Positions 1 through 64,000 of a stretch of 64,000 bases of DNA are shown here, piece by piece (the first letter of the stretch is position 1; every line of letters starts with the position of its first letter). This DNA comes from a virus, in IMG/VR virus record IMGVR_UViG_3300022188_000007, positions 1 through 64,000 of that record; one strand, 5' to 3'. The position numbers were made by a program, and so were the translations under genes. A model generated the notes under the pieces. It worked only from the letters and a program-made list of their open reading frames with translations. It did no database searches and had not been told where the DNA came from.

Positions 1-282
1 GGGGGGGGGAGGGGGAAACAAAAAGTGAAGGGCAACGAGGCGTATACCTAGCAGCCCGCTTGCCACTTGCCAACAGGTAACTTGAGGGACTCCGTCAGTG
101 GCGGCGGGGGGCCCTATAATGTATACTTGTATATGTAAACAACACTCTTCATCGAGGTGGTCCCTAAGGCTATAAATTTGGGTTAAAATAGGGTTCCGAC
201 CATGATTAACTCGGCGCGTGGTCCCTGTCATTTTATTTTTGATCCAGTTATACAGGTAGTGACCATCATAGTAGTATTATCC

Positions 283-310
283 TATCTAGTATCTAGTATC
301 TAGTATGTAG
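283..310 (+). repeat. Four tandem heptamers
   Basis: TATCTAG occurs three times in direct tandem (283-289, 290-296, 297-303), followed by the one-base variant TATGTAG (304-310). The role is unknown. Short AT-rich tandem repeats in a non-coding region can be protein-binding sites or replication-slippage products. Confidence 0.85.
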
Positions 311-361
311 AGTAGTATTTATATAAGTAGTAGGTCTTACAACCAGTACTATATAAAAAAA

Positions 362-389
362 GGGGAAAAGGGGAAAAGGGGAAAAGGGG
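362..389 (+). repeat. AAAAGGGG repeats, G-quadruplex motif
   Basis: Four runs of four G (362-365, 370-373, 378-381, 386-389) are separated by exactly AAAA each time. This fits the canonical intramolecular G-quadruplex pattern with 4-base loops on the + strand. It is the only such motif I noticed in an otherwise AT-rich window. Confidence 0.85.
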
Positions 390-490
390 CAAACATGCAT
401 AATTATCTTAGTAATTTAAACAACAAACTCAAACACCTTGAAAGGCACGCCCGCCGAAAAAATATTCTGTTCGGATTATCCCAGTATTTA

Positions 491-522
491 TTTAATAAAC
501 AAACCTATGTATAAATTAGAGG
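491..522 (+). promoter_or_regulatory. AACC...TAG element, copy 1
   Basis: TTTAATAAAC leads into AACC, then 11 bases, then TAGAGG. It lies about 120 bases upstream of the first adhesin gene, the only gene it could serve. Confidence 0.45.
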
Positions 523-640
523 ACCTGTTTTTATTTCATGATGGTCACCAGCTATATCTTACTCAGAATTGTAAAAGTTAATTATGGTAGTACCCTGTCG
601 GTGTTAGCCCGCCAGAAAAATATAAAAGGAGAAATAAATT

Positions 641-1897
641 ATGACACAAAATTTAGGAAATTTATTTATTGATGGTGAATTAACGATTGAGGATGAAACT
701 GGTACCCACACTATTACCAATAACGGGGTCTCAGTTAATACAAGTATCAAACAGTTTGGTACAGGCTCTTTGTATTTTGATCATTTAAGTGATTTAACTT
801 TACCAGCAACATCAGCCTTTCAATTTAATTTAGAGGATTTTACTATAGATTTTTGGATAAACTTTATAGATGGGGAAAACGGTAATAGTCATTTGATTGA
901 ACAAAATGATGCAACAACAAGGTGGCAATTTTGGAGGGATGGTACAGTTTGGAGATTTTATACTACAGGTATTGACATTACCATCGCAGACACTATTTCC
1001 AGCGGCGTTTGGTATCATATGGCGTTAGTAAGACATAATGGTATTTTTAGAATCTATAGAGATGGTAACTTACTTAAAGAAGAAACTTCTGAAATAACTA
1101 CACCCATGCCTGCATTTTTAGGTACATTATATATAGGATCTTATAAATCAGGTGATCGGTATCTTAATGGGTATCTTGATAATATTCGTATTACTAAAGG
1201 AGAAGCACTTTGGACAGAAGTTTTTGAACTTGATGAATTATCTCTACTTTATAAAGGATACGCTAACCCCAATAGACCTAACAATATGTCAGAACTTTTT
1301 AATATCAAACAAACTACTATGAGAGGTAAGGCTATCGAAGGGTTTGTTCGGCCAACTATTGGTCAATTCTTCACTAGCAAAGATTTTACTGAGATATTAA
1401 ATGTATGGCCCACAGATTTATTAGACAGTCCTTATTTAGATGATCCTGCCGTGGACGGATTTATAAAAGCTAACACTGTTAATCATACATATACGGCGTG
1501 GAATGGGGACCAAAACCTATATAGACTTGCTTGGGAGGATTTTGGTAGATACCTTGAAAATGGCGCTGGATCAATTAACGGTACCCAATGGGCCCAAATT
1601 GATTTTGGGGTGGGTAAACGAATAAGAAAAGTAGGTTTAGCTGGTTGGGATTCAACTAGTTACCCGGCATATTTAATGCCAAAGACTTTTTTAATAACAG
1701 GGTCCAATGATGAGACTAATTGGACCACGTTACTAGATGGTTCTACTTTGGACATTAGACCCCCAATGATGAGTTGGCAATACATGAATTTAGACCCTAC
1801 TGGTACTTATAGGTATTATAGACTGATATTTACAACTACTCAATATGCAGACGGTGTATGGTGTTCTATGGGTAATTGGAAATTATTTGACAGATAA
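641..1897 (+). CDS. Adhesin: LamG + RPT module + discoidin-like domain
   Basis: A 418-residue protein with three parts. Residues 1-205 look like a LamG/concanavalin-type lectin fold, ending NIRITKGEALWTEVF. Residues 216-255 carry a module with VRPTIGQFFTSKDF. Residues 260-418 look like an F5/8 type C (discoidin) domain, with an aspartate- and tryptophan-rich sheet pattern and the end WKLFD. Such domains bind carbohydrates, so the likely role is in a virion appendage contacting the host surface. The start has a clear AAAGGAG ribosome site. The RPT module recurs at the N-terminus of the proteins at 7893 and 34056, and the LamG part resembles the protein at 25638. There is no signal peptide. Fold calls are by eye; the virion role is inferred. 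Confidence 0.7.
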   Translation: MTQNLGNLFIDGELTIEDETGTHTITNNGVSVNTSIKQFGTGSLYFDHLSDLTLPATSAFQFNLEDFTIDFWINFIDGENGNSHLIEQNDATTRWQFWRDGTVWRFYTTGIDITIADTISSGVWYHMALVRHNGIFRIYRDGNLLKEETSEITTPMPAFLGTLYIGSYKSGDRYLNGYLDNIRITKGEALWTEVFELDELSLLYKGYANPNRPNNMSELFNIKQTTMRGKAIEGFVRPTIGQFFTSKDFTEILNVWPTDLLDSPYLDDPAVDGFIKANTVNHTYTAWNGDQNLYRLAWEDFGRYLENGAGSINGTQWAQIDFGVGKRIRKVGLAGWDSTSYPAYLMPKTFLITGSNDETNWTTLLDGSTLDIRPPMMSWQYMNLDPTGTYRYYRLIFTTTQYADGVWCSMGNWKLFDR

Positions 1898-1925
1898 AAA
1901 ATTAAACATATATACATACAAGATT

Positions 1926-1963
1926 AAAGGGTAGTACTATTAAATAGGTATTACCCTTTTTTT
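1926..1963 (+). terminator. Rho-independent terminator
   Basis: AAAGGGTA and TACCCTTT form a stem around a short AT-rich loop, followed by a run of T. It closes the adhesin transcript and sits directly before the next promoter. Confidence 0.85.
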
Positions 1964-1967
1964 ATAC

Positions 1968-1995
1968 TTGACAAACCAACTTTAGTACATATAAT
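1968..1995 (+). promoter_or_regulatory. Sigma70-type promoter
   Basis: TTGACA (1968-1973), a 16-base spacer, then TATAAT (1990-1995): both consensus hexamers intact. It drives the small-gene operon starting at 2028. Confidence 0.85.
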
Positions 1996-2027
1996 ATAGG
2001 TATACAAAAACAGAAAAGGAGAAAATT

Positions 2028-2249
2028 ATGAGTAAATTTAAATGTTATCTTTATCCAAAAAGAAAGTATAGATCAAAAGCCTGTAAAAATAATAGAGGTA
2101 CAAAACGGTGCAATTCCGCTGGATGTAAGTTATTCCATATAACTAAACCCAAACAAGAAGTATTTCGAGGGGACAATAGAGAACGAGAACATGATATTCA
2201 CGGGCGAGGGTATGACAATAAAGATTTACATGGACCTGGTAATGGCTAA
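2028..2249 (+). CDS. Small basic cysteine-containing protein
   Basis: A 73-residue protein, first gene after a strong sigma70 promoter, with an AAAAGGAG ribosome site. It is rich in lysine and arginine and has three cysteines in the first half (C6, C19, C28). The C-terminal part is rich in Asp, Gly and His. I do not recognise the family. Position at the head of an early-looking operon suggests a host-takeover role, which is only inference. Confidence 0.6.
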   Translation: MSKFKCYLYPKRKYRSKACKNNRGTKRCNSAGCKLFHITKPKQEVFRGDNREREHDIHGRGYDNKDLHGPGNG

Positions 2250-2279
2250 TAGGCATTTATTACAGAAGAGGGAAAAGCA

Positions 2280-2404
2280 ATGGTAACAAGAATTAAAAAC
2301 AACCTATATTCACATGGTTTGAATGGAACGAATGTCATAAGTGCCATAAAGAGTTCAGAGACTCTAAACCTAAGAAACCATCAGCACCTCCAAAGAAACG
2401 ATGA
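2280..2404 (+). pseudogene. Frameshifted paralogue of the gene at 4378
   Basis: It starts with ATG and MVTRIK, closely matching MVTRMK of the 90-residue protein at 4378. A frame change then falls near 2298-2308. In the shifted frame the sequence continues FTWFEWNECHKCHKEF and ends PSAPPKK, matching FTWFTWNTCHKCCKEF and PIAPPKK. The original frame reads through to TAA at about 2411 with no family resemblance. So one base is lost or gained relative to the intact copy. The TGA of the shifted frame overlaps the next ATG. It may be a pseudogene, a sequencing error or a programmed frameshift. Confidence 0.6.
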
Positions 2405-2571
2405 GTAAAAAGAAGAAGCGCTGCCAAAAGTATATCGATTGTATTGGAGTAGATAACTTAAACCATGTATGTGAACCTCATAAGGATGTTACTAAGTGTG
2501 GTATAAAGATTAGAACAAAGAAGATGTTTAACATACACACTAGGTATTCTTGTTATGAGTGTACTTACTAA
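2401..2571 (+). CDS. Small zinc-ribbon-like protein
   Basis: A 56-residue protein beginning MSKKKKRCQKY. Cysteines at 8, 14, 24, 33, 50 and 53 (the last pair as C-Y-E-C) suggest metal binding. Its ATG overlaps the stop of the broken gene before it in an ATGA arrangement, so it is probably translationally coupled. No family recognised. Confidence 0.55.
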   Translation: MSKKKKRCQKYIDCIGVDNLNHVCEPHKDVTKCGIKIRTKKMFNIHTRYSCYECTY

Positions 2572-2582
2572 AAGGAAAAGAG

Positions 2583-2876
2583 ATGATAACAAAAAAAAGT
2601 ACAATAGGTTGGATTATGGTATTAATAATAGGTATAGTATCACTAGCAGCATTCCTGGATTGGATTACTAATGATATCACCAATAGTATTGCTATCAATA
2701 TGGAAATTAAACAAAAAGAAGTAATAGAGAATAAAAGCAGTGTCGACACATTAGGGATAAATACTACTATGACTATAGAAACAGGTAGTCACTTTACTGC
2801 TATTACGAGAGTTCCTGGCGGATTAATTTATAGAACAGGCAGAGGGTGTGTCTTTGTACCAATAAAGGAGAAATAA
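2583..2876 (+). CDS. Small membrane protein with RVPGG motif
   Basis: A 97-residue protein. Residues 9-28 form one hydrophobic helix. The C-terminal half carries TRVPGGLIY and ends VFVPIKEK. This RVPGG-(W/L)-IY...VFVP signature is shared with the protein at 13795 and is, in my recollection, common among small phage proteins of unknown function. ATG 2583 was chosen over an upstream in-frame ATG because AAAAGGAAAAGAG precedes it. The stop overlaps the next start (TAATG). Confidence 0.6.
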   Translation: MITKKSTIGWIMVLIIGIVSLAAFLDWITNDITNSIAINMEIKQKEVIENKSSVDTLGINTTMTIETGSHFTAITRVPGGLIYRTGRGCVFVPIKEK

Positions 2877-3085
2877 TGGAATATATAACTACATGGACAG
2901 GTACTGAACCTCCACCTTTTGTAATAAAAGTATACACAGCAAAGGAACTAGAGGATAAGGCAATTGAAGATATGCTAAAGGAAGAGCTAAAAGAGTTTAA
3001 ACAATCTAATATTAACTTTTGTACTAAATGTGGATGGCCACTAGGTAGTGATGATGGTTGTGAACACTGTATGGAGGCACTATAA
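2876..3085 (+). CDS. Small zinc-ribbon protein
   Basis: A 69-residue protein; the C-terminus has the pattern CTKCGWPLGSDDGCEHC, a classic four-cysteine zinc ribbon. The N-terminal part is acidic and helical (KELEDKAIEDMLKEEL). The start is set by AAAGGAG and a TAATG overlap with the gene before; its own stop overlaps the next ATG in the same way. Confidence 0.65.
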   Translation: MEYITTWTGTEPPPFVIKVYTAKELEDKAIEDMLKEELKEFKQSNINFCTKCGWPLGSDDGCEHCMEAL

Positions 3086-3534
3086 TGACAGAAATGTGCG
3101 GGAAATGTAAAAGTACGAAGATATTTAGTGGTTCATGGACCCCAAGTAGGTGCTTGAACTGTGGAGCTGGTGAAAGCTATAGTGGTAGCTGGTACTATGA
3201 CGCTACAGCACAACCCTCAATAGCTGAAATAAGAAAGAGAAGTGGGTATAAAGCTAAACCTAAACGAAAAAAAAGAAAAACACCGTCTCCTAAAGAGATC
3301 GTAGTCGAACAAGTAGAGCAAATAACTAAGGAACCCTTCGATGAAGGACTGATGCTATTAAAAGGACTTATGTATTTAGTATTGGGACTTGCATCTATGG
3401 GTGTAATAGGAGTATTTGCTGGACTAGGGGACTATTTATTTGAAGGGGTAGGAGCAGTAATAGGAATATGTGTAGGTTGTTGTTTAGTAGTATTTATATG
3501 GAGGAAACTCAATGTTTCCAGTAATCACTGGTAG
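3085..3534 (+). CDS. Zinc-ribbon membrane protein
   Basis: A 149-residue protein. Residues 5-27 hold two CxxC pairs (CGKC and CLNC), a zinc ribbon. A basic linker follows (KPKRKKRKT). Residues 90-142 are hydrophobic and glycine-rich, giving two likely membrane helices. The ribbon would face one side of the membrane. Function unknown. The downstream gene starts inside its last codons. Confidence 0.6.
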   Translation: MTEMCGKCKSTKIFSGSWTPSRCLNCGAGESYSGSWYYDATAQPSIAEIRKRSGYKAKPKRKKRKTPSPKEIVVEQVEQITKEPFDEGLMLLKGLMYLVLGLASMGVIGVFAGLGDYLFEGVGAVIGICVGCCLVVFIWRKLNVSSNHW

Positions 3535-3688
3535 TAATCCAATACTAGATATGTTTATAGTAGCTATGTTTGTAGGTAAGCTATTTATTTCATTCTGGTT
3601 AGTAGGTCTAGGGATATATGCGTTAGCAAGTCTGATGCAGGTAGTATTAACATTTTTTATTAATTCAAAAGTAAATGAGGAGAACTAA
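3512..3688 (+). CDS. Small membrane protein
   Basis: A 58-residue, mostly hydrophobic protein beginning MFPVITGSNPI with one or two membrane helices (about residues 14-50). GGAGGAAACTCA precedes the ATG, which lies in another frame inside the end of the previous gene. A holin-like shape is possible, but it sits far from the endolysin gene at 37411, so I leave it unnamed. Confidence 0.55.
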   Translation: MFPVITGSNPILDMFIVAMFVGKLFISFWLVGLGIYALASLMQVVLTFFINSKVNEEN

Positions 3689-3689
3689 C

Positions 3690-3935
3690 ATGCCAACCGC
3701 TATATTAAAAGTAATAGGGCCATACGATGAGGAATGTAATGGAGAATTAATTTGTGAGATGTGTGATGAGTACACAGACGAAGAAAGACTAGAGTACGTG
3801 TTACTAGCATTTAAACATCCAGAAGATGAGAAGGCACTTGTTGCTTCCTATATGAATATGTGTTTTAAATGTAAAGATAATATAATTAATAATTCTACTA
3901 TGAATAGAATTAAGGATACATTTGGAGGTGCTTAA
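3690..3935 (+). CDS. Small cysteine-pair protein
   Basis: An 81-residue acidic protein with two cysteine pairs, CEMC near residue 22 and CFKC near residue 58, suggesting a single zinc site. ATG 3690 follows GAGGAGAACTAAC and is preferred over an in-frame ATG five codons upstream that overlaps this ribosome site. The stop overlaps the next ATG. No family recognised. Confidence 0.6.
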   Translation: MPTAILKVIGPYDEECNGELICEMCDEYTDEERLEYVLLAFKHPEDEKALVASYMNMCFKCKDNIINNSTMNRIKDTFGGA

Positions 3936-4045
3936 TGATAGGACTTGCCACTGGAGCACATTTACAATCCCCATCAGGTGTTTACTTCGTACTAGGTATA
4001 TTTTGTGTTTTAATAATCCTAGCAATACTAACAAAAAGTAAATAG
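3935..4045 (+). CDS. Tiny membrane peptide
   Basis: A 36-residue peptide beginning MIGLATGAHL; residues 15-32 form a single hydrophobic helix, ending in the basic tail TKSK. TAATG overlap with the gene before supports coupled translation. Function unknown. Confidence 0.45.
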   Translation: MIGLATGAHLQSPSGVYFVLGIFCVLIILAILTKSK

Positions 4046-4052
4046 GAGATAT

Positions 4053-4400
4053 ATGGATACTAATTATTTTATATTTAAAGACGGTAGGAAAGTACATTCA
4101 TCTGTATTTCATGAATTAGCTAAAGATCTTCCAATATTTTATCTACCTATCACTGAAGACATCATAACAAGTAAATTATATTGGAAAAAAGATACTGTTT
4201 GGGATATGATAGTACACATTAAAAAGGTAGAAAACGCTGATTTTTCTCACCCTATAATTTTAAATAGTGAGGGACTTATAGTAGATGGATGGCATAGGGT
4301 TGTTAAAGCAGTAATTAAAGAGTATGAAACTATAGAAGCAGTACAACTAACAAAAGAACTAGAGGAAAGAATTAAATATGGTAACAAGAATGAAGGATAG
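4053..4400 (+). CDS. ParB/sulfiredoxin-fold protein
   Basis: A 115-residue protein. The stretch HPIILNSEGLIVDGWHRVVK (residues 68-87) matches the core of the ParB/Srx nuclease-like fold, where a strand is followed by DG-(W/N)-HR and a helix. Phages often carry such single-domain proteins, some with nuclease or CTPase activity. No DNA-binding helix-turn-helix domain follows, so it is not a full ParB. RBS TAGGAG; the next gene starts within its last 23 bases. Confidence 0.6.
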   Translation: MDTNYFIFKDGRKVHSSVFHELAKDLPIFYLPITEDIITSKLYWKKDTVWDMIVHIKKVENADFSHPIILNSEGLIVDGWHRVVKAVIKEYETIEAVQLTKELEERIKYGNKNEG

Positions 4401-4650
4401 CAAAGTATCAGAAAGGATCTTCACCTGGTTTACTTGGAACACATGCCATAAATGCTGTAAAGAATTCAGACGTGAATATGGGTATAAAAGTTTTATACTT
4501 CCTAAATCTAATAATCGTATTATTGATGTATATTTATGTAAAGCTTGTGGTGCTAGCAAAGAACACGCGGATCTGTATTTTTTACGGAAAAGAAAAGAGT
4601 TTGTAGATTATAGACCTCCAGCACCAATTGCGCCACCTAAAAAACTATAA
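4378..4650 (+). CDS. Small zinc-finger protein
   Basis: A 90-residue protein with CHKCCKEF near residue 23 and CKAC near residue 53, a four-cysteine zinc site. It ends with a proline-rich tail (PPAPIAPPKK). The gene at 2280 is a frameshifted relative sharing the start, the FTWF.WN.CHKC core and the tail. It overlaps the ParB-fold gene by 23 bases in another frame. Confidence 0.6.
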   Translation: MVTRMKDSKVSERIFTWFTWNTCHKCCKEFRREYGYKSFILPKSNNRIIDVYLCKACGASKEHADLYFLRKRKEFVDYRPPAPIAPPKKL

Positions 4651-4660
4651 GGAGACAATA

Positions 4661-5761
4661 ATGTGGAAAATATGTACAAAGTGTAAAAAACATAAAGCAT
4701 TGTGGGAATTTAATAGAGGTTCTTGGACTTTTAGTACAAAATCTCAATGTAGACAATGTGACGCTTTAGAAAGACAGAAAAACCCTAAACAATATGGAGA
4801 AAAAGAAAGAATATATAATAAAAACTATAGAGAAAAACATGTAGAAAAACTTAAAACGAAGGAAAAAAAGTATCGAGAAAACAATCGAGATCTAATTAGA
4901 GAAGGAGCTAGAAAGTTCAGGATAGCAAATAGAGAAAAAATTAGAGAGTCTCAAAGAGTATATCGAGAAAACAATCGAGATCTAATAAGAGAAAAGGCTA
5001 AAAAATATAGACATAGATATGTAGACACTATTAAAAAATGGAGACTAACAAATAAAGAAAAAATTAGAGTAACACAAAAAAAATATAGACATGAACATCA
5101 GGAAGAAATTAAAAATCAAGAAACAAAGTATAACTATGAAAATAGACATAAAATTAGAGCACGAGCTAAGAAGTATAGTAGAGATAATAAAGATAAAATA
5201 GAAAAATATATAAAAGAAAATTATGAATCTATAAGACAAGTAAAAAAGAATTGGGAAAAAGCTATTGCTAAATACAATACCTATAAAGACAAACTCACAA
5301 TAGAAGAATCCCCTAGATTAGCTGATGATAAAATATCTTTAGAGATTAAATGTAGATATTGTGGTAAATATCATATTACTACTAATAAAAAAATAAGTAC
5401 TAGGGTATATGCTTTAAATACTTTGGGAGAAGGTGAGTATGCTATGTATTGTTCAGATATTTGTAAATATACTTGTCCTATATTCAATAGAGAAACTTTA
5501 ATAGGTGGTAACAGTCTAATAGAAGAGGCCCCAGCATACGTAAGACATTTAGTGTTTAAACTAGATGACTATACTTGTCAAAAGTGTCTTAATACAGAAG
5601 GACCACACGAGTGCCATCACATTAAACCAAAATCATGTGATCCCATGTTATCTGCTGATCCAGACAATTGCATAACTTTATGTAAGGAATGTCATAAAAA
5701 AGTACATAAACAACCAGGATGTACATATCACGAACTAGCTAAATCTAGTATAAATAATTAA
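4661..5761 (+). CDS. HNH endonuclease with charged repeats
   Basis: A 366-residue protein. The N-terminus has a zinc ribbon (CTKCKKHK, then CRQC). Residues about 40-200 are strongly basic helical repeats such as YRENNRDLIRE, including a perfect 26-base DNA duplication 90 bases apart. A four-cysteine region follows near 240-275. The C-terminus is an HNH nuclease: CQKC, HECHHIKP and CITLCKECHKKVH. This is the make-up of a free-standing homing-type endonuclease. ATG 4661 was chosen because TAAGGAGA precedes it. It sits as an insert in a run of very small genes. Confidence 0.8.
   Translation: MWKICTKCKKHKALWEFNRGSWTFSTKSQCRQCDALERQKNPKQYGEKERIYNKNYREKHVEKLKTKEKKYRENNRDLIREGARKFRIANREKIRESQRVYRENNRDLIREKAKKYRHRYVDTIKKWRLTNKEKIRVTQKKYRHEHQEEIKNQETKYNYENRHKIRARAKKYSRDNKDKIEKYIKENYESIRQVKKNWEKAIAKYNTYKDKLTIEESPRLADDKISLEIKCRYCGKYHITTNKKISTRVYALNTLGEGEYAMYCSDICKYTCPIFNRETLIGGNSLIEEAPAYVRHLVFKLDDYTCQKCLNTEGPHECHHIKPKSCDPMLSADPDNCITLCKECHKKVHKQPGCTYHELAKSSINN
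4871..4986 (+). repeat. 26-bp direct repeat inside HNH gene
   Basis: TATCGAGAAAACAATCGAGA plus six further bases is present at 4871-4896 and again, identical, at 4961-4986. It encodes YRENNRDLI twice, so it looks like a recent internal duplication. Confidence 0.8.
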
Positions 5762-5781
5762 GATATATATAAGGAGTTATA

Positions 5782-6048
5782 ATGAGTTATTCAAGATGGG
5801 GAAATAGTTATTGGTACACATATTGGCAAGTACAAAGCGAAGACACTGAAAACTGTGATACAGCAGTATTATGTATATGTAGATTTGAAGAAGATATTAC
5901 TTTTACAGCTAAACAACTAAGAGAAAGTTTAGATAAATGTATCAGTACTGTTATAATGAAGGATAAACGAGCTAGTGAAGAAGAAATAGATGAACTAGCC
6001 ACTTATATGATTAAATTTTTAACTGATGTAGAAGAGGAGTACTCGTAA
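5782..6048 (+). CDS. Unknown small acidic protein
   Basis: An 88-residue protein with an aromatic start (MSYSRWGNSYWYTYWQ) and an acidic helical rest. Cysteines are scattered and form no metal motif. RBS AAGGAG. Its stop overlaps the ATG of the next gene, so the two are coupled. Similar aromatic starts occur in small phage proteins, but I cannot name the family. Confidence 0.6.
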   Translation: MSYSRWGNSYWYTYWQVQSEDTENCDTAVLCICRFEEDITFTAKQLRESLDKCISTVIMKDKRASEEEIDELATYMIKFLTDVEEEYS

Positions 6049-6236
6049 TGGATGTAAAAGAAATAAAAGAAAAAAGAGATCAATTAACAAGAGATATTTA
6101 CCGACTAGTTACTACCTTTCATGTAGAAACAGATGTATACGTAGATGACCTAGGATATAGACTACTAGATATAACTGCTATAAGTGAAACTATTAAACAA
6201 TACACAGTAGAGTTGAATATAGAGATAAAACTATAA
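6048..6236 (+). CDS. Unknown small helical protein
   Basis: A 62-residue protein beginning MDVKEIKEKRDQLTRDIYRL, predicted helical and charged, with no cysteines. TAATG overlap with the preceding gene. Function unknown. Confidence 0.55.
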   Translation: MDVKEIKEKRDQLTRDIYRLVTTFHVETDVYVDDLGYRLLDITAISETIKQYTVELNIEIKL

Positions 6237-6245
6237 GGAGAAAAC

Positions 6246-6593
6246 ATGTATAACTATAAAGCAACAGTTCTAAGAGTAGTAGACGGGGATACTTTCGATG
6301 CTGTAGTTGATTTAGGCTTTGAAACTGCAGTTAAAAAAAGATTCAGACTAAAAGATATAGATACACCTGAAACGTGGAGACCAAAGACTAGAGCAGAAAG
6401 AGTACATGGGGAATTAGCAACAACTTTCGTTAAAGAATTAATAGAAAACAAACAAATAGTATTAACATCGGTAAAATCGGCGGTATATAATAGATATGAA
6501 GCTTATGTAAAACTAGAAGATGGAAATGACCTAGGAAAACTAATAGTAGATAATGGATTTCAAAAACTAGAGGCTTACGAAGATGGATTATGA
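6246..6593 (+). CDS. Staphylococcal nuclease-like protein
   Basis: A 115-residue SNase (thermonuclease) fold protein. VLRVVDGDTFDAVVDLGF (residues 8-25) is the typical first strand block, RLKDIDTPE (34-42) carries the catalytic arginine and the metal/glutamate region, and YNRYEAYV (81-88) supplies the second arginine. SNases cleave DNA and RNA using calcium. There is no signal peptide, so it would act in the host cytoplasm, perhaps in host DNA breakdown. RBS AAGGAG. The length is close to the minimal family domain. Confidence 0.8.
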   Translation: MYNYKATVLRVVDGDTFDAVVDLGFETAVKKRFRLKDIDTPETWRPKTRAERVHGELATTFVKELIENKQIVLTSVKSAVYNRYEAYVKLEDGNDLGKLIVDNGFQKLEAYEDGL

Positions 6594-6861
6594 TAAAGAT
6601 TGGAAAATAGTTGAAAGTAGTTTCTGGTGCAGACATAAACTGGGGGCTACATGCATCTACCATGCCAACCCTAATCATTTATGCGTCAGTGAGAAGTGCC
6701 CACTTAATTATCACCACTATCTAGCTAATAAAATGGAAAGACTAAGAAATAAATTCAAAAAGAAACACGCGGCTGATATTAGAGCTTTTAATCCAGAAAA
6801 AGTACAAGAAGCATGGGATAAAGTACCTAAAAAACATAATAAAAAAAGGAAGAACAAATGA
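6583..6861 (+). CDS. Small Cys/His-rich protein
   Basis: A 92-residue protein with cysteines and histidines at C16, H18, C24, H27, H32, C34 and C39 in the first 40 residues, followed by a basic tail (KKHNKKRKNK). Probably a zinc-binding nucleic-acid-associated protein. It overlaps the nuclease gene by 11 bases and the next gene by four (ATGA), so all three are likely coupled. Confidence 0.6.
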   Translation: MDYDKDWKIVESSFWCRHKLGATCIYHANPNHLCVSEKCPLNYHHYLANKMERLRNKFKKKHAADIRAFNPEKVQEAWDKVPKKHNKKRKNK

Positions 6862-7175
6862 TGGAATATATATATGTAATAACACTAATAGTAACTATCT
6901 ATTTAATAGGGTGTGGTGTTTCTATATCAAATAGCACTACTAGTTACCATTGTAAGACTGACTTTTCTAGTGTAGATACTAAATATAGGGATGCTAGACC
7001 TAAGGATGCTTGGGTAGCGATCATATGGCCACTCAGAGTGATAATAGGATCTATATGGCTAATACTATCTATAATTAATGATTTGGTATGCTACCCCTTA
7101 TTATTATTAGGTATTACATATAAGGATACTAAACTATATAAAATAATAGACAAAGCAAGCGACGATAAATTCTAA
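6858..7175 (+). CDS. Small membrane protein
   Basis: A 105-residue protein. One hydrophobic helix at residues 3-22, a polar stretch, then a second hydrophobic region at about 52-88. It starts with two methionines; the first gives the ATGA overlap. No recognised family; holin-like topology is possible but unsupported. Confidence 0.55.
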   Translation: MMEYIYVITLIVTIYLIGCGVSISNSTTSYHCKTDFSSVDTKYRDARPKDAWVAIIWPLRVIIGSIWLILSIINDLVCYPLLLLGITYKDTKLYKIIDKASDDKF

Positions 7176-7185
7176 GGAGAACAAC

Positions 7186-7404
7186 ATGGAACTAGAACAA
7201 CGATACGTAGTATTAAAAGAAAAAGATATAAAAAAGTATCTATATAACAATCAAAAGGATAATTTAGTAGATATTTGTGGCGGTATTAATATAGAAAGAG
7301 AGGCAGCTGGTAGAGGTACACTTAAATGTATAGTAATTGAAAAAGACTGGCCAGAATATGAAGTAGTATTAAAACTATTAAGTGAGAGAGTAGACAATGA
7401 ATAA
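7186..7404 (+). CDS. Unknown small protein
   Basis: A 72-residue mixed alpha/beta protein beginning MELEQRYVVLKEKDIKKYL. The opening resembles small phage proteins in which a sequence like RYvVlK-xKDi precedes helices, but I cannot assign function. RBS AAGGAG. The next gene starts within its last codons. Confidence 0.6.
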   Translation: MELEQRYVVLKEKDIKKYLYNNQKDNLVDICGGINIEREAAGRGTLKCIVIEKDWPEYEVVLKLLSERVDNE

Positions 7405-7543
7405 AAAAGAAATAGAAGAACTGCAAGAAATATTAGTAGATTACACTAATTTAATAATTGAAGCATGGGTAGATGGTGTAGACAAAGATTATGAGATTAA
7501 GAAAGTAGATAGATTACACACTACATTAGAACGTCTTACTTGA
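7397..7543 (+). CDS. Tiny helical protein, end of operon
   Basis: A 48-residue acidic protein beginning MNKKEIEELQEIL, likely two helices. The ATG overlaps the preceding gene by eight bases. It is the last gene of the 2.0-7.5 kb series. Confidence 0.5.
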   Translation: MNKKEIEELQEILVDYTNLIIEAWVDGVDKDYEIKKVDRLHTTLERLT

Positions 7544-7611
7544 ACTCAGTATCATTGCGTAAGTATATTTTAAATTCTTATGTGTGCGTGTATCCATTCC
7601 CTCCTAGATTA

Positions 7612-7657
7612 GGTAAAACTAGTGTTAATTACTACACAGATTAGTACTAGTTTTACC
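7612..7657. repeat. 12-bp inverted repeat
   Basis: GGTAAAACTAGT and its exact reverse complement ACTAGTTTTACC are separated by 22 bases. No T-run follows, so it is not a typical terminator. It could be an operator or an RNA stem. Confidence 0.7.
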
Positions 7658-7790
7658 ATATACTATTACATGTTTTACACCTTATCTTGTTATATAATAC
7701 CTTAAGTACCTCACATCGTGGTCATATAACCATAGTCTAATTTTGTCGTTAAAAAATCCTTCCCATTATCTGTTTAGCCCCAGCGAAATC

Positions 7791-7812
7791 TTAAACTAAC
7801 CTATATATAGGT
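7791..7812 (+). promoter_or_regulatory. AACC...TAG element, copy 2
   Basis: TTAAACTAACC, then 6 bases, then TAGG. The core ACCTATATATAGGT is a perfect palindrome. It lies 80 bases before the adhesin start at 7893. Confidence 0.45.
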
Positions 7813-7892
7813 GTAGCACTATATTACACAGCCACATATTTTAATTGAAATATGTGAATAGTTTTAAAATAAACAGACAAAAAGGAGAAAGC

Positions 7893-8921
7893 ATGCGGAA
7901 ATTATCAGGTATTTATAATATAATAAATAATGTAAAGGGGTTATCAAAATTAGGTTATTGTAGACCTACATTAGCTGAAATATTTAATCCAAGTGAGGAT
8001 TTTAAACCTTTATGGTGTGCTGGTGGGGCAATACCTGCCTGGTTTCCACCAGATGAAGATTGGGAAGGTTACCCTGTATGGCCAGGAGCACCTGAAGAGG
8101 AGCCTGACCACTTACCGCCGTATCCCCCTAAATTAGGTGTAATACCTTGGCCTAGTCCAGATATGCCTTATGACGGGAGTGAGGGCGAAGGTGAGGGCGA
8201 GGGCGAAGGTGAGGGCGAGGGCGAGAGTTCTTCGACAGTCCCAATTGCTCCGGTTATATCTGACACATCTATAAATGGGACTACAGCAATAATAGTAGTT
8301 ACTCCTGATGTAACAGCTGACCCTGTAGTTACACAATATACAGCAACATCTTCACCTGGAGGACTTACAGGTACAGTAACTAATGTAGATGACCATTTTA
8401 CTAGCGGTACAATTAGTGTGGAAGGACTTACTAGTGGTGTAAATTATACATTTACAGTTACCTCAACTAATGCTATAGGACCTAGTACAAGCAGTATACC
8501 TAGTAATTCCATTTTAGCCGGTGATACTGGCAACAATATAAAGTTTAAAGTCTCTGACAGTAATATGGAAACTTATATGGTTCAAGGAAATGATGGTGTA
8601 GGTAGTTCTGTACTCTTTTATGAGAATCAAAGCCCAACAACATTCCCTTTTGATTATGCTTACGATACAAAACCCGTCAACTTTGAATTTAGTAATGTAT
8701 TAAATACTAATTATAGTAGTTTAGTTTCAAAAATAGAACTACTTGAATCCAATATTTGGGTGGACCGTACCAATTCAATTAATTGGAATGCGTTTGGTGA
8801 TATAAGTTGGACAGGTGCTGCTTGGGATATGTACGGCGATGCTAGATTAGAAATAGCTTTTGGTGATGGTTCTTATAGACCTATGCAAATTAGACTTACT
8901 TATTCTATTTCTTTAATATAA
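7893..8921 (+). CDS. RPT-module fibronectin-type adhesin
   Basis: A 342-residue protein. Residues 1-40 hold the module shared with two other adhesins (CRPTLAEIFNPSEDF). A tryptophan/proline-rich stretch follows (about 42-92), then an (EG)n linker near 96-112. Next comes a fibronectin type III-like domain (about 115-210, with GLTSGVNYTFTVTSTNAIGPS), and a beta-rich C-terminus with DGSYRPMQIRL. ATG 7893 was chosen because AAAAGGAGAAAG precedes it and because the module then lies at the very start, as at 34056. Likely a virion or cell-surface adhesin; function inferred from domains. Confidence 0.65.
   Translation: MRKLSGIYNIINNVKGLSKLGYCRPTLAEIFNPSEDFKPLWCAGGAIPAWFPPDEDWEGYPVWPGAPEEEPDHLPPYPPKLGVIPWPSPDMPYDGSEGEGEGEGEGEGEGESSSTVPIAPVISDTSINGTTAIIVVTPDVTADPVVTQYTATSSPGGLTGTVTNVDDHFTSGTISVEGLTSGVNYTFTVTSTNAIGPSTSSIPSNSILAGDTGNNIKFKVSDSNMETYMVQGNDGVGSSVLFYENQSPTTFPFDYAYDTKPVNFEFSNVLNTNYSSLVSKIELLESNIWVDRTNSINWNAFGDISWTGAAWDMYGDARLEIAFGDGSYRPMQIRLTYSISLI
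8181..8225 (+). repeat. Hexanucleotide repeat encoding (Glu-Gly)n
   Basis: Tandem GAGGGC units, interrupted by GAAGGT, encode an alternating Glu-Gly linker between the tryptophan-rich part and the fibronectin-like domain. Because the unit is a multiple of three, copy-number changes would alter linker length without breaking the frame. Confidence 0.85.
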
Positions 8922-8955
8922 ATCACTATTACTCTGTTGAGGTAAAATACTATTT

Positions 8956-9600
8956 ATGGGGATACATCATTTAGTCTCATTCTCGGGAGGTTTTGATAGT
9001 ACCTGCGCTGTTTTTTTGCAACTACAAGAAGGTAGCATGCCGGTACATATACACCATATTAATCTTATTAATAGGGAACGTAGAGATATAGCCGAACGAC
9101 TAGCTATTGTAGATATACTTGATTGGCTACGAGACAGCTATACTTTTACATACTCCGAATCTGTGTGTGATGTGAGGCAGGATTCGAAGAGATTTATGTC
9201 GTATGATTATAGATATTATCTACCTATACTGTGTGGTGTTGCATTGAACATGCCCTGTAAAAGAGTTGTACTCAATCTCGGCATTGTAGGATCAAGTGGT
9301 CCAGCGTACAAACCTGGTGGTATACCTTATGAGTTTATAAAAAATTGTTATTTTTTATATAGGAAAGAACACCTTATAAAATTAACGCCTGATATAATGT
9401 GCCCGACATTAGTAGGAAGCAAAAAAAAATTATTAACGTTAATACCACCCGAGTTAGCACGACTAACACATAGCTGCCGTATGCCTTACTTTAAAAATAC
9501 TAAATGGTTAAATTGTGGAAAATGTCGTACGTGCAAGGAAATGAAATTAACTAGAGGGTCGTTTAGAAATACTGACTTTGTTACTGCATTTTTAGAATAA
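8956..9600 (+). CDS. QueC-like PP-loop ATPase
   Basis: A 214-residue protein. SGGFDST (residues 10-16) is the PP-loop of the adenine-nucleotide alpha-hydrolase family. C174, C187, C190 and C193 (as CGKCRTCK) match the zinc-binding tetrad of QueC. QueC makes preQ0, the 7-cyano-7-deazaguanine precursor of queuosine and of some phage DNA modifications. Other QueC-like proteins serve in defence systems (Qat, type IV CBASS). Homology to QueC proper is otherwise weak by eye, so a different substrate is quite possible. No partner gene (queD, queE, folE or a transglycosylase) is visible here. GTTGAGG upstream is a weak ribosome site. Confidence 0.65.
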   Translation: MGIHHLVSFSGGFDSTCAVFLQLQEGSMPVHIHHINLINRERRDIAERLAIVDILDWLRDSYTFTYSESVCDVRQDSKRFMSYDYRYYLPILCGVALNMPCKRVVLNLGIVGSSGPAYKPGGIPYEFIKNCYFLYRKEHLIKLTPDIMCPTLVGSKKKLLTLIPPELARLTHSCRMPYFKNTKWLNCGKCRTCKEMKLTRGSFRNTDFVTAFLE

Positions 9601-9635
9601 TTATTACTTTTAAAAAGTTTTCACACAACATAAAA

Positions 9636-9677
9636 TTGAGGCCTGTCATAAGTATTATTTATTCGACAGGCCTCAAA
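9636..9677. terminator. Bidirectional terminator
   Basis: TTGAGGCCTGTC and GACAGGCCTCAA form a perfect 12-bp stem, with A-rich and T-rich flanks on both sides. It separates the QueC-like gene (+) from the convergent minus-strand operon. Confidence 0.9.
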
Positions 9678-9694
9678 TTAGTGATCAAGTTTTA

Positions 9695-10204
9695 TTATCT
9701 AGGAATAGAGCTAGAATATACAGGTTGTTGGGGACGAGCTTTGAAATTAGGAAGTGTTGTACTGGGAGTATAACCTAAGCCCTCCTGCAAGCACTGTGAC
9801 TGTGGTATTTCATCTCGTTGGTCTTTAATACCATTAACAGCTGCTTGTGTTATCAATGACTTACTTATTCCGGCTTCTGTAGCACACATACATAATTGAT
9901 CTATGTCTATTTTTCTGTCTGCGGCGTATAGATTAACTAAAACCTCATACGGGTTGTACTTTAAATCTACTGACGTTTTCATGACCTCACAAGTGGGATA
10001 GTCTTTATTGGTAGCTAACAATGCTTTGTATGCAGTTTTAAGGATGTCTGAATCATCTTGCGTGTACCCTAGTCCATCAGATTTAGAATTAATTTGCTTA
10101 CCTTTAATTAAAGCTTTAATTAAAGCATCTTCGCCATCAAAGGCTAAAGCGGTAGAATAAGTACCTATAAGTAATACAATTAGTAATATTATTAATTTTT
10201 TCAT
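9695..10204 (-). CDS. Secreted protein, last gene of minus operon
   Basis: A 169-residue protein. Residues 1-21 are a signal peptide (MKKLIILLIVLLIGTYSTALA) with likely cleavage after ALA. The mature part has two short repeats with GLGYT (about residues 44 and 142), and cysteines in LCMCATEAGISKSLI and YPTCEV. The tail is proline-rich. I recall similar secreted proteins in Desulfobacterota, of unknown function. It overlaps the peptide gene upstream by four bases, so it belongs to the same transcript and is coupled to it. It could be an exported partner of the peptide; that is inference. Confidence 0.65.
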   Translation of the reverse strand: MKKLIILLIVLLIGTYSTALAFDGEDALIKALIKGKQINSKSDGLGYTQDDSDILKTAYKALLATNKDYPTCEVMKTSVDLKYNPYEVLVNLYAADRKIDIDQLCMCATEAGISKSLITQAAVNGIKDQRDEIPQSQCLQEGLGYTPSTTLPNFKARPQQPVYSSSIPR

Positions 10205-10392
10205 ACTGAATGTGGTCTCCTTCCCAATATAACCTCTTTACATCTAGTAAGAAAACTAATACTTGGTAAATTGGGCCGCTCCCATGGGGGTTTAGGCTTC
10301 CAGTCTCCTGAATTGCATATAAATACTGTTTCTATAGGCCTCATTAGTTCTGATACTGCTTGGCACTTTGGTTTTATCCATGTTTTTTTCAT
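10201..10392 (-). CDS. Short peptide, RiPP-precursor-like
   Basis: A 63-residue peptide. The start (MKKTWIKPKCQ) followed by IETVFICNSG resembles short precursor-like peptides with the pattern M-K-K-x-W/Y-x-K-P ... E-x-V-x-x-C, which occur near radical-SAM or HPr-kinase-like genes in many Gram-negatives. The rest is proline- and tryptophan-rich with cysteines at 10, 26 and 51. It ends RRPHSV, with a serine at the penultimate position. It sits between the HPr-kinase-like gene and the secreted protein with 4-base overlaps on both sides. No radical SAM, PqqD-type or leader-peptidase gene is next to it, so RiPP status is a hypothesis. Confidence 0.5.
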   Translation of the reverse strand: MKKTWIKPKCQAVSELMRPIETVFICNSGDWKPKPPWERPNLPSISFLTRCKEVILGRRPHSV

Positions 10393-11219
10393 AATAGATC
10401 CTCCTCTATTTTTTTAATAATATTTTTTGATAAATTAAAATATAATTCTCTATGTTTTACGTTTAGTGTATTAAATATCCTATTAGTATATTCTCTAGTT
10501 AACATTAAATAATCTACACTATGTTTATAGAAAGCTAGTTGAGCATTAGTTTTTTTTAATATAAATGGATCAACATGATGATTTAAATAATATACTCTAT
10601 CTACTACTGAGGTCACATTATTAGCTCTATTATAAGAACCATGGCACCAGTGTCCATACATTTTGTTTTTAAGGACTAGTGTTCTATCATCACATAGCAG
10701 AGTCCACCCCTCAACCTCTAGCATCCTTGTTAGTGTCGATTTACCTCTCCCAGAGTCACCTAATAAAATAATTCCTTTATTATTTTTGGTCAGTCCATTA
10801 CCATGCAATAATAGGCCCTCGTTCTTAACTAAATAGGGGTAAAACATTAATTGATCAGAATAAAATAGACATAAATTATTCATTAGGTTTTTATCGTAGT
10901 GTTGTTTCATATGTCTAGGTAACTGTATTATCCAATCAGTATGAGCTTCATTTACTATACCTTTTATTTTATAAGGTTTATAATAATAATGATATAAATT
11001 ATTTTTATCCTTTTGTATAAGCCAATACTTATTTTTAAAAACAATAGTTAACTTTTTAAATGGATTAGTTCGTAATTTAAATACATGTGTAATTTTAATG
11101 TTTGGCTTGGATTTTGCATATTTAAATTTTAATACATTTTCAGTAAACACTAATTCTGCAGGGGTAGGGGTAGTTACTTTGATAACACAATTACAAAATT
11201 TAAAATAGGTCTTATCCAT
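10389..11219 (-). CDS. HPr-kinase-like ATPase
   Basis: A 276-residue protein from the chosen start. GDSGRGKST (about residues 154-162) is a Walker A motif, and LLCDDRTLVL (about 174-183) matches the DDR segment of HPr kinase/phosphorylase-like proteins. The N-terminal half is a basic beta-rich region. Relatives (HprK-rel, ScmC) sit next to short peptide genes, and in lasso-peptide clusters such kinases phosphorylate the C-terminal serine of the precursor. ATG 11219 was chosen over the ATG at 11237, because the latter would lie upstream of the predicted transcription start near 11220. The message would then be leaderless. It heads the three-gene minus-strand operon. Confidence 0.65.
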   Translation of the reverse strand: MDKTYFKFCNCVIKVTTPTPAELVFTENVLKFKYAKSKPNIKITHVFKLRTNPFKKLTIVFKNKYWLIQKDKNNLYHYYYKPYKIKGIVNEAHTDWIIQLPRHMKQHYDKNLMNNLCLFYSDQLMFYPYLVKNEGLLLHGNGLTKNNKGIILLGDSGRGKSTLTRMLEVEGWTLLCDDRTLVLKNKMYGHWCHGSYNRANNVTSVVDRVYYLNHHVDPFILKKTNAQLAFYKHSVDYLMLTREYTNRIFNTLNVKHRELYFNLSKNIIKKIEEDLL

Positions 11220-11226
11220 AACTAAT

Positions 11227-11254
11227 AATATATACATTAATTCATATTTGTCAA
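11227..11254 (-). promoter_or_regulatory. Sigma70-type promoter, minus strand
   Basis: On the minus strand TTGACA lies at 11254-11249, then a 16-base spacer, then TATATT at 11232-11227. The start of transcription would be near 11220, next to the ATG at 11219. This gives the minus operon its own host-type promoter. Confidence 0.75.
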
Positions 11255-11298
11255 TACACTTATTTCATTTACTGGAAATATAGATACTTTTTTATCCA

Positions 11299-11323
11299 TT
11301 TAACTGACCTATTAACTAATAAG
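11299..11323 (+). promoter_or_regulatory. AACC...TAG element, copy 11 (variant)
   Basis: TTTAACTGACC, then 10 bases, then TAA instead of TAG. It lies 65 bases before the PEP-CTERM gene. One base of the AACC core differs (GACC), so this is a weaker copy. Confidence 0.35.
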
Positions 11324-11387
11324 AACTACTAAATACATAATAGAGATACTATGTACTAATAAATTAATATTTAAAAGGAGAATTATC

Positions 11388-12047
11388 ATGAACAAATTAC
11401 TTACATACATTAGCATGTTTTTATTAGTGCTATGTATAAGTACAACTACAAACGCTACGCCGACGTATGTCAACATAGGGGACCGCATTCAAGGAATCGA
11501 TTATAATCCTTTGACCAATGCGGGCGAATTTACTTTGTACGATATAGACACCGGTTATGAGTGGAAGTCTTTCTGTCTAGAAATCAATTCAGCGCTGCCA
11601 CAGCTTACTTATGTAGGAGGATTAAGTGACTCCGCTATACCAGGAGGGGCTGGAGGGGCGGCTTCAACAGGAGACCCTATATCAGATCTTACTGCCTGGT
11701 TATATATCTCATCTCAAACTAATTCGTTATTTGGGTATGATGGTTCTAATAAAGATGCGTATGATTTACAGAATTTAATTTGGTTTGAAGAAGAAGAATT
11801 AACATATGAGGCTACTTATATGGATATGGGTCAGGTTCTACAATGGAGGACTGATTTTGCCTTATCTAATTGGAAAAATGCTGGGGCAGTACAAGTAGTT
11901 AACTTATATACAGATTCGGCTTTTAAAATACATGCACAGGACCAATTAATACTTACACCTACGGTTCCGGAACCAACCACGTTAGTTCTTCTTGGGTGTG
12001 GGTTATTATTTATAGCTTCTTTATATAGAAAGAAAATATTAAATTGA
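11388..12047 (+). CDS. PEP-CTERM sorting-signal protein
   Basis: A 219-residue protein with an N-terminal signal peptide (about residues 1-23, ending TTNA). The C-terminus from residue 193 has VPEPTTLVLLGCGLLFIA and then SLYRKK: the PEP motif, one membrane helix and a basic tail. In bacteria, exosortase cleaves at this signal and the protein is placed outside the cell, in strains that make exopolysaccharide. The middle part is beta-rich (GVDYNP-like NAGEFTLYDIDTGYEWKSF) and unlike anything I can name. A phage gene with this signal would need a host exosortase. RBS AAAAGGAG. Confidence 0.85.
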   Translation: MNKLLTYISMFLLVLCISTTTNATPTYVNIGDRIQGIDYNPLTNAGEFTLYDIDTGYEWKSFCLEINSALPQLTYVGGLSDSAIPGGAGGAASTGDPISDLTAWLYISSQTNSLFGYDGSNKDAYDLQNLIWFEEEELTYEATYMDMGQVLQWRTDFALSNWKNAGAVQVVNLYTDSAFKIHAQDQLILTPTVPEPTTLVLLGCGLLFIASLYRKKILN

Positions 12048-12065
12048 CAATTTTTGTTAACTTAG

Positions 12066-12093
12066 CTGACAAAATACAGTAGATTTATTTAAT
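12066..12093 (+). promoter_or_regulatory. Possible sigma70 promoter
   Basis: CTGACA (12066-12071), a 16-base spacer and TTTAAT (12088-12093). Both hexamers deviate from consensus. A TTGACA at 12044 has no -10 at the right distance. It would serve the secreted protein at 12188. Confidence 0.4.
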
Positions 12094-12187
12094 ATAGCTC
12101 TAAGACCTCCTTTAAACAAAGGCTTTCACGCTTGGCACAGTTATTGAATAGTAAGAAAGCAGAATTTTAATTATAAAGGAGATATCA

Positions 12188-13279
12188 ATGCTTTTTAAAA
12201 AACTCAGTTTAATGGTTGTAGCACTTTTTGTTCTAACTTACGGAACGTCATTTGCATTAGAAATTAACATCACAGAAAATTTTAATGGTTATATTCTCAC
12301 TGGAGAGAATACTGTAGCTACAGAACTTATTCTGGAAGATACAATAATTAACACAACTACTGGAGAAAAAACTTATATAAAAGATCAACTTATAAGTAAT
12401 GACTCTACTGCTAAAGTGATAACCAAAACCTTAAAACTAGACACTTTACCTACAATTATGGAGTACGGTCCTTTGGGCGAAAGACAAGGGGTTTTCTATA
12501 CAGGCAAATCTATTGTTTTAACTAAAGGTATATCAGAGTGGTATCATTTTTCAGGGGTAATGTTCGATCTAGACGTGCCTTGTGATACCTTAGCTATGAC
12601 ATTTAGTTATCTAAATAATAAAAACTCCCAAACAGGTAAAGTTAAGATCATAATTCAAGAAGTGGACCCTAGTAATAATGTCATCTGGGAAAGTGTTTGG
12701 GGAATAACCGGTTATAAGACCTATATTGACGGGTGGGAGGACATGGATCTACCAGCTAGTAGATTCGAACCCAGACTAGCCGGCAGAACCTTTAATAGGG
12801 TATGGTTGATTGAGACTGAACTATACCTAGATATCACTAGCGGACAGAATTCAGGTGGTTATTTTGATAGTGTGTCAATAAAGGCTACTAGTATAATAGA
12901 AGAACTACCTCAAGAAGAGCCTATGGATAAAGACATAACACCTCCTGTAGAAGAACCTGAAATAGATCCTGAGCTTCTAACCGATGATGTAATAGACACT
13001 ATTTTAACTGATGATATAACTGTGTCTAATGAATTATTAGAATTACTAGCTATATCAGAGAATACTTGTCCTGCTAGTAACGGATGGAAGAATCATGGTA
13101 AATATGTTAAATGTGTTACTAAACTTAAAAAAGAACTCAAGGGTGATTTTAGTGCTCAATCTCTGAAAGATATGAAGAAAATAGCAGCTAAATCTAATAT
13201 AGGTAAACGAAGTATTAAAACAAATAAAAAAATTAAAAGATGTAGCAGAAAAAATATAAGGAAACAAATAAAAAATTAA
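12188..13279 (+). CDS. Secreted protein with WKNHG motif
   Basis: A 363-residue protein. Residues 1-24 are a signal peptide ending SFA. The main part (about 25-235) looks like a beta-sandwich, with repeated Thr/Ile strands. Residues 236-262 are an acidic proline linker (EELPQEEPMDKDITPPVEEP). The end has CPASNGWKNHGKYVKCV, a motif I associate with the C-termini of exported proteins in anaerobic Gram-negatives, followed by a very basic tail. It would be exported to the periplasm or outside the cell. It may be cargo for the infected cell surface; that is a guess. RBS AAAGGAG. Confidence 0.65.
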   Translation: MLFKKLSLMVVALFVLTYGTSFALEINITENFNGYILTGENTVATELILEDTIINTTTGEKTYIKDQLISNDSTAKVITKTLKLDTLPTIMEYGPLGERQGVFYTGKSIVLTKGISEWYHFSGVMFDLDVPCDTLAMTFSYLNNKNSQTGKVKIIIQEVDPSNNVIWESVWGITGYKTYIDGWEDMDLPASRFEPRLAGRTFNRVWLIETELYLDITSGQNSGGYFDSVSIKATSIIEELPQEEPMDKDITPPVEEPEIDPELLTDDVIDTILTDDITVSNELLELLAISENTCPASNGWKNHGKYVKCVTKLKKELKGDFSAQSLKDMKKIAAKSNIGKRSIKTNKKIKRCSRKNIRKQIKN

Positions 13280-13305
13280 TGTAGTATAAATATTAAACAT
13301 AAAAA

Positions 13306-13340
13306 ATGCTAGTCTTTAATTAGGCTGGCGTTTTTTTTTG
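13306..13340 (+). terminator. Rho-independent terminator
   Basis: GCTAGTCT (13308-13315) pairs with AGGCTGGC (13322-13329), partly through G-T pairs, and is followed by nine T. It ends the secreted-protein transcript. Confidence 0.85.
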
Positions 13341-13343
13341 TAT

Positions 13344-13364
13344 TTTAAACTAACCTTATTATAG
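13344..13364 (+). promoter_or_regulatory. AACC...TAG element, copy 3
   Basis: TTTAAACTAACC, then 6 bases, then TAG. It follows the terminator directly and precedes a sigma70 promoter about 105 bases further on. Confidence 0.45.
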
Positions 13365-13468
13365 ATGAAGTAGTGTTTCTAACCAGACATGTGACTCAAT
13401 TCCCTACTTTATGAAAACCATTTCGCATTCATTTAGAGCCGTTAGACGCGTTGCTATATAATAATCCC

Positions 13469-13496
13469 TTGACAAATTAATTTTATGTACTATATT
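13469..13496 (+). promoter_or_regulatory. Sigma70-type promoter
   Basis: TTGACA (13469-13474), a 16-base spacer and TATATT (13491-13496). It drives the second series of tiny genes starting at 13531. Confidence 0.75.
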
Positions 13497-13530
13497 ATAT
13501 TTATGACTAATTAGTAACGGAGGTATTATT

Positions 13531-13698
13531 TTGAAAGAAAGACCAAAGAGAAAAAGAATTAATGAAAAAAATGCACCTATTAAATATAACACTGATAGTG
13601 GGCGTGGTCCATGTAAGGAGTGTGGTTATACCATATTTATTAAAGAATACAGCATGGAGGTATGTAATAACTGTGGACAACGATATGATAGCCTCTAA
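13531..13698 (+). CDS. Small zinc-ribbon protein, TTG start
   Basis: A 55-residue basic protein with CKEC (residues 28-31) and CNNC (residues 46-49), a zinc ribbon. It starts at TTG 13531, chosen because AACGGAGGTATTATT lies just before it and no ATG in this frame fits. The reading frame overlapping it from 13562 is a shadow, except for its last part. Confidence 0.55.
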   Translation: MKERPKRKRINEKNAPIKYNTDSGRGPCKECGYTIFIKEYSMEVCNNCGQRYDSL

Positions 13699-13795
13699 AA
13701 AGAATAGTAGCGATCAATGGTATTGGTGCAAATATTGTTTAAATGTAGTAAAATTGGGACATAAATGTATAACTTTAAGAAAAAGGAAAAACTAA
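13685..13795 (+). CDS. Tiny Cys/His protein
   Basis: A 36-residue basic protein beginning MIASKKNSSD with WCKYC and HKC, enough ligands for one zinc. The ATG lies in the last codons of the previous gene. Its stop overlaps the next ATG (TAATG). Confidence 0.45.
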   Translation: MIASKKNSSDQWYWCKYCLNVVKLGHKCITLRKRKN

Positions 13796-14058
13796 TGGAA
13801 AAAAGATCAACTACTGGAGTAACTGGAGTAGACGAAGAGGCAAATATAAAACGGACAGAATTCAATATGAATTTAAACGATACTTTAAGTTTCTCATCAG
13901 GCATTACCAATATGATTGTTATGCGAGTGCCTGGGGGATGGATTTATACCACTATACTAGATGCAGGAGTAGAGGGAGAAAAGTTTCCTCCCATTGCAAG
14001 TAGTGTATTCGTTCCTATGCATAAACCGGACATGGGGGACGGCTCAAAAAATGTATGA
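13795..14058 (+). CDS. RVPGGWIY-motif protein
   Basis: An 87-residue protein. MRVPGGWIY near residue 43 and SVFVPM near residue 71 match the gene at 2583, and the starts are also alike (MEKRSTTG against MITKKSTIG). This copy lacks the N-terminal membrane helix of that relative. RBS AAAAGGAAAAA. The function of this phage family is unknown. Confidence 0.6.
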   Translation: MEKRSTTGVTGVDEEANIKRTEFNMNLNDTLSFSSGITNMIVMRVPGGWIYTTILDAGVEGEKFPPIASSVFVPMHKPDMGDGSKNV

Positions 14059-14233
14059 TATAATAGGAATAATAACACTAGCATCATTAGTAGTGTTACC
14101 AATAGTAGCACTTTTACTTCCTATCTTTTATTATAAGGACACTTACCACCCAAACAATAAAGGACCTAAGTGTGATATCTGTGGAGAATTTCTAAGTGAA
14201 CATTCTATGTCAGAATGTGAAATGTATTGTTAG
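14051..14233 (+). CDS. Small membrane protein with cysteines
   Basis: A 60-residue protein: a hydrophobic helix (about residues 3-26), then the sequence CDICGEFL and a C-terminal CEMYC, a probable zinc site. ATG 14051 overlaps the end of the previous gene. No family recognised. Confidence 0.5.
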   Translation: MYDIIGIITLASLVVLPIVALLLPIFYYKDTYHPNNKGPKCDICGEFLSEHSMSECEMYC

Positions 14234-14242
14234 GAGGTAAGT

Positions 14243-14459
14243 ATGTCAATAGTATTAGAAATTATACAGTATAGTAGGTGTATTACTTTATATAACATTA
14301 AAATCTAGAAATAGATGTGTTTGGTGGTGGGATATTACCGACGATTGTTGGAAAACCCAATGTAGAAGAGACGCCCGTTTTATAGGCTATTCTAAGAAAG
14401 AAGCGTGGAGGTTACGAAATAAACCTTGCCCTTTCTGTAAGAAAACTACTATAATATAA
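14243..14459 (+). pseudogene. Frameshifted small membrane/zinc protein
   Basis: A strong TTAGGAGG site precedes ATG 14243, which encodes MSIVLEIIQYS and then stops at 14308. In the +1 frame the sequence continues VGVLLYITLKSRNRCVWWWD and runs to TAA 14457, with a later CPFC. Neither frame alone has both a start and this Cys-rich body, so a frame change falls near 14265-14275. This can be a pseudogene, a sequencing error, or programmed frameshifting. Confidence 0.5.
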
Positions 14460-14470
14460 AAGGAGAATTA

Positions 14471-14662
14471 ATGACAAAAATTATTCAACGTATAAAACAT
14501 GAACTAATGAAAAGAGGAGTAGGTACTGCCATTAGTTTAGAAGTTAAAGATTATTCAGAAGCCGGAGTAAGTATTTTATGTGACTGTTTACTTACACATG
14601 AAAATATAGAGGCAACTTACATAAAATTAAATGATTCGATAAAAATATTTTGTAGATATTAA
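14471..14662 (+). CDS. Unknown small protein
   Basis: A 63-residue protein beginning MTKIIQRIKHELMKRG, with mixed helix and strand character. RBS AAAAGGAG. No recognised motif. Confidence 0.55.
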   Translation: MTKIIQRIKHELMKRGVGTAISLEVKDYSEAGVSILCDCLLTHENIEATYIKLNDSIKIFCRY

Positions 14663-14677
14663 AAAAGAGGTACCACA

Positions 14678-14890
14678 ATGAAATATGAAATACTTAGGAA
14701 TAATAGGCAGGGTTCAGGGTATAGGGACTCAACACTAAGGTGCGCTAAATGTGATGGTATAAGTACTAGATATATAAAGATAAATAATAAAGATGAGTTA
14801 ATAGACCATCTACGTCCCATAATACTATGTTCTACGTGTTTATATAGCTTCATAGAAGAACTAAATGCATCAATACTGGAGGAAGTATGA
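14678..14890 (+). CDS. Small four-cysteine protein
   Basis: A 70-residue protein with CAKC (residues 22-25) and CSTC (51-54), a likely zinc finger. RBS AGAGG. It overlaps the next gene by four bases (ATGA). Confidence 0.55.
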   Translation: MKYEILRNNRQGSGYRDSTLRCAKCDGISTRYIKINNKDELIDHLRPIILCSTCLYSFIEELNASILEEV

Positions 14891-15195
14891 TTAAATTAAT
14901 AATAATTATAAGTCTTCTGTGTAGTCTAACTACTTTAGCCATAGGTAAGAGCCCTTATACTCCTAACAACCAACTTACCATGCCTTCTAACTCATTAGAA
15001 GCCATAGATACTACCACGCTTAAACAAGAATTCAAGAAATTAAGTAAGCAAATGATAAAACTAGGCGAAAGGTTATGTAATAGTAACGATACACGCTCAT
15101 TACAATACACACAGGATTACTATGAGCTTCAAACACTAAAAAAACGACATTCTAAAATATGGGTAGAATTGCTTTTAAGAAATAGTAAAAGCTAG
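14887..15195 (+). CDS. Small exported helical protein
   Basis: A 102-residue protein. Residues 1-19 form a signal peptide (MIKLIIIISLLCSLTTLAIG); the rest is helical and charged, with one cysteine in ERLCNSND. No lipobox is obvious. It could be an exported partner or a spanin-like protein, but no lysis genes are nearby. Last gene of this series. Confidence 0.55.
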   Translation: MIKLIIIISLLCSLTTLAIGKSPYTPNNQLTMPSNSLEAIDTTTLKQEFKKLSKQMIKLGERLCNSNDTRSLQYTQDYYELQTLKKRHSKIWVELLLRNSKS

Positions 15196-15209
15196 TATAT
15201 ATAAATTAC

Positions 15210-15237
15210 TTTAATAAACAAACCTCTTTATAATTAG
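15210..15237 (+). promoter_or_regulatory. AACC...TAG element, copy 4
   Basis: TTTAATAAACAAACC, then 10 bases, then TAG. It lies 60 bases before the hybrid kinase start and overlaps the left arm of the terminator-like stem at 15220. Confidence 0.45.
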
Positions 15238-15271
15238 ATTAGTATTTCTAAATTATACTAGAGGTTTTTTT
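15220..15271 (+). terminator. Terminator-like stem before hybrid kinase
   Basis: AAACCTCT (15220-15227) can pair with AGAGGTTT (15260-15267) and T residues follow. The loop is about 32 bases, long for a terminator, so this is only moderately supported. Confidence 0.45.
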
Positions 15272-15296
15272 GTGCTTCATCAAAAGGAAGGTGTGT

Positions 15297-18143
15297 ATGA
15301 AAAACTTATTAAAAATAATTATAATATTGATTCTACTTCTAATTCCCGTTATCATTAATAGCACTCCGCCTGAAAAGGTACTGATTGTAGGCTCATTTAA
15401 CTTCCCTCCTGGAATCTTTTTAAATAAACAAGGAGAGACTGAAGGTTTTTTTGTAGATTTATTAGAAGAGATAGCAAAAGAAGAGGGTTGGAAATTAGAG
15501 TTTAGATTCACTACCTGGAGTAAAGGCCTAGAAATGATGAGCAACTCCGAGTTAGACATATGGACCAGTACAGCCTATACTGAGACAAGAGACGAATATA
15601 TGGATTACACCGAAGAGCCTGTACTGACTACGTGGGTGGAGGTGTTCTCTTCAACAAAATCCAAGATAAATAGTATATTCGATCTTAAGGATAAGTCAGT
15701 AGGCATGATGAGGAGAGATATAAATGGCATTATATTTAGGGAATATGCAGATAAACTAGAGATATCTTGTAATATCAGATACTATGAAGATTATGCTAAA
15801 GTATTTGCTGATCTGGGAGCTAATATAATAGATGCAGCAGTCACTAATAATATGGCAGGCGGCTCATATTCTACTAGCCATAAAATTAGACGAACTAATA
15901 TAGTTTTAAGTCCCTTCCTCATTTATTATACTGTTCCTGAAGGAAAAAATATTTATGTACTAGAGGCAATAGATTATTATCTAAAGAAATGGAAACATGA
16001 CGATGACTCTGTATATTACAAATCCCTAGATACTTGGCTACATAAGAAAGCTAATGTACAAAATGTAATACCAAACTCTGTAAAAATTGCTGGTATAGTC
16101 GCTATGTTTGGTTTATTTGTAATGCTTACAATTACTTTACTTTTTAAGAGAAAAATTAAATTAAAATCTAGAGATATATTAGAGAATGAGGCCGACTATA
16201 AATCTACTTTAGAGCATCTTCTTATAGGCATAGTGGTACATAATAAAGACACTGGAATTATAATGTGTAATGAAGAGGCTGAAAAGATATTAGGACTGAC
16301 TCATGATCAAATGATAGGTAAGGGGGTTACAGCGGAGGAATGGAGTTTTGTAGCTGAGGATTTGTCCATAATAAAACTTAAGGACTACCCAGTAAATAAA
16401 GTAATAAATACAGGTAAGCCCCTAAAAGATAGAGTATTGGGAATAAATAGGCCAGATAAGCCTTATACCACTTGGGTACTAGTTAACGCTGTTCCAATAT
16501 TCACAATGACTGGTAAATTAAAAAAAATAATAGTAAATTTCATAGACATTACTCATATTAAACAAACCGAAGAACAATTAATAAAGAATGAACAATTTTT
16601 ATATACTACTAGTAAACTTGCTAAGGTGGGTGGTTGGGAATTAACTAACAAACACACTATAACCTGGTCAAAAGAACTTTACTATATGCACGAGATTCCT
16701 ATAGGTGAGGAGATATCTCTTGATATACTCATTAATGAATTTTTCTCAGAACAAAAGGAACTTATTGATGAGGCATTTACTGAGTTATTTAATAATAAAC
16801 AAAAAATCTCTATCCAATTAAAGCTTATTACAAGAAAAACTAAGACTTTAAAATGGTTAAGAGTTATAGCTACCCCCTTACTAGGAAGTAATGGGGAGGT
16901 TAAGAAGGCCATTGGAGCTACACAAGATATTACCACTGTACATAATTTTGCTAAAGAAAAAGAACTTATGTCTAAGCAACTACAACAATCTCAAAAAATG
17001 GAAGCTATCGGTACTCTCGCAGGAGGTATAGCCCATGATTTTAATAATATCCTTTCTGGAATATTTGGCTACACTCAATTAGCTGAAATGAGTGTAGAGA
17101 CTCCAGATAAAGCCAGGAAACATTTAAAAATGGTAGTATCTAGTGCTCAGAGAGCAGCAGCTTTAGTACAGCAGATATTAACTTTCAGTCGAACATCTAA
17201 TGCTCCTCCAGCCCCCTTAAAAATATACCTTGTAATAAAAGAAGCCATGAAACTACTAAGAGCTTCTATCCCTTCATCTATAAAACTTACTATAGACATA
17301 CAGTCTAAAGATAGTGTTAAGATTGATCCTACTCAAGTGCATCAAGTTATAATGAATTTAGTAACTAACGCATATCAAGCTATTGGTGACGTAGATCAAG
17401 GGGAAATAACTGTAGTGGTAGAACAAAGTTTTGTCGACAAAAAGGGACTAGTACCAAAACTAGGACTAAAATCAGGTAATTATATTAAATTATCTGTATG
17501 TGATACTGGGCCTGGAATGACTAAAGAGGTACAAGAGCGTTTATTCGATCCGTATTTTACTACTAGAGTAAAAAGTAAAGGGACTGGGCTAGGCCTATCC
17601 ATTGTTCATGGAATAATAACAAATGCTGGCGGAAGAATAGATGTTTATAGTGAATTAAATATAGGTTCTTCTTTTCATGTTTATTTACCTATCAGTAATG
17701 AGCTCAGTGAGGAAGAAAAGGGTAAAATAGTAATTACTGATAAAAAACTACTCAAAGGTACAGAAACCCTAATGATAGTAGATGACGAGCCTATGGTGGT
17801 ATCTGCTTTTCAAACCATATTAGGTAAGTACGGTTATAGTGTAGATATATTTAAGAATGGGGCGTTAGGACTAGCTGCGTTCGAAGAGGCACCAACTAAA
17901 TACAATCTAATAATAACTGACCAAACTATGCCTATCATGACTGGTGCTGAAATGTCTAAACATATACTTGAAATAAATCCTAATATACCAATAGTTCTTT
18001 GTACCGGCCATACTACACAAGTAACTAAAGAGCAATGGAAAACTATAGGAATTAAAGGAGTTCTAAGTAAACCAGTACTAACTAGTGATCTTTTGATGGC
18101 TATTAGAACTATACTAAATGAAGAAAACACAGAATGCACTTGA
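15297..18143 (+). CDS. Hybrid sensor histidine kinase, SBP-PAS-PAS-HK-REC
   Basis: A 948-residue membrane kinase. Residues 1-22: signal/first helix. 25-255: SBP_bac_3-type periplasmic solute-binding domain. 264-283: second membrane helix. 300-425 and 435-550: two PAS domains. H-box GGIAHDFNNILSG with phospho-acceptor His580; N-box HQVIMNLVTNA (682-692); G1 DTGPGM (736-741); F-box LFDPYFTTR (749-757); G2 GTGLGL (762-767). Receiver 822-942 with Asp875 and Lys925 (SKPV). All catalytic motifs are intact, so it should be an active kinase. ATG 15297 has AAAAGGAAGG and is preferred over an ATG 27 bases upstream. There is no partner response regulator next to it; the receiver may pass phosphate to host proteins. 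Confidence 0.9.
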   Translation: MKNLLKIIIILILLLIPVIINSTPPEKVLIVGSFNFPPGIFLNKQGETEGFFVDLLEEIAKEEGWKLEFRFTTWSKGLEMMSNSELDIWTSTAYTETRDEYMDYTEEPVLTTWVEVFSSTKSKINSIFDLKDKSVGMMRRDINGIIFREYADKLEISCNIRYYEDYAKVFADLGANIIDAAVTNNMAGGSYSTSHKIRRTNIVLSPFLIYYTVPEGKNIYVLEAIDYYLKKWKHDDDSVYYKSLDTWLHKKANVQNVIPNSVKIAGIVAMFGLFVMLTITLLFKRKIKLKSRDILENEADYKSTLEHLLIGIVVHNKDTGIIMCNEEAEKILGLTHDQMIGKGVTAEEWSFVAEDLSIIKLKDYPVNKVINTGKPLKDRVLGINRPDKPYTTWVLVNAVPIFTMTGKLKKIIVNFIDITHIKQTEEQLIKNEQFLYTTSKLAKVGGWELTNKHTITWSKELYYMHEIPIGEEISLDILINEFFSEQKELIDEAFTELFNNKQKISIQLKLITRKTKTLKWLRVIATPLLGSNGEVKKAIGATQDITTVHNFAKEKELMSKQLQQSQKMEAIGTLAGGIAHDFNNILSGIFGYTQLAEMSVETPDKARKHLKMVVSSAQRAAALVQQILTFSRTSNAPPAPLKIYLVIKEAMKLLRASIPSSIKLTIDIQSKDSVKIDPTQVHQVIMNLVTNAYQAIGDVDQGEITVVVEQSFVDKKGLVPKLGLKSGNYIKLSVCDTGPGMTKEVQERLFDPYFTTRVKSKGTGLGLSIVHGIITNAGGRIDVYSELNIGSSFHVYLPISNELSEEEKGKIVITDKKLLKGTETLMIVDDEPMVVSAFQTILGKYGYSVDIFKNGALGLAAFEEAPTKYNLIITDQTMPIMTGAEMSKHILEINPNIPIVLCTGHTTQVTKEQWKTIGIKGVLSKPVLTSDLLMAIRTILNEENTECT

Positions 18144-18172
18144 CAAATAAAATTTATGTTTTATGTTATAAT
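18140..18172 (+). promoter_or_regulatory. Sigma70-type promoter
   Basis: TTGACA (18140-18145) overlaps the kinase stop codon. TATGTT at 18162-18167 gives a 16-base spacer; the better TATAAT at 18167-18172 gives 21. Serves the genes from 18187. Confidence 0.5.
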
Positions 18173-18186
18173 AAAGGAGAAATCTA

Positions 18187-18399
18187 ATGGACAAATTTAG
18201 TTATTTTGAAGTAATGGATAGGGCCCATGTGGTAAATGATCATTTCCATGAATATGTAGAGATACATGAGGTAGTACAAAAACACCCAGAGCTAAAAGAG
18301 GCTGCAGAGAACGTAACTAGTGTAATGTATTCGTTTTATTGTTTGACCAGTGCTTATTTAACCAAAGAAGGCAGAGATGAAAGATTAAAAGGAAAATAA
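18187..18399 (+). CDS. Unknown small helical protein
   Basis: A 70-residue acidic, all-helical protein beginning MDKFSYFEVMDRAHVVNDHF. It carries several histidines but no clear motif. I recall similar small phage proteins without function. RBS AAAGGAG. It directly abuts the next gene. Confidence 0.55.
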   Translation: MDKFSYFEVMDRAHVVNDHFHEYVEIHEVVQKHPELKEAAENVTSVMYSFYCLTSAYLTKEGRDERLKGK

Positions 18400-18837
18400 A
18401 TGATTTATTTAAAATACTTATATCATCTTATTGAGCACAAATGGCGGGTAGGGGTTGAATGTATTAAGATGGGGTTATATTGGCATGCACTTACCCATGA
18501 TTTATCTAAGTTTTACCCATCGGAGTTTATAGCTTATACCAAGCATTTTTACGCAGGCCCTAGACGGAGTTTATTTGAGACAGCATGGTGTCACCACCAA
18601 AATAGGAATAAACATCACTGGCACTACTGGGTGAAGTCTGACGGACATGCAGTTCCAATGCCTGAGAAGTACGTAAGACAATTGGTGGCTGATTGGAGAG
18701 GTTTAGGTAAACAAAAGGGGTTTGATAGTGCTGGAATATTTTTTACTAAAAATAAACACAGGATGGTACTACACAAAAAGACAAGATCGCTTATACTAAC
18801 AACACTATATGAGGATATATTAAAAAACGATGAATAA
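18400..18837 (+). CDS. DUF5662-like HD-type protein
   Basis: A 145-residue protein. HALTHDLSKFYPSEFIAY (residues 29-46) and WCHHQNRNKHHWHYW (residues 63-77) give the HD...H-N-x-HH-W signature of DUF5662-like phage and bacterial proteins. The spacing of His and Asp suggests a metal-dependent hydrolase of the HD type; no substrate is known to me. It abuts its neighbour upstream and overlaps the one downstream by eight bases. Confidence 0.65.
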   Translation: MIYLKYLYHLIEHKWRVGVECIKMGLYWHALTHDLSKFYPSEFIAYTKHFYAGPRRSLFETAWCHHQNRNKHHWHYWVKSDGHAVPMPEKYVRQLVADWRGLGKQKGFDSAGIFFTKNKHRMVLHKKTRSLILTTLYEDILKNDE

Positions 18838-19294
18838 GAAAGATAAATTAATTAAATGGTATAACAGTATAGATAACTTTAGTGAACTAGAAGACTGGTA
18901 TACTGAGTTACCTTTTATAGCAGATACTAAGATAGAAGAGAACTATTGGACATTAAGTAGACTTAAAGACACTATAGTTGAGACGCTATGGTGGCACCCA
19001 CTTAATTTTGTCAGTAATATAATTACATATCGTAAGTTCCTTTGGAATGACAGATGGTTTGATTACACATATTTACTATATATGATACAAATTAAATTAG
19101 AGCAGGATTCTAAACGTTACCGACTACGTGGTATGTGTGTGCCCTCTACCGAATATGCGGAACAAATGGAAAGAGCAGTAGCGTTATTAAAAAAAATAGA
19201 AAAAGATGACTATGAAGATCTTGAACAACAACCAAGAGACATACATAAATTATTTAAATATATAGACAATAATATCTTAGGATGGTGGGATTAG
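18830..19294 (+). CDS. Conserved phage protein, tryptophan-rich
   Basis: A 154-residue protein rich in Trp and Tyr (WYNSI, WYTEL, YWTLSRL, WWHPL, RWFDYTYLL). A central pattern of RW-x-D followed by Y-x-x-LL and a helix with IKLEQD resembles proteins seen next to DUF5662 genes in phages; no function is known. It starts within the end of the previous gene. Confidence 0.55.
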   Translation: MNKKDKLIKWYNSIDNFSELEDWYTELPFIADTKIEENYWTLSRLKDTIVETLWWHPLNFVSNIITYRKFLWNDRWFDYTYLLYMIQIKLEQDSKRYRLRGMCVPSTEYAEQMERAVALLKKIEKDDYEDLEQQPRDIHKLFKYIDNNILGWWD

Positions 19295-19308
19295 TGCTAC
19301 TCTTCTTC

Positions 19309-19333
19309 TTTAACTAACCTATAATATGTATAG
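19309..19333 (+). promoter_or_regulatory. AACC...TAG element, copy 5
   Basis: TTTAACTAACC, then 11 bases, then TAGAG. It lies 74 bases upstream of the STAS-like gene. It is one of the cleanest matches. Confidence 0.5.
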
Positions 19334-19406
19334 AGTATTGTTTTTCTTTAGTCACATGATTTGACTTTAATTTAGTTAAAAAAACTTTATAAGGAGGTAA
19401 TTTCAT

Positions 19407-19814
19407 ATGCCTATTGATTTCAATATAAATAGAGCTACCAATATAATTACCCATAAATGGGAAGGTGTTATAATAGGTAAATATATGTTTAAGCGTCTAG
19501 AGGAATTGACTCAGTTAACTAGTTGGACATTCGGTATGAGCCATATAATAGATATTAGGGAAGCTAATTTTGAACAAATCGCTCAAGCGGAGCTTTTACA
19601 GATTTTAACCAGAATGTCAGCCAATACCTTAAGAAACGCTAAAGGTAAAATCATAGGCGAAATAGCTTTTTTAACCAATAAAGAAAAGATAAATGCTAGC
19701 TACGAAATAAAATTATTTAATTTATTTAGTACAAAAACTAAAAGAAAAATGGGATTATTTTATGACATTGTTTCGTTACATAAATGGTTAAGAAATGAAG
19801 GAGCGTGTTTATGA
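19407..19814 (+). CDS. SpoIIAA/STAS-like protein
   Basis: A 135-residue protein. The start INRATNIITHKWEGVIIGKY followed by a helix, then SHIIDIREANFEQI and IIGEIAFLT, fits the beta-alpha-beta order of SpoIIAA-like (STAS-type) proteins. The family often takes part in partner-switching or lipid binding; here the conserved Ser of true anti-anti-sigma factors is not obvious. A strong AAGGAGG precedes it. It lies in the same gene string as the PAS/DHp and PilZ genes downstream, so a signalling role is plausible. Confidence 0.5.
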   Translation: MPIDFNINRATNIITHKWEGVIIGKYMFKRLEELTQLTSWTFGMSHIIDIREANFEQIAQAELLQILTRMSANTLRNAKGKIIGEIAFLTNKEKINASYEIKLFNLFSTKTKRKMGLFYDIVSLHKWLRNEGACL

Positions 19815-20080
19815 AAAAATATACTTTATTATTCTCAATAGCAATAACTCATGATATACCTATAGACGATATGTTAGACTTAACCTATGAAACAAACGGC
19901 GAAGAACGTGAAGTCCCCACTAATATAATAGCCTCAGATAATCTAGAGGAGATAGAAAATATAATTTTAGAAAAAATTATTACTATATTTAAAGGAGTTA
20001 AAAAATTTGATAAAAAGATTCAGATAGATGAATGGCTTAAGAATTTAGAACTTATTAGGATAAAAAAGGATGAGCAGTAA
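19811..20080 (+). CDS. Unknown small acidic protein
   Basis: An 89-residue protein beginning MKKYTLLFSIAITHD; acidic helical middle and basic end. ATG 19811 overlaps the STAS-like stop (ATGA). No motif recognised. Its stop overlaps the next start (TAATG). Confidence 0.55.
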   Translation: MKKYTLLFSIAITHDIPIDDMLDLTYETNGEEREVPTNIIASDNLEEIENIILEKIITIFKGVKKFDKKIQIDEWLKNLELIRIKKDEQ

Positions 20081-20238
20081 TGGAAGATGTAATAAAGGAT
20101 TACATTAAAAATATGTTTGCCACAATTTTACCAGAATGGGACCCTAACTATGAAGGAGTACTCCTTTATGACATTCAGACACATACTTGGGTGGGGGGAG
20201 ATGGTATAGGGTGGATAAAAATAAAAGAGGAAGCTTAA
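20080..20238 (+). CDS. 52-residue paralogue of adhesin N-terminus
   Basis: A 52-residue protein. DYIKNMFATILPEW and NYEGVLLYDIQTHTWV match the first 45 residues of the large adhesin at 20242 (NYIKNMFSMETTPVW, SYEGVIFYDKNSRKWV). It is therefore a stand-alone copy of that module, ending where the adhesin goes on to its repeats. TAATG overlap with the gene upstream. Confidence 0.6.
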   Translation: MEDVIKDYIKNMFATILPEWDPNYEGVLLYDIQTHTWVGGDGIGWIKIKEEA

Positions 20239-20241
20239 TAT

Positions 20242-23200
20242 ATGGAAATAGGCTTAATAAACTATATCAAAAACATGTTCTCCATGGAGACAACCCCTGT
20301 ATGGAACTCCAGTTATGAGGGTGTAATTTTTTATGATAAAAATTCTAGAAAATGGGTCTCAGGTAATAATGAGGGTTTCCAGGTTTTAGATAGAAGCAGC
20401 ACAATGGTATCAGGAATAGCACCAATTGATTGGATCGACCCCTTTGAATATCCTACCGATGAAATTCTTAGAAATAATTATACAGTAACAGATCTAGGTG
20501 AACAACCCGCAGCAACTCTAACTAAATCAGTGATATTAGATATAACTGATAATTGGGGAGGCGCTAGTGCAGTAATGTGTAGAGAAGTAGATTTTTATTT
20601 TGAAGGTATTAAATTACCACTAATTCCTTCAGATTACATAGTCTATGGGCAGGCTCATTCTACTCCATACGAGGTTGCTAATTTATTCGATACTGATACC
20701 AGCTTAATAGATGCACATATAGATAATGGGTGGCAACAAAATACATCTAGTTCTACAAGGGTAATTATAGTTTTCAACACATCACAATTATTTGATAGTA
20801 TAATAGTTAATAATCATCACACCACTGGTACTGCTACTGAGTGGGGCATCCAAAACGTTAAAATTACTATAACACCTGATATTGAAAGTAATACAACCTA
20901 CGATGCCGTTATTACTAATGGGGTTCTGATATTTGACGGTGTATTTGATAGGCATAGTTCAGTTAATGAAGTGGATGCGCAGACACTGGTATTACAAAAT
21001 TTAGTAGCTGTATCTACATTAGATATCTATGTAGATAACACTAATACTACTTACGGAGATTACTCATTAAAAGGTATAGCTACTCTTTCAGGTTCGATAG
21101 GTTCTAGTATCACCAAAACCATGCTACCAGAAATAAACACGATAGATAAAGAAATATTAGCGTTTGATATTAAATCTTCTAGGGTGGGTACTAACCTTGA
21201 GCTACAATTATTAAAAGAGACGGAAGCTTCAACTTCTATAGTAATAGATATAGCAAATGATTGGGGTGGAGCAGAAACCTATATGTCGATAAGAAGTGTG
21301 GAATTTTTAGACAGTGAAGGGGCCGTAATACCGTTAACAACTAATTTTACGGCTTACTCAACATCAGTATACCCAGGCTATGCTGCAAGTATGGCCTTTA
21401 ATACCGACCTTTTAAAAGTAGGTTCTTGGAGCACAAATGCTTGGATTTCAGTTCAAGGCTCTCAAACTAATCAAAGATTGATATGTGTATTTGACAACCC
21501 TCGTACAGTCTACGGGATAATAATTAATAATGGGCATCATCTTGGGGGCTATGTCACACAAGGAGTTAAAGATATTAAAATCTATGCTTCAACTGACACA
21601 ATTACATCTACTATATATGATGAAATTATTACAAATTCTATACTAGCCTATGATGGCCAAATTGACCAGCATGTACCTAGTGATGTAGTAGATGATCAAC
21701 CATTAGAAATAACTAGTCACGCATTGGAAAGGTATAATATAGACATACCACAAGCTAACACTTTTGTATCTAAAGAATTAGATATAACCACCAGTTCTGG
21801 GGTATTTAATAAACTCAAGTTAGAAATATTAAATGATGATTTAGATAATACTTTTTATATCGATAACATGCGATTTAAGGCACCAGAGCCAATTCATTGG
21901 ATTGATCCTATAGAATACCCCACTAATGATATAATAAGAAATAACTATATATCCACAACTCCAGGTACTGAAAGTTTAACAACCAAATCTATAATATTTG
22001 ATATAACCAATAATTGGGGGGATGGTGATTTTATGGGAGTCAGAGTAATAGAATTTTTATTTGAGGGCTCTGTAATATCAAACATACCCACAACTAATTT
22101 TATATCCTATGCTACTTCAAACCTCACAGACAGTTATCACCATGAGCATGCTTTTGATACTTCTCAACCAAAAGACGGCGGGGCTGCTGATAATGACTGG
22201 TTGAGTACTAACGGACAAACAACTAATCAGAGGTTAATATGTGTTTTTAATACACCCACTACATTTGATTCGATAGTGATAAATAATAGTACAAGTAGCG
22301 CCAATAGAGGAATTAAAGATTTTAAAATTACAATGTCTGATGATGCGATTACATCTACAATATATGATGCAGTAATAGCAAATTCAGTGGTTATTTTTGA
22401 AGGGCAGATAGATACACACGAAGTATCAGTACCGTCTGACGATCAAATATTATTTATACCTCTATTAGGTCCTACTCCTTTACAAGTGTACTCAGAAAAT
22501 AGTATTAATACTTATGGTAATTACTCTCTAAAAGCTATTGCTGAGATATCCGCCTCACAAAACGAGCAACTTGGTAAAATACTTTCCCCGGTTGTAGACA
22601 CTTCTACCATAACTAATATTAAATTCGATGTAAGATCTTCTAGGGTAGGAACAAATATTCAAGTACAATTAAAAAATGAAACTACTTACACTGCCAAGTC
22701 AGTAATTATTGACATCACAGATAACTGGGGATTAAACACTTTAAACCTAAGAGCTATGGATTTCTTTTTAGATGATGTATTAATACCAATAACTATATCT
22801 GATATCACATCTTATGAAACTACAAAGTATGATGCTCAGTATCCTGCCTCTAATGTATTTGTAACTTCTTTATCTAGAATTGGAACCCATGTAAGTACAA
22901 GTTGGAATGGTTCGGCGGATGCTGTTACTTTTCAAAGATTAATATGCGTATTCAATTCACCTATCACCTTTAACAAAATAGAGATGATTAATTGCCATGT
23001 ATCAGGGGCTAACACAGGTAGTGGCCTTAAAAATACTATAGTGACTATTTCTGATGATACCATAACTTCTACGGTGTATGGGGCTGGGATAACTAACTCT
23101 ACTGTATTATTTGATGGTGTTATAGATGAGCATTCTCTAATAGATGAAGCAGATGAACAAGTTATAATAGATAGTTACGACGTAGGAACAACACATAATA

Positions 23201-23343
23201 TAAACATACAGAATATAAATACTTTTCAGACAGAAACCTGGGATTTAACTACAGCTTCCGGTATTTACGATACACTGACTTTTACAGTATTAAATGATGA
23301 TTTAGAAAATACTTTTTATATCGATAACATAATTAAGGTATAA
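20242..23343 (+). CDS. Large repetitive discoidin-like adhesin
   Basis: A 1033-residue protein. Residues 1-52 are the module shared with the tiny gene upstream. Then follow four discoidin-like (F5/8 type C, galactose-binding) repeats, beginning near residues 92, 332, 590 and 817. Each opens with a strand ending D-I-(T/A)-N-(D/N)-W-G and contains N-x-x-x-QRLICVF, with lysine-bearing strands and a final D-E-Q-x-L. Repeats 1 and 3 are preceded by WIDP-(F/I)-EYPT...I-(L/I)-RNNY. Linkers carry LNDDL-(D/E)-NTFYIDN twice. It has no signal peptide. The likely role is binding host glycans as a virion fibre, or a surface decoration; the location between signalling genes rather than tail genes is odd. 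Confidence 0.65.
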   Translation: MEIGLINYIKNMFSMETTPVWNSSYEGVIFYDKNSRKWVSGNNEGFQVLDRSSTMVSGIAPIDWIDPFEYPTDEILRNNYTVTDLGEQPAATLTKSVILDITDNWGGASAVMCREVDFYFEGIKLPLIPSDYIVYGQAHSTPYEVANLFDTDTSLIDAHIDNGWQQNTSSSTRVIIVFNTSQLFDSIIVNNHHTTGTATEWGIQNVKITITPDIESNTTYDAVITNGVLIFDGVFDRHSSVNEVDAQTLVLQNLVAVSTLDIYVDNTNTTYGDYSLKGIATLSGSIGSSITKTMLPEINTIDKEILAFDIKSSRVGTNLELQLLKETEASTSIVIDIANDWGGAETYMSIRSVEFLDSEGAVIPLTTNFTAYSTSVYPGYAASMAFNTDLLKVGSWSTNAWISVQGSQTNQRLICVFDNPRTVYGIIINNGHHLGGYVTQGVKDIKIYASTDTITSTIYDEIITNSILAYDGQIDQHVPSDVVDDQPLEITSHALERYNIDIPQANTFVSKELDITTSSGVFNKLKLEILNDDLDNTFYIDNMRFKAPEPIHWIDPIEYPTNDIIRNNYISTTPGTESLTTKSIIFDITNNWGDGDFMGVRVIEFLFEGSVISNIPTTNFISYATSNLTDSYHHEHAFDTSQPKDGGAADNDWLSTNGQTTNQRLICVFNTPTTFDSIVINNSTSSANRGIKDFKITMSDDAITSTIYDAVIANSVVIFEGQIDTHEVSVPSDDQILFIPLLGPTPLQVYSENSINTYGNYSLKAIAEISASQNEQLGKILSPVVDTSTITNIKFDVRSSRVGTNIQVQLKNETTYTAKSVIIDITDNWGLNTLNLRAMDFFLDDVLIPITISDITSYETTKYDAQYPASNVFVTSLSRIGTHVSTSWNGSADAVTFQRLICVFNSPITFNKIEMINCHVSGANTGSGLKNTIVTISDDTITSTVYGAGITNSTVLFDGVIDEHSLIDEADEQVIIDSYDVGTTHNINIQNINTFQTETWDLTTASGIYDTLTFTVLNDDLENTFYIDNIIKV

Positions 23344-23358
23344 AATAAGGATGGAGTT

Positions 23359-24018
23359 ATGCAATTTAAAACTAAAGCATTGAAAGACTTATTACTGGAT
23401 GTAGTAGAATACGGGCACGATATTGTCTGGGCTACAGATATTCACCTAACGGTAGTCTATTTCAATGAGGCTATAAAGAACTATGGATGGAAAAGGAAAG
23501 AACTGATAGGTAAAAGTATATTAAACATGATGGATGCCACCTCGTGTAAATTATTTAAAACAACTGTAGCTGAATATTTACCTACCTGTAGAAAAAGTAA
23601 TTGCGTAAAAATTATAGAAACCACTAATTTTTTTAGTAACATGGCAGATACATTTGTTCTTGAATCAGCTTGTAAATTACTATTTGATGACCTAGGTAAA
23701 ATAGTAGGGTTCTATGGAACCAGTAGAGATATTACAAACAAGAAAAAATTAGAACGTATTAATCTAGAAAATGAGCGTTTAAAAGCAATAGTAGAAGTTG
23801 CAGGTGGGGTCTGTCATGAGGCAAGTCAACCATTACAGATAATGAGTGGTTACATTGATCTGCTAGACACCACCACTCTTAATGACGAAGGTACTAGATA
23901 TTTAATAAATCTTCGTTTAAGTATGGAAAGATTAAGTGCTATAATTAGAAAGATACAAGGCATGGAGACCTATAAAACTAGGACTTATTTAACTACTAAT
24001 ATAATGGATATAAAATAA
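23359..24018 (+). CDS. PAS-DHp protein without ATPase domain
   Basis: A 219-residue protein. Residues 13-125 form a PAS domain (VYFNEAIKNYGWKRKELIGK, and FYGTSRDIT). Residues 140-205 are a dimerisation helix pair with the H-box GGVCHEASQPLQIMSGY, phospho-acceptor His153. The catalytic ATP-binding domain that normally follows is absent: the protein ends about 15 residues after the second helix. It could take phosphate from another kinase, compete with host kinases as a dimer partner, or act as a phosphotransfer protein. The gene is not visibly truncated by a stop in a homologous remnant; PilZ follows 9 bases later. Confidence 0.75.
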   Translation: MQFKTKALKDLLLDVVEYGHDIVWATDIHLTVVYFNEAIKNYGWKRKELIGKSILNMMDATSCKLFKTTVAEYLPTCRKSNCVKIIETTNFFSNMADTFVLESACKLLFDDLGKIVGFYGTSRDITNKKKLERINLENERLKAIVEVAGGVCHEASQPLQIMSGYIDLLDTTTLNDEGTRYLINLRLSMERLSAIIRKIQGMETYKTRTYLTTNIMDIK

Positions 24019-24027
24019 GGATTAATT

Positions 24028-24279
24028 ATGGAAAAAGAAAAAAGAAAATATAAACGAGTCAAATTTAAAAATTATGTAAATTTAATAAATAAAGATGAAA
24101 AATTTAAAGTAAAATCGATAGATGTATCCCAAAAAGGTATGTTTATAAGTACACATGTTTTTAATGTAGGAGATAAATTAATCGCTATATTTTCAGTACT
24201 TCTCAATATACCATTTAGAAGAGATGGTATAGTTGTCAGAAAGAATACGGAGGGAATAGGTATTCAATTTTTAAAATAG
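24028..24279 (+). CDS. PilZ-domain protein
   Basis: An 83-residue single-domain protein. R6-K-Y-K-R10 supplies the RxxxR motif and D32-V-S-Q-K-G37 the (D/N)xSxxG motif that bind cyclic di-GMP; GIGIQFL closes the barrel. Both motifs are intact, so binding is expected. It would be a cytoplasmic c-di-GMP receptor, able to buffer or report the host signal that controls motility and exopolysaccharide. Start has TAAGGA. It lies between the PAS/DHp gene and the metacaspase. Confidence 0.8.
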   Translation: MEKEKRKYKRVKFKNYVNLINKDEKFKVKSIDVSQKGMFISTHVFNVGDKLIAIFSVLLNIPFRRDGIVVRKNTEGIGIQFLK

Positions 24280-24309
24280 AATTTAAATACATAGAGAGGA
24301 GGAATTATT

Positions 24310-25173
24310 ATGAAGAAAGCATTTCTTGTAGGAATTAATAAGTACTCTAATTCGGCCCTTAGAGGGTGTGTTAATGATGTAATTACAATATTCCAAATAT
24401 TGACATCTAAATTCGGTTTTAAGGCAGAAGAAATTAAAGTAGTATCTGACTATGAGGCTACTAAAGAAAACATCGTAAACGGGCTAAAATGGCTTACTAC
24501 AGGTGTACAATCAGGTGATACTATTGTATTCCATTATTCAGGTCATGGGTCTCAGGTTATGGTAGATGATTTAACTTCCACAAACGAGGCAGATGGTAGA
24601 GATGAAATTCTATGCCCAGTAAATTTAAACTGGAGCGACCCTTTAAGAGATCATGAAGTGGGTGCCTATTTTAAAAGAGTTCCAAAGGATTGTACCACTC
24701 TAGTTATTCTAGATTGTTGTCATTCTGGTACTGGTTTAAGGAATGGCTTTGCCGCTGGTGACAAGTATACCGAAAAGGATTTTATTAATAGATTTATATC
24801 ACCCCCATTATCTAATATATTAACTAACTCTTCAGTTATTATAACAGAAGATTTTTCATTTGATTTTCCAGACCCACAAGTAAATAGGCGAGCTAAAAAG
24901 AATAACTTTTTGATAAATACTATAGATCAAGGAGATGCTATCTTACTAGCGGGTTGTGAAGAGAATCAAACAAGCGCTGACGCTTGGATTAATCACCAAT
25001 ATAGAGGAGCAATGACCTATTCTCTAGCACAGACTTTAAATAAATATAATTATGATATATCGTATAGCAAGTTGATGACAGAGATGAATAAATTCATGGA
25101 CAGTTTTAGGTATACCCAGAATCCACAATTAGAATGTAATAAAAGTTTTTTCAATAAAAAATTCTTAAAATGA
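24310..25173 (+). CDS. Metacaspase (caspase-fold peptidase, C14)
   Basis: A 287-residue type I metacaspase-like protease. FHYSGHGSQ (residues 74-82) places catalytic His79, and LDCCHSGTG (134-142) places catalytic Cys137, with D135 before it. The p10-like part has GCEENQTSADAW and, near the end, TQNPQLECN. The whole catalytic domain is present and nothing else is fused to it: no propeptide, signal or effector domain. Metacaspases cut after Arg or Lys and need calcium; in bacteria they are linked to stress and programmed death. RBS GAGAGGAGG is very strong. It ends just before a sigma70 promoter that starts a new unit. Confidence 0.9.
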   Translation: MKKAFLVGINKYSNSALRGCVNDVITIFQILTSKFGFKAEEIKVVSDYEATKENIVNGLKWLTTGVQSGDTIVFHYSGHGSQVMVDDLTSTNEADGRDEILCPVNLNWSDPLRDHEVGAYFKRVPKDCTTLVILDCCHSGTGLRNGFAAGDKYTEKDFINRFISPPLSNILTNSSVIITEDFSFDFPDPQVNRRAKKNNFLINTIDQGDAILLAGCEENQTSADAWINHQYRGAMTYSLAQTLNKYNYDISYSKLMTEMNKFMDSFRYTQNPQLECNKSFFNKKFLK

Positions 25174-25193
25174 TCGACTAATAAAGAATTTAC

Positions 25194-25221
25194 TTGACAA
25201 TAGAATTTTAATAGCTATACT
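25194..25221 (+). promoter_or_regulatory. Sigma70-type promoter
   Basis: TTGACA (25194-25199), 16-base spacer, TATACT (25216-25221). The expected start of transcription is about 25228, where an ATG stands. Confidence 0.8.
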
Positions 25222-25227
25222 ATAGAT

Positions 25228-25320
25228 ATGAAACTAATAGAACATGAAAAAAAAAATAAGTATGAAGATGTCTGTGGGCCCTTGCCTAGTACTTTTATTG
25301 GTACGGGCCTACCCACATAA
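25228..25320 (+). CDS. Possible leaderless 30-residue peptide
   Basis: An ATG coincides with the predicted transcription start, giving a 30-residue frame beginning MKLIEHEKKNKYEDV. Its second half overlaps a strong hairpin (TGTGGG at 25273-25278 with CCCACA at 25312-25317, and an inner GCCC/GGGC pair). It is either a leaderless peptide or simply a structured RNA leader of the next gene. No ribosome site is present. Confidence 0.3.
   Translation: MKLIEHEKKNKYEDVCGPLPSTFIGTGLPT
25273..25317 (+). promoter_or_regulatory. Leader hairpin before membrane protein
   Basis: Nested stem: TGTGGG/CCCACA, GCCC/GGGC and GTAC/GTAC. No T-run follows; AAAAGGAG of the next gene begins 3 bases after the stem, so the structure may control its translation. 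Confidence 0.5.
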
Positions 25321-25335
25321 AAGGAGAACTAAATT

Positions 25336-25572
25336 TTGAAAAAATTAATAACTTGGGTAGAGCAAGAACCCTCAAGAGCTAGAAGAATTATGCTGTTTAG
25401 TACTATATTCACTTATCTGTTCGTTACGATGGCTACTATGGGGTTAATTGCTTTTGGTAGAAATATGGCAAGTTTTTCACACTACTATTATTCTTTTAGT
25501 ACAGTAGCTGCAGTGTGTATAGGGTTCTACACTGGAACTAAACCTAAAATACCTGCCCCACCTAAAAACTAG
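25336..25572 (+). CDS. Two-helix membrane protein, TTG start
   Basis: A 78-residue protein with two hydrophobic segments (about residues 18-40 and 48-66) and a proline-rich C-terminal tail (PKIPAPPKN). The TTG start is set by AAAAGGAGAACTAAATT. It has its own promoter and a structured leader, and it is separate from the metacaspase transcript. A holin or other membrane effector is possible by shape only. Confidence 0.55.
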   Translation: MKKLITWVEQEPSRARRIMLFSTIFTYLFVTMATMGLIAFGRNMASFSHYYYSFSTVAAVCIGFYTGTKPKIPAPPKN

Positions 25573-25573
25573 A

Positions 25574-25597
25574 TTTATCTAACCTATTTATAATTAG
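25574..25597 (+). promoter_or_regulatory. AACC...TAG element, copy 6
   Basis: TTTATCTAACC, then 10 bases, then TAGG. ACCTA and TAGGT flank the AT core. It lies 41 bases before the LamG gene. Confidence 0.5.
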
Positions 25598-25637
25598 GTA
25601 TTAGAAAGTATTATTTTTTTATTTAAAGGAGCAGTTA

Positions 25638-26408
25638 ATGGCAAGACTATCTAGAGTTTTTAGTAGAAAAGGACGTAAGAGTAATAGCAATGAGAAGTCG
25701 GCTTTAATGCAGAGAATGGCTTCTAGAACAATTAATAATAACCCCAGCGACGAGCACTTATTGGGGGATCTATTTATTACTGTAGAAAATGAAGAGATAG
25801 TAGATCTTACTAATAAACACACCCCTATCCCTAACAGGCTTAAAGTCGGTACTGAAATCAAACATATGGAAAGCTCTGGTAGTTTAAATTTTGATGGTAG
25901 AGATACTAATTTAAATATTAGAGACAACGGAGATTTTAATTTCGGTATTGATGACTTTTCAATAGATTGGTGGGAATACCAACTTCCTGATCCTGGAGGA
26001 TGGGAATTAGAAATCTCGCCCATTCAATATTCCATGTATAAAAACTCAGTAGATAAAAAACAACCATTCCAAATACTTAATCGGCCAGACAAAGTTATAT
26101 CTATTTCTAGTAATGGGGATAATTGGGGTATAGCTGATGACAAGCATATAGGTACGGTTGAAGTTAATAAATGGATTCATTGGGCAATAACTAGGTCTAA
26201 TAATAATTTCTATACGTTCAAAAATGGGATTATAAAGAATATATGGGAATCTGAAGAACCTATTAATGACTCTGATGGCTATTTAACTTTCGGTAGTAGT
26301 CCTAAAGGTAACAACTTTTATGGTTATATGGACAAGATACGTGTAATAAAAGGTACTACATTATGGACTGATGAATTTAAACCAACTAAAGAAGATTTAT
26401 TTTATTAA
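25638..26408 (+). CDS. LamG-like protein
   Basis: A 256-residue protein. Residues 1-40 are basic and serine-rich (MARLSRVFSRKGRKSNSNE). From about 42 a LamG/concanavalin-like fold follows (GSLNFDGRDTNLNI, FSIDWWEY, HIGTVEVNKWIHWAITRS, GYMDKIRVIKGTTLWTDEF), closely like the LamG part of the protein at 641. It lacks the RPT module and the discoidin domain. It probably belongs to the same surface-binding set. RBS AAAGGAG. Confidence 0.7.
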   Translation: MARLSRVFSRKGRKSNSNEKSALMQRMASRTINNNPSDEHLLGDLFITVENEEIVDLTNKHTPIPNRLKVGTEIKHMESSGSLNFDGRDTNLNIRDNGDFNFGIDDFSIDWWEYQLPDPGGWELEISPIQYSMYKNSVDKKQPFQILNRPDKVISISSNGDNWGIADDKHIGTVEVNKWIHWAITRSNNNFYTFKNGIIKNIWESEEPINDSDGYLTFGSSPKGNNFYGYMDKIRVIKGTTLWTDEFKPTKEDLFY

Positions 26409-26413
26409 AAAAC

Positions 26414-26441
26414 TTGACATACATAAAAACATGGTTATAAT
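26414..26441 (+). promoter_or_regulatory. Sigma70-type promoter
   Basis: TTGACA (26414-26419), 16-base spacer, TATAAT (26436-26441), both consensus. It lies between the LamG gene and 26476 and starts the next operon. Confidence 0.85.
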
Positions 26442-26475
26442 TTAGATATAAGTAAATAACAAAAGGAGTAACTAG

Positions 26476-26811
26476 ATGACTAAAAAAATGATGGATTTTG
26501 TAACAACTAATGAAGTACTTGACAATCTTAGCACAACTTTAAAGAATATGTTTTCAGAAGATCCTACCTTTGGGCATGGAGAAGCATTTAATAAATTAAC
26601 TGAAAGAACTTACGACGTAATGTGTCATATGGACGCATCATGTGAAGACCTGGAGAAAGACCCAGGGATACTACAAACTGCTGAAAGATTTGGTATTACC
26701 TCAGAGTCAGTAATAGAGGATATATCTAAAATAATGATGTATTCTACTATAGCAAAGCAAGCTTTAACGATAGAAATTTTAACTGGGCTATTAGAGGAAG
26801 AAGATGAGTGA
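26476..26811 (+). CDS. Unknown helical protein
   Basis: A 111-residue acidic, helical protein beginning MTKKMMDFVTTNEVLDNL. No catalytic motif seen. RBS AAAAGGAG. First gene behind a consensus promoter. It overlaps the next gene by eight bases. Confidence 0.6.
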   Translation: MTKKMMDFVTTNEVLDNLSTTLKNMFSEDPTFGHGEAFNKLTERTYDVMCHMDASCEDLEKDPGILQTAERFGITSESVIEDISKIMMYSTIAKQALTIEILTGLLEEEDE

Positions 26812-27217
26812 TCCTATTTGTTATGAGTGCCTAAAACCTATGGTTAAGAAACATGGAGTAATTTCTATGAATAGAAAAGACTTTGGAAATTATGAAGTCG
26901 CTGGAGTATTACATTTTTCTTGTGAACATTGTAATAGTAAGATAATACCTCCTCTAGAATCAATTAGAATAATACGAGATGGCTTAAGGCTACATACATT
27001 AAAAGTATTAAACCAGGATGGTTCAGACTCGGTGCTAAACTTAAGTAGAAAATTACATTGTGAGCTAGCTGAGCTAGATTTAATATTAATACAATTAAAA
27101 AAAGAAAAACTTATTATAGTAAGCGATGAAGGTAGATTCCCTACAATAACTTTAAAACTTACCAATTCTGATAAAAAAACTGGTTTTTTAAATAGATTAA
27201 TAACTAAATTTTTCTAG
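26804..27217 (+). CDS. Zinc-ribbon protein with helical tail
   Basis: A 137-residue protein: CYEC (residues 5-8) and CEHC (44-47) form a zinc site. The later part resembles a winged-helix (VLNQDGSDSVLNLSRKLHC then IQLKKEKLIIVSDEGRFPTITL). It may be a small DNA-binding regulator. The start lies in the preceding gene. Confidence 0.55.
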   Translation: MSDPICYECLKPMVKKHGVISMNRKDFGNYEVAGVLHFSCEHCNSKIIPPLESIRIIRDGLRLHTLKVLNQDGSDSVLNLSRKLHCELAELDLILIQLKKEKLIIVSDEGRFPTITLKLTNSDKKTGFLNRLITKFF

Positions 27218-27228
27218 GAGATAATTTA

Positions 27229-27408
27229 ATGATATATAAAGACTTCTGTATCCAACCTGAAACTAAAATTGATGAGGAATTCATAGAGCAGGAGATGGAT
27301 TTTTTAATAGAGGTATCGATCAAGAACCAAGAGCTCTATAAGGACACTGCTAGTTATGCAGCAGTAGTTAAACAACGATATTCAACATGGTTTTGCAAAA
27401 ATAAATAA
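27229..27408 (+). CDS. Unknown small acidic protein
   Basis: A 59-residue protein beginning MIYKDFCIQPETKIDEEFIEQEM. Mostly helical. RBS TAGGAG. It ends two bases before the homing endonuclease. Confidence 0.5.
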   Translation: MIYKDFCIQPETKIDEEFIEQEMDFLIEVSIKNQELYKDTASYAAVVKQRYSTWFCKNK

Positions 27409-27409
27409 A

Positions 27410-28159
27410 ATGGATGTTATGGTTATATATAAGATAATTAATTTAATAAATAGTAAAATTTATGTAGGAAAAGATAAACATAATAAGCCTAAATATTTAG
27501 GATCAGGTAAATTATTAAAACTAGCTATTACTAAATATGGAAAGCAGAGCTTTAAAAAAGAAATATTACAAGAGTGCGGTAATGAAGCAGAATTAAATAC
27601 TGCTGAAATATATTGGATTAAAAAATTAAAATCAAGGAAAAGAGGTATAGGCTATAATATAGCTGAAGGTGGTAGTGGTGGAAAGACTATGGAAAGTCCT
27701 TGGAATAAAGGATTAAAACTTGGACCACTATCAGAGGAACAAAAGGAAAAGCAATCCAAGGCTACAAAACATGGGTATGAAACTGGAGGGTTAATTAATG
27801 GTATGGTTGGTAAAACTCCCTGGAATAAGGGAATAGAAATGACTGTAGAGGCTAAAGAAAAATCATCTAAGACACATAAAAGTAAAAAACTTTCGAAAGA
27901 AACAAAAGAAAAAATATCTAAAGCTAACAAGGGCAGAAAACCTTATGAAATGACAGACATTATCCGCGAACGCATACAGCGATCCAGCTTGGGAAAGAAG
28001 GCCTCTAAACAAACACGTGAGAATATGAGTAATGCACGCAATGGTGACAAATCATGCGCGGGGCCTATTGTTACATGCCCGCATTGCGGTAAAGTTGGCG
28101 CAAATAATGGAATGAGACGTTGGCACTTTAACAAATGTAGGGAGAAAACTTATGGATGA
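27410..28159 (+). CDS. GIY-YIG homing endonuclease with NUMOD3 repeats
   Basis: A 249-residue protein. Residues 5-90 are a GIY-YIG nuclease domain (VIYKIINLINSKIYVGKD; IYWIKKLKS). Several NUMOD3-type DNA-binding modules follow (SPWNKGLKLGPLSEEQKEK, PWNKGIEMTVEAKEK, LSKETKEKISKANKGRKP). The end has CPHCGKVG...HFNKC, a zinc-finger. Base composition shifts: the DNA after about 27955 is clearly richer in GC than the AT-rich first part. This suggests a hybrid of two parent genes. It is a free-standing mobile element inserted between small genes. Confidence 0.85.
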   Translation: MDVMVIYKIINLINSKIYVGKDKHNKPKYLGSGKLLKLAITKYGKQSFKKEILQECGNEAELNTAEIYWIKKLKSRKRGIGYNIAEGGSGGKTMESPWNKGLKLGPLSEEQKEKQSKATKHGYETGGLINGMVGKTPWNKGIEMTVEAKEKSSKTHKSKKLSKETKEKISKANKGRKPYEMTDIIRERIQRSSLGKKASKQTRENMSNARNGDKSCAGPIVTCPHCGKVGANNGMRRWHFNKCREKTYG

Positions 28160-28580
28160 AGTAAAACAAATTATAGTGATAAGAAAAGATTTAAAAATGC
28201 GTAAGGGAAAATCAGTAGCCTCTGGGGCTCATGCGGCTATGAAAGTTTTATTGGACAAACTGTCTATTACTCCTGTATCTTTGACTGGGGCTCACACAGG
28301 AGTTCCTAGATTTGTAGAGTTATCAGCAGTCATGTCACAGAGTTCTAGTCTGTATAAATGGCTTATAGGTGATTTCACAAAAATAGTTATAAGTGTAGAC
28401 TCATTAGAAGAATTAGAGAAATTAGAAGAAGAAGCTAATAAAGTTAACATACACACAGCTAAAATAACTGACGCAGGTAGGACAGAATTTAATCAAGTTC
28501 CTACTGTTACATCACTAGCTATAGGGCCTGAACTGGCCAGTAAGCTAGACCCCATTACAGGACATTTAAAATTATTATAG
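28152..28580 (+). CDS. Peptidyl-tRNA hydrolase II
   Basis: A 142-residue Pth2-family protein. KQIIVIRKDLKMRKGKSVASGAHAAMK (residues 5 to 31) matches the conserved first part (RxDLxMxxGKxAaQxxHA), then KIVISVDS, and DAGRTEFNQVPTVTSLAIGP the conserved end. The enzyme removes peptides from stalled peptidyl-tRNA. Phages carrying it may support translation late in infection. It starts within the end of the endonuclease gene. No N-terminal extension. Confidence 0.85.
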   Translation: MDEVKQIIVIRKDLKMRKGKSVASGAHAAMKVLLDKLSITPVSLTGAHTGVPRFVELSAVMSQSSSLYKWLIGDFTKIVISVDSLEELEKLEEEANKVNIHTAKITDAGRTEFNQVPTVTSLAIGPELASKLDPITGHLKLL

Positions 28581-28589
28581 GGAGTATTT

Positions 28590-28847
28590 ATGCCTTACAT
28601 AGATAAAAAAAGAAGAGATGTTATATCAACACCCGAAACAGCAGGAGAACTCAACTTTATGATAACAGAGTTGATGATAGCATATATAAGAAATAATGGT
28701 GTAAGCTACCAAGTATTTAATGATATTATTGGTGCTTGTGAGGGGGCCAAATTAGAATTCTACAGACGGGTAGTAGTGAAGTATGAACAGACAAAAATTG
28801 AAACTAATGGGGACGTATATGACAAAGATTTACTGTCAGCACTGTGA
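28590..28847 (+). CDS. Conserved phage protein
   Basis: An 85-residue protein. GELNFMITELMIAYI and IIGACEGAKLEFYRRVV...YE match a small phage family I recall (pattern GELNYxIT...LECAKLEFYRRV), of unknown function. RBS GGGAG. Confidence 0.65.
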   Translation: MPYIDKKRRDVISTPETAGELNFMITELMIAYIRNNGVSYQVFNDIIGACEGAKLEFYRRVVVKYEQTKIETNGDVYDKDLLSAL

Positions 28848-28926
28848 TAAAGAGTTTATCCCAATAAGAAATGACCCCCGAATTAAATATTGCTCTAAAA
28901 AAGGAGTTATATTTAGATATAATTAA
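28819..28926 (+). CDS. Tiny Cys/His peptide
   Basis: A 35-residue peptide beginning MTKIYCQHCDKEFIP with CQHC and a later CSK. It lies inside the last codons of the preceding gene in another frame. Support is only the zinc-like motif, so it is uncertain. Confidence 0.35.
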   Translation: MTKIYCQHCDKEFIPIRNDPRIKYCSKKGVIFRYN

Positions 28927-28938
28927 TAAAATAAAAAA

Positions 28939-29130
28939 ATGGTGACGTATATGAGGAATGATTTCTTAACGGAAACAGAGGCTATGGAAGAACGATTGTC
29001 AGTGCTAAAGAGTTTAGTAAAACCAGAAGATAGAATGGAAGCGAGGAAGGTAAAAGGCGAAATTAAATATATAGAGGCCATGCTGATGGCAGCGGAATTC
29101 TCTACATTTAATGAGTACCCTTTACTATAA
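28939..29130 (+). CDS. Small helical protein
   Basis: A 63-residue helical protein. The start may be 28939 or 28951 (MRNDFLTETEAM); neither has a good ribosome site. No motif recognised. Confidence 0.5.
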   Translation: MVTYMRNDFLTETEAMEERLSVLKSLVKPEDRMEARKVKGEIKYIEAMLMAAEFSTFNEYPLL

Positions 29131-29157
29131 TATAAACAAGGAAAAGGAAAAAGAATT

Positions 29158-29643
29158 ATGAGAGATAAAATTTACATGATTGGACAGATTAGTGTTAACC
29201 ACAAAGAAACTTATGATTGGCGACAAAGAGTAAAAATTCGTTTTCAGGATGATAGACAATTTTACTTTATTGACCCTTGCAACAATGAGTTTAATAAGTC
29301 TGTGCAGTCTGAATATGGCGACGGATCTGATCCAGATAGAACTAAAGTATATACTACGGAAGGTATTAATCTTCTAGTACCTAAAGATAAAATGTATGTT
29401 ATGAAGTCTACTGGAGCAATAGCTAACATGAACCACTATGATACAGATAAGCCAATGATTGGTACAATGTTTGAACTAGCTTGGTATCATGATAATAATC
29501 ATAAGGCTGTAATAGGAATATTTAATGGTGACTGGACTAAAGATAAGCACTGTAATCACCCATTTGTAAAAAGTGTTGTTAACTGTTGGGTACAAAATGA
29601 AGAGGAAGCAGGTGATGTTCTCTTAAAATATTTTAGTATATAA
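29158..29643 (+). CDS. Nucleoside 2-deoxyribosyltransferase-like protein
   Basis: A 161-residue protein. KIYMIGQISVNHKETYDWR at the start, DPCNNEFN, LLVPKDKMYVMKSTGAIANMN, and GTMFELAW (Glu about residue 105) match a nucleoside 2-deoxyribosyltransferase-like fold, where the FELAW Glu is the candidate nucleophile. These enzymes exchange bases on deoxynucleosides, a salvage function common in phages. The alignment is from memory, so treat it as probable. RBS AAGGAAAAGG. Confidence 0.6.
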   Translation: MRDKIYMIGQISVNHKETYDWRQRVKIRFQDDRQFYFIDPCNNEFNKSVQSEYGDGSDPDRTKVYTTEGINLLVPKDKMYVMKSTGAIANMNHYDTDKPMIGTMFELAWYHDNNHKAVIGIFNGDWTKDKHCNHPFVKSVVNCWVQNEEEAGDVLLKYFSI

Positions 29644-29653
29644 GGATAAACAT

Positions 29654-29836
29654 ATGGATAATATTATTGAAGTCGGTAGTAAACATTCGGAGGGCGCTAA
29701 AATTAATTTAACTATTGATCTAGCTCCAGCTGATTGTTACGTTATGTGTAAACAACTATTTGAGAAACTAAATAAAGATGAAAAAATTGAGATAATTAAG
29801 GCCTATTACGATGCTCAAAAAAAGCTAGAACAGTAA
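29654..29836 (+). CDS. Small helical protein
   Basis: A 60-residue protein beginning MDNIIEVGSKHSEGAKINLT; likely one strand pair and two helices. No motif. RBS TAAGGA. The operon terminates right after it. Confidence 0.5.
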   Translation: MDNIIEVGSKHSEGAKINLTIDLAPADCYVMCKQLFEKLNKDEKIEIIKAYYDAQKKLEQ

Positions 29837-29847
29837 TAAACAAAGGG

Positions 29848-29871
29848 TTTAACTAACCTTCTTATTAATAG
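29848..29871 (+). promoter_or_regulatory. AACC...TAG element, copy 7
   Basis: TTTAACTAACC, then 10 bases, then TAG. In this copy the left half also serves as the left arm of the terminator stem. It lies 171 bases before PhoH. Confidence 0.4.
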
Positions 29872-29890
29872 AGGAGGTTAGTTAATTTTT
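29849..29890 (+). terminator. Rho-independent terminator
   Basis: TTAACTAACCT and AGGTTAGTTAA form a perfect 11-bp stem with a 15-base loop, followed by TTTTT. Confidence 0.85.
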
Positions 29891-29910
29891 CTAATCTGCT
29901 AATAAAAGGA

Positions 29911-29942
29911 GGATTATCTATATGAAAATCATTAACTTTTAA
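29911..29942 (+). other. Strong ribosome site with six-codon frame
   Basis: AAAAGGAGGATTATCTAT leads to ATG 29922, which encodes only MKIINF before TAA. It sits 100 bases before the PhoH start. A strong site that opens a six-residue peptide suggests a leader peptide or a broken gene. Confidence 0.4.
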
Positions 29943-30041
29943 ATCCCACGTAATATATTTTAAATAATTAAAAAAAGGGGGGATGATTAGCCATAATCTG
30001 AATTTCAAAAAAAAATCAAAATTAGTAAGGGAGAATATTAA

Positions 30042-31394
30042 ATGGCTGAACTTTTAAAGTGGGATGGTGAATTAGAGGATAAAGTTGTAATAGACACTAA
30101 TTTACTATTAGATGATTCAAAGATTTTATTTAAATTAACAAAAAAATATAAACAAATAGTAATACCTATAACAGTACTACAAGAATTAGACAAGCATAAA
30201 TTTAAACGAGGAACAGCTTATAGTGCTAGACAAGCTATAAGGGCTCTAATCGAATTCAAAGAGGACTATAAAGATAGAATAATATTCGATATTTCAGGCA
30301 TTGATTTAGAAAAATTAGATACTAATGATTTAAAAATAATTAAATGTGCCAAAGATGGTGACGCTACGTTAGCTACTAAAGATATGGCAATGGATATTAT
30401 CGCTGAAGCACTCGAGGTAAAGACAAAACTATATGATGTAGTATTAAATAATATATTCAATCCATACATATACATAGAACAGTACAAGTTATTTGAAATT
30501 AACACTGAAGGTGTTTTTGGATACGGAAGACATTTTATGGGCAAGGAATATGATGAGGTATACAACCTGTTTAATAAAGCTAGTGATCGGCCTCTAATTA
30601 GAGACTCTTGGTTCTTTGTAATTATTAATACACCTACTAGTAACCCTACTGTCTATGCCCATAATCCTACTAGAAAACTTTTTATTAAAATAGACGACAA
30701 TCCTGAATACAGAAGTATTAAGGGTAAGAAGGGTGAACATATTAAAGCTAGAGATATTTATCAAACATGTGCAATATACGCTCTGAAAGAAGCACAGCAT
30801 GTGTTGATAACGGGTAAATGGGGGTCAGGTAAAACCCTACTCTCCACCGCCCAAGCTCTGACTAATGACGATAAAAAAGTATTTATAACTAGAGCCCCTA
30901 TAGGTCTCAACTCTAAGTATGACATAGGTTTCGTTCCAGGTGACAGGGTTGAAAAGATGCAGGACTGGTTGGGAGGATTTATGAGCGCACTATACTTTTT
31001 ATATGGTAACACTAAAGGGCAAGTTGGGGAAGGTAATAAAGGGTATGATTATGTAAAAGAGATTCTTTTCAGAGAAAAATTTGAAGCTATTCCTATAAAC
31101 TCTATCCAAGGGCTTTCTTTACTGGATAATGACACTTTAATAGTTGATGAGGTTCAACTTATTACTGTAGACTATATTAGTATGATTTTAAGCCGTCCAT
31201 CGGAAACTGGTAGATTGATACTACTAGGAGATTTAGGTCAAACCTATGACGTGGTAAAGCCGTCAGAATCAGGATTATTAAAACTGTTAAGAGTGCTTCC
31301 TCATAGATCAATAGCTTATGTGGATTTACAAAATTCATATAGAAGTGATATTCTGGAGGTTGCTGAATTATTACAAGATAAAACTATAGGATAA
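30042..31394 (+). CDS. phoH: PIN-PhoH protein
   Basis: A 450-residue protein. Residues 14-130 are a PIN domain (VVIDTN with Asp18, then LATKD). Residues 250-450 are a PhoH ATPase: Walker A ITGKWGSGKT (256-265), Walker B TLIVDE (365-370), and LILLGDLGQ and Y-VDLQNSYRS later. It is a PhoH2-type fusion of an RNase-type PIN fold and an RNA helicase-like ATPase. Phages often carry PhoH. The start has AAGGGAG. The gene string onward to 33.7 kb is probably one operon. Confidence 0.85.
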   Translation: MAELLKWDGELEDKVVIDTNLLLDDSKILFKLTKKYKQIVIPITVLQELDKHKFKRGTAYSARQAIRALIEFKEDYKDRIIFDISGIDLEKLDTNDLKIIKCAKDGDATLATKDMAMDIIAEALEVKTKLYDVVLNNIFNPYIYIEQYKLFEINTEGVFGYGRHFMGKEYDEVYNLFNKASDRPLIRDSWFFVIINTPTSNPTVYAHNPTRKLFIKIDDNPEYRSIKGKKGEHIKARDIYQTCAIYALKEAQHVLITGKWGSGKTLLSTAQALTNDDKKVFITRAPIGLNSKYDIGFVPGDRVEKMQDWLGGFMSALYFLYGNTKGQVGEGNKGYDYVKEILFREKFEAIPINSIQGLSLLDNDTLIVDEVQLITVDYISMILSRPSETGRLILLGDLGQTYDVVKPSESGLLKLLRVLPHRSIAYVDLQNSYRSDILEVAELLQDKTIG

Positions 31395-31398
31395 GATT

Positions 31399-31968
31399 AT
31401 GAGTATTAAAAAACCACTTGTTATAAATTTTCTAGGGGGGCCAGGCAACTTAAAATCTGGCATTGCCTCAGGCGTATTTTCGTTATTAAAACTACATTAT
31501 GTTGATTGTGAATTAGTTACTGAGTTCGCCAAGGATTTAACATGGGAAGAAAATTGGAAGGTATTAGGAATACAAGATTTCGTATTTGGAGAACAAAATA
31601 AACGTTTAGCTAGAATAGGTGATGCAGTAGATGTTATTGTTACAGACACTTCATTACTATTTTCCCTTGTTTATAGAAGAGAGTCTCTAACTGATAAATT
31701 TGAAAAGTATGTTATGAGTATATATAATTCATATGATAATTTAAATATATTTTTAACTAGAAATAAATCAGTTAAGTATGAAGCTTTTGGAAGAGAACAG
31801 ACAGCGTCAGAAGCTGTAGATGTGGATAATATTGTCAAGTCTGTTTTAGGACAACACAATATCAAACATATAAGCCTAGAGCCTGGTAATGAGACTATTA
31901 ATGAGATAACCTCATTGATACTAAATAAGTTTAATAAACAAAGTAAGTATAAACTAGAGGAGATATAA
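31399..31968 (+). CDS. AAA_28/NadR-like P-loop protein, altered Walker A
   Basis: A 189-residue protein. INFLGGPGNLKSGIASGVF (residues 8-26) sits where the AAA_28 family has GGPG-A/S-GKST. Here the central GKS is LKS, so the usual glycine before lysine is missing. LVTEFAKDLTWEEN, VFGEQNKRLARI and VIVTDTSLLFSLVY match that family's later blocks. It may still bind nucleotide, but kinase activity is doubtful. It follows PhoH by four bases. Confidence 0.6.
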   Translation: MSIKKPLVINFLGGPGNLKSGIASGVFSLLKLHYVDCELVTEFAKDLTWEENWKVLGIQDFVFGEQNKRLARIGDAVDVIVTDTSLLFSLVYRRESLTDKFEKYVMSIYNSYDNLNIFLTRNKSVKYEAFGREQTASEAVDVDNIVKSVLGQHNIKHISLEPGNETINEITSLILNKFNKQSKYKLEEI

Positions 31969-31997
31969 TGAAATAGGTTATAGGAAAGGAGAAACTA

Positions 31998-32357
31998 ATG
32001 TTAGATAATATTCCAGGAGCATTAACTAGTAATGTTAATAATTTTATTAATGCATTAAGCCTTAGAAATGAGACATGTTGTTTAAAACATGGACCCAAAG
32101 AAATGAAGATTAGGGCACCAAAAGCGGTAGATTTTTTATGTCAGTGTTTAGGTCTTAAAGAGGAAAATAAAACCACCGAGTTATTAAGAATCCCCATTTG
32201 TAGTGAATGTGTGGAAGGCTTGTTTAATTCTGAGTGGTTATTGGTGTACTGTGTGAACTGTAACAGCTCACAATGGATATTTAAACCTGAATCATCTATT
32301 AAAACTACTGAGGATATGATTTGGTTAGATGAATGTCCTGAGTGTAAGGAGGTGTAG
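31998..32357 (+). CDS. Zinc-binding protein, unknown
   Basis: A 119-residue protein with about eleven cysteines: CCLKH near residue 23, CQC near 49, CSEC near 68, CVNC near 84 and CPEC at the end. At least two zinc sites are likely. RBS AAAGGAG. Confidence 0.55.
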   Translation: MLDNIPGALTSNVNNFINALSLRNETCCLKHGPKEMKIRAPKAVDFLCQCLGLKEENKTTELLRIPICSECVEGLFNSEWLLVYCVNCNSSQWIFKPESSIKTTEDMIWLDECPECKEV

Positions 32358-32358
32358 T

Positions 32359-32580
32359 ATGCCAAAAACAAAAGGTTGGGGCTATTCAGAAAAAAAGCTT
32401 CTCAAAAAGAACTATGGTAAACTAACCATTAAAGAGTTAGAACAGTTATTTCCAAATAGATCAAGAGAGTCGATAAATAATAAAATAAAAAGACTTAAAA
32501 AATCAGGAGAAATAACAGAAGGTAAAGACGAGGATACTATAAAAAGATCCTATGACCAACGTGGTACAGAAATAGAATAA
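32359..32580 (+). CDS. SANT/Myb-like DNA-binding protein
   Basis: A 73-residue protein. WGYSEKKLLKKNYGKLTIKE and LFPNRSRESINNKIKRL fit the small phage SANT/Myb-like helix-turn-helix fold (W...L...Y-G...L-P-x-R-x-x-x-I-x-x-K). ATG 32359 with GGAGGTGTAGT is used. Probably a DNA-binding regulator. Confidence 0.65.
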   Translation: MPKTKGWGYSEKKLLKKNYGKLTIKELEQLFPNRSRESINNKIKRLKKSGEITEGKDEDTIKRSYDQRGTEIE

Positions 32581-32599
32581 TTTTAGTAGAGGAGCTTGT

Positions 32600-32872
32600 A
32601 TGGAAAATATTGTTAATCCTTTGGAGGCTATATACAAATCAAAGTGTTTCACTTGTAGACATAGATTAAGTAGAGTAGTAGAACCTATTACACAAGAAGA
32701 CAAAGAATACTATCTAGAATTCATGGACGTAGAAGACTCAGAGAATTATGATTTATATATAGAACAGCATAAGTGCTTGATGACTGATGAAGATTTAGAC
32801 GGTATAATTCTTGAGTGTAACCAATATGAAATGATCAATGATTTTAAATTGATACGGGAGTATAAGTTTTGA
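32600..32872 (+). CDS. Small cysteine protein
   Basis: A 90-residue acidic protein with CFTCRHRLSR (residues 14-23) and CLM and CNQ later, a probable zinc site. RBS GAGGAG. It overlaps the next start. Confidence 0.55.
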   Translation: MENIVNPLEAIYKSKCFTCRHRLSRVVEPITQEDKEYYLEFMDVEDSENYDLYIEQHKCLMTDEDLDGIILECNQYEMINDFKLIREYKF

Positions 32873-33072
32873 AAAAGAATAAAAAAAATAAAAAAAATAA
32901 ATTTCCAACAATGTTTCAATTTGTAGCTGAACAAAATAGACTAGAACGGACAGGTGGATTACCTGCAGAGCACCCAGAGGGCGCACTAGAGCCATATGAT
33001 GTCCCGTTAACCCCTAGGGAAAGGGATTTCTTTAAACGGCAACTAGAAGAAGCATTAAAAGGATTAGAATAA
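32869..33072 (+). CDS. Small lysine-rich protein, TTG start
   Basis: A 67-residue protein with a start rich in lysine and asparagine (MKKNKKNKKNKFPT) and an acidic end. TTG 32869 is set by ACGGGAG and a four-base overlap with the gene before. Confidence 0.5.
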   Translation: MKKNKKNKKNKFPTMFQFVAEQNRLERTGGLPAEHPEGALEPYDVPLTPRERDFFKRQLEEALKGLE

Positions 33073-33088
33073 GGATTAGGAAAGACTT

Positions 33089-33661
33089 ATGGGAATTAAA
33101 AATGAAGGGTTCTATATGGACCTTAATAGGCATGTTGTGGACTTAACTAAAGATAATACAATAGAACGAATAAAAAGTAATAAGATATACGGATGTAGTG
33201 CAAACAGTTTATTTAGAACACTAAGAGATAATGTAGTAAGGGGTGGATGGCAAGACCATGAAGGGTACCCTCTAAGAAGTAAATTTTTTGAGAAGGGTAA
33301 ACTCGCATGTAGTATATCTACTAGAAGATTAGCTAAGATGGTAGGACAGGTAGATAAAACCATCCAAAAAAATGTAAAGAAATTAAAAGGAGTCAGATGG
33401 ATAGAGACATCTAATCAGTACATGGCTAAGAAACAAACTACTTTCATACTAGGTTATTGGGTAGAATATACTGACGCAAAAGGAATAAAAAGGTACAAAG
33501 AAACTTGGTACAGAGATGAAGTTATGGATGGAATTAGACTACTGGATGCTCCTAAAAAAGAGACGTCTATAGAAGAAGATAAGGCCATTTTTGAAGAAGA
33601 AACCCTATCTTTTGGTGATATTTATTTCTACGATACGGCAACTTATTTTGCTCAACCGTAG
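33089..33661 (+). CDS. Winged-helix protein, possible replication or operator binder
   Basis: A 190-residue protein. CSISTRRLAKMVGQVDKTIQ and NVKKLKGVRWIET (about residues 72-105) form a winged-helix DNA-binding part, then a strand with TTFILGYWVEYTD. The shape resembles phage replication-initiator or regulator proteins. Two 21-bp direct repeats overlap its stop and run past it, a natural binding site. A replication role is inference. Confidence 0.55.
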   Translation: MGIKNEGFYMDLNRHVVDLTKDNTIERIKSNKIYGCSANSLFRTLRDNVVRGGWQDHEGYPLRSKFFEKGKLACSISTRRLAKMVGQVDKTIQKNVKKLKGVRWIETSNQYMAKKQTTFILGYWVEYTDAKGIKRYKETWYRDEVMDGIRLLDAPKKETSIEEDKAIFEEETLSFGDIYFYDTATYFAQP

Positions 33662-33698
33662 TAAAAAGTACTACAGTACCGTAGTAAAAAGTACTACA
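33655..33698 (+). repeat. Two 21-bp direct repeats
   Basis: ACCGTAGTAAAAAGTACTAC plus A occurs at 33655-33675 and 33678-33698, identical. Each holds the dyad GTAGT/ACTAC, so each could bind a dimer. The first overlaps the end of the winged-helix gene. The spacing is 23 bases (about two helix turns). Confidence 0.85.
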
Positions 33699-33814
33699 TA
33701 TAATATATAAGAATAAAATACTAGATTAACTATTACTACTAGTGTTAATTAAGGTAGTGTTAATAAAAAACTTTTTTAAATTAATTTTAAAAACAAACTG
33801 GATCAAAGATAATA
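33662..33814. other. Short non-coding gap with repeats
   Basis: About 150 bases, very AT-rich after the repeats, containing TATAATATATAAG at 33699-33711. It could be a promoter or AT-rich unwinding region. No further structure seen. Confidence 0.5.
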
Positions 33815-34030
33815 ATGGAAACTTTAACAATACACATAGCAAAAAGAACTATGCAATTAAGAGATGTGAATTCTTGCGTAAGTTTTGTAAGTACAATTTG
33901 GAGAGATCAACCGACTATGATCATGTTTAATAATTTAAACAATAAAATCATGAATACTTACTTTTATCCTGCTTATCAAGAAGGTGATATTGAAACGCTA
34001 GAGTATTTAATTTTAGGTTTTTTGAATTAA
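33815..34030 (+). CDS. Unknown small protein
   Basis: A 71-residue protein beginning METLTIHIAKRTMQLRDVNSC. Its ribosome site is weak (AAGATAATA). A competing frame from 33742 is rejected for worse codon use and overlap. No motif. Confidence 0.45.
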   Translation: METLTIHIAKRTMQLRDVNSCVSFVSTIWRDQPTMIMFNNLNNKIMNTYFYPAYQEGDIETLEYLILGFLN

Positions 34031-34055
34031 AATTTATTAGTTATTTGGAGGGTTT

Positions 34056-34856
34056 ATGGTGAACTTAAAAGAAATATACGAAGTATCTAAAAATCTAAGA
34101 GGTAAGGCGTCCCAAGGTTGGATTCGTCCTACAATAGCTGAATTTTTTACAAGCAAAGATTTTGAAGAAATAGAAAGAATAGATAACATAACAGAAAATG
34201 CAGTTAATGTAGATAGGATGTTTTCTACGCCAGGTGTCGCCTCTAGGGGTATTGCTATTCTAGACAACGGAGACATGGTTACTACTGATCATGAAGCAGA
34301 TCTAATCTACGTACACACAGGGGTAAATGAAGTTATAAGAAATTCTTTTGCTTCTACATATGATTATCCTTGGAGTGCAGTGTATGATTCATCTAGTGAT
34401 AAAGTATTATTATATTCTAACGGTGCCGGTGGTGGAATTGAAACTTATGATTACACGACGGGAGCTGCTGTACACCTTTTTAGTGGAGGTGGTCCAATTA
34501 CAATTGCTAATGGTAATTTAATAGGAGCTACAGGCAATGCTCAGATAACAGAGTATATAGGAATTAACACATCTAATATTAATAATGTAATTGACCTGTC
34601 ATTAGTTTTTGCTGTTGATGGTAGTACCAAAATAGGCGATATTACATTTGACGGAACTAATTTAATTGTTGTAACTAGACTGGCTACTGCTATAATATAT
34701 GTATTTGATGGTATTAGTAATAATTTATTATTTAAATTTAATTCTCCTGGTGTCGGAACTAGTCTTGAATCTAACGGTATTTGTTGGGATCATAGAAGAG
34801 CTAATTTAATAAGTTCTAATACTGGGACTGGTCAGGTATATGTGCACCAAAATTAA
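34056..34856 (+). CDS. RPT-module beta-propeller protein
   Basis: A 266-residue protein. Residues 1-45 carry the shared RPT module (GWIRPTIAEFFTSKDFEEI). The rest is a string of strands (GIAILDNGDMVTTDHEADLIYVH, YDSSSDKVLLYSN, GDITFDGTNLIVV, NGICWDHRRANLI) with the D-G-(N/T)-x-(V/L)-(V/T) spacing of a YncE/NHL-type beta-propeller. Likely an extracellular or virion binding protein. It follows TTGGAGGG and ends before a sigma70 promoter. Confidence 0.6.
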   Translation: MVNLKEIYEVSKNLRGKASQGWIRPTIAEFFTSKDFEEIERIDNITENAVNVDRMFSTPGVASRGIAILDNGDMVTTDHEADLIYVHTGVNEVIRNSFASTYDYPWSAVYDSSSDKVLLYSNGAGGGIETYDYTTGAAVHLFSGGGPITIANGNLIGATGNAQITEYIGINTSNINNVIDLSLVFAVDGSTKIGDITFDGTNLIVVTRLATAIIYVFDGISNNLLFKFNSPGVGTSLESNGICWDHRRANLISSNTGTGQVYVHQN

Positions 34857-34874
34857 AATAATTAATTAAATAAC

Positions 34875-34902
34875 TTGACAAAGACATAAACATGCATATA
34901 TT
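34875..34902 (+). promoter_or_regulatory. Sigma70-type promoter
   Basis: TTGACA (34875-34880), 16-base spacer, TATATT (34897-34902). Transcription would begin near 34909. The early mRNA can form GGGAG/CTCCC (34914-34925). It precedes the ClpP gene. Confidence 0.75.
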
Positions 34903-34962
34903 ATATACATGTGGGGGAGAACTCCCGAGATATTAATTAAGAAAAAAAAGGATTTAAGAATT

Positions 34963-35544
34963 ATGGTACCATACGTTATTGAAGCAGGTAAGAATGATCA
35001 GGAAAAAGTATATGACATTTATTCAAGACTTTTGAAAGATAGAATTATTTTTATTAGGGGAGAGTTCGACCATGACCTAGCCGACGCTGTAACTGCACAA
35101 CTCTTATTCCTAGAGTCAGCTGATCCAGATAAAGACATCTTCATGTACATAAACAGTCCTGGAGGAGTGATAGATTCCATGTATAGTATTTATGATACGA
35201 TGAATTACATCAAACCCGATGTATGCACACTTGCTTATGGGCAGGCTTGTTCAGCCGGCTCTTTTATTTTAGCAGCAGGTGCTAAAGGAAAAAGATTTGC
35301 TTTACCTAACTGTAACATTATGATCCATGAGCTATCTGGTGGGAACCAAGGTAAGTTCCACGACATGGAAAATAGTTTTAATAAGACAAAAAATTTATAT
35401 GAAAAAATGGCTAAACATTATGTAGAATTTACTGGGCAGAAACTAGCTAAGGTTAAGAAAGATATGAAAAGAGATCACTACATAAGTTCAGAGGAAGCAG
35501 TAAAATACGGACTGATTGATAAGGTCCAGCATACAAGAGGCTAA
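34963..35544 (+). CDS. clpP: ClpP-family serine protease
   Basis: A 193-residue ClpP. GQACSAGS holds catalytic Ser97, MIHEL His122, and RDHYISSEEA Asp171; YINSPGG (63-69) is the oxyanion/strand motif. Length equals that of bacterial ClpP (about 193-200). In phages a ClpP-like protein can act as prohead maturation protease or pair with host ClpX. ATG 34963 follows AAAAAAGGATTTAAGAATT. A leaderless start at 34909, in frame, would add 18 basic residues. It heads the 35-44 kb operon, well upstream of the portal. Confidence 0.9.
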   Translation: MVPYVIEAGKNDQEKVYDIYSRLLKDRIIFIRGEFDHDLADAVTAQLLFLESADPDKDIFMYINSPGGVIDSMYSIYDTMNYIKPDVCTLAYGQACSAGSFILAAGAKGKRFALPNCNIMIHELSGGNQGKFHDMENSFNKTKNLYEKMAKHYVEFTGQKLAKVKKDMKRDHYISSEEAVKYGLIDKVQHTRG

Positions 35545-35545
35545 A

Positions 35546-36178
35546 ATGATTGCATACAACAAAGTATATGAAAAGAAGGATGGCCGGAAGCTAGTAGCTA
35601 CCGGCCCTAGAAGTAATCAGACTAGACAAAAACAGCAGGAAGAAGTTCCTGTTGTTGTGGGTACTTCAGTTATAGAGGCATTAAAAGATGAGCTCAAAAG
35701 TATCACATCTACCATTACCAATAGGTCTAATTCTGACGGTTACACTAAAGATCAAGTAGATGAAATGGTTAATACTGCTATAGAGGAGGTATCTGTAGAG
35801 CTAGAAAAGAAATATATCTTTGAGATAAATACTTTAAAGCAATCATTAAAAGATAGTACCATAAGGATATCAGAACTTACGGCTGTCAATACAGGTCTAC
35901 AAGAAAGAGTAGATAAGAAAGATGATGTGATACTAGAATTAACTAATAAATTAAGTAATTCACCCTCAGTTATTGTGGCTACAGAGAATATGTCATACAC
36001 TCCCGAAGACTCCGACAGGCCTGCTATAGATAATATAGTCATAGACCCTACTGAACGAGGTGCTGGAGATAAGATGGAGTCACATCTTACCGTTAAAGAG
36101 GTTAAATCTCAAAAACCTAAATTATCATCTAATATAGGTAAATTAAAAGAGTTAATGGGTGGGTTACCTAAACTTTAA
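35546..36178 (+). CDS. Coiled-coil protein
   Basis: A 210-residue protein; residues 45-145 are a long coiled coil (NTLKQSLKDSTIRISELT, LQERVDKKDDVILELTNKL). The end is basic with repeated lysine, and DRPAIDNIVID resembles the DTTRPAIEEPVIE segment of the next protein. ATG 35546 was chosen over one 30 bases upstream; it abuts the ClpP stop. Confidence 0.6.
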   Translation: MIAYNKVYEKKDGRKLVATGPRSNQTRQKQQEEVPVVVGTSVIEALKDELKSITSTITNRSNSDGYTKDQVDEMVNTAIEEVSVELEKKYIFEINTLKQSLKDSTIRISELTAVNTGLQERVDKKDDVILELTNKLSNSPSVIVATENMSYTPEDSDRPAIDNIVIDPTERGAGDKMESHLTVKEVKSQKPKLSSNIGKLKELMGGLPKL

Positions 36179-36190
36179 TGAGGGGGAGTT

Positions 36191-37363
36191 ATGAATGCAA
36201 AGAATTTTAATAAAACTAAGGGTCCACAAGAGCGTGTACCGAAAATTAAAAATAAGCATGCAAGTGCTGGAGACGAGGAAGTTATGGTAGAAGATACAAC
36301 AAGACCGGCAATAGAAGAGCCCGTAATTGAGCAGGTAATTGAGGAAACGCCTTTAGTGGAGGGAGATCCAGGGCATAAGGGTTTAGATATCGGAACTAAT
36401 ATGTTAGTAGTGGGGAGTATGGATTCAGCAGGGGACGCGTCCTTTAAAATGCAGCGAGATGCTTTTTATAGAATAGAGCCTAAGTCTGAAGTTAATAAAA
36501 ATAGTATTAGAATGTCTTTAGATAAAAGGAAAGCTAGTTATATAATTGATGATGATGAATCGTTTATAGTAGTAGGAGAGGATGCCCTAGAAATAGCAAT
36601 TGAACGACACGACAAAGCTGAACGACCTTTACAGAGAGGGGTAATTTCTCCTCAAAATAAGAAATCATTACCTATGTTGAAATACATTATTAAAGATTTA
36701 CTAGGTCCAGCAAAACCAGGAGCTAAAGTAGTTTATTCAGTACCAGCAGCTCCTACTGATACTAATTTTGATATCGTATATCATACTGAGATTATGGGTA
36801 TGTATTTGAAAGAGTTAGGTTATTCCTCCTCGCCTATAAATGAGTCTTTTGCTATAGCTTTATCAGAACTACTCGATGAAGGACTTACAGGCGTCTGCTT
36901 GTCTTATGGGGCAGGCATGACTAATTGTGTAGTCATCCATCAAGGAGATCCTTTAGTGGAGTTTAGTTTAACTCGGTCCGGAGATTACATTGATCAATCC
37001 GTAGGGAGAGCGCTTGATATTTCACCCAGTCTGGTACAACAGGAGAAGGAAGCTGGTATAGACCTTAATAAACCTGAAGGTGAAATAGCAGAGGCTATAT
37101 CTGTATATTACAGTGCGGTAATTAAATATACATTAGAAAATATAGCATATGAGCTGAGTAAACGAAAGAAAGATTTACCTATTTTTAGGGAAGAAGTCCC
37201 GCTAGTTGTAGCTGGTGGTTTGACTTTAGCTAATGGTTTTGTACCTAAGGTACAGGAGACCATCATTGGTTTAGATTTTCCATTAAAAATTGGGACAGTA
37301 AGAAGAGCCGCTGAACCCATGACAACTGTTGCGCATGGGTGTCTACTAGCTTCTCATTTATAG
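36191..37363 (+). CDS. Actin-like ATPase (ParM/MreB fold)
   Basis: A 390-residue protein. After a flexible 55-residue N-terminal arm, KGLDIGTNMLVVGS (phosphate-1) near residue 63, GVCLSYGAGMTNCVV (phosphate-2) near 235 and LVVAGGLTLANGF (adenosine) near 345 mark the actin fold. PSLVQQEKE and the following helices fit subdomain IB. Phages use such filaments for DNA positioning or as a cytoskeleton. Sits between the coiled-coil protein and the endolysin. Confidence 0.75.
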   Translation: MNAKNFNKTKGPQERVPKIKNKHASAGDEEVMVEDTTRPAIEEPVIEQVIEETPLVEGDPGHKGLDIGTNMLVVGSMDSAGDASFKMQRDAFYRIEPKSEVNKNSIRMSLDKRKASYIIDDDESFIVVGEDALEIAIERHDKAERPLQRGVISPQNKKSLPMLKYIIKDLLGPAKPGAKVVYSVPAAPTDTNFDIVYHTEIMGMYLKELGYSSSPINESFAIALSELLDEGLTGVCLSYGAGMTNCVVIHQGDPLVEFSLTRSGDYIDQSVGRALDISPSLVQQEKEAGIDLNKPEGEIAEAISVYYSAVIKYTLENIAYELSKRKKDLPIFREEVPLVVAGGLTLANGFVPKVQETIIGLDFPLKIGTVRRAAEPMTTVAHGCLLASHL

Positions 37364-37368
37364 TGTTG

Positions 37369-37394
37369 TAATTAAGTAACCTGTTTACGTATAA
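37369..37394 (+). promoter_or_regulatory. AACC...TAG element, copy 8
   Basis: TAATTAAGTAACC, then 10 bases, then TAA. It lies 17 bases before the endolysin ATG, closer than other copies. Confidence 0.4.
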
Positions 37395-37410
37395 GGAGAT
37401 ATATAAAAAA

Positions 37411-37806
37411 ATGCCAGCATTTGGAAGAAGATCGCAAGAGAATTTAAGTACAGCTCACCCAGATCTACAGAGATTATTTATTGAGGTAGTTAAACACTTT
37501 GATTGTAGTGTGCTTTGTGGTCATAGAGGTAAAGAAGCTCAGAATGAAGCTTATCACTCAGGTAGGTCTGGGGTAAAGTGGCCTAATGGTGGACATAACA
37601 GTAAGCCATCTTATGCGGTGGATGTAGCCCCTTATATCATAGACTGGGAAGATATAAAAAGGTTTTACATGTTTGTAGGATTCGTTAGAGGCATCGCAGC
37701 CTCTATGAATATAAATATCAGGTGCGGTGCTGACTGGGATGGCGACACTCAAGTCAAGGATCAGAATTTTCACGATCTACCACACTTTGAATTAATTAAA
37801 AATTAG
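37411..37806 (+). CDS. M15-family peptidoglycan peptidase (endolysin)
   Basis: A 131-residue VanY/L-alanyl-D-glutamate peptidase-like protein. HNSKPSYAVDVAPY (62-75) has zinc ligands His62 and Asp71, DLPHFEL (122-128) His125 and Glu127, and CGHRGKEAQNEAYHSG (36-51) the conserved helix. It cleaves the peptide cross-bridge stem of the host wall. No signal peptide, so a holin is needed; the two-helix proteins nearby are candidates. The start follows AAGGAG. Confidence 0.8.
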   Translation: MPAFGRRSQENLSTAHPDLQRLFIEVVKHFDCSVLCGHRGKEAQNEAYHSGRSGVKWPNGGHNSKPSYAVDVAPYIIDWEDIKRFYMFVGFVRGIAASMNINIRCGADWDGDTQVKDQNFHDLPHFELIKN

Positions 37807-37821
37807 GAGGAAGTAAATTTA

Positions 37822-38037
37822 ATGGACAACAGAGTTGAAGGTATTGTAAAGTGGTTTAATGATTCTAGAGGTTACGGATTTGTTTATGAGGGTGAAGATT
37901 CACCTGAGGAATTTTTCGTACATTTTAGTGCAATTGAAATGGATGGCTTTAAGACCCTTAAAGAAGGTCAGAAGGTGTCATACACTTTAGTTAAAACAGC
38001 AAAAGGCGTGCAAGCCGCCGATGTAAAGTTAATCTAA
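37822..38037 (+). CDS. csp: Cold-shock-type nucleic acid-binding protein
   Basis: A 71-residue CspA-like protein: EGIVKWFNDSRGYGFV (RNP1) and FFVHFSAI (RNP2), then GQKVSYTLVKTAKGVQAADV. A cold-shock domain binds single-stranded RNA or DNA. RBS AGGAGG. Directly follows the endolysin. Confidence 0.9.
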   Translation: MDNRVEGIVKWFNDSRGYGFVYEGEDSPEEFFVHFSAIEMDGFKTLKEGQKVSYTLVKTAKGVQAADVKLI

Positions 38038-38087
38038 GAGGTTAATCGAACATGATCATCTACCATAATGAAAATCTTACTGGTTTA

Positions 38088-38112
38088 AATAAAATAGGGG
38101 CTTTAACCAGTA
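38088..38112 (+). promoter_or_regulatory. Inverted repeat before 38133 gene
   Basis: TACTGGTTTAAA and TTTAACCAGTA pair across a short loop. The stem sits between the Csp stop and the AAAGGAG of the next gene, so it could act on translation or termination. Confidence 0.5.
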
Positions 38113-38132
38113 GCCCGTTAAAGGAGAATAAA

Positions 38133-38870
38133 ATGGTATATAATAATCAATTTATAGTAGTAATTAAGCATAAAGGTAAAGTACTAAGGGAGTTTTCAGG
38201 TAACACAGTCAGACTTCCTTTTGGTTCAGACTATTCAATAGCACTGAAGAATAAAGATTCTTCAAGAAAAGCGCTAGTAGAAGTATTTATTGATGGTAAA
38301 GATGCATTAGATGGTAATAGTATTATAGTTGGGTCTAATCAGACTACCGAGCTAAGAGGATTTATGAAAGGGTCAACAGTTAGAAATAAATTTAGGTTTA
38401 TTGAGAAGACTGATGAGATTTCAAAGTATAGAGGAAACTTTATGGAAGATGGCCTAGTGGAGATAAAATATAGCTTTGAGGAACCCCAAACAATACAGTG
38501 GGCTTCTTTAGTTGAAGATAACACTCCAAGAGCGCGCGGTAGTTTTTATAGTGATACTACATTCACTAGTTTTTGTTCTCAGACTAATCAAGTAATTGGT
38601 TGTTCATCAAAGAGCATCAACGATAGTGGCATCACTGTTTCAGGCGCAGAGACTAAGCAAGACTTTCAGATAGGAGTTATAGGTGCAACCGGTTTTAAGT
38701 CATCTATAATTATTCATCTTAAAGGTGAGACTACGGCTACCCCAAAAACTAAAAGGAAAAGGGTAAAGAGACCTATTACTGTCAAGACTAAAATACGTTG
38801 CTCCACATGTGGTCGCCGCTGGAGAAGCAGTATGAAGTATTGTGGTAATTGTTCAACTTATTTGCACTAA
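38133..38870 (+). CDS. Conserved phage beta protein with zinc ribbon
   Basis: A 245-residue protein. The first 100 residues match a phage family with the pattern F-x-V-x-(I/V)-K-x-K-G-x-x-(L/V)-R-E...Y-x-I-x-L-K-N...A-L-V-E-V-x-x-D-G-K. The C-terminus adds a basic linker and CSTCGRRWRSSMKYCGNC, a zinc ribbon. ATG 38133 with AAAGGAG is preferred over 38052. Function unknown; probably structural or DNA-associated. Confidence 0.6.
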   Translation: MVYNNQFIVVIKHKGKVLREFSGNTVRLPFGSDYSIALKNKDSSRKALVEVFIDGKDALDGNSIIVGSNQTTELRGFMKGSTVRNKFRFIEKTDEISKYRGNFMEDGLVEIKYSFEEPQTIQWASLVEDNTPRARGSFYSDTTFTSFCSQTNQVIGCSSKSINDSGITVSGAETKQDFQIGVIGATGFKSSIIIHLKGETTATPKTKRKRVKRPITVKTKIRCSTCGRRWRSSMKYCGNCSTYLH

Positions 38871-38885
38871 AATAAATTACGGTAG

Positions 38886-39281
38886 ATGATTATGTTTTTA
38901 CGACAAAAATTAGATAAAAGAAAAAATATAAAAAATAAAATAAAAGAATTAAAAAGGTGGCTACTAAACTCAGTACCTTCGGACGAATTAATCGCATTGT
39001 TATTAATACAATTAGATGAATTGCAGAATATTAATTTATTAATTGATAAAGTTAATCAACAGACATTAGTTACAATAGGCGGTACTCAGATTAACTTGAC
39101 TACTGCAGTAGAGATAAGAAATACAATTAAATCTAAGGTGGATTTGATAACTGCTTTAATAGCCACTAATACTAGTTTAGATATGACTAATCTTTTAGAA
39201 CAAAGAGATAATTTTATATCTGAATATAGTAGTATAGATGGGGTTATTAGAATAACTGATTGGAATATTAAACTGGATTAA
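38886..39281 (+). CDS. Unknown helical protein
   Basis: A 131-residue helical protein beginning MIMFLRQKLDKRKNIKNKIK with leucine-rich heptads (IALLLIQLDELQNINLLIDK). Likely a coiled coil. RBS weak (GGTAGATGATT). Confidence 0.5.
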   Translation: MIMFLRQKLDKRKNIKNKIKELKRWLLNSVPSDELIALLLIQLDELQNINLLIDKVNQQTLVTIGGTQINLTTAVEIRNTIKSKVDLITALIATNTSLDMTNLLEQRDNFISEYSSIDGVIRITDWNIKLD

Positions 39282-39293
39282 AGGAAAAGAATT

Positions 39294-39872
39294 ATGGCAC
39301 TAATAGTAATAAGTGGTAAAGCTAGATCTGGTAAAGATACTTTAGGAGAAATTCTAAAAAATAAATTTAAAAATAATTATTTTACTATGGCTTATGCTAA
39401 TGAGTTAAAACGTAGATTACGTGAGGATTTTGATCTTTCAAGAGAACAACTATACGGTGAGTTGAAGGAAGTGCCGGATGAGCGTTATAGGAAAAACACT
39501 GATAGAGATGAAATAGTTTATTGGACTCCTAGGGAGATTATGCAGTTTATGGGCACTGAGGCTTTTAGGGCCATAGATGATAGTTTTTGGGTAAAACAAT
39601 TATTTAAATATATTAATAGAAATAATTTAAAAAATGTAATTATTACCGATGGTAGATTTCCTAGTGAAATTAACGCTGTTAAAGAACGCGGTGGTATCCA
39701 CATAAGAATAGAAAGAACACATGATTTGGAAGTACATGGAACTTCTCACGCTTCAGAGATTTCATTAGATAATTACACTGAGGCAGATTTTAATATACTT
39801 AATCACGGCACTATTGTAGATTTAGAAGCAATGGCCGAAACAATTATAAAGGAGATTGAAAATGGCAGATAG
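39294..39872 (+). CDS. Deoxynucleoside monophosphate kinase
   Basis: A 192-residue protein. VISGKARSGKDTLGE (residues 5-19) is the P-loop, and VIITDGRFPSEINAVKERGG (about 112-131) matches T4 gp1-like dNMP kinases, with IRIERT and SHASEISL later. The enzyme phosphorylates dNMPs for phage DNA synthesis. RBS AAAGGAAAAG. The next gene overlaps by 11 bases. Confidence 0.8.
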   Translation: MALIVISGKARSGKDTLGEILKNKFKNNYFTMAYANELKRRLREDFDLSREQLYGELKEVPDERYRKNTDRDEIVYWTPREIMQFMGTEAFRAIDDSFWVKQLFKYINRNNLKNVIITDGRFPSEINAVKERGGIHIRIERTHDLEVHGTSHASEISLDNYTEADFNILNHGTIVDLEAMAETIIKEIENGR

Positions 39873-40269
39873 CGACTTCAACGTCATGATAGACGTTAAG
39901 ACAGTGAAAAATGTTAGTATTAGTAGGTATAGTGATGGATATAACTATGCAAACGTATCCTCTAAATTAGGGGACAACGAGTATATGAGTGTGCATTATG
40001 AATGGAAAGGTAAGCAGATTCCAGAGTTTGCTTTAAATGTAATGGAGATTATGAAATCCCTAGGTAAAGAGGAAGCCTCTAAAGATAATGACTATGCGGC
40101 CTCCCTTGAAAGGGCCGGCAATTTTTTCATTGAGCAGGCAGCAAAAGCTAAGGATGATAAGAAGAAGGACAAAAAGGATAAGAAGAAAGATAAGAAAGAT
40201 GATAAGGACACCGAAGAGAAAGACGATAAAGGATTCCCTTTCAATAAGAAAAAAAATAAAAAAAAATAA
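39862..40269 (+). CDS. Protein with Lys/Asp-rich tail
   Basis: A 135-residue protein; the first 90 residues are mixed alpha/beta, the last 45 almost only Lys, Asp and Glu (KDDKKKDKKDKKKDKKDDKD). A charged tail can bind nucleic acid or partner proteins. ATG 39862 with AAGGAG. Confidence 0.55.
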   Translation: MADSDFNVMIDVKTVKNVSISRYSDGYNYANVSSKLGDNEYMSVHYEWKGKQIPEFALNVMEIMKSLGKEEASKDNDYAASLERAGNFFIEQAAKAKDDKKKDKKDKKKDKKDDKDTEEKDDKGFPFNKKKNKKK

Positions 40270-40289
40270 ATTAACTTAGGAGATATTAT

Positions 40290-40535
40290 ATGCCAATTAG
40301 TGAAGGTGAATTCAGAAACCCTCAGTTGAGTAGATATCAAGAAAGATATCCGATGACTTACAATAAGAATGAGCGTTACACTGCTACTATAGTTAATCCT
40401 AAGATTTTTCAGGGCAGATCTAATAGTATAGATGGTAGTGGTTGGAAGGTTCCAGGGTACAACCCAAACCACAACTCTATAGCTATTGAGCGAGTTAATT
40501 TAACTACGGAAGCCCCCTCATTTAGACCATATTAG
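40290..40535 (+). CDS. Unknown small protein
   Basis: An 81-residue protein beginning MPISEGEFRNPQLSRYQERY, with aromatic and proline-rich stretches and no cysteine. RBS TAGGAG. Confidence 0.5.
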   Translation: MPISEGEFRNPQLSRYQERYPMTYNKNERYTATIVNPKIFQGRSNSIDGSGWKVPGYNPNHNSIAIERVNLTTEAPSFRPY

Positions 40536-40555
40536 AATTAAAGGAATTATGACTT

Positions 40556-41125
40556 ATGAATACAGAACAAAGATTAGAGGTGTTTAAAGCAGAATTAGCA
40601 GCTATTTCAGATAATAGGGTAAGAGAGTTTACTAAATTATGTTTGGCTGAAGGTCCAGACTATTTTTTTACTGATTGTCCTGCTAGTACTACCGGTAAAT
40701 ATCACCCGCTAAATGAGATTAGTTGGGATGGTACTATGATTCATACGAAGAAAGTTTTTAATATTGCTTATACTTTATCTAGAGGTTTGGGTATAGAATA
40801 TAATAGAGACCCAATACTATGTGCTTGTATAGTACATGACTTGGTAAAAAAAGGGTTAAAAGGTTCCCCATGGGCCCAAAAAAATCATCCTCAATTAGCT
40901 GCTGGTCTTGTAGACCAGATACAGAAGGATACCCAGTTATTAACGCAAGAGGAATTTGATATAGTGTATAATAGTATATATTATCATTATGGTCCATGGA
41001 CTACTAGAGCGGTATCAAAGCCCATGAGCGAGTATTCGTTAGAAGAATTGTGCTTATATGTTAGTGATTATGTGGCCTCTAAAAGATTTGTAGAGGTGCA
41101 GTATAAGGATGTAACCCATGAGTAG
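40556..41125 (+). CDS. HD-domain hydrolase
   Basis: A 189-residue protein. Conserved metal-binding residues H64 (MIHTKKVFNIAY), CIVHDLVKKG (His-Asp pair at about 92-93), H107 and YYHYGPW at about 142 give an HD-type phosphohydrolase. It may dephosphorylate nucleotides, fitting the dNMP kinase two genes upstream. It overlaps the next gene by eight bases. Confidence 0.7.
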   Translation: MNTEQRLEVFKAELAAISDNRVREFTKLCLAEGPDYFFTDCPASTTGKYHPLNEISWDGTMIHTKKVFNIAYTLSRGLGIEYNRDPILCACIVHDLVKKGLKGSPWAQKNHPQLAAGLVDQIQKDTQLLTQEEFDIVYNSIYYHYGPWTTRAVSKPMSEYSLEELCLYVSDYVASKRFVEVQYKDVTHE

Positions 41126-41519
41126 TAGTACTAAATATTTAGATGACTTCTTGTTAGATGGTAAAGGCCAGATAACTAAAGATGTGATGGATACAATTAA
41201 AGATTATTGTGGTTTATTTGCGTTCATAATGACTATATGCAATGATACAGAATTATCGGAGCAAGCTAAGGTAGCATTAATCAGAAACATAATCGAGTCT
41301 TCTTTAAAATTTATGGATAGGCGCTACGCAGCTAATTTAAATTTATATAAAAAACAAGTTACTGAAAATTTAAAGTCTGGTAAGCTTTTTGAAGCCCTAT
41401 CTGAGATTCCTGCTAAAATGCAGGAAGATTATGAGATGGGTATAGAAGGGGCCCGCAATTTTATTTATACAGAAGTACGTGACATTTTAAAAATTTTAAA
41501 GATTGATTTAGAAATATAA
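41118..41519 (+). CDS. Unknown helical protein
   Basis: A 133-residue helical protein beginning MSSSTKYLDDFLLDGKGQI. No motif. It starts within the HD gene. Confidence 0.5.
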   Translation: MSSSTKYLDDFLLDGKGQITKDVMDTIKDYCGLFAFIMTICNDTELSEQAKVALIRNIIESSLKFMDRRYAANLNLYKKQVTENLKSGKLFEALSEIPAKMQEDYEMGIEGARNFIYTEVRDILKILKIDLEI

Positions 41520-41531
41520 GAGGAGACGTTT

Positions 41532-41831
41532 ATGTCAATAGATAATCATTTTGGAAGTTTAGGTACTGGAGAATTACGACCAGGGGAAACACCTCGTAGA
41601 TGGGAACCTGAAAGTGGGGTAAATAAATTAAATCAAAGAATACACAAGGAGAGTAAGTTTGCCGATACTCATAAGAATTTACCTTTTTCCTTTAGGAAAC
41701 CACCTAAAGCTAAAGGTAGGTCCTCTTTAATTAAGTGCGATAATTGTGGTACAGTGACTTATGGCACTACCCTTACTGTAGGCATTATATGTAAGCAATG
41801 TAATAAATTTTCATCAGTGTCGGAGGTATAG
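41532..41831 (+). CDS. Zinc-ribbon protein
   Basis: A 99-residue protein; CDNCGTV and CKQCNKF at the C-terminus form a zinc ribbon. The first 60 residues are basic and proline-rich. RBS AGAGGAG. Confidence 0.55.
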   Translation: MSIDNHFGSLGTGELRPGETPRRWEPESGVNKLNQRIHKESKFADTHKNLPFSFRKPPKAKGRSSLIKCDNCGTVTYGTTLTVGIICKQCNKFSSVSEV

Positions 41832-41832
41832 T

Positions 41833-42270
41833 TTGAAAGTTAACACTGTTAAACAGGGTAGAAAAGGAAGGCCAATTGGTTTTAGGCTTAGTGAGGCCAG
41901 TAAACGTGCAATAAGTGAGGCCAAGAAAGGGCAAAGACATAAGGAAACAACTAAAAATAAAATATCTAGATCATTACAGAATTATTTTAGGAAGAAAAAT
42001 CCACTGTCTGAAGAAATAATTAATACCTATTGTAGAGTATCCGATGATGTTATGTGTGAATGGTTGTGTGAAGTCACCGAGGAGTTGGATAATAGTAGAG
42101 ATGTATTAACCCAGAGGGCTATGTTTAATAAACTCAGGATGGAGATCTCCTATGGGCATAATATAGAGGAGATTTTTAGTCACGCTATTACTCCAGAACT
42201 ACTTTTAATGGCCAAAGAAGCTTTACAATTAAAAGAAGGTAAAGATAATTTTGAGGAGGATTTAGAGTAA
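41833..42270 (+). CDS. NUMOD3-like DNA-binding protein, near terminase
   Basis: A 145-residue protein starting at TTG (CGGAGGTATAG before it). RLSEASKRAISEAKKGQRHK and TTKNKISRSL are NUMOD3-like helical modules with DNA-binding potential; the C-terminal half is helical. It abuts the likely small terminase gene. A packaging role is inference; it could instead derive from a homing endonuclease. Confidence 0.5.
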   Translation: MKVNTVKQGRKGRPIGFRLSEASKRAISEAKKGQRHKETTKNKISRSLQNYFRKKNPLSEEIINTYCRVSDDVMCEWLCEVTEELDNSRDVLTQRAMFNKLRMEISYGHNIEEIFSHAITPELLLMAKEALQLKEGKDNFEEDLE

Positions 42271-42797
42271 TGGGTGGAACAGGGAGTGGAAAACCTAAAA
42301 AACCAGTCATCAAAAAATTAATAAAAGAAATTATACCTACAGACAAGATTTTTTCAAAAGATGAGGCTCAGATGTATGAAGACTATATGGAAGCCTACTT
42401 GGCAGATTTCGATGCAGACGAATTAATTTCTAGTGATATGGACGACATTATGAATTTGTCCCTTAATAAGGTATTATCTTTTAGACTGCTGAAGGAAAGT
42501 AAGGATGACACTGATCGTCAAATAGATATAGCAGCTACTTTAGAGAAACTAGATAAACGTAATGAGAAAATAAAGGAAAGTTTATCTACTAGAAGACGGG
42601 ATAGAATAAACCCTAACGAGTTAAAGGGATTTTCTATAGTAGACATAGCAGTAGCTTTTGATCAGGAAGCAAAAAATGTCCAAGCTAAACGTATGCTTAA
42701 GTTGAGAAAGGAAGAAAAAGAAATGTTGAAAAAAAGAGAGTCTTACGAGGGTAATAGAAATGATGTCGAAGAGAATAGAAGAGGTGAAGATGATTAA
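42270..42797 (+). CDS. Putative terminase small subunit
   Basis: A 175-residue protein. The start MGGTGSGKPKKPVIKKLIKE is a glycine-rich arm seen before some small terminases. The rest is helical, with a coiled-coil tail (QAKRMLKLRKEEKEMLKKRE). It ends by overlapping the large terminase start by one base, the usual order. No direct sequence proof. Confidence 0.5.
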   Translation: MGGTGSGKPKKPVIKKLIKEIIPTDKIFSKDEAQMYEDYMEAYLADFDADELISSDMDDIMNLSLNKVLSFRLLKESKDDTDRQIDIAATLEKLDKRNEKIKESLSTRRRDRINPNELKGFSIVDIAVAFDQEAKNVQAKRMLKLRKEEKEMLKKRESYEGNRNDVEENRRGEDD

Positions 42798-44542
42798 TGG
42801 CTAAACAACGCCACAATTTAGATGAATTAATGACACGAGGTAAAGAACTCATTGAGTTCTATAGAGCCCATCCTTGTGTAGCTGCTTATGAGTTGCTAGG
42901 TGTGGATTTCGCCCCCATACAGCGCTTGGTTTTTAGAGATATGTGGTTTAAAAACTATGTTATAGCAGTAGCTGGTCGTGGGTTTGGTAAAACTTTTATG
43001 CTGGGGTCTTTAGCTACATTAAGTTGTATGCTATATCCTGGCTATAGAGTAGGACTAATAGCACCAGTATTTAGACAGAGTAAGATGATCTTTGCAGAAG
43101 TAGAAAAATTATATGACCAGTCCTCTATCCTTAGAGAAGCCACCGCAAAAAAACCTACGCGTGGTTCAGACACAGCCTATTTAAGATTTAAATCAGTGGG
43201 AGGTAAAACACCTTCCTACCTTGAAGCGTTGCCTCTAGGTGACGGTAATAAGATTCGTGGGTCACGTTTCTATTTAATTCTAGTGGATGAGTTAGCACAA
43301 GTACCAGACCAAACACTTGATATGGTTGTGCGTCCAATGGGGGCTACATCGTTAGCACCTATGGAGCGTGTTCGTCGTTTAGAGGAGCAGACCAGACTTA
43401 TAAACGCTGGGTTAGCTGTGGCTGGAGACTTTGCAGAAGAAAAAGTAAATAAAATGGTAATGACTTCTTCCGGTTATTACAAGTTTAATCATATGTGGCG
43501 TAGAATGCAAGATCATTGGAGAATGATGGCAGAGGCAGAAGCTAAAGGTGAAGAGAGTGAGTATACTGTATGGCAAGTACCTTATTGGGATTTACCAGAA
43601 GGTTTTCTAGATAAAAAGAATATTGCAGAAGCTAAACGTATCATGAGTACCCATGAATATAGTATGGAGTATGAAGCTGCTATGGTATCAGATTCTGAAG
43701 GTTTTTTTAAAGCGTCACTCCTGGAAGAATGCACATTAGATTCTGATTTCACTATACTACATAAAGGTGACTCAAATAAGAGTTATATTATAGGCATTGA
43801 TCCTAATCAAGGTGGAGCGGCCAGCTGTGGTGTGGTAGTGACTGAGATAGGTAAACCTAATAAGATAGTAAGTGTAATAGAATTGATGTCTAAAACCACT
43901 CAAGGATTGACTCAGGCTGTTCAGGCTTTATGTGAACAGTTTAAGGTGCTTAGAATATTCATGGATAGAGGTGGTGGAGGTAAGGCCATAATGGATTTAT
44001 TGGAAGAAGGGTACGGTAATGTAGAGCCTATCATAGATAGGGGGAATCCTGATAACGTACACAAAGACGGTCGTCATATACTGGAAATGGTAAACTTTAA
44101 TCCTTCTTGGATTTCAGATGCTAACTTTACTGCTAAGTCTATGTTCGAAGATAAAAGCCTCAGGTTCCCAGAATTACCTGTTAATGCTAATGATTTAATG
44201 GCTAGAACTTATAATTCAATAATTACGCTGAAATCACAGCTATTAAGTATAGTAGTAACTCAGACTGCTACTGGTATTCTTCACTTCGATACACCAACTA
44301 AAAGTATGAATAAGGATTTATACTCTGCATTAATATTAGCTGCTCATGGTACTAGGATGGTAGAACGTGAATTAGAAGAAGGTGAGGAGCCAATTTTACA
44401 TAACGATAGTGGTCTTTTTAGAAACCGTTCAGGTCGCCAAAGCTTCAATTATTTAGGAGCCTTGGGAAGTACTGGATTAGGTGCTCCTCCTGTAGGAAGA
44501 TTTGGCTTAGGGGATGCTGTACTTCATAAGAAGAAAAAGTAA
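42797..44542 (+). CDS. terL: Terminase large subunit
   Basis: A 581-residue packaging motor. AGRGFGKT (residues 59-66) is Walker A, YLILVDELAQ (159-168) Walker B with Glu165. The C-terminal RNase-H-type nuclease has IIGIDPNQGG (Asp335) and FMDRGGGG (Asp390), with Asp400 further on. It cuts and pumps phage DNA into the head. The start overlaps the small subunit gene; an AACC element overlaps its stop codon. Confidence 0.9.
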   Translation: MAKQRHNLDELMTRGKELIEFYRAHPCVAAYELLGVDFAPIQRLVFRDMWFKNYVIAVAGRGFGKTFMLGSLATLSCMLYPGYRVGLIAPVFRQSKMIFAEVEKLYDQSSILREATAKKPTRGSDTAYLRFKSVGGKTPSYLEALPLGDGNKIRGSRFYLILVDELAQVPDQTLDMVVRPMGATSLAPMERVRRLEEQTRLINAGLAVAGDFAEEKVNKMVMTSSGYYKFNHMWRRMQDHWRMMAEAEAKGEESEYTVWQVPYWDLPEGFLDKKNIAEAKRIMSTHEYSMEYEAAMVSDSEGFFKASLLEECTLDSDFTILHKGDSNKSYIIGIDPNQGGAASCGVVVTEIGKPNKIVSVIELMSKTTQGLTQAVQALCEQFKVLRIFMDRGGGGKAIMDLLEEGYGNVEPIIDRGNPDNVHKDGRHILEMVNFNPSWISDANFTAKSMFEDKSLRFPELPVNANDLMARTYNSIITLKSQLLSIVVTQTATGILHFDTPTKSMNKDLYSALILAAHGTRMVERELEEGEEPILHNDSGLFRNRSGRQSFNYLGALGSTGLGAPPVGRFGLGDAVLHKKKK

Positions 44543-44566
44543 TTAACTAACCTCTTTATTAAATAG
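44540..44566 (+). promoter_or_regulatory. AACC...TAG element, copy 9
   Basis: TAATTAACTAACC, then 11 bases, then TAGAG. It begins in the large terminase stop codon and lies 110 bases before the next operon. Confidence 0.45.
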
Positions 44567-44582
44567 AGCGTTTAGAATAGAA

Positions 44583-44651
44583 TATGGTAGGGTTACAGTT
44601 AGTAGTGATGAAAATTAAGTTAAAGTCTACAAACACTGTTCCCCTACCATA
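44583..44651 (+). promoter_or_regulatory. Long leader stem before head operon
   Basis: TATGGTAGGG (44583-44592) pairs with CCCTACCATA (44642-44651), and inside it ACAGT (44595-44599) pairs with ACTGT (44635-44639). The stem ends just before AAAAGGAG of the 44677 gene. It may protect the mRNA end or control translation. Confidence 0.55.
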
Positions 44652-44676
44652 ATATATATAAAAGGAGAAATAAACT

Positions 44677-44880
44677 ATGTCCGACGATAGAGTAAGAAAT
44701 GATTTTACTACACCTCCTTGGTGGACAACTCCCCCCTCAAATGATTATACCAAACATAGAACCGGTCCTATTACTTACACAATGGATGATCTTATTGGTA
44801 GAAAAGATACTAATAAATTTACACTGGTTACTTCTGATGTCACTACTGTATCAGGCAACCCAGGGACAGTTCTAATATAA
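44677..44880 (+). CDS. Small protein before portal
   Basis: A 67-residue protein rich in Thr, Pro and Trp (TTPPWWTTPPSNDY). Likely a small structural or head-associated protein; no family known. RBS AAAAGGAG. Confidence 0.55.
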   Translation: MSDDRVRNDFTTPPWWTTPPSNDYTKHRTGPITYTMDDLIGRKDTNKFTLVTSDVTTVSGNPGTVLI

Positions 44881-44891
44881 GGGATTAAGTA

Positions 44892-46883
44892 ATGACAAAC
44901 GATACCATAGACACACATAAACTTACAGCTGATTTACAGCAGAAATACCCTAATGCTGGGATAGAGTCTATAGAGATAGATGAAGTCTCAGGTAAGTCAA
45001 CTTTCATGCTCACTCCTAATAAACAGAATTTAGCTTTTCTGGATAAACCTGGGATGGCTATCACACCACACGTTCATTCTGAATCAGCTGCTACCGTTAA
45101 TAGGGATTTTATGTCCCGTCAAACACTCGATTTAGCCGTCAGTAAAAGTGCCTATGATGAAGACCCTAAAGCATTATTTAAGAAGGCAGATGAATTTTAC
45201 TATACTGACCCTTTACTAGGGTCTACTACTAATATTCTAGCATCGTTAGCTATGAAAGGTTTTGAAAATGATATTGATGATCCTAATATAAAACAATTCT
45301 TTGATACTTGGACGTTTGATGTCAATTTTGATGAGTTATTAGAGTGGATATTTTTAGACTTTTTTAAGATAGGGCAAGTTACTACTTATAAGGTATTAGC
45401 TAAATATGAACCAAGGGTTTCTCATCTATCTCCAGTCCCCGGCCAAAAAACAAAAACATCTAAATCACCGAAGGCAAAAGCAGAACAAGAGAGGTTATTT
45501 AAATTACACGCAAAGTTTGAAGACCTAAAAGATGTAGAGGTTAAGGCTATAGTGGCACAAGCAAAAGCTGCTGGAGTATCTCAAGTAGATTTAGCTAAAT
45601 TTGAGCAGGCAGCAAAGAAGAATATATGGTCAAAAGGACATTTACCTGTGGCGTACACAGTATTGAATCCTCAATTAGTTACTATTGAAGGTAATTTATT
45701 ATTTGATAATGTAGCAATTAAGTTAACCCCTCCTCAAGAACTAGGTCAATTACTTAAGAAACCCACATCAGAGTTAACAGAAGATGAAAAAGAATTGATC
45801 AAAGCATTACCTAAAGAAATCAAGTCGGCTGCTGAGAAGGGCGGAGATTTTCAGTTAGACTCAAGATTGGTAGGTTCAGTCACTTATAGAAAGCAACCCT
45901 ATGAGCGTTATGCTAGACCTAGATCAACTAGAGTATTTGATACCATTAATTACAAGCAGCAATTAAAGAATGCAGACATTAGTACATTAGATGGTATATC
46001 TAATTATATATTAAAAATTACTATAGGTAATGATGAGTTCCCAGTAACTAAACAGTCTGAATTAGAAACTGTGGCTAAACTTTTTGACACCCCATCCAAA
46101 TCATTTGATGTAGTATGGAATCATACATTAGATATACAGAAGATAGTTTCTCCTGAGATAGAGTCTATCCTAGGTCAAGATAAGTATAAACAAGTTAATG
46201 AAGATATGACTGCTGGTACTGCAGTATCTAGAGCTATTATAGATGGCTCTGGTGACATAAATACTGCTGAAGTAGGGCTACTTACTAAAGGTATAATGGA
46301 GGAAATTAACTATGCTAGACGTCAAGTAGAGAAGTGGATTTACAAAGAATACCGCCAGATTGCTGAGGCAATGGGTTTTGATCGCTTCCCTAAAATTAGA
46401 TGGGATGAGAGCGTTTTAAAGGACGAAGTGCTCTATATGGCAACTCTGAGTTCATTAGTTGATAGAAGAATGCTTAGTTATAATACAGCTTTGGAGGCAC
46501 TGGGGTTCGATTATGAAACAGAGCTTAAAAATATGCAGACTGAGTTACCACTAGTAGAGGATGGAATTTTTGGAATCATAGGATCGCCGTTTCAAAAGGC
46601 TGCTGAAGGTCCTGGGGTTCAACCTAAACAGAAATCACCTACTGGTACACCTAGTAAGGGTAGACCAGCTGGAGAAACAAAAACAAAGAAGAAACCAAAT
46701 ACCAATCCAAGTAAACAGCCTGGAAGTAAACCAGCAAAACCAAAAAAGACTGCCTCTATTGAGGATGTAAAAGATATGACTAATGAACAATACGCTGCAT
46801 TTCTTAGCGGAGCAAGAGGTGTACTAGATGCCAAAGAATACGCTAATTTTCTAGATTCAATGGGGGAGATTAGGTATGGGTAA
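44892..46883 (+). CDS. Portal protein
   Basis: A 663-residue protein, the right size and place (after terminase, before protease and capsid). VNRDFMSRQTLDLAVSK, DEFYYTDPLLGSTTNILASLAMKGF and KWIYKEYRQIAEAMGF fit portal helices and stem. The C-terminal 90 residues are a basic, proline-rich tail (KPNTNPSKQPGSKPAKPK). The portal forms the DNA entry ring. It overlaps the HNH gene by eight bases. Confidence 0.75.
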   Translation: MTNDTIDTHKLTADLQQKYPNAGIESIEIDEVSGKSTFMLTPNKQNLAFLDKPGMAITPHVHSESAATVNRDFMSRQTLDLAVSKSAYDEDPKALFKKADEFYYTDPLLGSTTNILASLAMKGFENDIDDPNIKQFFDTWTFDVNFDELLEWIFLDFFKIGQVTTYKVLAKYEPRVSHLSPVPGQKTKTSKSPKAKAEQERLFKLHAKFEDLKDVEVKAIVAQAKAAGVSQVDLAKFEQAAKKNIWSKGHLPVAYTVLNPQLVTIEGNLLFDNVAIKLTPPQELGQLLKKPTSELTEDEKELIKALPKEIKSAAEKGGDFQLDSRLVGSVTYRKQPYERYARPRSTRVFDTINYKQQLKNADISTLDGISNYILKITIGNDEFPVTKQSELETVAKLFDTPSKSFDVVWNHTLDIQKIVSPEIESILGQDKYKQVNEDMTAGTAVSRAIIDGSGDINTAEVGLLTKGIMEEINYARRQVEKWIYKEYRQIAEAMGFDRFPKIRWDESVLKDEVLYMATLSSLVDRRMLSYNTALEALGFDYETELKNMQTELPLVEDGIFGIIGSPFQKAAEGPGVQPKQKSPTGTPSKGRPAGETKTKKKPNTNPSKQPGSKPAKPKKTASIEDVKDMTNEQYAAFLSGARGVLDAKEYANFLDSMGEIRYG

Positions 46884-47577
46884 AAAACTTTCATATGAAT
46901 TTGTCAAATCACGGTTCGAGATTGAAGGTTACACACTTATTAGTACAGAGTACATAAATTCTACTACTAAATTGGAATTTATTTGTCCTAATGAGCATAA
47001 ACATTTTATTAAGTGGAATGATTTTAAATCAGGATATAGATGCGGTAAATGTTATGGTAATGTAAAATTGAGTATAAACGATATACGAAGTTCATTTAAA
47101 AAAGAAGGTTATACTCTTTTAAGTACTGTTTATACTAATGCTAGGTTTTATCTTGAATATAAATGTCCTAATGGGCACAAGGGAAAAATGATTTGGATAA
47201 ATTGGTATCAAGGGAATAGATGTGGTGAGTGTGAGAAGATTAGAAAATCAGAAAGCATGATTGGTAGTATGAATTTTAATTGGAGAGGTGGAATAGCTTA
47301 TGCGCCATATTGTTCCCAGTGGGGAGACAAAGAGTATAAAAAATTTATTAGAGATAGAGATGGTAATAGGTGTTTAAATCCTTGTTGTAATAACAAAGAT
47401 AAAAGATTAGTTATTCATCATATAGATTACAATAAAAAGAATTGTAGACCAAGTAATTTAATAACAGTTTGTAGTTCGTGTAATACTAAAGCTAATTTTA
47501 ATAGAAAGTGGCATGTTGCCTGGTACCAATCTATTATTAAAAAAAGATATAATATAGGAGCAATAAATGGATATTAA
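46876..47577 (+). CDS. HNH endonuclease in head operon
   Basis: A 233-residue protein. Two repeats of about 60 residues (EFVKSRFEIEGYTLIS...CPNEHKH...CGKC; then SFKKEGYTLLS...CPNGHKG...CGEC) are zinc-binding DNA-contact modules. The C-terminus is an HNH nuclease: CLNPCCNN, LVIHHIDYNKKN, CSSCN. It is a homing-type mobile gene, inserted with overlaps of eight and eleven bases on either side, and is paralogous to 61349. Confidence 0.85.
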   Translation: MGKKLSYEFVKSRFEIEGYTLISTEYINSTTKLEFICPNEHKHFIKWNDFKSGYRCGKCYGNVKLSINDIRSSFKKEGYTLLSTVYTNARFYLEYKCPNGHKGKMIWINWYQGNRCGECEKIRKSESMIGSMNFNWRGGIAYAPYCSQWGDKEYKKFIRDRDGNRCLNPCCNNKDKRLVIHHIDYNKKNCRPSNLITVCSSCNTKANFNRKWHVAWYQSIIKKRYNIGAINGY

Positions 47578-48682
47578 AAATAAATTTTATTTAACAGCCA
47601 GTATTAAAATGGCAGAAGAAACGGAAGCTTTAAAAAAAGAGGTAGCATCTGTAATAAATCTTCCAGAGGGTAGCGAAAAACAACCTGATTTAAGTTATTT
47701 TTCTGCTATCTTAGTATCCACCGGCACTAATTTAAATAATGCCTGCTTTTTAGGTAGTGAGTTGGTAGCTGCTAAGGATACTATAATTAGTAAAGCTATG
47801 GATGTAGAACATATTGAACATGAAATTATAGGACATATTTATTCTAGTGCTTTTACTGATGATGGTGGGGAAGCTTTAAGTACCATAGAATTAGCTTCTA
47901 CAGAGACAGCTACTTTGGATACAAAAGATATGCATATTCAGATAGGCTCTATTATATATAAAAGTAGATTTCCTGAATTATCCAAAGAAATAGCTAATGA
48001 TGAGTGGAGTGTAAGTATGGAGTGTTTTTTTAAGGACTTCGATGTTAAGATAGGTGACATGATCATCCCTAAAGAAGCAGCAACGGTTTTAGGAATAGAG
48101 ATAGCAGACGAAGCATCATACGGTAAATTTGCAAAAGTAATTAAAGACGGGAAAGAAGTAGCAGAAGGTACTATAGCTAGAGTATTAAGAGGGATATGTT
48201 TTTCAGGTTGCGGTATTGTAAAGAATCCAGCTAACCCTCCATCAGTTATTCTAGAAACAGCTACAGAGACTGTTAAGGACGACACAGTCATCTTTAATTT
48301 AGACTTACTAGAACCTACTACCACTGAGGAAGATACAGCTGAAAGTATTAATGTAACCTCTAAAGAGATAGAAGCACAACAAAAAGAAGAATCAGATTTA
48401 GAATATAATGACTCAGTAGGAATATGTGTGAGTTATAAAAAACGTCTTGAAGATAAAGATGGTACTTTATTGAATGAGGAATGGTGTGCAGAGTTTTCAC
48501 AAAGCTGCACTTCAACATTTCTAGGTGACGCTTCTGACCAAAGTTGTCTCAGAAATAAGGTAATGAAAACTGCAGCTTCATACGTTGAAAAACTTTTTAA
48601 AAGTAAACATTCAGAAAATACTACGGTAGCTTATCTGGAACGTTTACAGTCCGCTTTAGATAAAGCAGACAAAGTAATTTAA
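47567..48682 (+). CDS. Probable prohead protease
   Basis: A 371-residue protein. The first 220 residues include AMDVEHIEHEIIGHI, DEWSVSMECFF and GCGIVKNPANPPS, resembling prohead proteases (His in the first block; SVSME and V-KNPANPP later). The rest is a linker-type region. It lies between portal and scaffold, where a head-maturation protease is expected. A catalytic Ser is not clear, so the call is moderate. RBS TAGGAG. Confidence 0.55.
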   Translation: MDIKNKFYLTASIKMAEETEALKKEVASVINLPEGSEKQPDLSYFSAILVSTGTNLNNACFLGSELVAAKDTIISKAMDVEHIEHEIIGHIYSSAFTDDGGEALSTIELASTETATLDTKDMHIQIGSIIYKSRFPELSKEIANDEWSVSMECFFKDFDVKIGDMIIPKEAATVLGIEIADEASYGKFAKVIKDGKEVAEGTIARVLRGICFSGCGIVKNPANPPSVILETATETVKDDTVIFNLDLLEPTTTEEDTAESINVTSKEIEAQQKEESDLEYNDSVGICVSYKKRLEDKDGTLLNEEWCAEFSQSCTSTFLGDASDQSCLRNKVMKTAASYVEKLFKSKHSENTTVAYLERLQSALDKADKVI

Positions 48683-48706
48683 TTATTAGAATAAGGAGGA
48701 GTTAAT

Positions 48707-49132
48707 ATGCCACAATTAGGACAGGCTCAAACAGGGTCTCTTAGAAGTACACCTAAACAGCTAAAGATGACAGCATCTGACAAGGCTGCCGCAGTATACA
48801 AGAATATGGGCAATAACCATAATGTACCATTTATTTGGTCTGCATCGGCTACTGTATCTGGCACAGCCACAGAAGTAGAATTGGCTAATGGGCTTAAATT
48901 CTACGACATGGATCTTGCAAGTTACGCTGTTGTTACGGTGACTCCAACGTCTGACCCAGGTGATACTTATTGGGTAGAACATGATACAGGAGCCAATACT
49001 ATTACATTAGTAGTTGGCTCTGCTGTACCTGCGGATGTTGAATTTAATGTTATGTTTATGCTGGGTGCACCTATTGATGTAAGTACACTAAGCACTAGAG
49101 GATCTGGCGCACCTGCGCAAAGTTATCCTTAA
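48707..49132 (+). CDS. Virion structural or decoration protein
   Basis: A 141-residue protein rich in Thr, Val and Ala strands (SASATVSGTATEVELANG). It lies between protease and scaffold behind ATAAGGAGG. Probably capsid-associated; no family is assigned. Confidence 0.5.
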   Translation: MPQLGQAQTGSLRSTPKQLKMTASDKAAAVYKNMGNNHNVPFIWSASATVSGTATEVELANGLKFYDMDLASYAVVTVTPTSDPGDTYWVEHDTGANTITLVVGSAVPADVEFNVMFMLGAPIDVSTLSTRGSGAPAQSYP

Positions 49133-49251
49133 ATAACGATTTAAAATGAATTAGTTAACGGTAAAGGATTTTAATTTGAATTAACCAGGTTGGTAACCTA
49201 AGAAGAAGAAAAATAACAATATTTTAATTATATAAGGAGGAAAACCTTACT
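49133..49251. other. Short gap with hairpin
   Basis: 119 bases without a gene. AGGTT/AACCT (49187-49199) form a small stem. No T-run follows; no promoter hexamers are clear. Confidence 0.4.
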
Positions 49252-49986
49252 ATGGAAGACGCATTAAAGCAAGACATTGAAAATTTAGTCAAAAACATCT
49301 TCTCTAATAAAGAGGAAGCTAGTCAAATGCAGAGAACACAAGATGCTCTTAATGAATCGGCAGAGACTATTGAAAGACTTACTCAGAACCTAGAAGATTC
49401 TAAGACAGAACTATCAGCAGCCAAGGATTCTACGAAAGAAGAAGTGGCTGAAAAAGATTCTAAGATTTCCGAACTTACTACTGAGCTAGAGGCAGCCCAG
49501 GCAAAGTTGGAAGAAACAGAGGCCAGTTTAACTGCTTCTGAAGAATCTTTGGACAATATGAAAAAAGACCAACTAGCAGAAGCTAGAATGGCCGAACTCC
49601 AAGAAGCTAAAGTAGCTATGGGGAGTGACCTGGAATCTCAAACAGCTAAAGTGAGAGAGTTTTCAGATGAAGAGTTCGCTACTTACAAGACTGATCGAAT
49701 TGAACTTCGTGATGCTGTAAAGAAAGAACTAGAGGCTGCAGCAACGGTTGCGGCTACTGAAACAAATACTGAAGGTGAAGAAGGAACAACTACTACTGAA
49801 GAAGCCGGTGAAGGAACCGTTTCTACTGAAGAAGAAGTTACTACAACCCCTGCAGAAGTAGCACCTGGCCAGGCAATGGCCGCTGCTATGAATTTTGAAA
49901 ATAAACCCTCAGATGATATGGTAAGTAAATATGAAGCAATGGGTAAAGCCATGGCTGCTAGTTTGTCACCTAAGTCTGATAATTAA
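49252..49986 (+). CDS. Scaffold protein, coiled coil
   Basis: A 244-residue protein. Residues 20-125 are an uninterrupted coiled coil (ETIERLTQNLEDSKTELSA, LTTELEAAQAKLEETEASL). Residues 165-210 are Glu/Thr-rich low complexity. The end has the conserved ANF-type helix PSDDMVSKYEAMGKAMAASL. Position just before decoration and capsid genes fits a head scaffold. RBS AAGGAGG. Confidence 0.65.
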   Translation: MEDALKQDIENLVKNIFSNKEEASQMQRTQDALNESAETIERLTQNLEDSKTELSAAKDSTKEEVAEKDSKISELTTELEAAQAKLEETEASLTASEESLDNMKKDQLAEARMAELQEAKVAMGSDLESQTAKVREFSDEEFATYKTDRIELRDAVKKELEAAATVAATETNTEGEEGTTTTEEAGEGTVSTEEEVTTTPAEVAPGQAMAAAMNFENKPSDDMVSKYEAMGKAMAASLSPKSDN

Positions 49987-50004
49987 TAAGGAGGAAGAAA
50001 AGGT

Positions 50005-50634
50005 ATGTTTATTCCTAGACATTCAGTTGTAGAAAACCAATTTTGTAGCTATTCGGAAGATAATGCATTTGGCGGAGCCGGAACCGGCGACGTTGTTGCA
50101 TATGCGGGTTCAGTAATTTATCTAGACCCAACCGCAGCTAACGAGGAACCAATGGTTAAGGCAATGACAGGTGTTGTTACTGAAGCCCCTTTTGGTTTCA
50201 TGATGCAGAAAGTTAAGGTAGGGTACCATAATGTACATCCTACTGGATTTGTTATGCCAGGTGATTTGGGTTCTAGTGATGCTATTGCTCAACCATTATA
50301 TAGCGCTCAGGGTGCTATTGTAGGGCATAAGTCTGTACCAGTTGGCGTTGCTCATCTTGGTATTTTTGACACTGTTCACTATATCTGCGAAGCTACTGGT
50401 GGAACTGCTGATGAGAAAATGGCCCCAGGCCAGTCTCTATATGCAGGAGCTTTTCAGGCTAGAGTTACTAACTCTACTAACTCTACTCCAGCTACAGATG
50501 CTACCGGTCAGACCGGTGATAGAGCATCTAATACTGTTGTAGCTCGCGTTGTTAAAGGCGCAAGTTTGGCAAAATGCCAGGCTAATATGGATAATGTTAC
50601 ACTTTACCCAATTAGGGTAAAATTACTTGTTTGA
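50005..50634 (+). CDS. Probable head decoration protein
   Basis: A 209-residue protein rich in Gly, Val and Ala with strands (TGFVMPGDLGSSDAIAQPLY, VGHKSVPVGVAHLGIFDT). It resembles the decoration or head-completion proteins placed directly before the capsid gene. RBS AAGGAGG. The function is inferred from position. Confidence 0.5.
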   Translation: MFIPRHSVVENQFCSYSEDNAFGGAGTGDVVAYAGSVIYLDPTAANEEPMVKAMTGVVTEAPFGFMMQKVKVGYHNVHPTGFVMPGDLGSSDAIAQPLYSAQGAIVGHKSVPVGVAHLGIFDTVHYICEATGGTADEKMAPGQSLYAGAFQARVTNSTNSTPATDATGQTGDRASNTVVARVVKGASLAKCQANMDNVTLYPIRVKLLV

Positions 50635-50645
50635 TAAAAAAAATA

Positions 50646-50677
50646 TTTGGATTAATGTGAATTTTAACACATCCAAA
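50646..50677 (+). promoter_or_regulatory. Hairpin before major capsid gene
   Basis: TTTGGAT (50646-50652) pairs with ATCCAAA (50671-50677), with an inner GTG/CAC (50657-50659 with 50668-50670). It lies 31 bases before the capsid start and can affect message stability or translation. Confidence 0.5.
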
Positions 50678-50707
50678 ACTAATAAATATTAGGAGGAAAT
50701 ATATATA

Positions 50708-51775
50708 ATGGAAAGACAGGAAATGATGGAACTTTTCAAAGCTACTTCAGAGATAAATACTCCTGAAGGTATGGCAGCTTATCGTGCATTTGCTGCAGCT
50801 TTGACCACTCCAATCTTACAAAAAATTGAGTTGGACTCTATTATGAGAACACTCTTTACTGTGGAAAGACTAGGTCCAGGAGCACAGGCGGTATATCCTG
50901 TAGCAGAAGACTTCGAGATCCCTGTATGGGTTCTCCCAGGTCTTGGTTATGTAGCTCAGAACTTTATAGAAGGTATCGGAGAAGAGGTGTATGTACCTAC
51001 TTTTACGATTGATGCTGCTGCCGACTGGAAGATCACTTATGCGAGAGATTCGAGAATCGATATAGCATCTAGAGCTGCTAATCGTGCCGCAAAAGATCTA
51101 GCAAATTATGAGGAAGAATGTGGTTGGCGTGTAATTATGCCAGCAGCTACATCTGCTTTCTCGGGTAAAGGGCTGTTAGGGTCTAGACCCGCACCTATTT
51201 ATGAAATTAACCCTGCTGCACAGGGTGCCGGCTATCTATCTAAAGAACTTATTAATAAGATGATAGTAGGCTTTAAGAGAATTGGAAGAACTCTTACTGA
51301 TTTGTACGTATCCCCAGAGGATGCTGCAGATATCAGAGAGTGGACCGATACTGATATTGATCCAATCACTCGTAGAGAAATTTTCCAGGCGTCCGGTATG
51401 GGCAGTCTTTGGAATGTATCTCTCCATGAGATTCAGCATTTAGGCGCAACCGGAATGTTTAATATCAATGGTGATGGTTCTGCGTATGGTAAATTTGTGG
51501 CTCCAGGTAATGTCTATAATGGATATTCCATAGATAACCCGAATATTACTTCTGCTGATGGTACTGTAGGTACCCTTGGTGAAACTCAGATCCTTGGGTT
51601 TGATCTTAGTATGAATGATTCTCTCGTTATGCCTATTCGTAAAGAATATGAAGCGCATGACGATCCCACTCTACTCCGTGTACAGAAACAAGGTTTCTTT
51701 GGATGGGCAGAACTTGGTTTTGCTTGTCTCGATAGTAGGATGCTAGGTATGGGTATTATTGATCGTAGTTTATAA
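50708..51775 (+). CDS. Major capsid protein
   Basis: A 355-residue HK97-fold capsid protein. EIPVWVLPGLGYVAQNFIEG, the YARDSRIDIASRAANRAAKDLANYEEECGW stretch (spine helix), and the later LYVSPEDAADIREWTDTDIDP and YGKFVAPGNVYNGYSI loops fit this family. A very strong AGGAGG site matches high expression. It is followed by a stable hairpin. No N-terminal delta domain seems to be present. Confidence 0.75.
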   Translation: MERQEMMELFKATSEINTPEGMAAYRAFAAALTTPILQKIELDSIMRTLFTVERLGPGAQAVYPVAEDFEIPVWVLPGLGYVAQNFIEGIGEEVYVPTFTIDAAADWKITYARDSRIDIASRAANRAAKDLANYEEECGWRVIMPAATSAFSGKGLLGSRPAPIYEINPAAQGAGYLSKELINKMIVGFKRIGRTLTDLYVSPEDAADIREWTDTDIDPITRREIFQASGMGSLWNVSLHEIQHLGATGMFNINGDGSAYGKFVAPGNVYNGYSIDNPNITSADGTVGTLGETQILGFDLSMNDSLVMPIRKEYEAHDDPTLLRVQKQGFFGWAELGFACLDSRMLGMGIIDRSL

Positions 51776-51798
51776 TATAAACTAATTTAATATAATAA

Positions 51799-51835
51799 GG
51801 TGCAAGGGTATGGGGTTTTCCCCATACCTTGTGCC
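51799..51835 (+). terminator. Stable hairpin after capsid gene
   Basis: GGTGCAAGGGTATGGGG and CCCCATACCTTGTGCC form a stem of about 16 bp with one bulged G and a TTTT loop. No T-run follows, so it is not a typical terminator; it may stop RNA degradation or partly end transcription. Confidence 0.55.
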
Positions 51836-51853
51836 TAAAAGGAAAAAGTATTA

Positions 51854-52165
51854 GTGATAGTTATATTGATAGAGATATTAATGACCGTAATATTTACTGA
51901 AGCTTTAACTGAATTGGTTGTTAAGTCTGAATTGTTTGAGCCTCTACGAAAACTACTATTTGAGTCCGACAGTAAAGTGTTAAATTTTATACATCGAATC
52001 TTAGATTGTGGTTACTGTTTCTCAGTTTGGGCTGCTGCATTCTCATCAATACTAATATTTACTTTAGATAATAAAATCATAGATTTTTTTATAATGTGTA
52101 TCATTGTACATCGTTTGTCCAACTTATTCCATTTTATAATGGATAGAGTACGGGGTAACGAATAA
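51854..52165 (+). CDS. DUF1360-like membrane protein, GTG start
   Basis: A 103-residue protein. FTEALTELVVKSELFEPLR and HRILDCGYCFSVWAAAF match a phage family like DUF1360, with a membrane helix in the second half (IIDFFIMCIIVH). Function is unknown. GTG 51854 follows AAAAGGAAAAAGTATTA. Confidence 0.6.
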   Translation: MIVILIEILMTVIFTEALTELVVKSELFEPLRKLLFESDSKVLNFIHRILDCGYCFSVWAAAFSSILIFTLDNKIIDFFIMCIIVHRLSNLFHFIMDRVRGNE

Positions 52166-52214
52166 AAGATAGAAAAGGACAAGGCTAAACTAAACAGAAA
52201 AGGAGAAGATTATT

Positions 52215-52706
52215 ATGGAAGGATTTGTAAAGAATAAATCATCAGAGTGGGCGTATGCAATGAAACGTTCAATACGACCTGGAGGTGAAGTTCCTCTAAA
52301 GGAATTATACGAACAATACGGCAAAAAATACGACATGGACCCTGGTGATGAGTTTGTAAAATGGTTAAAAGAGGTCAAGTTACAGAATTCAGATAGATGG
52401 GATATAGTATTTGACTTTAAAGATGTTAATAGTAAGACTGAGGCTGTTGTTGTTCAAGAAGCAACTCCAGTTAAAGTTACTAGTAATTCTTCAGATTCAG
52501 ATTTCACTTCCTCTGTAGCTATCAAACAGTTACAGGTAGAGGATGTAGTTAATCTTACGGTAAGAAAAGCTAGAGAGCTTTTACCGAGAGTAATGGATTT
52601 GAATTTATTAAAATATGCTTTGACAGAAGCAAGACAACTGACTGATAAAGACAGTTTATGTAGGTTACTACAGAAGAGAGTAAAAGAATTGCAGATTTCC
52701 AGATAA
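52215..52706 (+). CDS. Head-tail region protein
   Basis: A 163-residue protein. A first helical domain (EVPLKELYEQYGKKYDMD, FVKWLKEV) and a second (VRKARELLPRVMDLNLLKYA) flank a Ser/Asp linker. The position after the capsid gene suggests a head or connector protein, but the family is not known to me. RBS AAAAGGAG. Confidence 0.5.
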   Translation: MEGFVKNKSSEWAYAMKRSIRPGGEVPLKELYEQYGKKYDMDPGDEFVKWLKEVKLQNSDRWDIVFDFKDVNSKTEAVVVQEATPVKVTSNSSDSDFTSSVAIKQLQVEDVVNLTVRKARELLPRVMDLNLLKYALTEARQLTDKDSLCRLLQKRVKELQISR

Positions 52707-52738
52707 ATATAATTAAAATAACAGGCGGGATAGTATAA

Positions 52739-53065
52739 ATGATTGTTTTAAGAAAAATCAACTCAAGATTAGTTGAAAAAACTATACAACCTGGACAGAC
52801 GGAAGAATTTTTTACTCTTGATTTGAATAAGTATGAAGCGTTTGATTGGAATGTAAAAATTCTAAGTGGTGGAAACAGCGGAATTACTAAAATTTCAAGC
52901 TTATACAATGATAATGTTATGGAATCTACAGCGTATGCTTTTTTAGGTAAAAGATTTAAAGCGGTCACTGATATTTCAGTGATTAATGGTACTCATTGCC
53001 AGTTGAAGATAACGAATAATGAGACAGAATTAATTAAATGTAGTGTTAAATTAAAAACTTTTTAA
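52739..53065 (+). CDS. Unknown beta protein
   Basis: A 108-residue beta-rich protein beginning MIVLRKINSRLVEKTIQPGQ. It may be a small virion protein; no motif. The upstream AACAGGCGGGA is a weak site. Confidence 0.5.
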   Translation: MIVLRKINSRLVEKTIQPGQTEEFFTLDLNKYEAFDWNVKILSGGNSGITKISSLYNDNVMESTAYAFLGKRFKAVTDISVINGTHCQLKITNNETELIKCSVKLKTF

Positions 53066-53079
53066 GGAGGAATTAAATT

Positions 53080-55203
53080 ATGGCACTTTTTGGTATAAAA
53101 GAAGGTCTAAGGATCTTCGGTAGCGACGCTGAAGCTGATGTACTTAACGGTACGAGTGACCCGTCATCGGCTGCAGGTATTGCGGCCCCTCTAGGTTCTT
53201 TATATTTAAGAGCGGACGGAGTTAGTTATAAGAAAACCGGTGCATCAGATACAGATTGGCAACCATATAGTGAAATTGAGGGTGGGGGACTTCTTTGGTC
53301 CACTATTAGTGGTACTACTACTCTTGAGGCTAGTAAAGGATATATTTTAGATTCAAACAGCGCAGCGTTCACTATAACCATGCCTGCAGCTCCTGAAGAA
53401 GGCGACTCTGTCGGCTTCGCTGGGCTAGGTGATATTGAAACTAACAACGTTACCGTAGATTTGAATGGATTAAACATGAACGGGTCAGGTGATGACCTTG
53501 TTATAGATTTAAATTATTGCTATTTTGAGATGCTTTACACAGGGGATGCTACCACTGGTTGGGTACTTTCTAACACTGATGAGTCTGGTAATGTTGATAA
53601 CATCCAAGCTTTTGTTGGTAATGATGACAATGTAGATCCAGCAGTAACTGAGTTTACTGAGGAAAACTATATTGTAGGTGGAGATTCGTTGGAGGACGCT
53701 ATTGATAAACTGGATATGGCGCTTAATGACACTGATGCCACTATTTCAGGCACGGATGTTGATCTTACTACTTTATCAGGTAGAGTAGACACTAATGAGA
53801 CCAATATCTCTTCTAATGACACAGACATTGCAACCAATGTTACAGACATTGCAACTAATGTTACTAATATTGCGACTAATGCTAGTGGTATTACGGCTCT
53901 TGAATCTTATACTGGCTCTGCCGGTGATTCAGCTCCTGATTATAATCAAGAAAATTATATTACTGATGGAGACTCTCTTGAAGAGGCTATTAGTAAACTT
54001 GACGCCGCTATCCAAGCAGTAGATAATATCGCTGCAACTGGAGTTAATTGGCGTCAATCCATAATGGGTGCTACTGGTGATGTTATTACTACTGGTGTCG
54101 CTGATTATGCTGGTACTGACCATTTCTCTGATGATGATGTTCCTTTCTGGACACATGATCAATGGTCCAATGGCGACCAGATGTTGTCTTTGAATGCTAC
54201 TACTTCTGGTATTATTTATACTTGGGACGATGGGGCCGATCAATGGGTAGAGACTGACGCACTTGGTGCTAATGACGCTGTATCTGTAAGATACGACTTC
54301 CCAGATGATCCAGGCAGCCAGGAAGATGGTGCTTCTTATATGATGAATTCTGCTGAGACAGAGGTTATTAAGATCGCCGACTTTGATATGGAAACTGCTG
54401 CTACTATTGCTCTTTCCTCAGGGTATACTGCTACTTCTGGTACCATTTCTGACACTGACTCTGTAGAGAGTGCAATCGAGAAATTAGACTATAAAGCAGA
54501 TGCTGCTAGTGGTGATATTTCAACTCTTGAAGGCAGAGTAACTGTCAATGAGGGTGATATTTTTAGTAACGACATTGATATAGCCACCAATGCTTCTGGT
54601 ATAGCGGTTAATGGTGCTGATATTGATGATTTAGAAGCCGCTGTTGGTTCCGCTACTGGTCTTGCCGGTATGGACTACTCTACAGAAAATTATGTAGCTG
54701 CTGATACTTCAGCTGTCGCTGCAATTTCTGCTTTGGACGCAGCTCTCGCTTCTACTGATGCTACTGTGTCTGGGCTAGGTGTTACCGCTAATGATAACTA
54801 TACCTACATTACTAATGTAGATACAGCGCATGACAATCTTGCTGCTGCAGTTCTTAAAGAGGCTACTACTGCTGTAGGCGCTTCTTCTACTGATACTGTA
54901 GTTGATACGGTTCCTCAGGCTGGAAATCTAGGCGCTAAGTGGTTTGTAATTGCTTATGACGGTAGTGGTAATAGATACGCTGCTGAAATTTATGCTATGC
55001 ATGATGGTACAACATCTGCAGATCTAACTGAATATGCTATTCTTACAATTGGTACTAAGCTTAAAGTCGATTTTGACGTTGCTGCTAATGGTACCTCTAT
55101 GAGTCTAACTGTCGATAATGCCGATGCGGCAGCTGTTACAGTTAAAACTCAGAGAATAACTGTTCAGACTGCTTCTGTTGATACTGTAGCAGTGCTTAGT
55201 TAA
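53080..55203 (+). CDS. Large fibre-like protein
   Basis: A 707-residue protein. The N-terminus (residues 1-65; SDPSSAAGIAAPLGSLYLR, DTDWQPYS) is a module shared with the protein at 55557. Low-complexity repeats follow (DIATNVTDIATNVTNIATN; DGDSLEEAISKLD), typical for trimeric fibre stalks. The rest is beta-rich. Most likely a tail or head fibre. RBS AAGGAGG. Confidence 0.65.
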   Translation: MALFGIKEGLRIFGSDAEADVLNGTSDPSSAAGIAAPLGSLYLRADGVSYKKTGASDTDWQPYSEIEGGGLLWSTISGTTTLEASKGYILDSNSAAFTITMPAAPEEGDSVGFAGLGDIETNNVTVDLNGLNMNGSGDDLVIDLNYCYFEMLYTGDATTGWVLSNTDESGNVDNIQAFVGNDDNVDPAVTEFTEENYIVGGDSLEDAIDKLDMALNDTDATISGTDVDLTTLSGRVDTNETNISSNDTDIATNVTDIATNVTNIATNASGITALESYTGSAGDSAPDYNQENYITDGDSLEEAISKLDAAIQAVDNIAATGVNWRQSIMGATGDVITTGVADYAGTDHFSDDDVPFWTHDQWSNGDQMLSLNATTSGIIYTWDDGADQWVETDALGANDAVSVRYDFPDDPGSQEDGASYMMNSAETEVIKIADFDMETAATIALSSGYTATSGTISDTDSVESAIEKLDYKADAASGDISTLEGRVTVNEGDIFSNDIDIATNASGIAVNGADIDDLEAAVGSATGLAGMDYSTENYVAADTSAVAAISALDAALASTDATVSGLGVTANDNYTYITNVDTAHDNLAAAVLKEATTAVGASSTDTVVDTVPQAGNLGAKWFVIAYDGSGNRYAAEIYAMHDGTTSADLTEYAILTIGTKLKVDFDVAANGTSMSLTVDNADAAAVTVKTQRITVQTASVDTVAVLS

Positions 55204-55249
55204 TAGTTATGAAAATTTGAATTAAATTATAATTAGTTAAGACTTATAG

Positions 55250-55288
55250 AAAGGGCCCGTATTTATAAAATGCGGGCCCTTTCTTTTT
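55250..55288 (+). terminator. Rho-independent terminator
   Basis: AAAGGGCCCG (55250-55259) and CGGGCCCTTT (55273-55282) form a perfect 10-bp stem with T-rich bases after it. Confidence 0.9.
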
Positions 55289-55289
55289 A

Positions 55290-55313
55290 TTTAAGTAACT
55301 TGTTTATAGATAG
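55290..55313 (+). promoter_or_regulatory. AACC...TAG element, copy 10a (variant)
   Basis: TTTAAGTAACT (AACT instead of AACC), then 10 bases, then TAG. It follows the terminator directly and lies 31 bases before copy 10b. Confidence 0.35.
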
Positions 55314-55320
55314 TAGGTTG

Positions 55321-55349
55321 TAATTATGTAACTTACCTATAATTAGGGG
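55321..55349 (+). promoter_or_regulatory. AACC...TAG element, copy 10b
   Basis: TAATTATGTAACTTACC, then 6 bases, then TAGGGG. CCTATAATTAGG is nearly palindromic. It lies 32 bases before the gene at 55382. Confidence 0.4.
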
Positions 55350-55381
55350 AAGTTTATTCAAAAGAAAAGGAGAATTATACT

Positions 55382-55540
55382 ATGTTTAAAAAGGTTAAGG
55401 ATTTTATTTTAAGATTTACACTCTGTACGTTCACAATACATAAAAAAGGTGGTAAAATTCAATCACACAGGGAATATGATATTTACTCTTGTGAGCGGTG
55501 TGGTAATTTATTTGGTTCAAAGAAAGACAAATATAAATAA
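55382..55540 (+). CDS. Small zinc-binding protein
   Basis: A 52-residue protein beginning MFKKVKDFILRFTLC with CERC near residue 40. Possibly a small membrane-proximal or zinc-binding protein. RBS AAAAGGAG. Confidence 0.5.
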   Translation: MFKKVKDFILRFTLCTFTIHKKGGKIQSHREYDIYSCERCGNLFGSKKDKYK

Positions 55541-55556
55541 TTAATAGGAGAATTTG

Positions 55557-56087
55557 ATGGTTAGAACCAGTTACTTAAATGCTAAACATGGTATAGAAAT
55601 ATTACATGAAGACAGGTTAACTCAAATTCTGGCTGGTACAGGCGATCCTAGTCTAGCTGGATTAGTAGCTGATTTAGGTTCTATATTTCTACGTAATGAT
55701 AACGGCGGTGGTATCTATAGTAAGGTAGGACTATTAAATACTGATTGGGCGCCAGTAGGCTCTTCTGGTACTGGGTACGTTACAAGTAGTGGGATTGATC
55801 CATCACAGCATATAGCACTACATAATGGTAGCAAGTTTGTAGAGTACACAAGGACTGGACATAAAATATCTTCAGTAGATGAGTGGATTGATAATACCAA
55901 AACATACCACATAAGTTCTACAGTTTTAAATAGAACTGGAGGAAGAGTAACTTCCTTCGTTAAATATATATATGATTATGAGACAGGGGCACATGTGGTA
56001 GCTACTATTTCTGGAGCGATTCATAGGGTAGCTGGTAAAGTAACCTCTGTCGAATACTCCAGAGATAATCTTATAGGAGGGTATTAA
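55557..56087 (+). CDS. Fibre-like protein
   Basis: A 176-residue protein. The first 65 residues (TGDPSLAGLVADLGSIFLR, NTDWAPVG) match the N-terminus of 53080, so it probably attaches by the same site. The rest is beta-rich, with EYTRTGHKISSVDEWIDN. ATG 55557 after AATAGGAG. Confidence 0.6.
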   Translation: MVRTSYLNAKHGIEILHEDRLTQILAGTGDPSLAGLVADLGSIFLRNDNGGGIYSKVGLLNTDWAPVGSSGTGYVTSSGIDPSQHIALHNGSKFVEYTRTGHKISSVDEWIDNTKTYHISSTVLNRTGGRVTSFVKYIYDYETGAHVVATISGAIHRVAGKVTSVEYSRDNLIGGY

Positions 56088-56089
56088 TT

Positions 56090-56515
56090 ATGGAGTATGT
56101 AATAATAGAAGGTGAAGTAACATTAGTAGATAATTTAGGTAATACTTTGTCAACTATAAGTGGTATAAATGGTCCAAAACTAGAAGTAGTTACTGAATTG
56201 GCTACTACCGTAAGTGGAGGGGTCATAAAAGTAAGGGAGCAAAATATTGATCCAGAAGGTTATATTAAAAACTCCTCACATAATATGGCACATAAGGAAG
56301 GAAATTGGGCCCCTTTAAATCTGGATACTGAAGGGAGATTACGTGTAGTTACTGAGGTAGTAGCCCAGCCACATACGTTAAGTGGCACTGGTCATATAGG
56401 GTATTTATCAGATACTCAAATTCCAGAAAATATTGTAAGAGATTACGAATTATTAACAACTTCAGGCACCTTGAGATATGATATAGAACATATTGATGGC
56501 GGAGCCTTCATTTAA
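56090..56515 (+). CDS. Beta-rich fibre protein
   Basis: A 141-residue protein with strand repeats (VTLVDNLGNTLSTISGINGP, TLSGTGHIGYL). It follows its neighbour by two bases. Probable part of the fibre set; no family. Confidence 0.5.
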   Translation: MEYVIIEGEVTLVDNLGNTLSTISGINGPKLEVVTELATTVSGGVIKVREQNIDPEGYIKNSSHNMAHKEGNWAPLNLDTEGRLRVVTEVVAQPHTLSGTGHIGYLSDTQIPENIVRDYELLTTSGTLRYDIEHIDGGAFI

Positions 56516-56529
56516 AAAGGAGAAATATT

Positions 56530-57573
56530 ATGGCAATAGAGATTAGAATTAGACGAGGTACTAAGGTTCAATTAGATACTGTTATGGGAGGCGGCACCCC
56601 TCTTCAAAGTGGAGAGATGGGGTATACCACTGATACTAAAGAAGTATTTATATCTGATGGGGCAGTGGCACATAAAGTGGGTAGAGTATTAGTAGGCTTA
56701 CTAGCTGTACGCCCTACAGCAGGAGTATCAGGAAGAATGTATCATGCTACTGATGATTTATCTACTTGGGTAGATAATGGAGTTGCATGGAGAGATGTTT
56801 CTGGAGGAATTTCTAGTTTAGATGATGTATCAGACGGTCTCACTTATGGTAAGGTATTAAATACTTATTTAGATACTAATAGACCTGATGGTTTATGGGA
56901 TGGTAGTGGTAAACTAACTGGCAGTGCTCTAAGAACACATTTAGACGCCATAGCATTGCATAGAACTATTAATGACTCCGGTAATTTAGTAACAGATCTA
57001 TGGTCTGCTAACAAAATCAGTATAGCAATTGATCAAGCAATGACAGGTTTGGATTTTCAAGCGGATGTTTTAGGTATACAAGAAGATGCTTCGTTAGTTC
57101 CAACTACGTCTAATGGCGATAGGTATATTATAACTAATGCTGCTACACTTAATGCCGGTTTTGGTACCATAACTGGCCTGCAAAATAACGATATAGTGGC
57201 GTATGATGGCACCTCTTTTGTTGTAGTTTATGATGTGTCTACTGAAGGTGAGGGCGCTCTTGTATGGGATCGTGCTACTGATACATACCAGAAATGGGAT
57301 GGGGTTATTTGGTCTGAGTTTGGAGGGCTAGCAGGAATAACAGCCGGAGCAGGGTTAACTAAATCAGGTAATACTCTGAATGTAGGAGGAGGTAATGGAT
57401 TAACAGTGGGGGCAGATAATATAACAGTAAACCCAGATGTTTCTACAGGTCCTGGTATAGCACCTGTAGCCGTAACATCTAACGGTGTAGGAGTAATAGT
57501 TGATAATGACTCTATTGGGCACTCCGGAGGTTCAATAGAAGTGAGAAAGGTAGATGGTGGGACATTTGTATAA
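56530..57573 (+). CDS. Tail fibre with Mtd-type N-terminus
   Basis: A 347-residue protein. MAIEIRIRRGTKVQLDT, GEMGYTTDTKEVFISDG is the Mtd/hyaluronidase-like N-terminal fibre domain (R-R-G-T...G-E-x-G-Y-T-T-D-T). A middle region (about 180-270) looks like DUF2793-type sugar-contact modules (GDRYIITNAATLNAG, TYQKWDGVIWSEF). Gly/Thr-rich strands end it. Likely host contact. RBS AAAGGAG. Confidence 0.65.
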   Translation: MAIEIRIRRGTKVQLDTVMGGGTPLQSGEMGYTTDTKEVFISDGAVAHKVGRVLVGLLAVRPTAGVSGRMYHATDDLSTWVDNGVAWRDVSGGISSLDDVSDGLTYGKVLNTYLDTNRPDGLWDGSGKLTGSALRTHLDAIALHRTINDSGNLVTDLWSANKISIAIDQAMTGLDFQADVLGIQEDASLVPTTSNGDRYIITNAATLNAGFGTITGLQNNDIVAYDGTSFVVVYDVSTEGEGALVWDRATDTYQKWDGVIWSEFGGLAGITAGAGLTKSGNTLNVGGGNGLTVGADNITVNPDVSTGPGIAPVAVTSNGVGVIVDNDSIGHSGGSIEVRKVDGGTFV

Positions 57574-57583
57574 GGAGTAAACT

Positions 57584-58723
57584 ATGACTACTGAGATAAA
57601 AATAAGAAAGGGTACAGAAGCTCAGCTCCCTACATTAGGACTGGCTGAGCCAGGATTTACTACAGATACTAAATGTTTATATATTGGTGATGGTGTAGGT
57701 AATATACTTATAGGCCCAAGCGGTAATAATACTACTCTTAGTGGTTTGCCATTAGCTGCTGTTCAGGCACGTGGGACATCTAATATTACATTAACTACTA
57801 CTTTTCAGTATATATCTTTTGACACTTTAGATGTATCTACTGATACTTCAGTATTAGAACTTGATAATCTTGTGGATTCTAGGATAAATATTAAAGAAAC
57901 TGGAGTGTACTTAATAAATTATTCTTCTAGTGTCAGGTCTTCTGGTAATAGCAGAGATGTGATAAGTAAAGTGGTGGCTAATGGTACTAATGATTTAAAT
58001 GGAAGCTATGTATTACAGAATTTATATCAGGATGAAACGCATAGTCAAGCAAGTATGTTTATAGTTAGTTTAACTACTGGAGATTTTATTGAGCTAGCTA
58101 TTTCTTGTGGGTCTACGCCGGTAGATTGTTTATCAGATCAATTCTTAAGTATAGTAAAACTTACTGGAGCGCAAGGCCCTCCTGGAGCAGATGGCACGAA
58201 TGGTTCAGGATCTACTTTAATTATAAAGGAAGAGGGCACTAATTTAGTTAATACCCCTCATTCAGCCATAAATTTTATAGGGGAAAATGTAACTGCCCAG
58301 GATGTAGGCGGAGGAGTAGTAGATATAACTATTAACATTCCAACTTCTTTATCTTTTGGAACCTGGTACGCTTGGGGTGGAGATGCCTCTTTATCTAGTA
58401 CTAATAGTACTAGTTATATAGAAAAAGCAAGTCTATCAGTAGTTGGTATACCTACTGGATACTATAGATTAGGATGGTACTTTGAGTGGCGTAGAAAGGA
58501 TACTAGGTCTGATTTTGAGGCAAGAGTAACTATAGACGACACAGATACAGTGATGGAGATTAATCAAGAGTCTAAAGATAATAATTCATACCATGCAATT
58601 AATGGATTTGTAATTACTCAATTATTAGCAGGTGATCATTTCTTTGATATAGACTATGGTGGGGAAACAAATAAAACATCATATATTAGAAGAGCACGAT
58701 TAGAAATATGGAGGGTAGCATAA
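57584..58723 (+). CDS. Tail fibre with Mtd-type N-terminus and collagen-like stretch
   Basis: A 379-residue protein. MTTEIKIRKGTEAQLPTLG and EPGFTTDTKCLYIGDG repeat the fibre domain of the gene before. Near residue 200 a short collagen-like segment (GAQGPPGADGTNGSG) links to a C-terminal beta head (WYAWGGDASLSSTNSTSYIE and DTRSDFEARVTI). Typical trimeric receptor-binding fibre. RBS AAGGAG. Confidence 0.65.
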   Translation: MTTEIKIRKGTEAQLPTLGLAEPGFTTDTKCLYIGDGVGNILIGPSGNNTTLSGLPLAAVQARGTSNITLTTTFQYISFDTLDVSTDTSVLELDNLVDSRINIKETGVYLINYSSSVRSSGNSRDVISKVVANGTNDLNGSYVLQNLYQDETHSQASMFIVSLTTGDFIELAISCGSTPVDCLSDQFLSIVKLTGAQGPPGADGTNGSGSTLIIKEEGTNLVNTPHSAINFIGENVTAQDVGGGVVDITINIPTSLSFGTWYAWGGDASLSSTNSTSYIEKASLSVVGIPTGYYRLGWYFEWRRKDTRSDFEARVTIDDTDTVMEINQESKDNNSYHAINGFVITQLLAGDHFFDIDYGGETNKTSYIRRARLEIWRVA

Positions 58724-59757
58724 TGACAGATATAAAATATACTTATTTAATTACAGATTTCTTAAATGATGAAGTAGATATAACTAAATTCGATAATGAA
58801 ATAAGAGGATCATCAATAACTACATCATTAGCTTTTTTAGCTACAGGGGGCATTGAATGTGACTGTTGGTTTAGAGATACTTTGCAACCTAAAGATATTA
58901 CTACATTAAGTGGATTAGTATCTTCACATGACGGTATTTCAGATGACATAGATGATGCCCAATATGTGGTAATTAAAAGTTCTGAACAGAATTTAAATGT
59001 AGATATTTCAGATGAGTTAAGAGATAGATCCGGTAAATTAAGATTTCATCAAACGTCTAGAAAAACTGGTACGGTTATTTGTTGGACAGGTGAAGGCGAT
59101 GATCCTGCTGATCCATCAGTAGTGGGTGGTGGTGAGCCATTCTCATTTAATTATCTTGTTGGGCAACCGGACCCTTTGGTGAAATATATTGATTTTAATA
59201 TGGTAGAGAATGAGACTTGGCTTCATGAAGGTTATGTTACTTGGAGCAACTGTTACTTAGACACTTTAGATTTAGCAATGGTGACTAGAGCAACTTCTTT
59301 TACTGTAACTAGTGGGACCAGTTATAATTTGTATGGCGGATATCTAATAATTCCAACTATCCCAGGAACAGGCACTATAAATATTACGTCAAATATAGCG
59401 GAACATGATGGAGGGTTGGTATACATACCTAAAAATGATTTAGGCATCAGACCTACCGCATTCTGGGATGCTATTTGGGATACCGCAACAAAGAAATTTA
59501 TAAATATAACCCCTAATATCACCGGAGCAGGCGAATATAACCTATTTGCTGCTGAAATACCGATAGCACACTTTGTAAGAAAAATGCCCTTGTTAGATTC
59601 AGGGTTTATAGCACTTAATTCATCCGATACAGACCAGTTAGGGCATGGTATGCGTTTGAAGATGGTAGCTGATACTAATACTACCATTAGTGGTATAGGT
59701 GATCATGACTGGTCAATAGCTTGTACTATGTGTTTACATAGAGCTAAAACTGTATAA
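58723..59757 (+). CDS. Beta-rich fibre or baseplate protein
   Basis: A 344-residue protein beginning MTDIKYTYLITDFLNDE. Later WCYxG-type strands and GDHDWSIACTMCLHRAKTV close it. ATG 58723 overlaps the preceding stop (TAATG) after GGAGG; an in-frame ATG at 58708 is less likely. Function inferred from neighbours. Confidence 0.55.
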   Translation: MTDIKYTYLITDFLNDEVDITKFDNEIRGSSITTSLAFLATGGIECDCWFRDTLQPKDITTLSGLVSSHDGISDDIDDAQYVVIKSSEQNLNVDISDELRDRSGKLRFHQTSRKTGTVICWTGEGDDPADPSVVGGGEPFSFNYLVGQPDPLVKYIDFNMVENETWLHEGYVTWSNCYLDTLDLAMVTRATSFTVTSGTSYNLYGGYLIIPTIPGTGTINITSNIAEHDGGLVYIPKNDLGIRPTAFWDAIWDTATKKFINITPNITGAGEYNLFAAEIPIAHFVRKMPLLDSGFIALNSSDTDQLGHGMRLKMVADTNTTISGIGDHDWSIACTMCLHRAKTV

Positions 59758-59778
59758 ATTCATATAGGAGGAGAATAA

Positions 59779-60354
59779 ATGAAAAATAAAAAAAGCCTTA
59801 TTAGAGTTATTAAAGAAGCAATAGTGGATTTTTTTGGGAACATTAGACTTTATGCTGGGGGGATAATTTTATTTGGAGATTCTAAATATAAATTAAAAGG
59901 GCCTGATTGGCGAAGTATTATAAATATATTACAGCCAGGAGATATAGTAGGTAGTGCCCATGATCATTATATAAGTTCTTGGTTCATAAAAGGGGATTTT
60001 GGGCACGTGGGTATTTATGTAGGGGATAATCAAGTCATACATGTACGTACAGATGGTATAGTTAGAGAGGATATTCTTACATTTTTAAGGGCGGATAAGG
60101 CTTTTGTAGTAAGGCGTACCGACCAAAGTCTAGTGGATATTGCTATTCAAAAGGCTTATGAACAACTAGCAAAAGATGTAGAATACGACTATGATTTTGA
60201 TAAACAGGACACAGAGCAATTTTATTGTTCGGAATTTACTGATTTTTGTTATGATTATCCGTTAAGGGGAGGGGTCTCTAAAGATAAGAGTTTTATCTAT
60301 CCTGACGACTATTTAGTACCTTCCGATTTATTTGACATTATCTGGAAAAAATAA
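59779..60354 (+). CDS. Permuted NlpC/P60-like (YiiX) cysteine hydrolase
   Basis: A 191-residue protein. LQPGDIVGSAHDHYISSWFI and GHVGIYVGDNQVIHV give the His, and FYCSEFTDFCYDY the Cys of the YiiX/YebB-type permuted papain fold. Such enzymes cut peptides, lipid-linked amide bonds or peptidoglycan. Position in the fibre operon suggests a virion-borne or cell-entry enzyme. RBS AGGAGG. Confidence 0.65.
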   Translation: MKNKKSLIRVIKEAIVDFFGNIRLYAGGIILFGDSKYKLKGPDWRSIINILQPGDIVGSAHDHYISSWFIKGDFGHVGIYVGDNQVIHVRTDGIVREDILTFLRADKAFVVRRTDQSLVDIAIQKAYEQLAKDVEYDYDFDKQDTEQFYCSEFTDFCYDYPLRGGVSKDKSFIYPDDYLVPSDLFDIIWKK

Positions 60355-60369
60355 TAAAGAGGGTATTAT

Positions 60370-60906
60370 ATGATAGAGGCCAACAAAAACGAGTCGTTCC
60401 CAATAACAGTATCACTTATCGATGATGTTACTGCTGAACTTGTAGCCGATCAAACTGTCACCTATGATGTGAGGACAATTGATGATGCATTACTATCTCC
60501 TCCAGTAAGTGGTAGTTTAAGTGAGTCTACAGTTGAAGGCGGGATATATAAAACTCAGCTTAGTTTACCTGATTCTGGTGCTTATATATGTTACGCTACT
60601 TGCTCTGGTTTTTTGGCTGGCACTGAAGAGATAATAATTAATAATGAAAATATTTATGAAGTAACAAAGGCCAACAGACCTCATAACTTTTCAATAATAG
60701 ATATACCTAGAATTACTGCTTCGGGCACTCCTAATCCTTCACAAATTTATCGTAAAGTGCCTCCCGGCAGAACTGATTATATCGTAACACTTATAAAGAA
60801 CGATAGTGATTTGAATTGGGATAACCCAGTAAGCTCTGGTATCTCATATGCCCATTATGAATCAGTGAGCTCAGAGCTTCCTTATATGATGGGAGGGGAA
60901 TTCTAA
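60370..60906 (+). CDS. Beta-rich tail-associated protein
   Basis: A 178-residue protein, an Ig-like sandwich (FPITVSLIDDVTAELVADQTVTYDV; ICYATCSGFLAGTEEIII). Tail or baseplate protein by place; no family. RBS AGAGGG. Confidence 0.5.
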   Translation: MIEANKNESFPITVSLIDDVTAELVADQTVTYDVRTIDDALLSPPVSGSLSESTVEGGIYKTQLSLPDSGAYICYATCSGFLAGTEEIIINNENIYEVTKANRPHNFSIIDIPRITASGTPNPSQIYRKVPPGRTDYIVTLIKNDSDLNWDNPVSSGISYAHYESVSSELPYMMGGEF

Positions 60907-61347
60907 ATGGACATACGCCCACTAGCAGCAAGGGGCTTTGACATGTGGAGTCCTCAAATAATAACAACTACCGTTTCTGGAGGAGCTTCCTTTGGCAGCG
61001 GTACTATTGAGTTAGAAAAAGGTTGGCAGCTGGCGGCAATTCCAGTAGAGCTGGGATATTGGAGCACTAATTTACATAAGCATGTACATGATGAGGCCAC
61101 TGTTGCCAAATTTGAAAATTATGTGTATGATCAAATACTGGATTTGTATGGTGATATTGTAGAAGTAAGTAATACTTATATTGGAAACCAACAGGCTTTT
61201 TTTAGCTACGTTTGTGGATCAACCCCTACATCCAGCCCACATAACTTTAATTTAGTATATAATGATAATAGTCATATGGAAATATCTGGGTTTTGGATCA
61301 AAATTACAGGTGATTTGGGACCTTATATAGTAAGTTGGGGTAATTAA
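60907..61347 (+). CDS. Conserved tail-region protein
   Basis: A 146-residue protein beginning MDIRPLAARGFDMWSPQIIT. It abuts the gene before. Patterns like GWQLAAIPVELGYW suggest a phage tail or baseplate accessory; not assigned. Confidence 0.5.
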   Translation: MDIRPLAARGFDMWSPQIITTTVSGGASFGSGTIELEKGWQLAAIPVELGYWSTNLHKHVHDEATVAKFENYVYDQILDLYGDIVEVSNTYIGNQQAFFSYVCGSTPTSSPHNFNLVYNDNSHMEISGFWIKITGDLGPYIVSWGN

Positions 61348-61348
61348 T

Positions 61349-62215
61349 ATGTCAAAAAAATTAACGTATAGTTTTGTAAAAAACTCTTTTGAAGAAGAGG
61401 GGTATACTCTTTTAAGTAGGGGGTATAAAGATGCACATACTAAACTTAATTTTATTTGTAATAATGGACATAAACATAGTATAAATTGGAGTTCATGGTA
61501 CAATGGGCGACGATGTTTTCATTGCACAGGTTACAGAAAATATATGATCACTGAAGTAAAAGATGCTTTTACGTTAGAAGGTTATAATTTAATTAGTACC
61601 AGTTATAACGGGAACAAAGGCAAGTTAAAATATATTTGTCCAGAAGGCCATACAGGTACCATAACTTTTAATGCCTGGTTACTAGGGAGCAGATGTGCGA
61701 AGTGCGCAAGAATAAAGATTGCCAATAATAGTAGACTATCTGTAGATTTTGTTAGGTCAACTTTTGAGGATGAAGGATATAAACTGTTAAGTGGTTACAA
61801 TGGAGTCAATTCGCCTATAGATTATGAATGTAATTTTGGACATAGAGGTACTACTAGATGGGCTAATTGGCAGCAGGGAGCTAGATGTCTTACTTGTTCC
61901 CATATAAAGATATCTGGTCAAGGAAGCCCACATTGGAAAGGCGGTATATCCTTTGAACCCTATTGTGAAGCTTGGAAAGATAAAGAGTACAAACAAGACA
62001 TAAAAGATCGTGATGGTAATAAATGTTTAAATCCTTATTGTGATTCACCTAATAAGAATGATTTAACTATTCATCATATTGATTATAATAAGAAAAATTG
62101 TAAACCTAGTAACTTAATTACTGTTTGTAGGTCTTGTAATAGTAAGGCTAATACTGACAGTGATTGGAATAAGTCTTGGTATAACAGTATATTGTGTAAA
62201 AGAGGTGCCGTTTAA
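61349..62215 (+). CDS. HNH endonuclease, three zinc modules
   Basis: A 288-residue paralogue of the protein at 46876, with three zinc modules (CNNGHKH, CPEGHTG, CNFGHRG) instead of two, and the same HNH end (CLNPYCDS, LTIHHIDYNKKN, CRSCNSK). It is a homing-type gene inserted in the fibre operon. Confidence 0.85.
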   Translation: MSKKLTYSFVKNSFEEEGYTLLSRGYKDAHTKLNFICNNGHKHSINWSSWYNGRRCFHCTGYRKYMITEVKDAFTLEGYNLISTSYNGNKGKLKYICPEGHTGTITFNAWLLGSRCAKCARIKIANNSRLSVDFVRSTFEDEGYKLLSGYNGVNSPIDYECNFGHRGTTRWANWQQGARCLTCSHIKISGQGSPHWKGGISFEPYCEAWKDKEYKQDIKDRDGNKCLNPYCDSPNKNDLTIHHIDYNKKNCKPSNLITVCRSCNSKANTDSDWNKSWYNSILCKRGAV

Positions 62216-64000
62216 ATGTCACTTAATATTACCCTAGATGGCTATGCTTATGATACAGATGTATCACTAGGCAATAGTGATATATACTATCAGGCTTATT
62301 TTTATAATAATAGTACCTCTTCTAGTTCGTCTAAATGGAATGATGTAAGGGTAATAGAAAGTTCTGGGTATTGGAACTGTAATTTAGGTGATAGTGATTT
62401 TTTAGGTCAAACCGGTGTCGTCTTAGCAGGTTCAAAAGTAGTACTGGTGTTTTGGAAAGGTGACCCAGATAGGACAGCTGACTGTGGAGTATTGACTGAG
62501 TGGGGAGCATTTGAATTGGATATAACATCAGCATCCTTTTATACTAATGATATCCAAACTAAGGTTAATATAGCGCCTAATTTAGTATGGGCTAATAATA
62601 TCCCAGCTCACGGCTACGTGAATACTACTTATACTATATCTAATAGTAGTACTGATGTACATGAATGGAATTTTACTGGTATATTGTCGCCTGGAAGCGT
62701 TACTATGAATCATTGGTACACACGCTATGGCCAGGATATAAACAGCGTTAATAGGATAGAATATACCGATTATGTGTGGGGGGATAGTGAGTCCTCTTTA
62801 GGATTAACTGGCACTACTAATGGTACCCATTCTTATGATACTGCTGGTACGTATACTATAGATATAGAAGTATTTGACTACTGCGGAGGCTCAATAACTG
62901 ATTCAGTAGAGGTTGATATGTATTGGCATATACCAGCTCCAAATATAACTAGATGTACTGAGGTTGGAGCAACACAAGGTAATACTATATATCCCCCAGA
63001 TACAGAGGTTTTCTTTAAGTATGTAGGTACAGATGTAGATGATACTATAACGTCCATAGACTGGATAATACACGACAGTGGGGCCTATGGAAATACAGAC
63101 ACTATAGTTACTGTTAGTAGGGATGATATAATAGCTCATACTGCGGGCGAGGGTACCTCATGGGATGGGCATGTTGCTACACCAGGGGCGTTTACAAATC
63201 CAGGCACTCGTAATGTATCGATGGTGGTCCATTGGTATGACGGCTATCAGTCTCAGACAGTGACTTATAATGAGAATTTTACTCAGTCTACATTCAGCGG
63301 CCCTCCAGTAGCCAATTTAATATGTAATGAAGCTACTGGTAATAATGTTCCAATACCAAGTACTCTAGTGTCTTTTGACTACACAGGTACTAATCCGGAT
63401 TCTAGGATAACCGGTATTGATTGGAATATTAATGATGATGCCACAGATACTGTTATAACTAATGTACCTTATAATACTACAGTACATCATACGGAAGGTC
63501 TGGGGGGAAGTTGGTATGGAAGTTTATCTACTCCAGGGGCATTTTCTAACTCTGGTAGCCACTCTATAGCTATCAAGGTACACTGGAACGATGGGTGGGC
63601 TGATAGAGAAGTTAATTACAGTGAGAATATCACACAAGGGCTGTTCTCAGGACCGGTGCTTAGTATGGATCAAGTACCACCTAAGGCAGTAGTAGCTAGT
63701 GGAGTAACATTTGTTAATACATCTACTAACATTGATAGGGTAGGATTAAGTCTACCAGACCATGAGGAGTATAAGTGGGTTTGGGCTGATAAATTCTTAG
63801 TAGAGTCTGAATTAGACAAACCTTATGAGTACGAGTTTACAAAGGTGCCCACCTCAGCACAATGTATAGTTTATTTATATGCTGATTGGTCAGATGGGTG
63901 GTCGCATAAAACATCTTGGATAGATGAGACTGTAGTCTTTGATACTACTGTGACCGTTACGCCTGAAGACTGCTATTATAGTATTAATATAATAGGTACT
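62216..64000 (+). CDS. Large PKD-like tail protein, partial
   Basis: An open frame from ATG 62216 through the end of the window (about 595 residues and not ended). Repeated PKD-like units (GTYTIDIEVFD, TRNVSMVVHWYDG, SHSIAIKVHWNDGW) alternate with linker strands and the core D-W-x-(I/L)-x-D. This is a large adhesive tail or fibre protein. It overlaps the preceding stop codon. Confidence 0.65.
   Translation, partial: MSLNITLDGYAYDTDVSLGNSDIYYQAYFYNNSTSSSSSKWNDVRVIESSGYWNCNLGDSDFLGQTGVVLAGSKVVLVFWKGDPDRTADCGVLTEWGAFELDITSASFYTNDIQTKVNIAPNLVWANNIPAHGYVNTTYTISNSSTDVHEWNFTGILSPGSVTMNHWYTRYGQDINSVNRIEYTDYVWGDSESSLGLTGTTNGTHSYDTAGTYTIDIEVFDYCGGSITDSVEVDMYWHIPAPNITRCTEVGATQGNTIYPPDTEVFFKYVGTDVDDTITSIDWIIHDSGAYGNTDTIVTVSRDDIIAHTAGEGTSWDGHVATPGAFTNPGTRNVSMVVHWYDGYQSQTVTYNENFTQSTFSGPPVANLICNEATGNNVPIPSTLVSFDYTGTNPDSRITGIDWNINDDATDTVITNVPYNTTVHHTEGLGGSWYGSLSTPGAFSNSGSHSIAIKVHWNDGWADREVNYSENITQGLFSGPVLSMDQVPPKAVVASGVTFVNTSTNIDRVGLSLPDHEEYKWVWADKFLVESELDKPYEYEFTKVPTSAQCIVYLYADWSDGWSHKTSWIDETVVFDTTVTVTPEDCYYSINIIGT

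Follow-up and report, generated by a model that had tools for sequence, protein, structure and literature searches.

Described kinase–precursor systems and the phage locus

Bacterial RiPP clusters often include an HprK-like kinase, and to our knowledge the substrates and phosphorylation sites of these kinases are known only for lasso peptides. In SynChlorMet (ScmC/ScmE/ScmF) and in the Chloroflexota cassettes described below, an HprK-like kinase lies beside a short Cys-containing peptide led by K-x-[WY]-x-[KR]-P, and these cassettes hold the best cellular matches to the phage kinase reported here. In contrast, the phage unit has no radical SAM protein, PqqD or adjoining S24-type peptidase, and its ScmC score lies below the cut-off. 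In lasso clusters, HprK homologues phosphorylate the C-terminal Ser of the precursor (PMC8498205). These kinases (paeninodin kinase, ThcoK, SyanK) are likewise HprK-type enzymes paired with a precursor, and the Priestia paeninodin-family precursor also starts with MKKxWxKP, whereas the phage unit has no adjoining lasso cyclase or B protein and its peptides have no C-terminal Ser. With bacterial HprK/P, the phage kinase shares the predicted catalytic core fold, the His, Walker A and DD, but it scores below the Pfam/NCBIfam cut-offs and the HprK N-terminal domain is unmatched in it. As for modified peptides borne by phages, the sublancin 168 cluster resides in SPbeta (PMC8270828), and a 2021 report of another case appears in the list given in PMC8991392. 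The view of the sequence-only reading, that a phage carrying a peptide-modification unit is undescribed, is thus superseded by sublancin. Sublancin is, however, an S-glycosylated bacteriocin made with a transporter, oxidoreductases and an immunity gene, whereas here only a kinase and a precursor are present. The novelty lies in phages that pair an HprK-type kinase with a precursor while lacking PqqD and radical SAM; no published pair of this type in a phage was found in the literature searched, which was thin in subscription papers.

The stretch of DNA analysed here (the window) comprises bases 1–64000 of a virus record of 144,485 bases in total, which carries terminase and portal genes; very long ORFs downstream were taken for tail genes. 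The features of the locus are as follows, with the evidence in brackets.

10389–11219, minus strand, predicted HprK-related kinase (NCBIfam matches, Foldseek, orthologue in a related phage)
10201–10392, minus strand, predicted RiPP-type precursor peptide, 63 aa (hhalign, orthologue in the related phage, codon pattern)
9695–10204, minus strand, secreted protein, 169 aa (signal peptide and 4-nt overlap in the sequence)
11227–11254, minus strand, probable sigma70-type promoter, TTGACA-16-TATATT (11/12 consensus, similar layout in the related phage)
9636–9676, no strand assigned, 12-bp stem-loop, probable bidirectional terminator (sequence, fold energy)

The three ORFs lie head to tail on the minus strand with ATGA overlaps of 4 nt, and they run against nearly all of the window, in which the plus strand carries 74 of the 77 non-overlapping ORFs of at least 80 aa; both the overlapping arrangement and the opposite orientation had been read correctly from the sequence. 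The kinase gene has a G+C content of 27%, compared with 35% for the window, and Shine-Dalgarno sequences precede the peptide gene (GAGGAGG) and the secreted-protein gene (GGAGA). Just upstream of the kinase start, TTGACA-16-TATATT at 11254–11227 matches the consensus at 11 of 12 positions, and promoter-like sites in the region are in total no more numerous than in shuffled sequences. Since a TTGACA and a −10-like element also precede the kinase ATG of the related phage at about equal distance, the sigma70 promoter proposed for the operon is probably real, and it probably yields a nearly leaderless mRNA. Between the operon and a convergent QueC-like gene (8956–9600; PHROG 1550, 7e-15), the hairpin at 9636–9676 folds with −24.1 kcal/mol (z = −5.8 against shuffles). 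Of the shared convergent terminator claimed earlier, the strong hairpin between convergent genes therefore stands, while its role in termination is only likely because the T tract is short. The protein encoded at 11388–12047, adjoining the operon, has a signal peptide and a PEP-CTERM sorting motif, which suggests a host with an exosortase.

The kinase, the peptide and their cellular relatives

The kinase is 276 aa long when read from 11219 and 282 aa from an upstream ATG at 11237; numbered from the latter, it keeps H145, the Walker A sequence GDSGRGKST and LLCDD. In Pfam/NCBIfam profile scans it matched HprK_rel_A (9.3e-10), ScmC (8e-9), HprK_rel_B (2e-8) and Hpr_kinase_C (2e-3), the HprK superfamily matches spanning about residues 131–200. 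The match to HprK_rel_A (TIGR04352) reaches 38.1 bits over residues 139–188 only, below the curated cut-off of 200 bits, and that to ScmC 35.2 bits against a cut-off of 125 bits. Because the scores are far under every curated cut-off, we assign the protein, on its sequence, as a divergent HprK-related kinase outside the named subfamilies. The N-terminal part of about 130 aa matched no family, including the HprK N-terminal domain, and the kinase may contain an unrecognised leader-binding domain. An AlphaFold model built from four sequences only is of low confidence (mean pLDDT 58; about 65–82 around the P-loop), and with this model the first 26 PDB matches in Foldseek were all HprK/P chains (E 5e-6), so that the modelled fold appears to resemble HprK. 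The features of HprK-superfamily P-loop kinases, namely the His, a Walker A of the form GxSGxGKS/T, DD after the following strand and an HprK fold, were thus all found or predicted, and the earlier identification as an HprK-like kinase is borne out by profiles, motifs and Foldseek alike. A likeness to elastase in a PDB sequence search was judged to be due to chance.

Cellular relatives were collected by scanning a genome collection with the kinase alignment, which gave at least three loci that were used as entry points to three phyla. Kinase relatives were found in 5 of 349 Bacillota genomes (entry Halalkalibacter), 17 of 301 Chloroflexota genomes (entry an Anaerolineales genome) and 28 of 399 Pseudomonadota genomes (entry Paracoccus). 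Among the 18 Chloroflexota kinase loci, several of which are near-identical, 11 have a small ORF with a K-x-[YW]-x-x-P leader on the same strand within 500 bp, against an expectation from flanking DNA of about 0.02 per locus; the Pseudomonadota set together with two plasmid loci has such an ORF at only 3 of 32. All of these loci were gathered via the kinase, and peptide homologues distant from kinases would be missed. PqqD and radical SAM occur in the Chloroflexota cassettes, which often encode a Peptidase_S24-like protein as well; in one precursor cassette the gene right after the kinase encodes a secreted peptidase of the C25 family that has cadherin-like domains (L073 7664–11221). In the closest cellular kinase match, an HprK-like domain is joined to a radical SAM/SPASM protein, and one more protein of this build was detected. 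Each of these Chloroflexota fusions (L075 5870–7879 and L082 373–2535) has a further radical SAM protein after it, and the precursor-like ORFs near them are KKSWQRPQLIVLARANPQEAVLTHCKT... and KKQWQKPELIVLVRGKPEEAVLATCKI..., that near the best match reading KKSWQRP...PQEAVLTHCKT. Some plasmid relatives of the kinase lie in lasso or PqqD clusters, with adjoining precursors MKKEWKKPEL... and MKKAYVKPEL....

The phage peptide has the leader MKKTWIKP and a conserved block PIETVFICNSGDW...PPW, and the Chloroflexota precursors beside HprK-like kinases can be aligned with it over the K-x-W-x-K-P leader and the E-[ST/A]-V-[FL]..C block. When the two phage peptides were compared with 13 cellular precursors by hhalign, the match had a probability of 89, an E-value of 2.3e-6 and a score of 31.9, and none of 300 column shuffles of the phage peptide alignment did as well (mean 9.0, maximum 17.6). 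Leader and Cys block (MKKTWIKP ... IETVFI-CNSG) make up the matched part, and the remaining core differs. The window's peptide alone matched the cellular profile weakly (E 0.03 to 0.15) and was the best-scoring of all phage ORFs at an E-value (0.03) that is only suggestive, so the significance of the homology rests on both phage peptides together and on kinase adjacency. A peptide-only search of plasmids gave chance-level matches only. With a leader homologous to precursors that adjoin HprK-like kinases in bacteria, the 63-aa peptide is predicted to be a RiPP-type precursor, as had been supposed for the middle gene.

The C-terminal serine that had been put forward as the target of the kinase, in contrast, does not survive the comparison. 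The peptide ends in HSV, that is, in Val, its C-terminus is not conserved (that of the related phage ends in CTVQC), and a C-terminal phosphosite was ruled out on this ground. A Ser stands at Cys+2, in CNSG, in both phage peptides, and Ser or Thr occupies this position in most cellular precursors. Further downstream, the cellular cores have Cys residues that hardly vary; the phage peptides have not retained these at their positions and so seem to have lost the part presumed to be the radical-SAM substrate.

A related phage and the mobility of the pair

A terminase search led to a relative of 189 kb, IMGVR_UViG_3300033146_001382 (G1050), with a terminase 86% identical; both phage records are classed as linear and may be incomplete. 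The relative carries an orthologue of the kinase, 50% identical and reversed, and likewise reversed the peptide MKNWTKPTLTKTNSTALPIESVFICNSGKWENPPWDTAPP.... The two peptides conserve PIE[ST]VFICNSG.W...PPW, and over the 13 codons of the core 4 are identical, 7 differ synonymously and 2 nonsynonymously. The genes flanking the unit in the relative are colinear with the window. There the unit sits between the equivalents of window 24028–24279 and 25638–26408, and not near those of 8956–11388. In the window this slot holds a caspase-domain gene (Peptidase_C14, 5e-35) at 24310–25173, which makes it a variable accessory site, occupied here by the caspase gene and in the relative by the kinase–peptide pair.

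The pair is known from two phages only. The kinase was not found in 44 of 45 relatives searched, which are mostly fragments, and single-sequence searches of 50,697 phage records and IMG/VR gave no direct relatives of the kinase or the peptide. Scanning IMG/VR with an alignment of the two kinases recovered the related phage and nothing else, and a DNA pattern for VFICNSGxW gave the related phage and one other match, which lies in a tail gene but in a different reading frame and was rejected as chance.

The third gene, which the sequence-only reading had counted as part of the unit, is separable from it. No homologue of the secreted-protein gene was found in the 189-kb relative, where it is missing beside the pair, and a homologue 43% identical occurs in a 238-kb related phage (G1051; L187 1336–1905) in which the kinase was not found. 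We thus rejected it as a defining part. The two proteins share LCMCATE and QSQCL stretches and belong to no named family; weak Pfam matches of the window's protein to adenovirus hexon and glycosyl hydrolase 70 were judged to be chance. Since the unit occupies a different site in the relative and the third gene is missing there, the comparison of the two records points to the kinase and peptide as the conserved unit, a mobile two-gene unit that has changed place.

Proposed role of the pair and other genes of the window

We propose that the kinase and the peptide form a mobile phage moron derived from a bacterial RiPP cassette, in which the kinase phosphorylates the peptide, an explanation that we regard as reasonably probable. 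The ancestor would have been a cassette of the order [PqqD]-[radical SAM/SPASM]-[Cys-containing precursor]-[HprK-like kinase], of which just two members, the kinase and the precursor cognate to it, would have been retained in the phage and be expressed from their own promoter. The kinase would then recognise the peptide and phosphorylate a hydroxyl in the conserved block, and the resulting phosphopeptide would target the host or competing phages. Their pairing makes it probable that the peptide is a substrate of the kinase. The site is a more tentative matter: Ser28 of C-N-S-G is proposed because the C-terminus is not conserved, whereas a Ser lies at Cys+2 in both phage peptides and Ser or Thr in most cellular precursors. 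It is possible, if doubtful, that the whole amounts to a phage phosphopeptide effector, a RiPP of which only the precursor and a single tailoring enzyme, the HprK-type kinase, remain; phosphorylation of the internal CNSG serine would then be its entire maturation, and an accessory slot would house the mobile unit.

Radical SAM or PqqD genes elsewhere in the phage, for which a search had been suggested, did not turn up: there was no PF04055 match at E ≤ 10 and no PF05402 match in either the 144-kb record or the 189-kb relative, and neither a lasso cyclase (asparagine-synthetase-like) nor a B2 protease was found among the window proteins scanned. This absence from both phages would also be expected if the phage supplied a foreign or decoy precursor and a kinase to a PqqD/radical-SAM cassette of the host, redirecting or blocking the host product, since the host would then provide these enzymes, and the leader is indeed common to cellular precursors beside PqqD and radical SAM. 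We consider this unlikely, as the phage peptides do not preserve the positions of the Cys residues of the cellular core and no matching host cassette was seen.

More improbable still is a toxin-antitoxin or superinfection-exclusion module, in which the kinase would neutralise or activate an inhibitory peptide by phosphorylation. Two genes with overlapping frames and their own promoter, reversed, at different sites and of low G+C, would suit such a module, and the position of the relative's unit in the slot of a caspase gene suggests an accessory or defence locus; however, no known toxin-antitoxin family was matched in the Pfam, NCBIfam and PHROGs scans, and RiPP ancestry explains the leader motif better. 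Least probable is that the kinase targets a host protein, such as HPr or another regulator, with the short ORF as a bystander or kinase regulator, for although the modelled fold is that of HprK and the distance from all named subfamilies is as expected of a retargeted enzyme, the short ORF is conserved at the protein level, moves with the kinase and has homologues among the precursors next to kinases of this type.

If, as we propose, the kinase phosphorylates the peptide, a unit of only these two genes, free of radical SAM and PqqD, would offer a natural system in which the kinase step stands alone and can be tested directly. Phages would moreover be shown to carry a phosphopeptide as cargo, of which we know no report.

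Other genes of the window include a hybrid sensor histidine kinase of 957 aa at 15270–18143 (SBP_bac_3, PAS, HisKA, HATPase and response regulator domains), whose counterpart in the related phage is 74% identical, and a short PAS/HisKA protein at 23359–24018. ClpP is encoded at 34909–35544, and a Volactin-family actin-like protein at 36191–37363 (8e-58) is 85% identical in the related phage.
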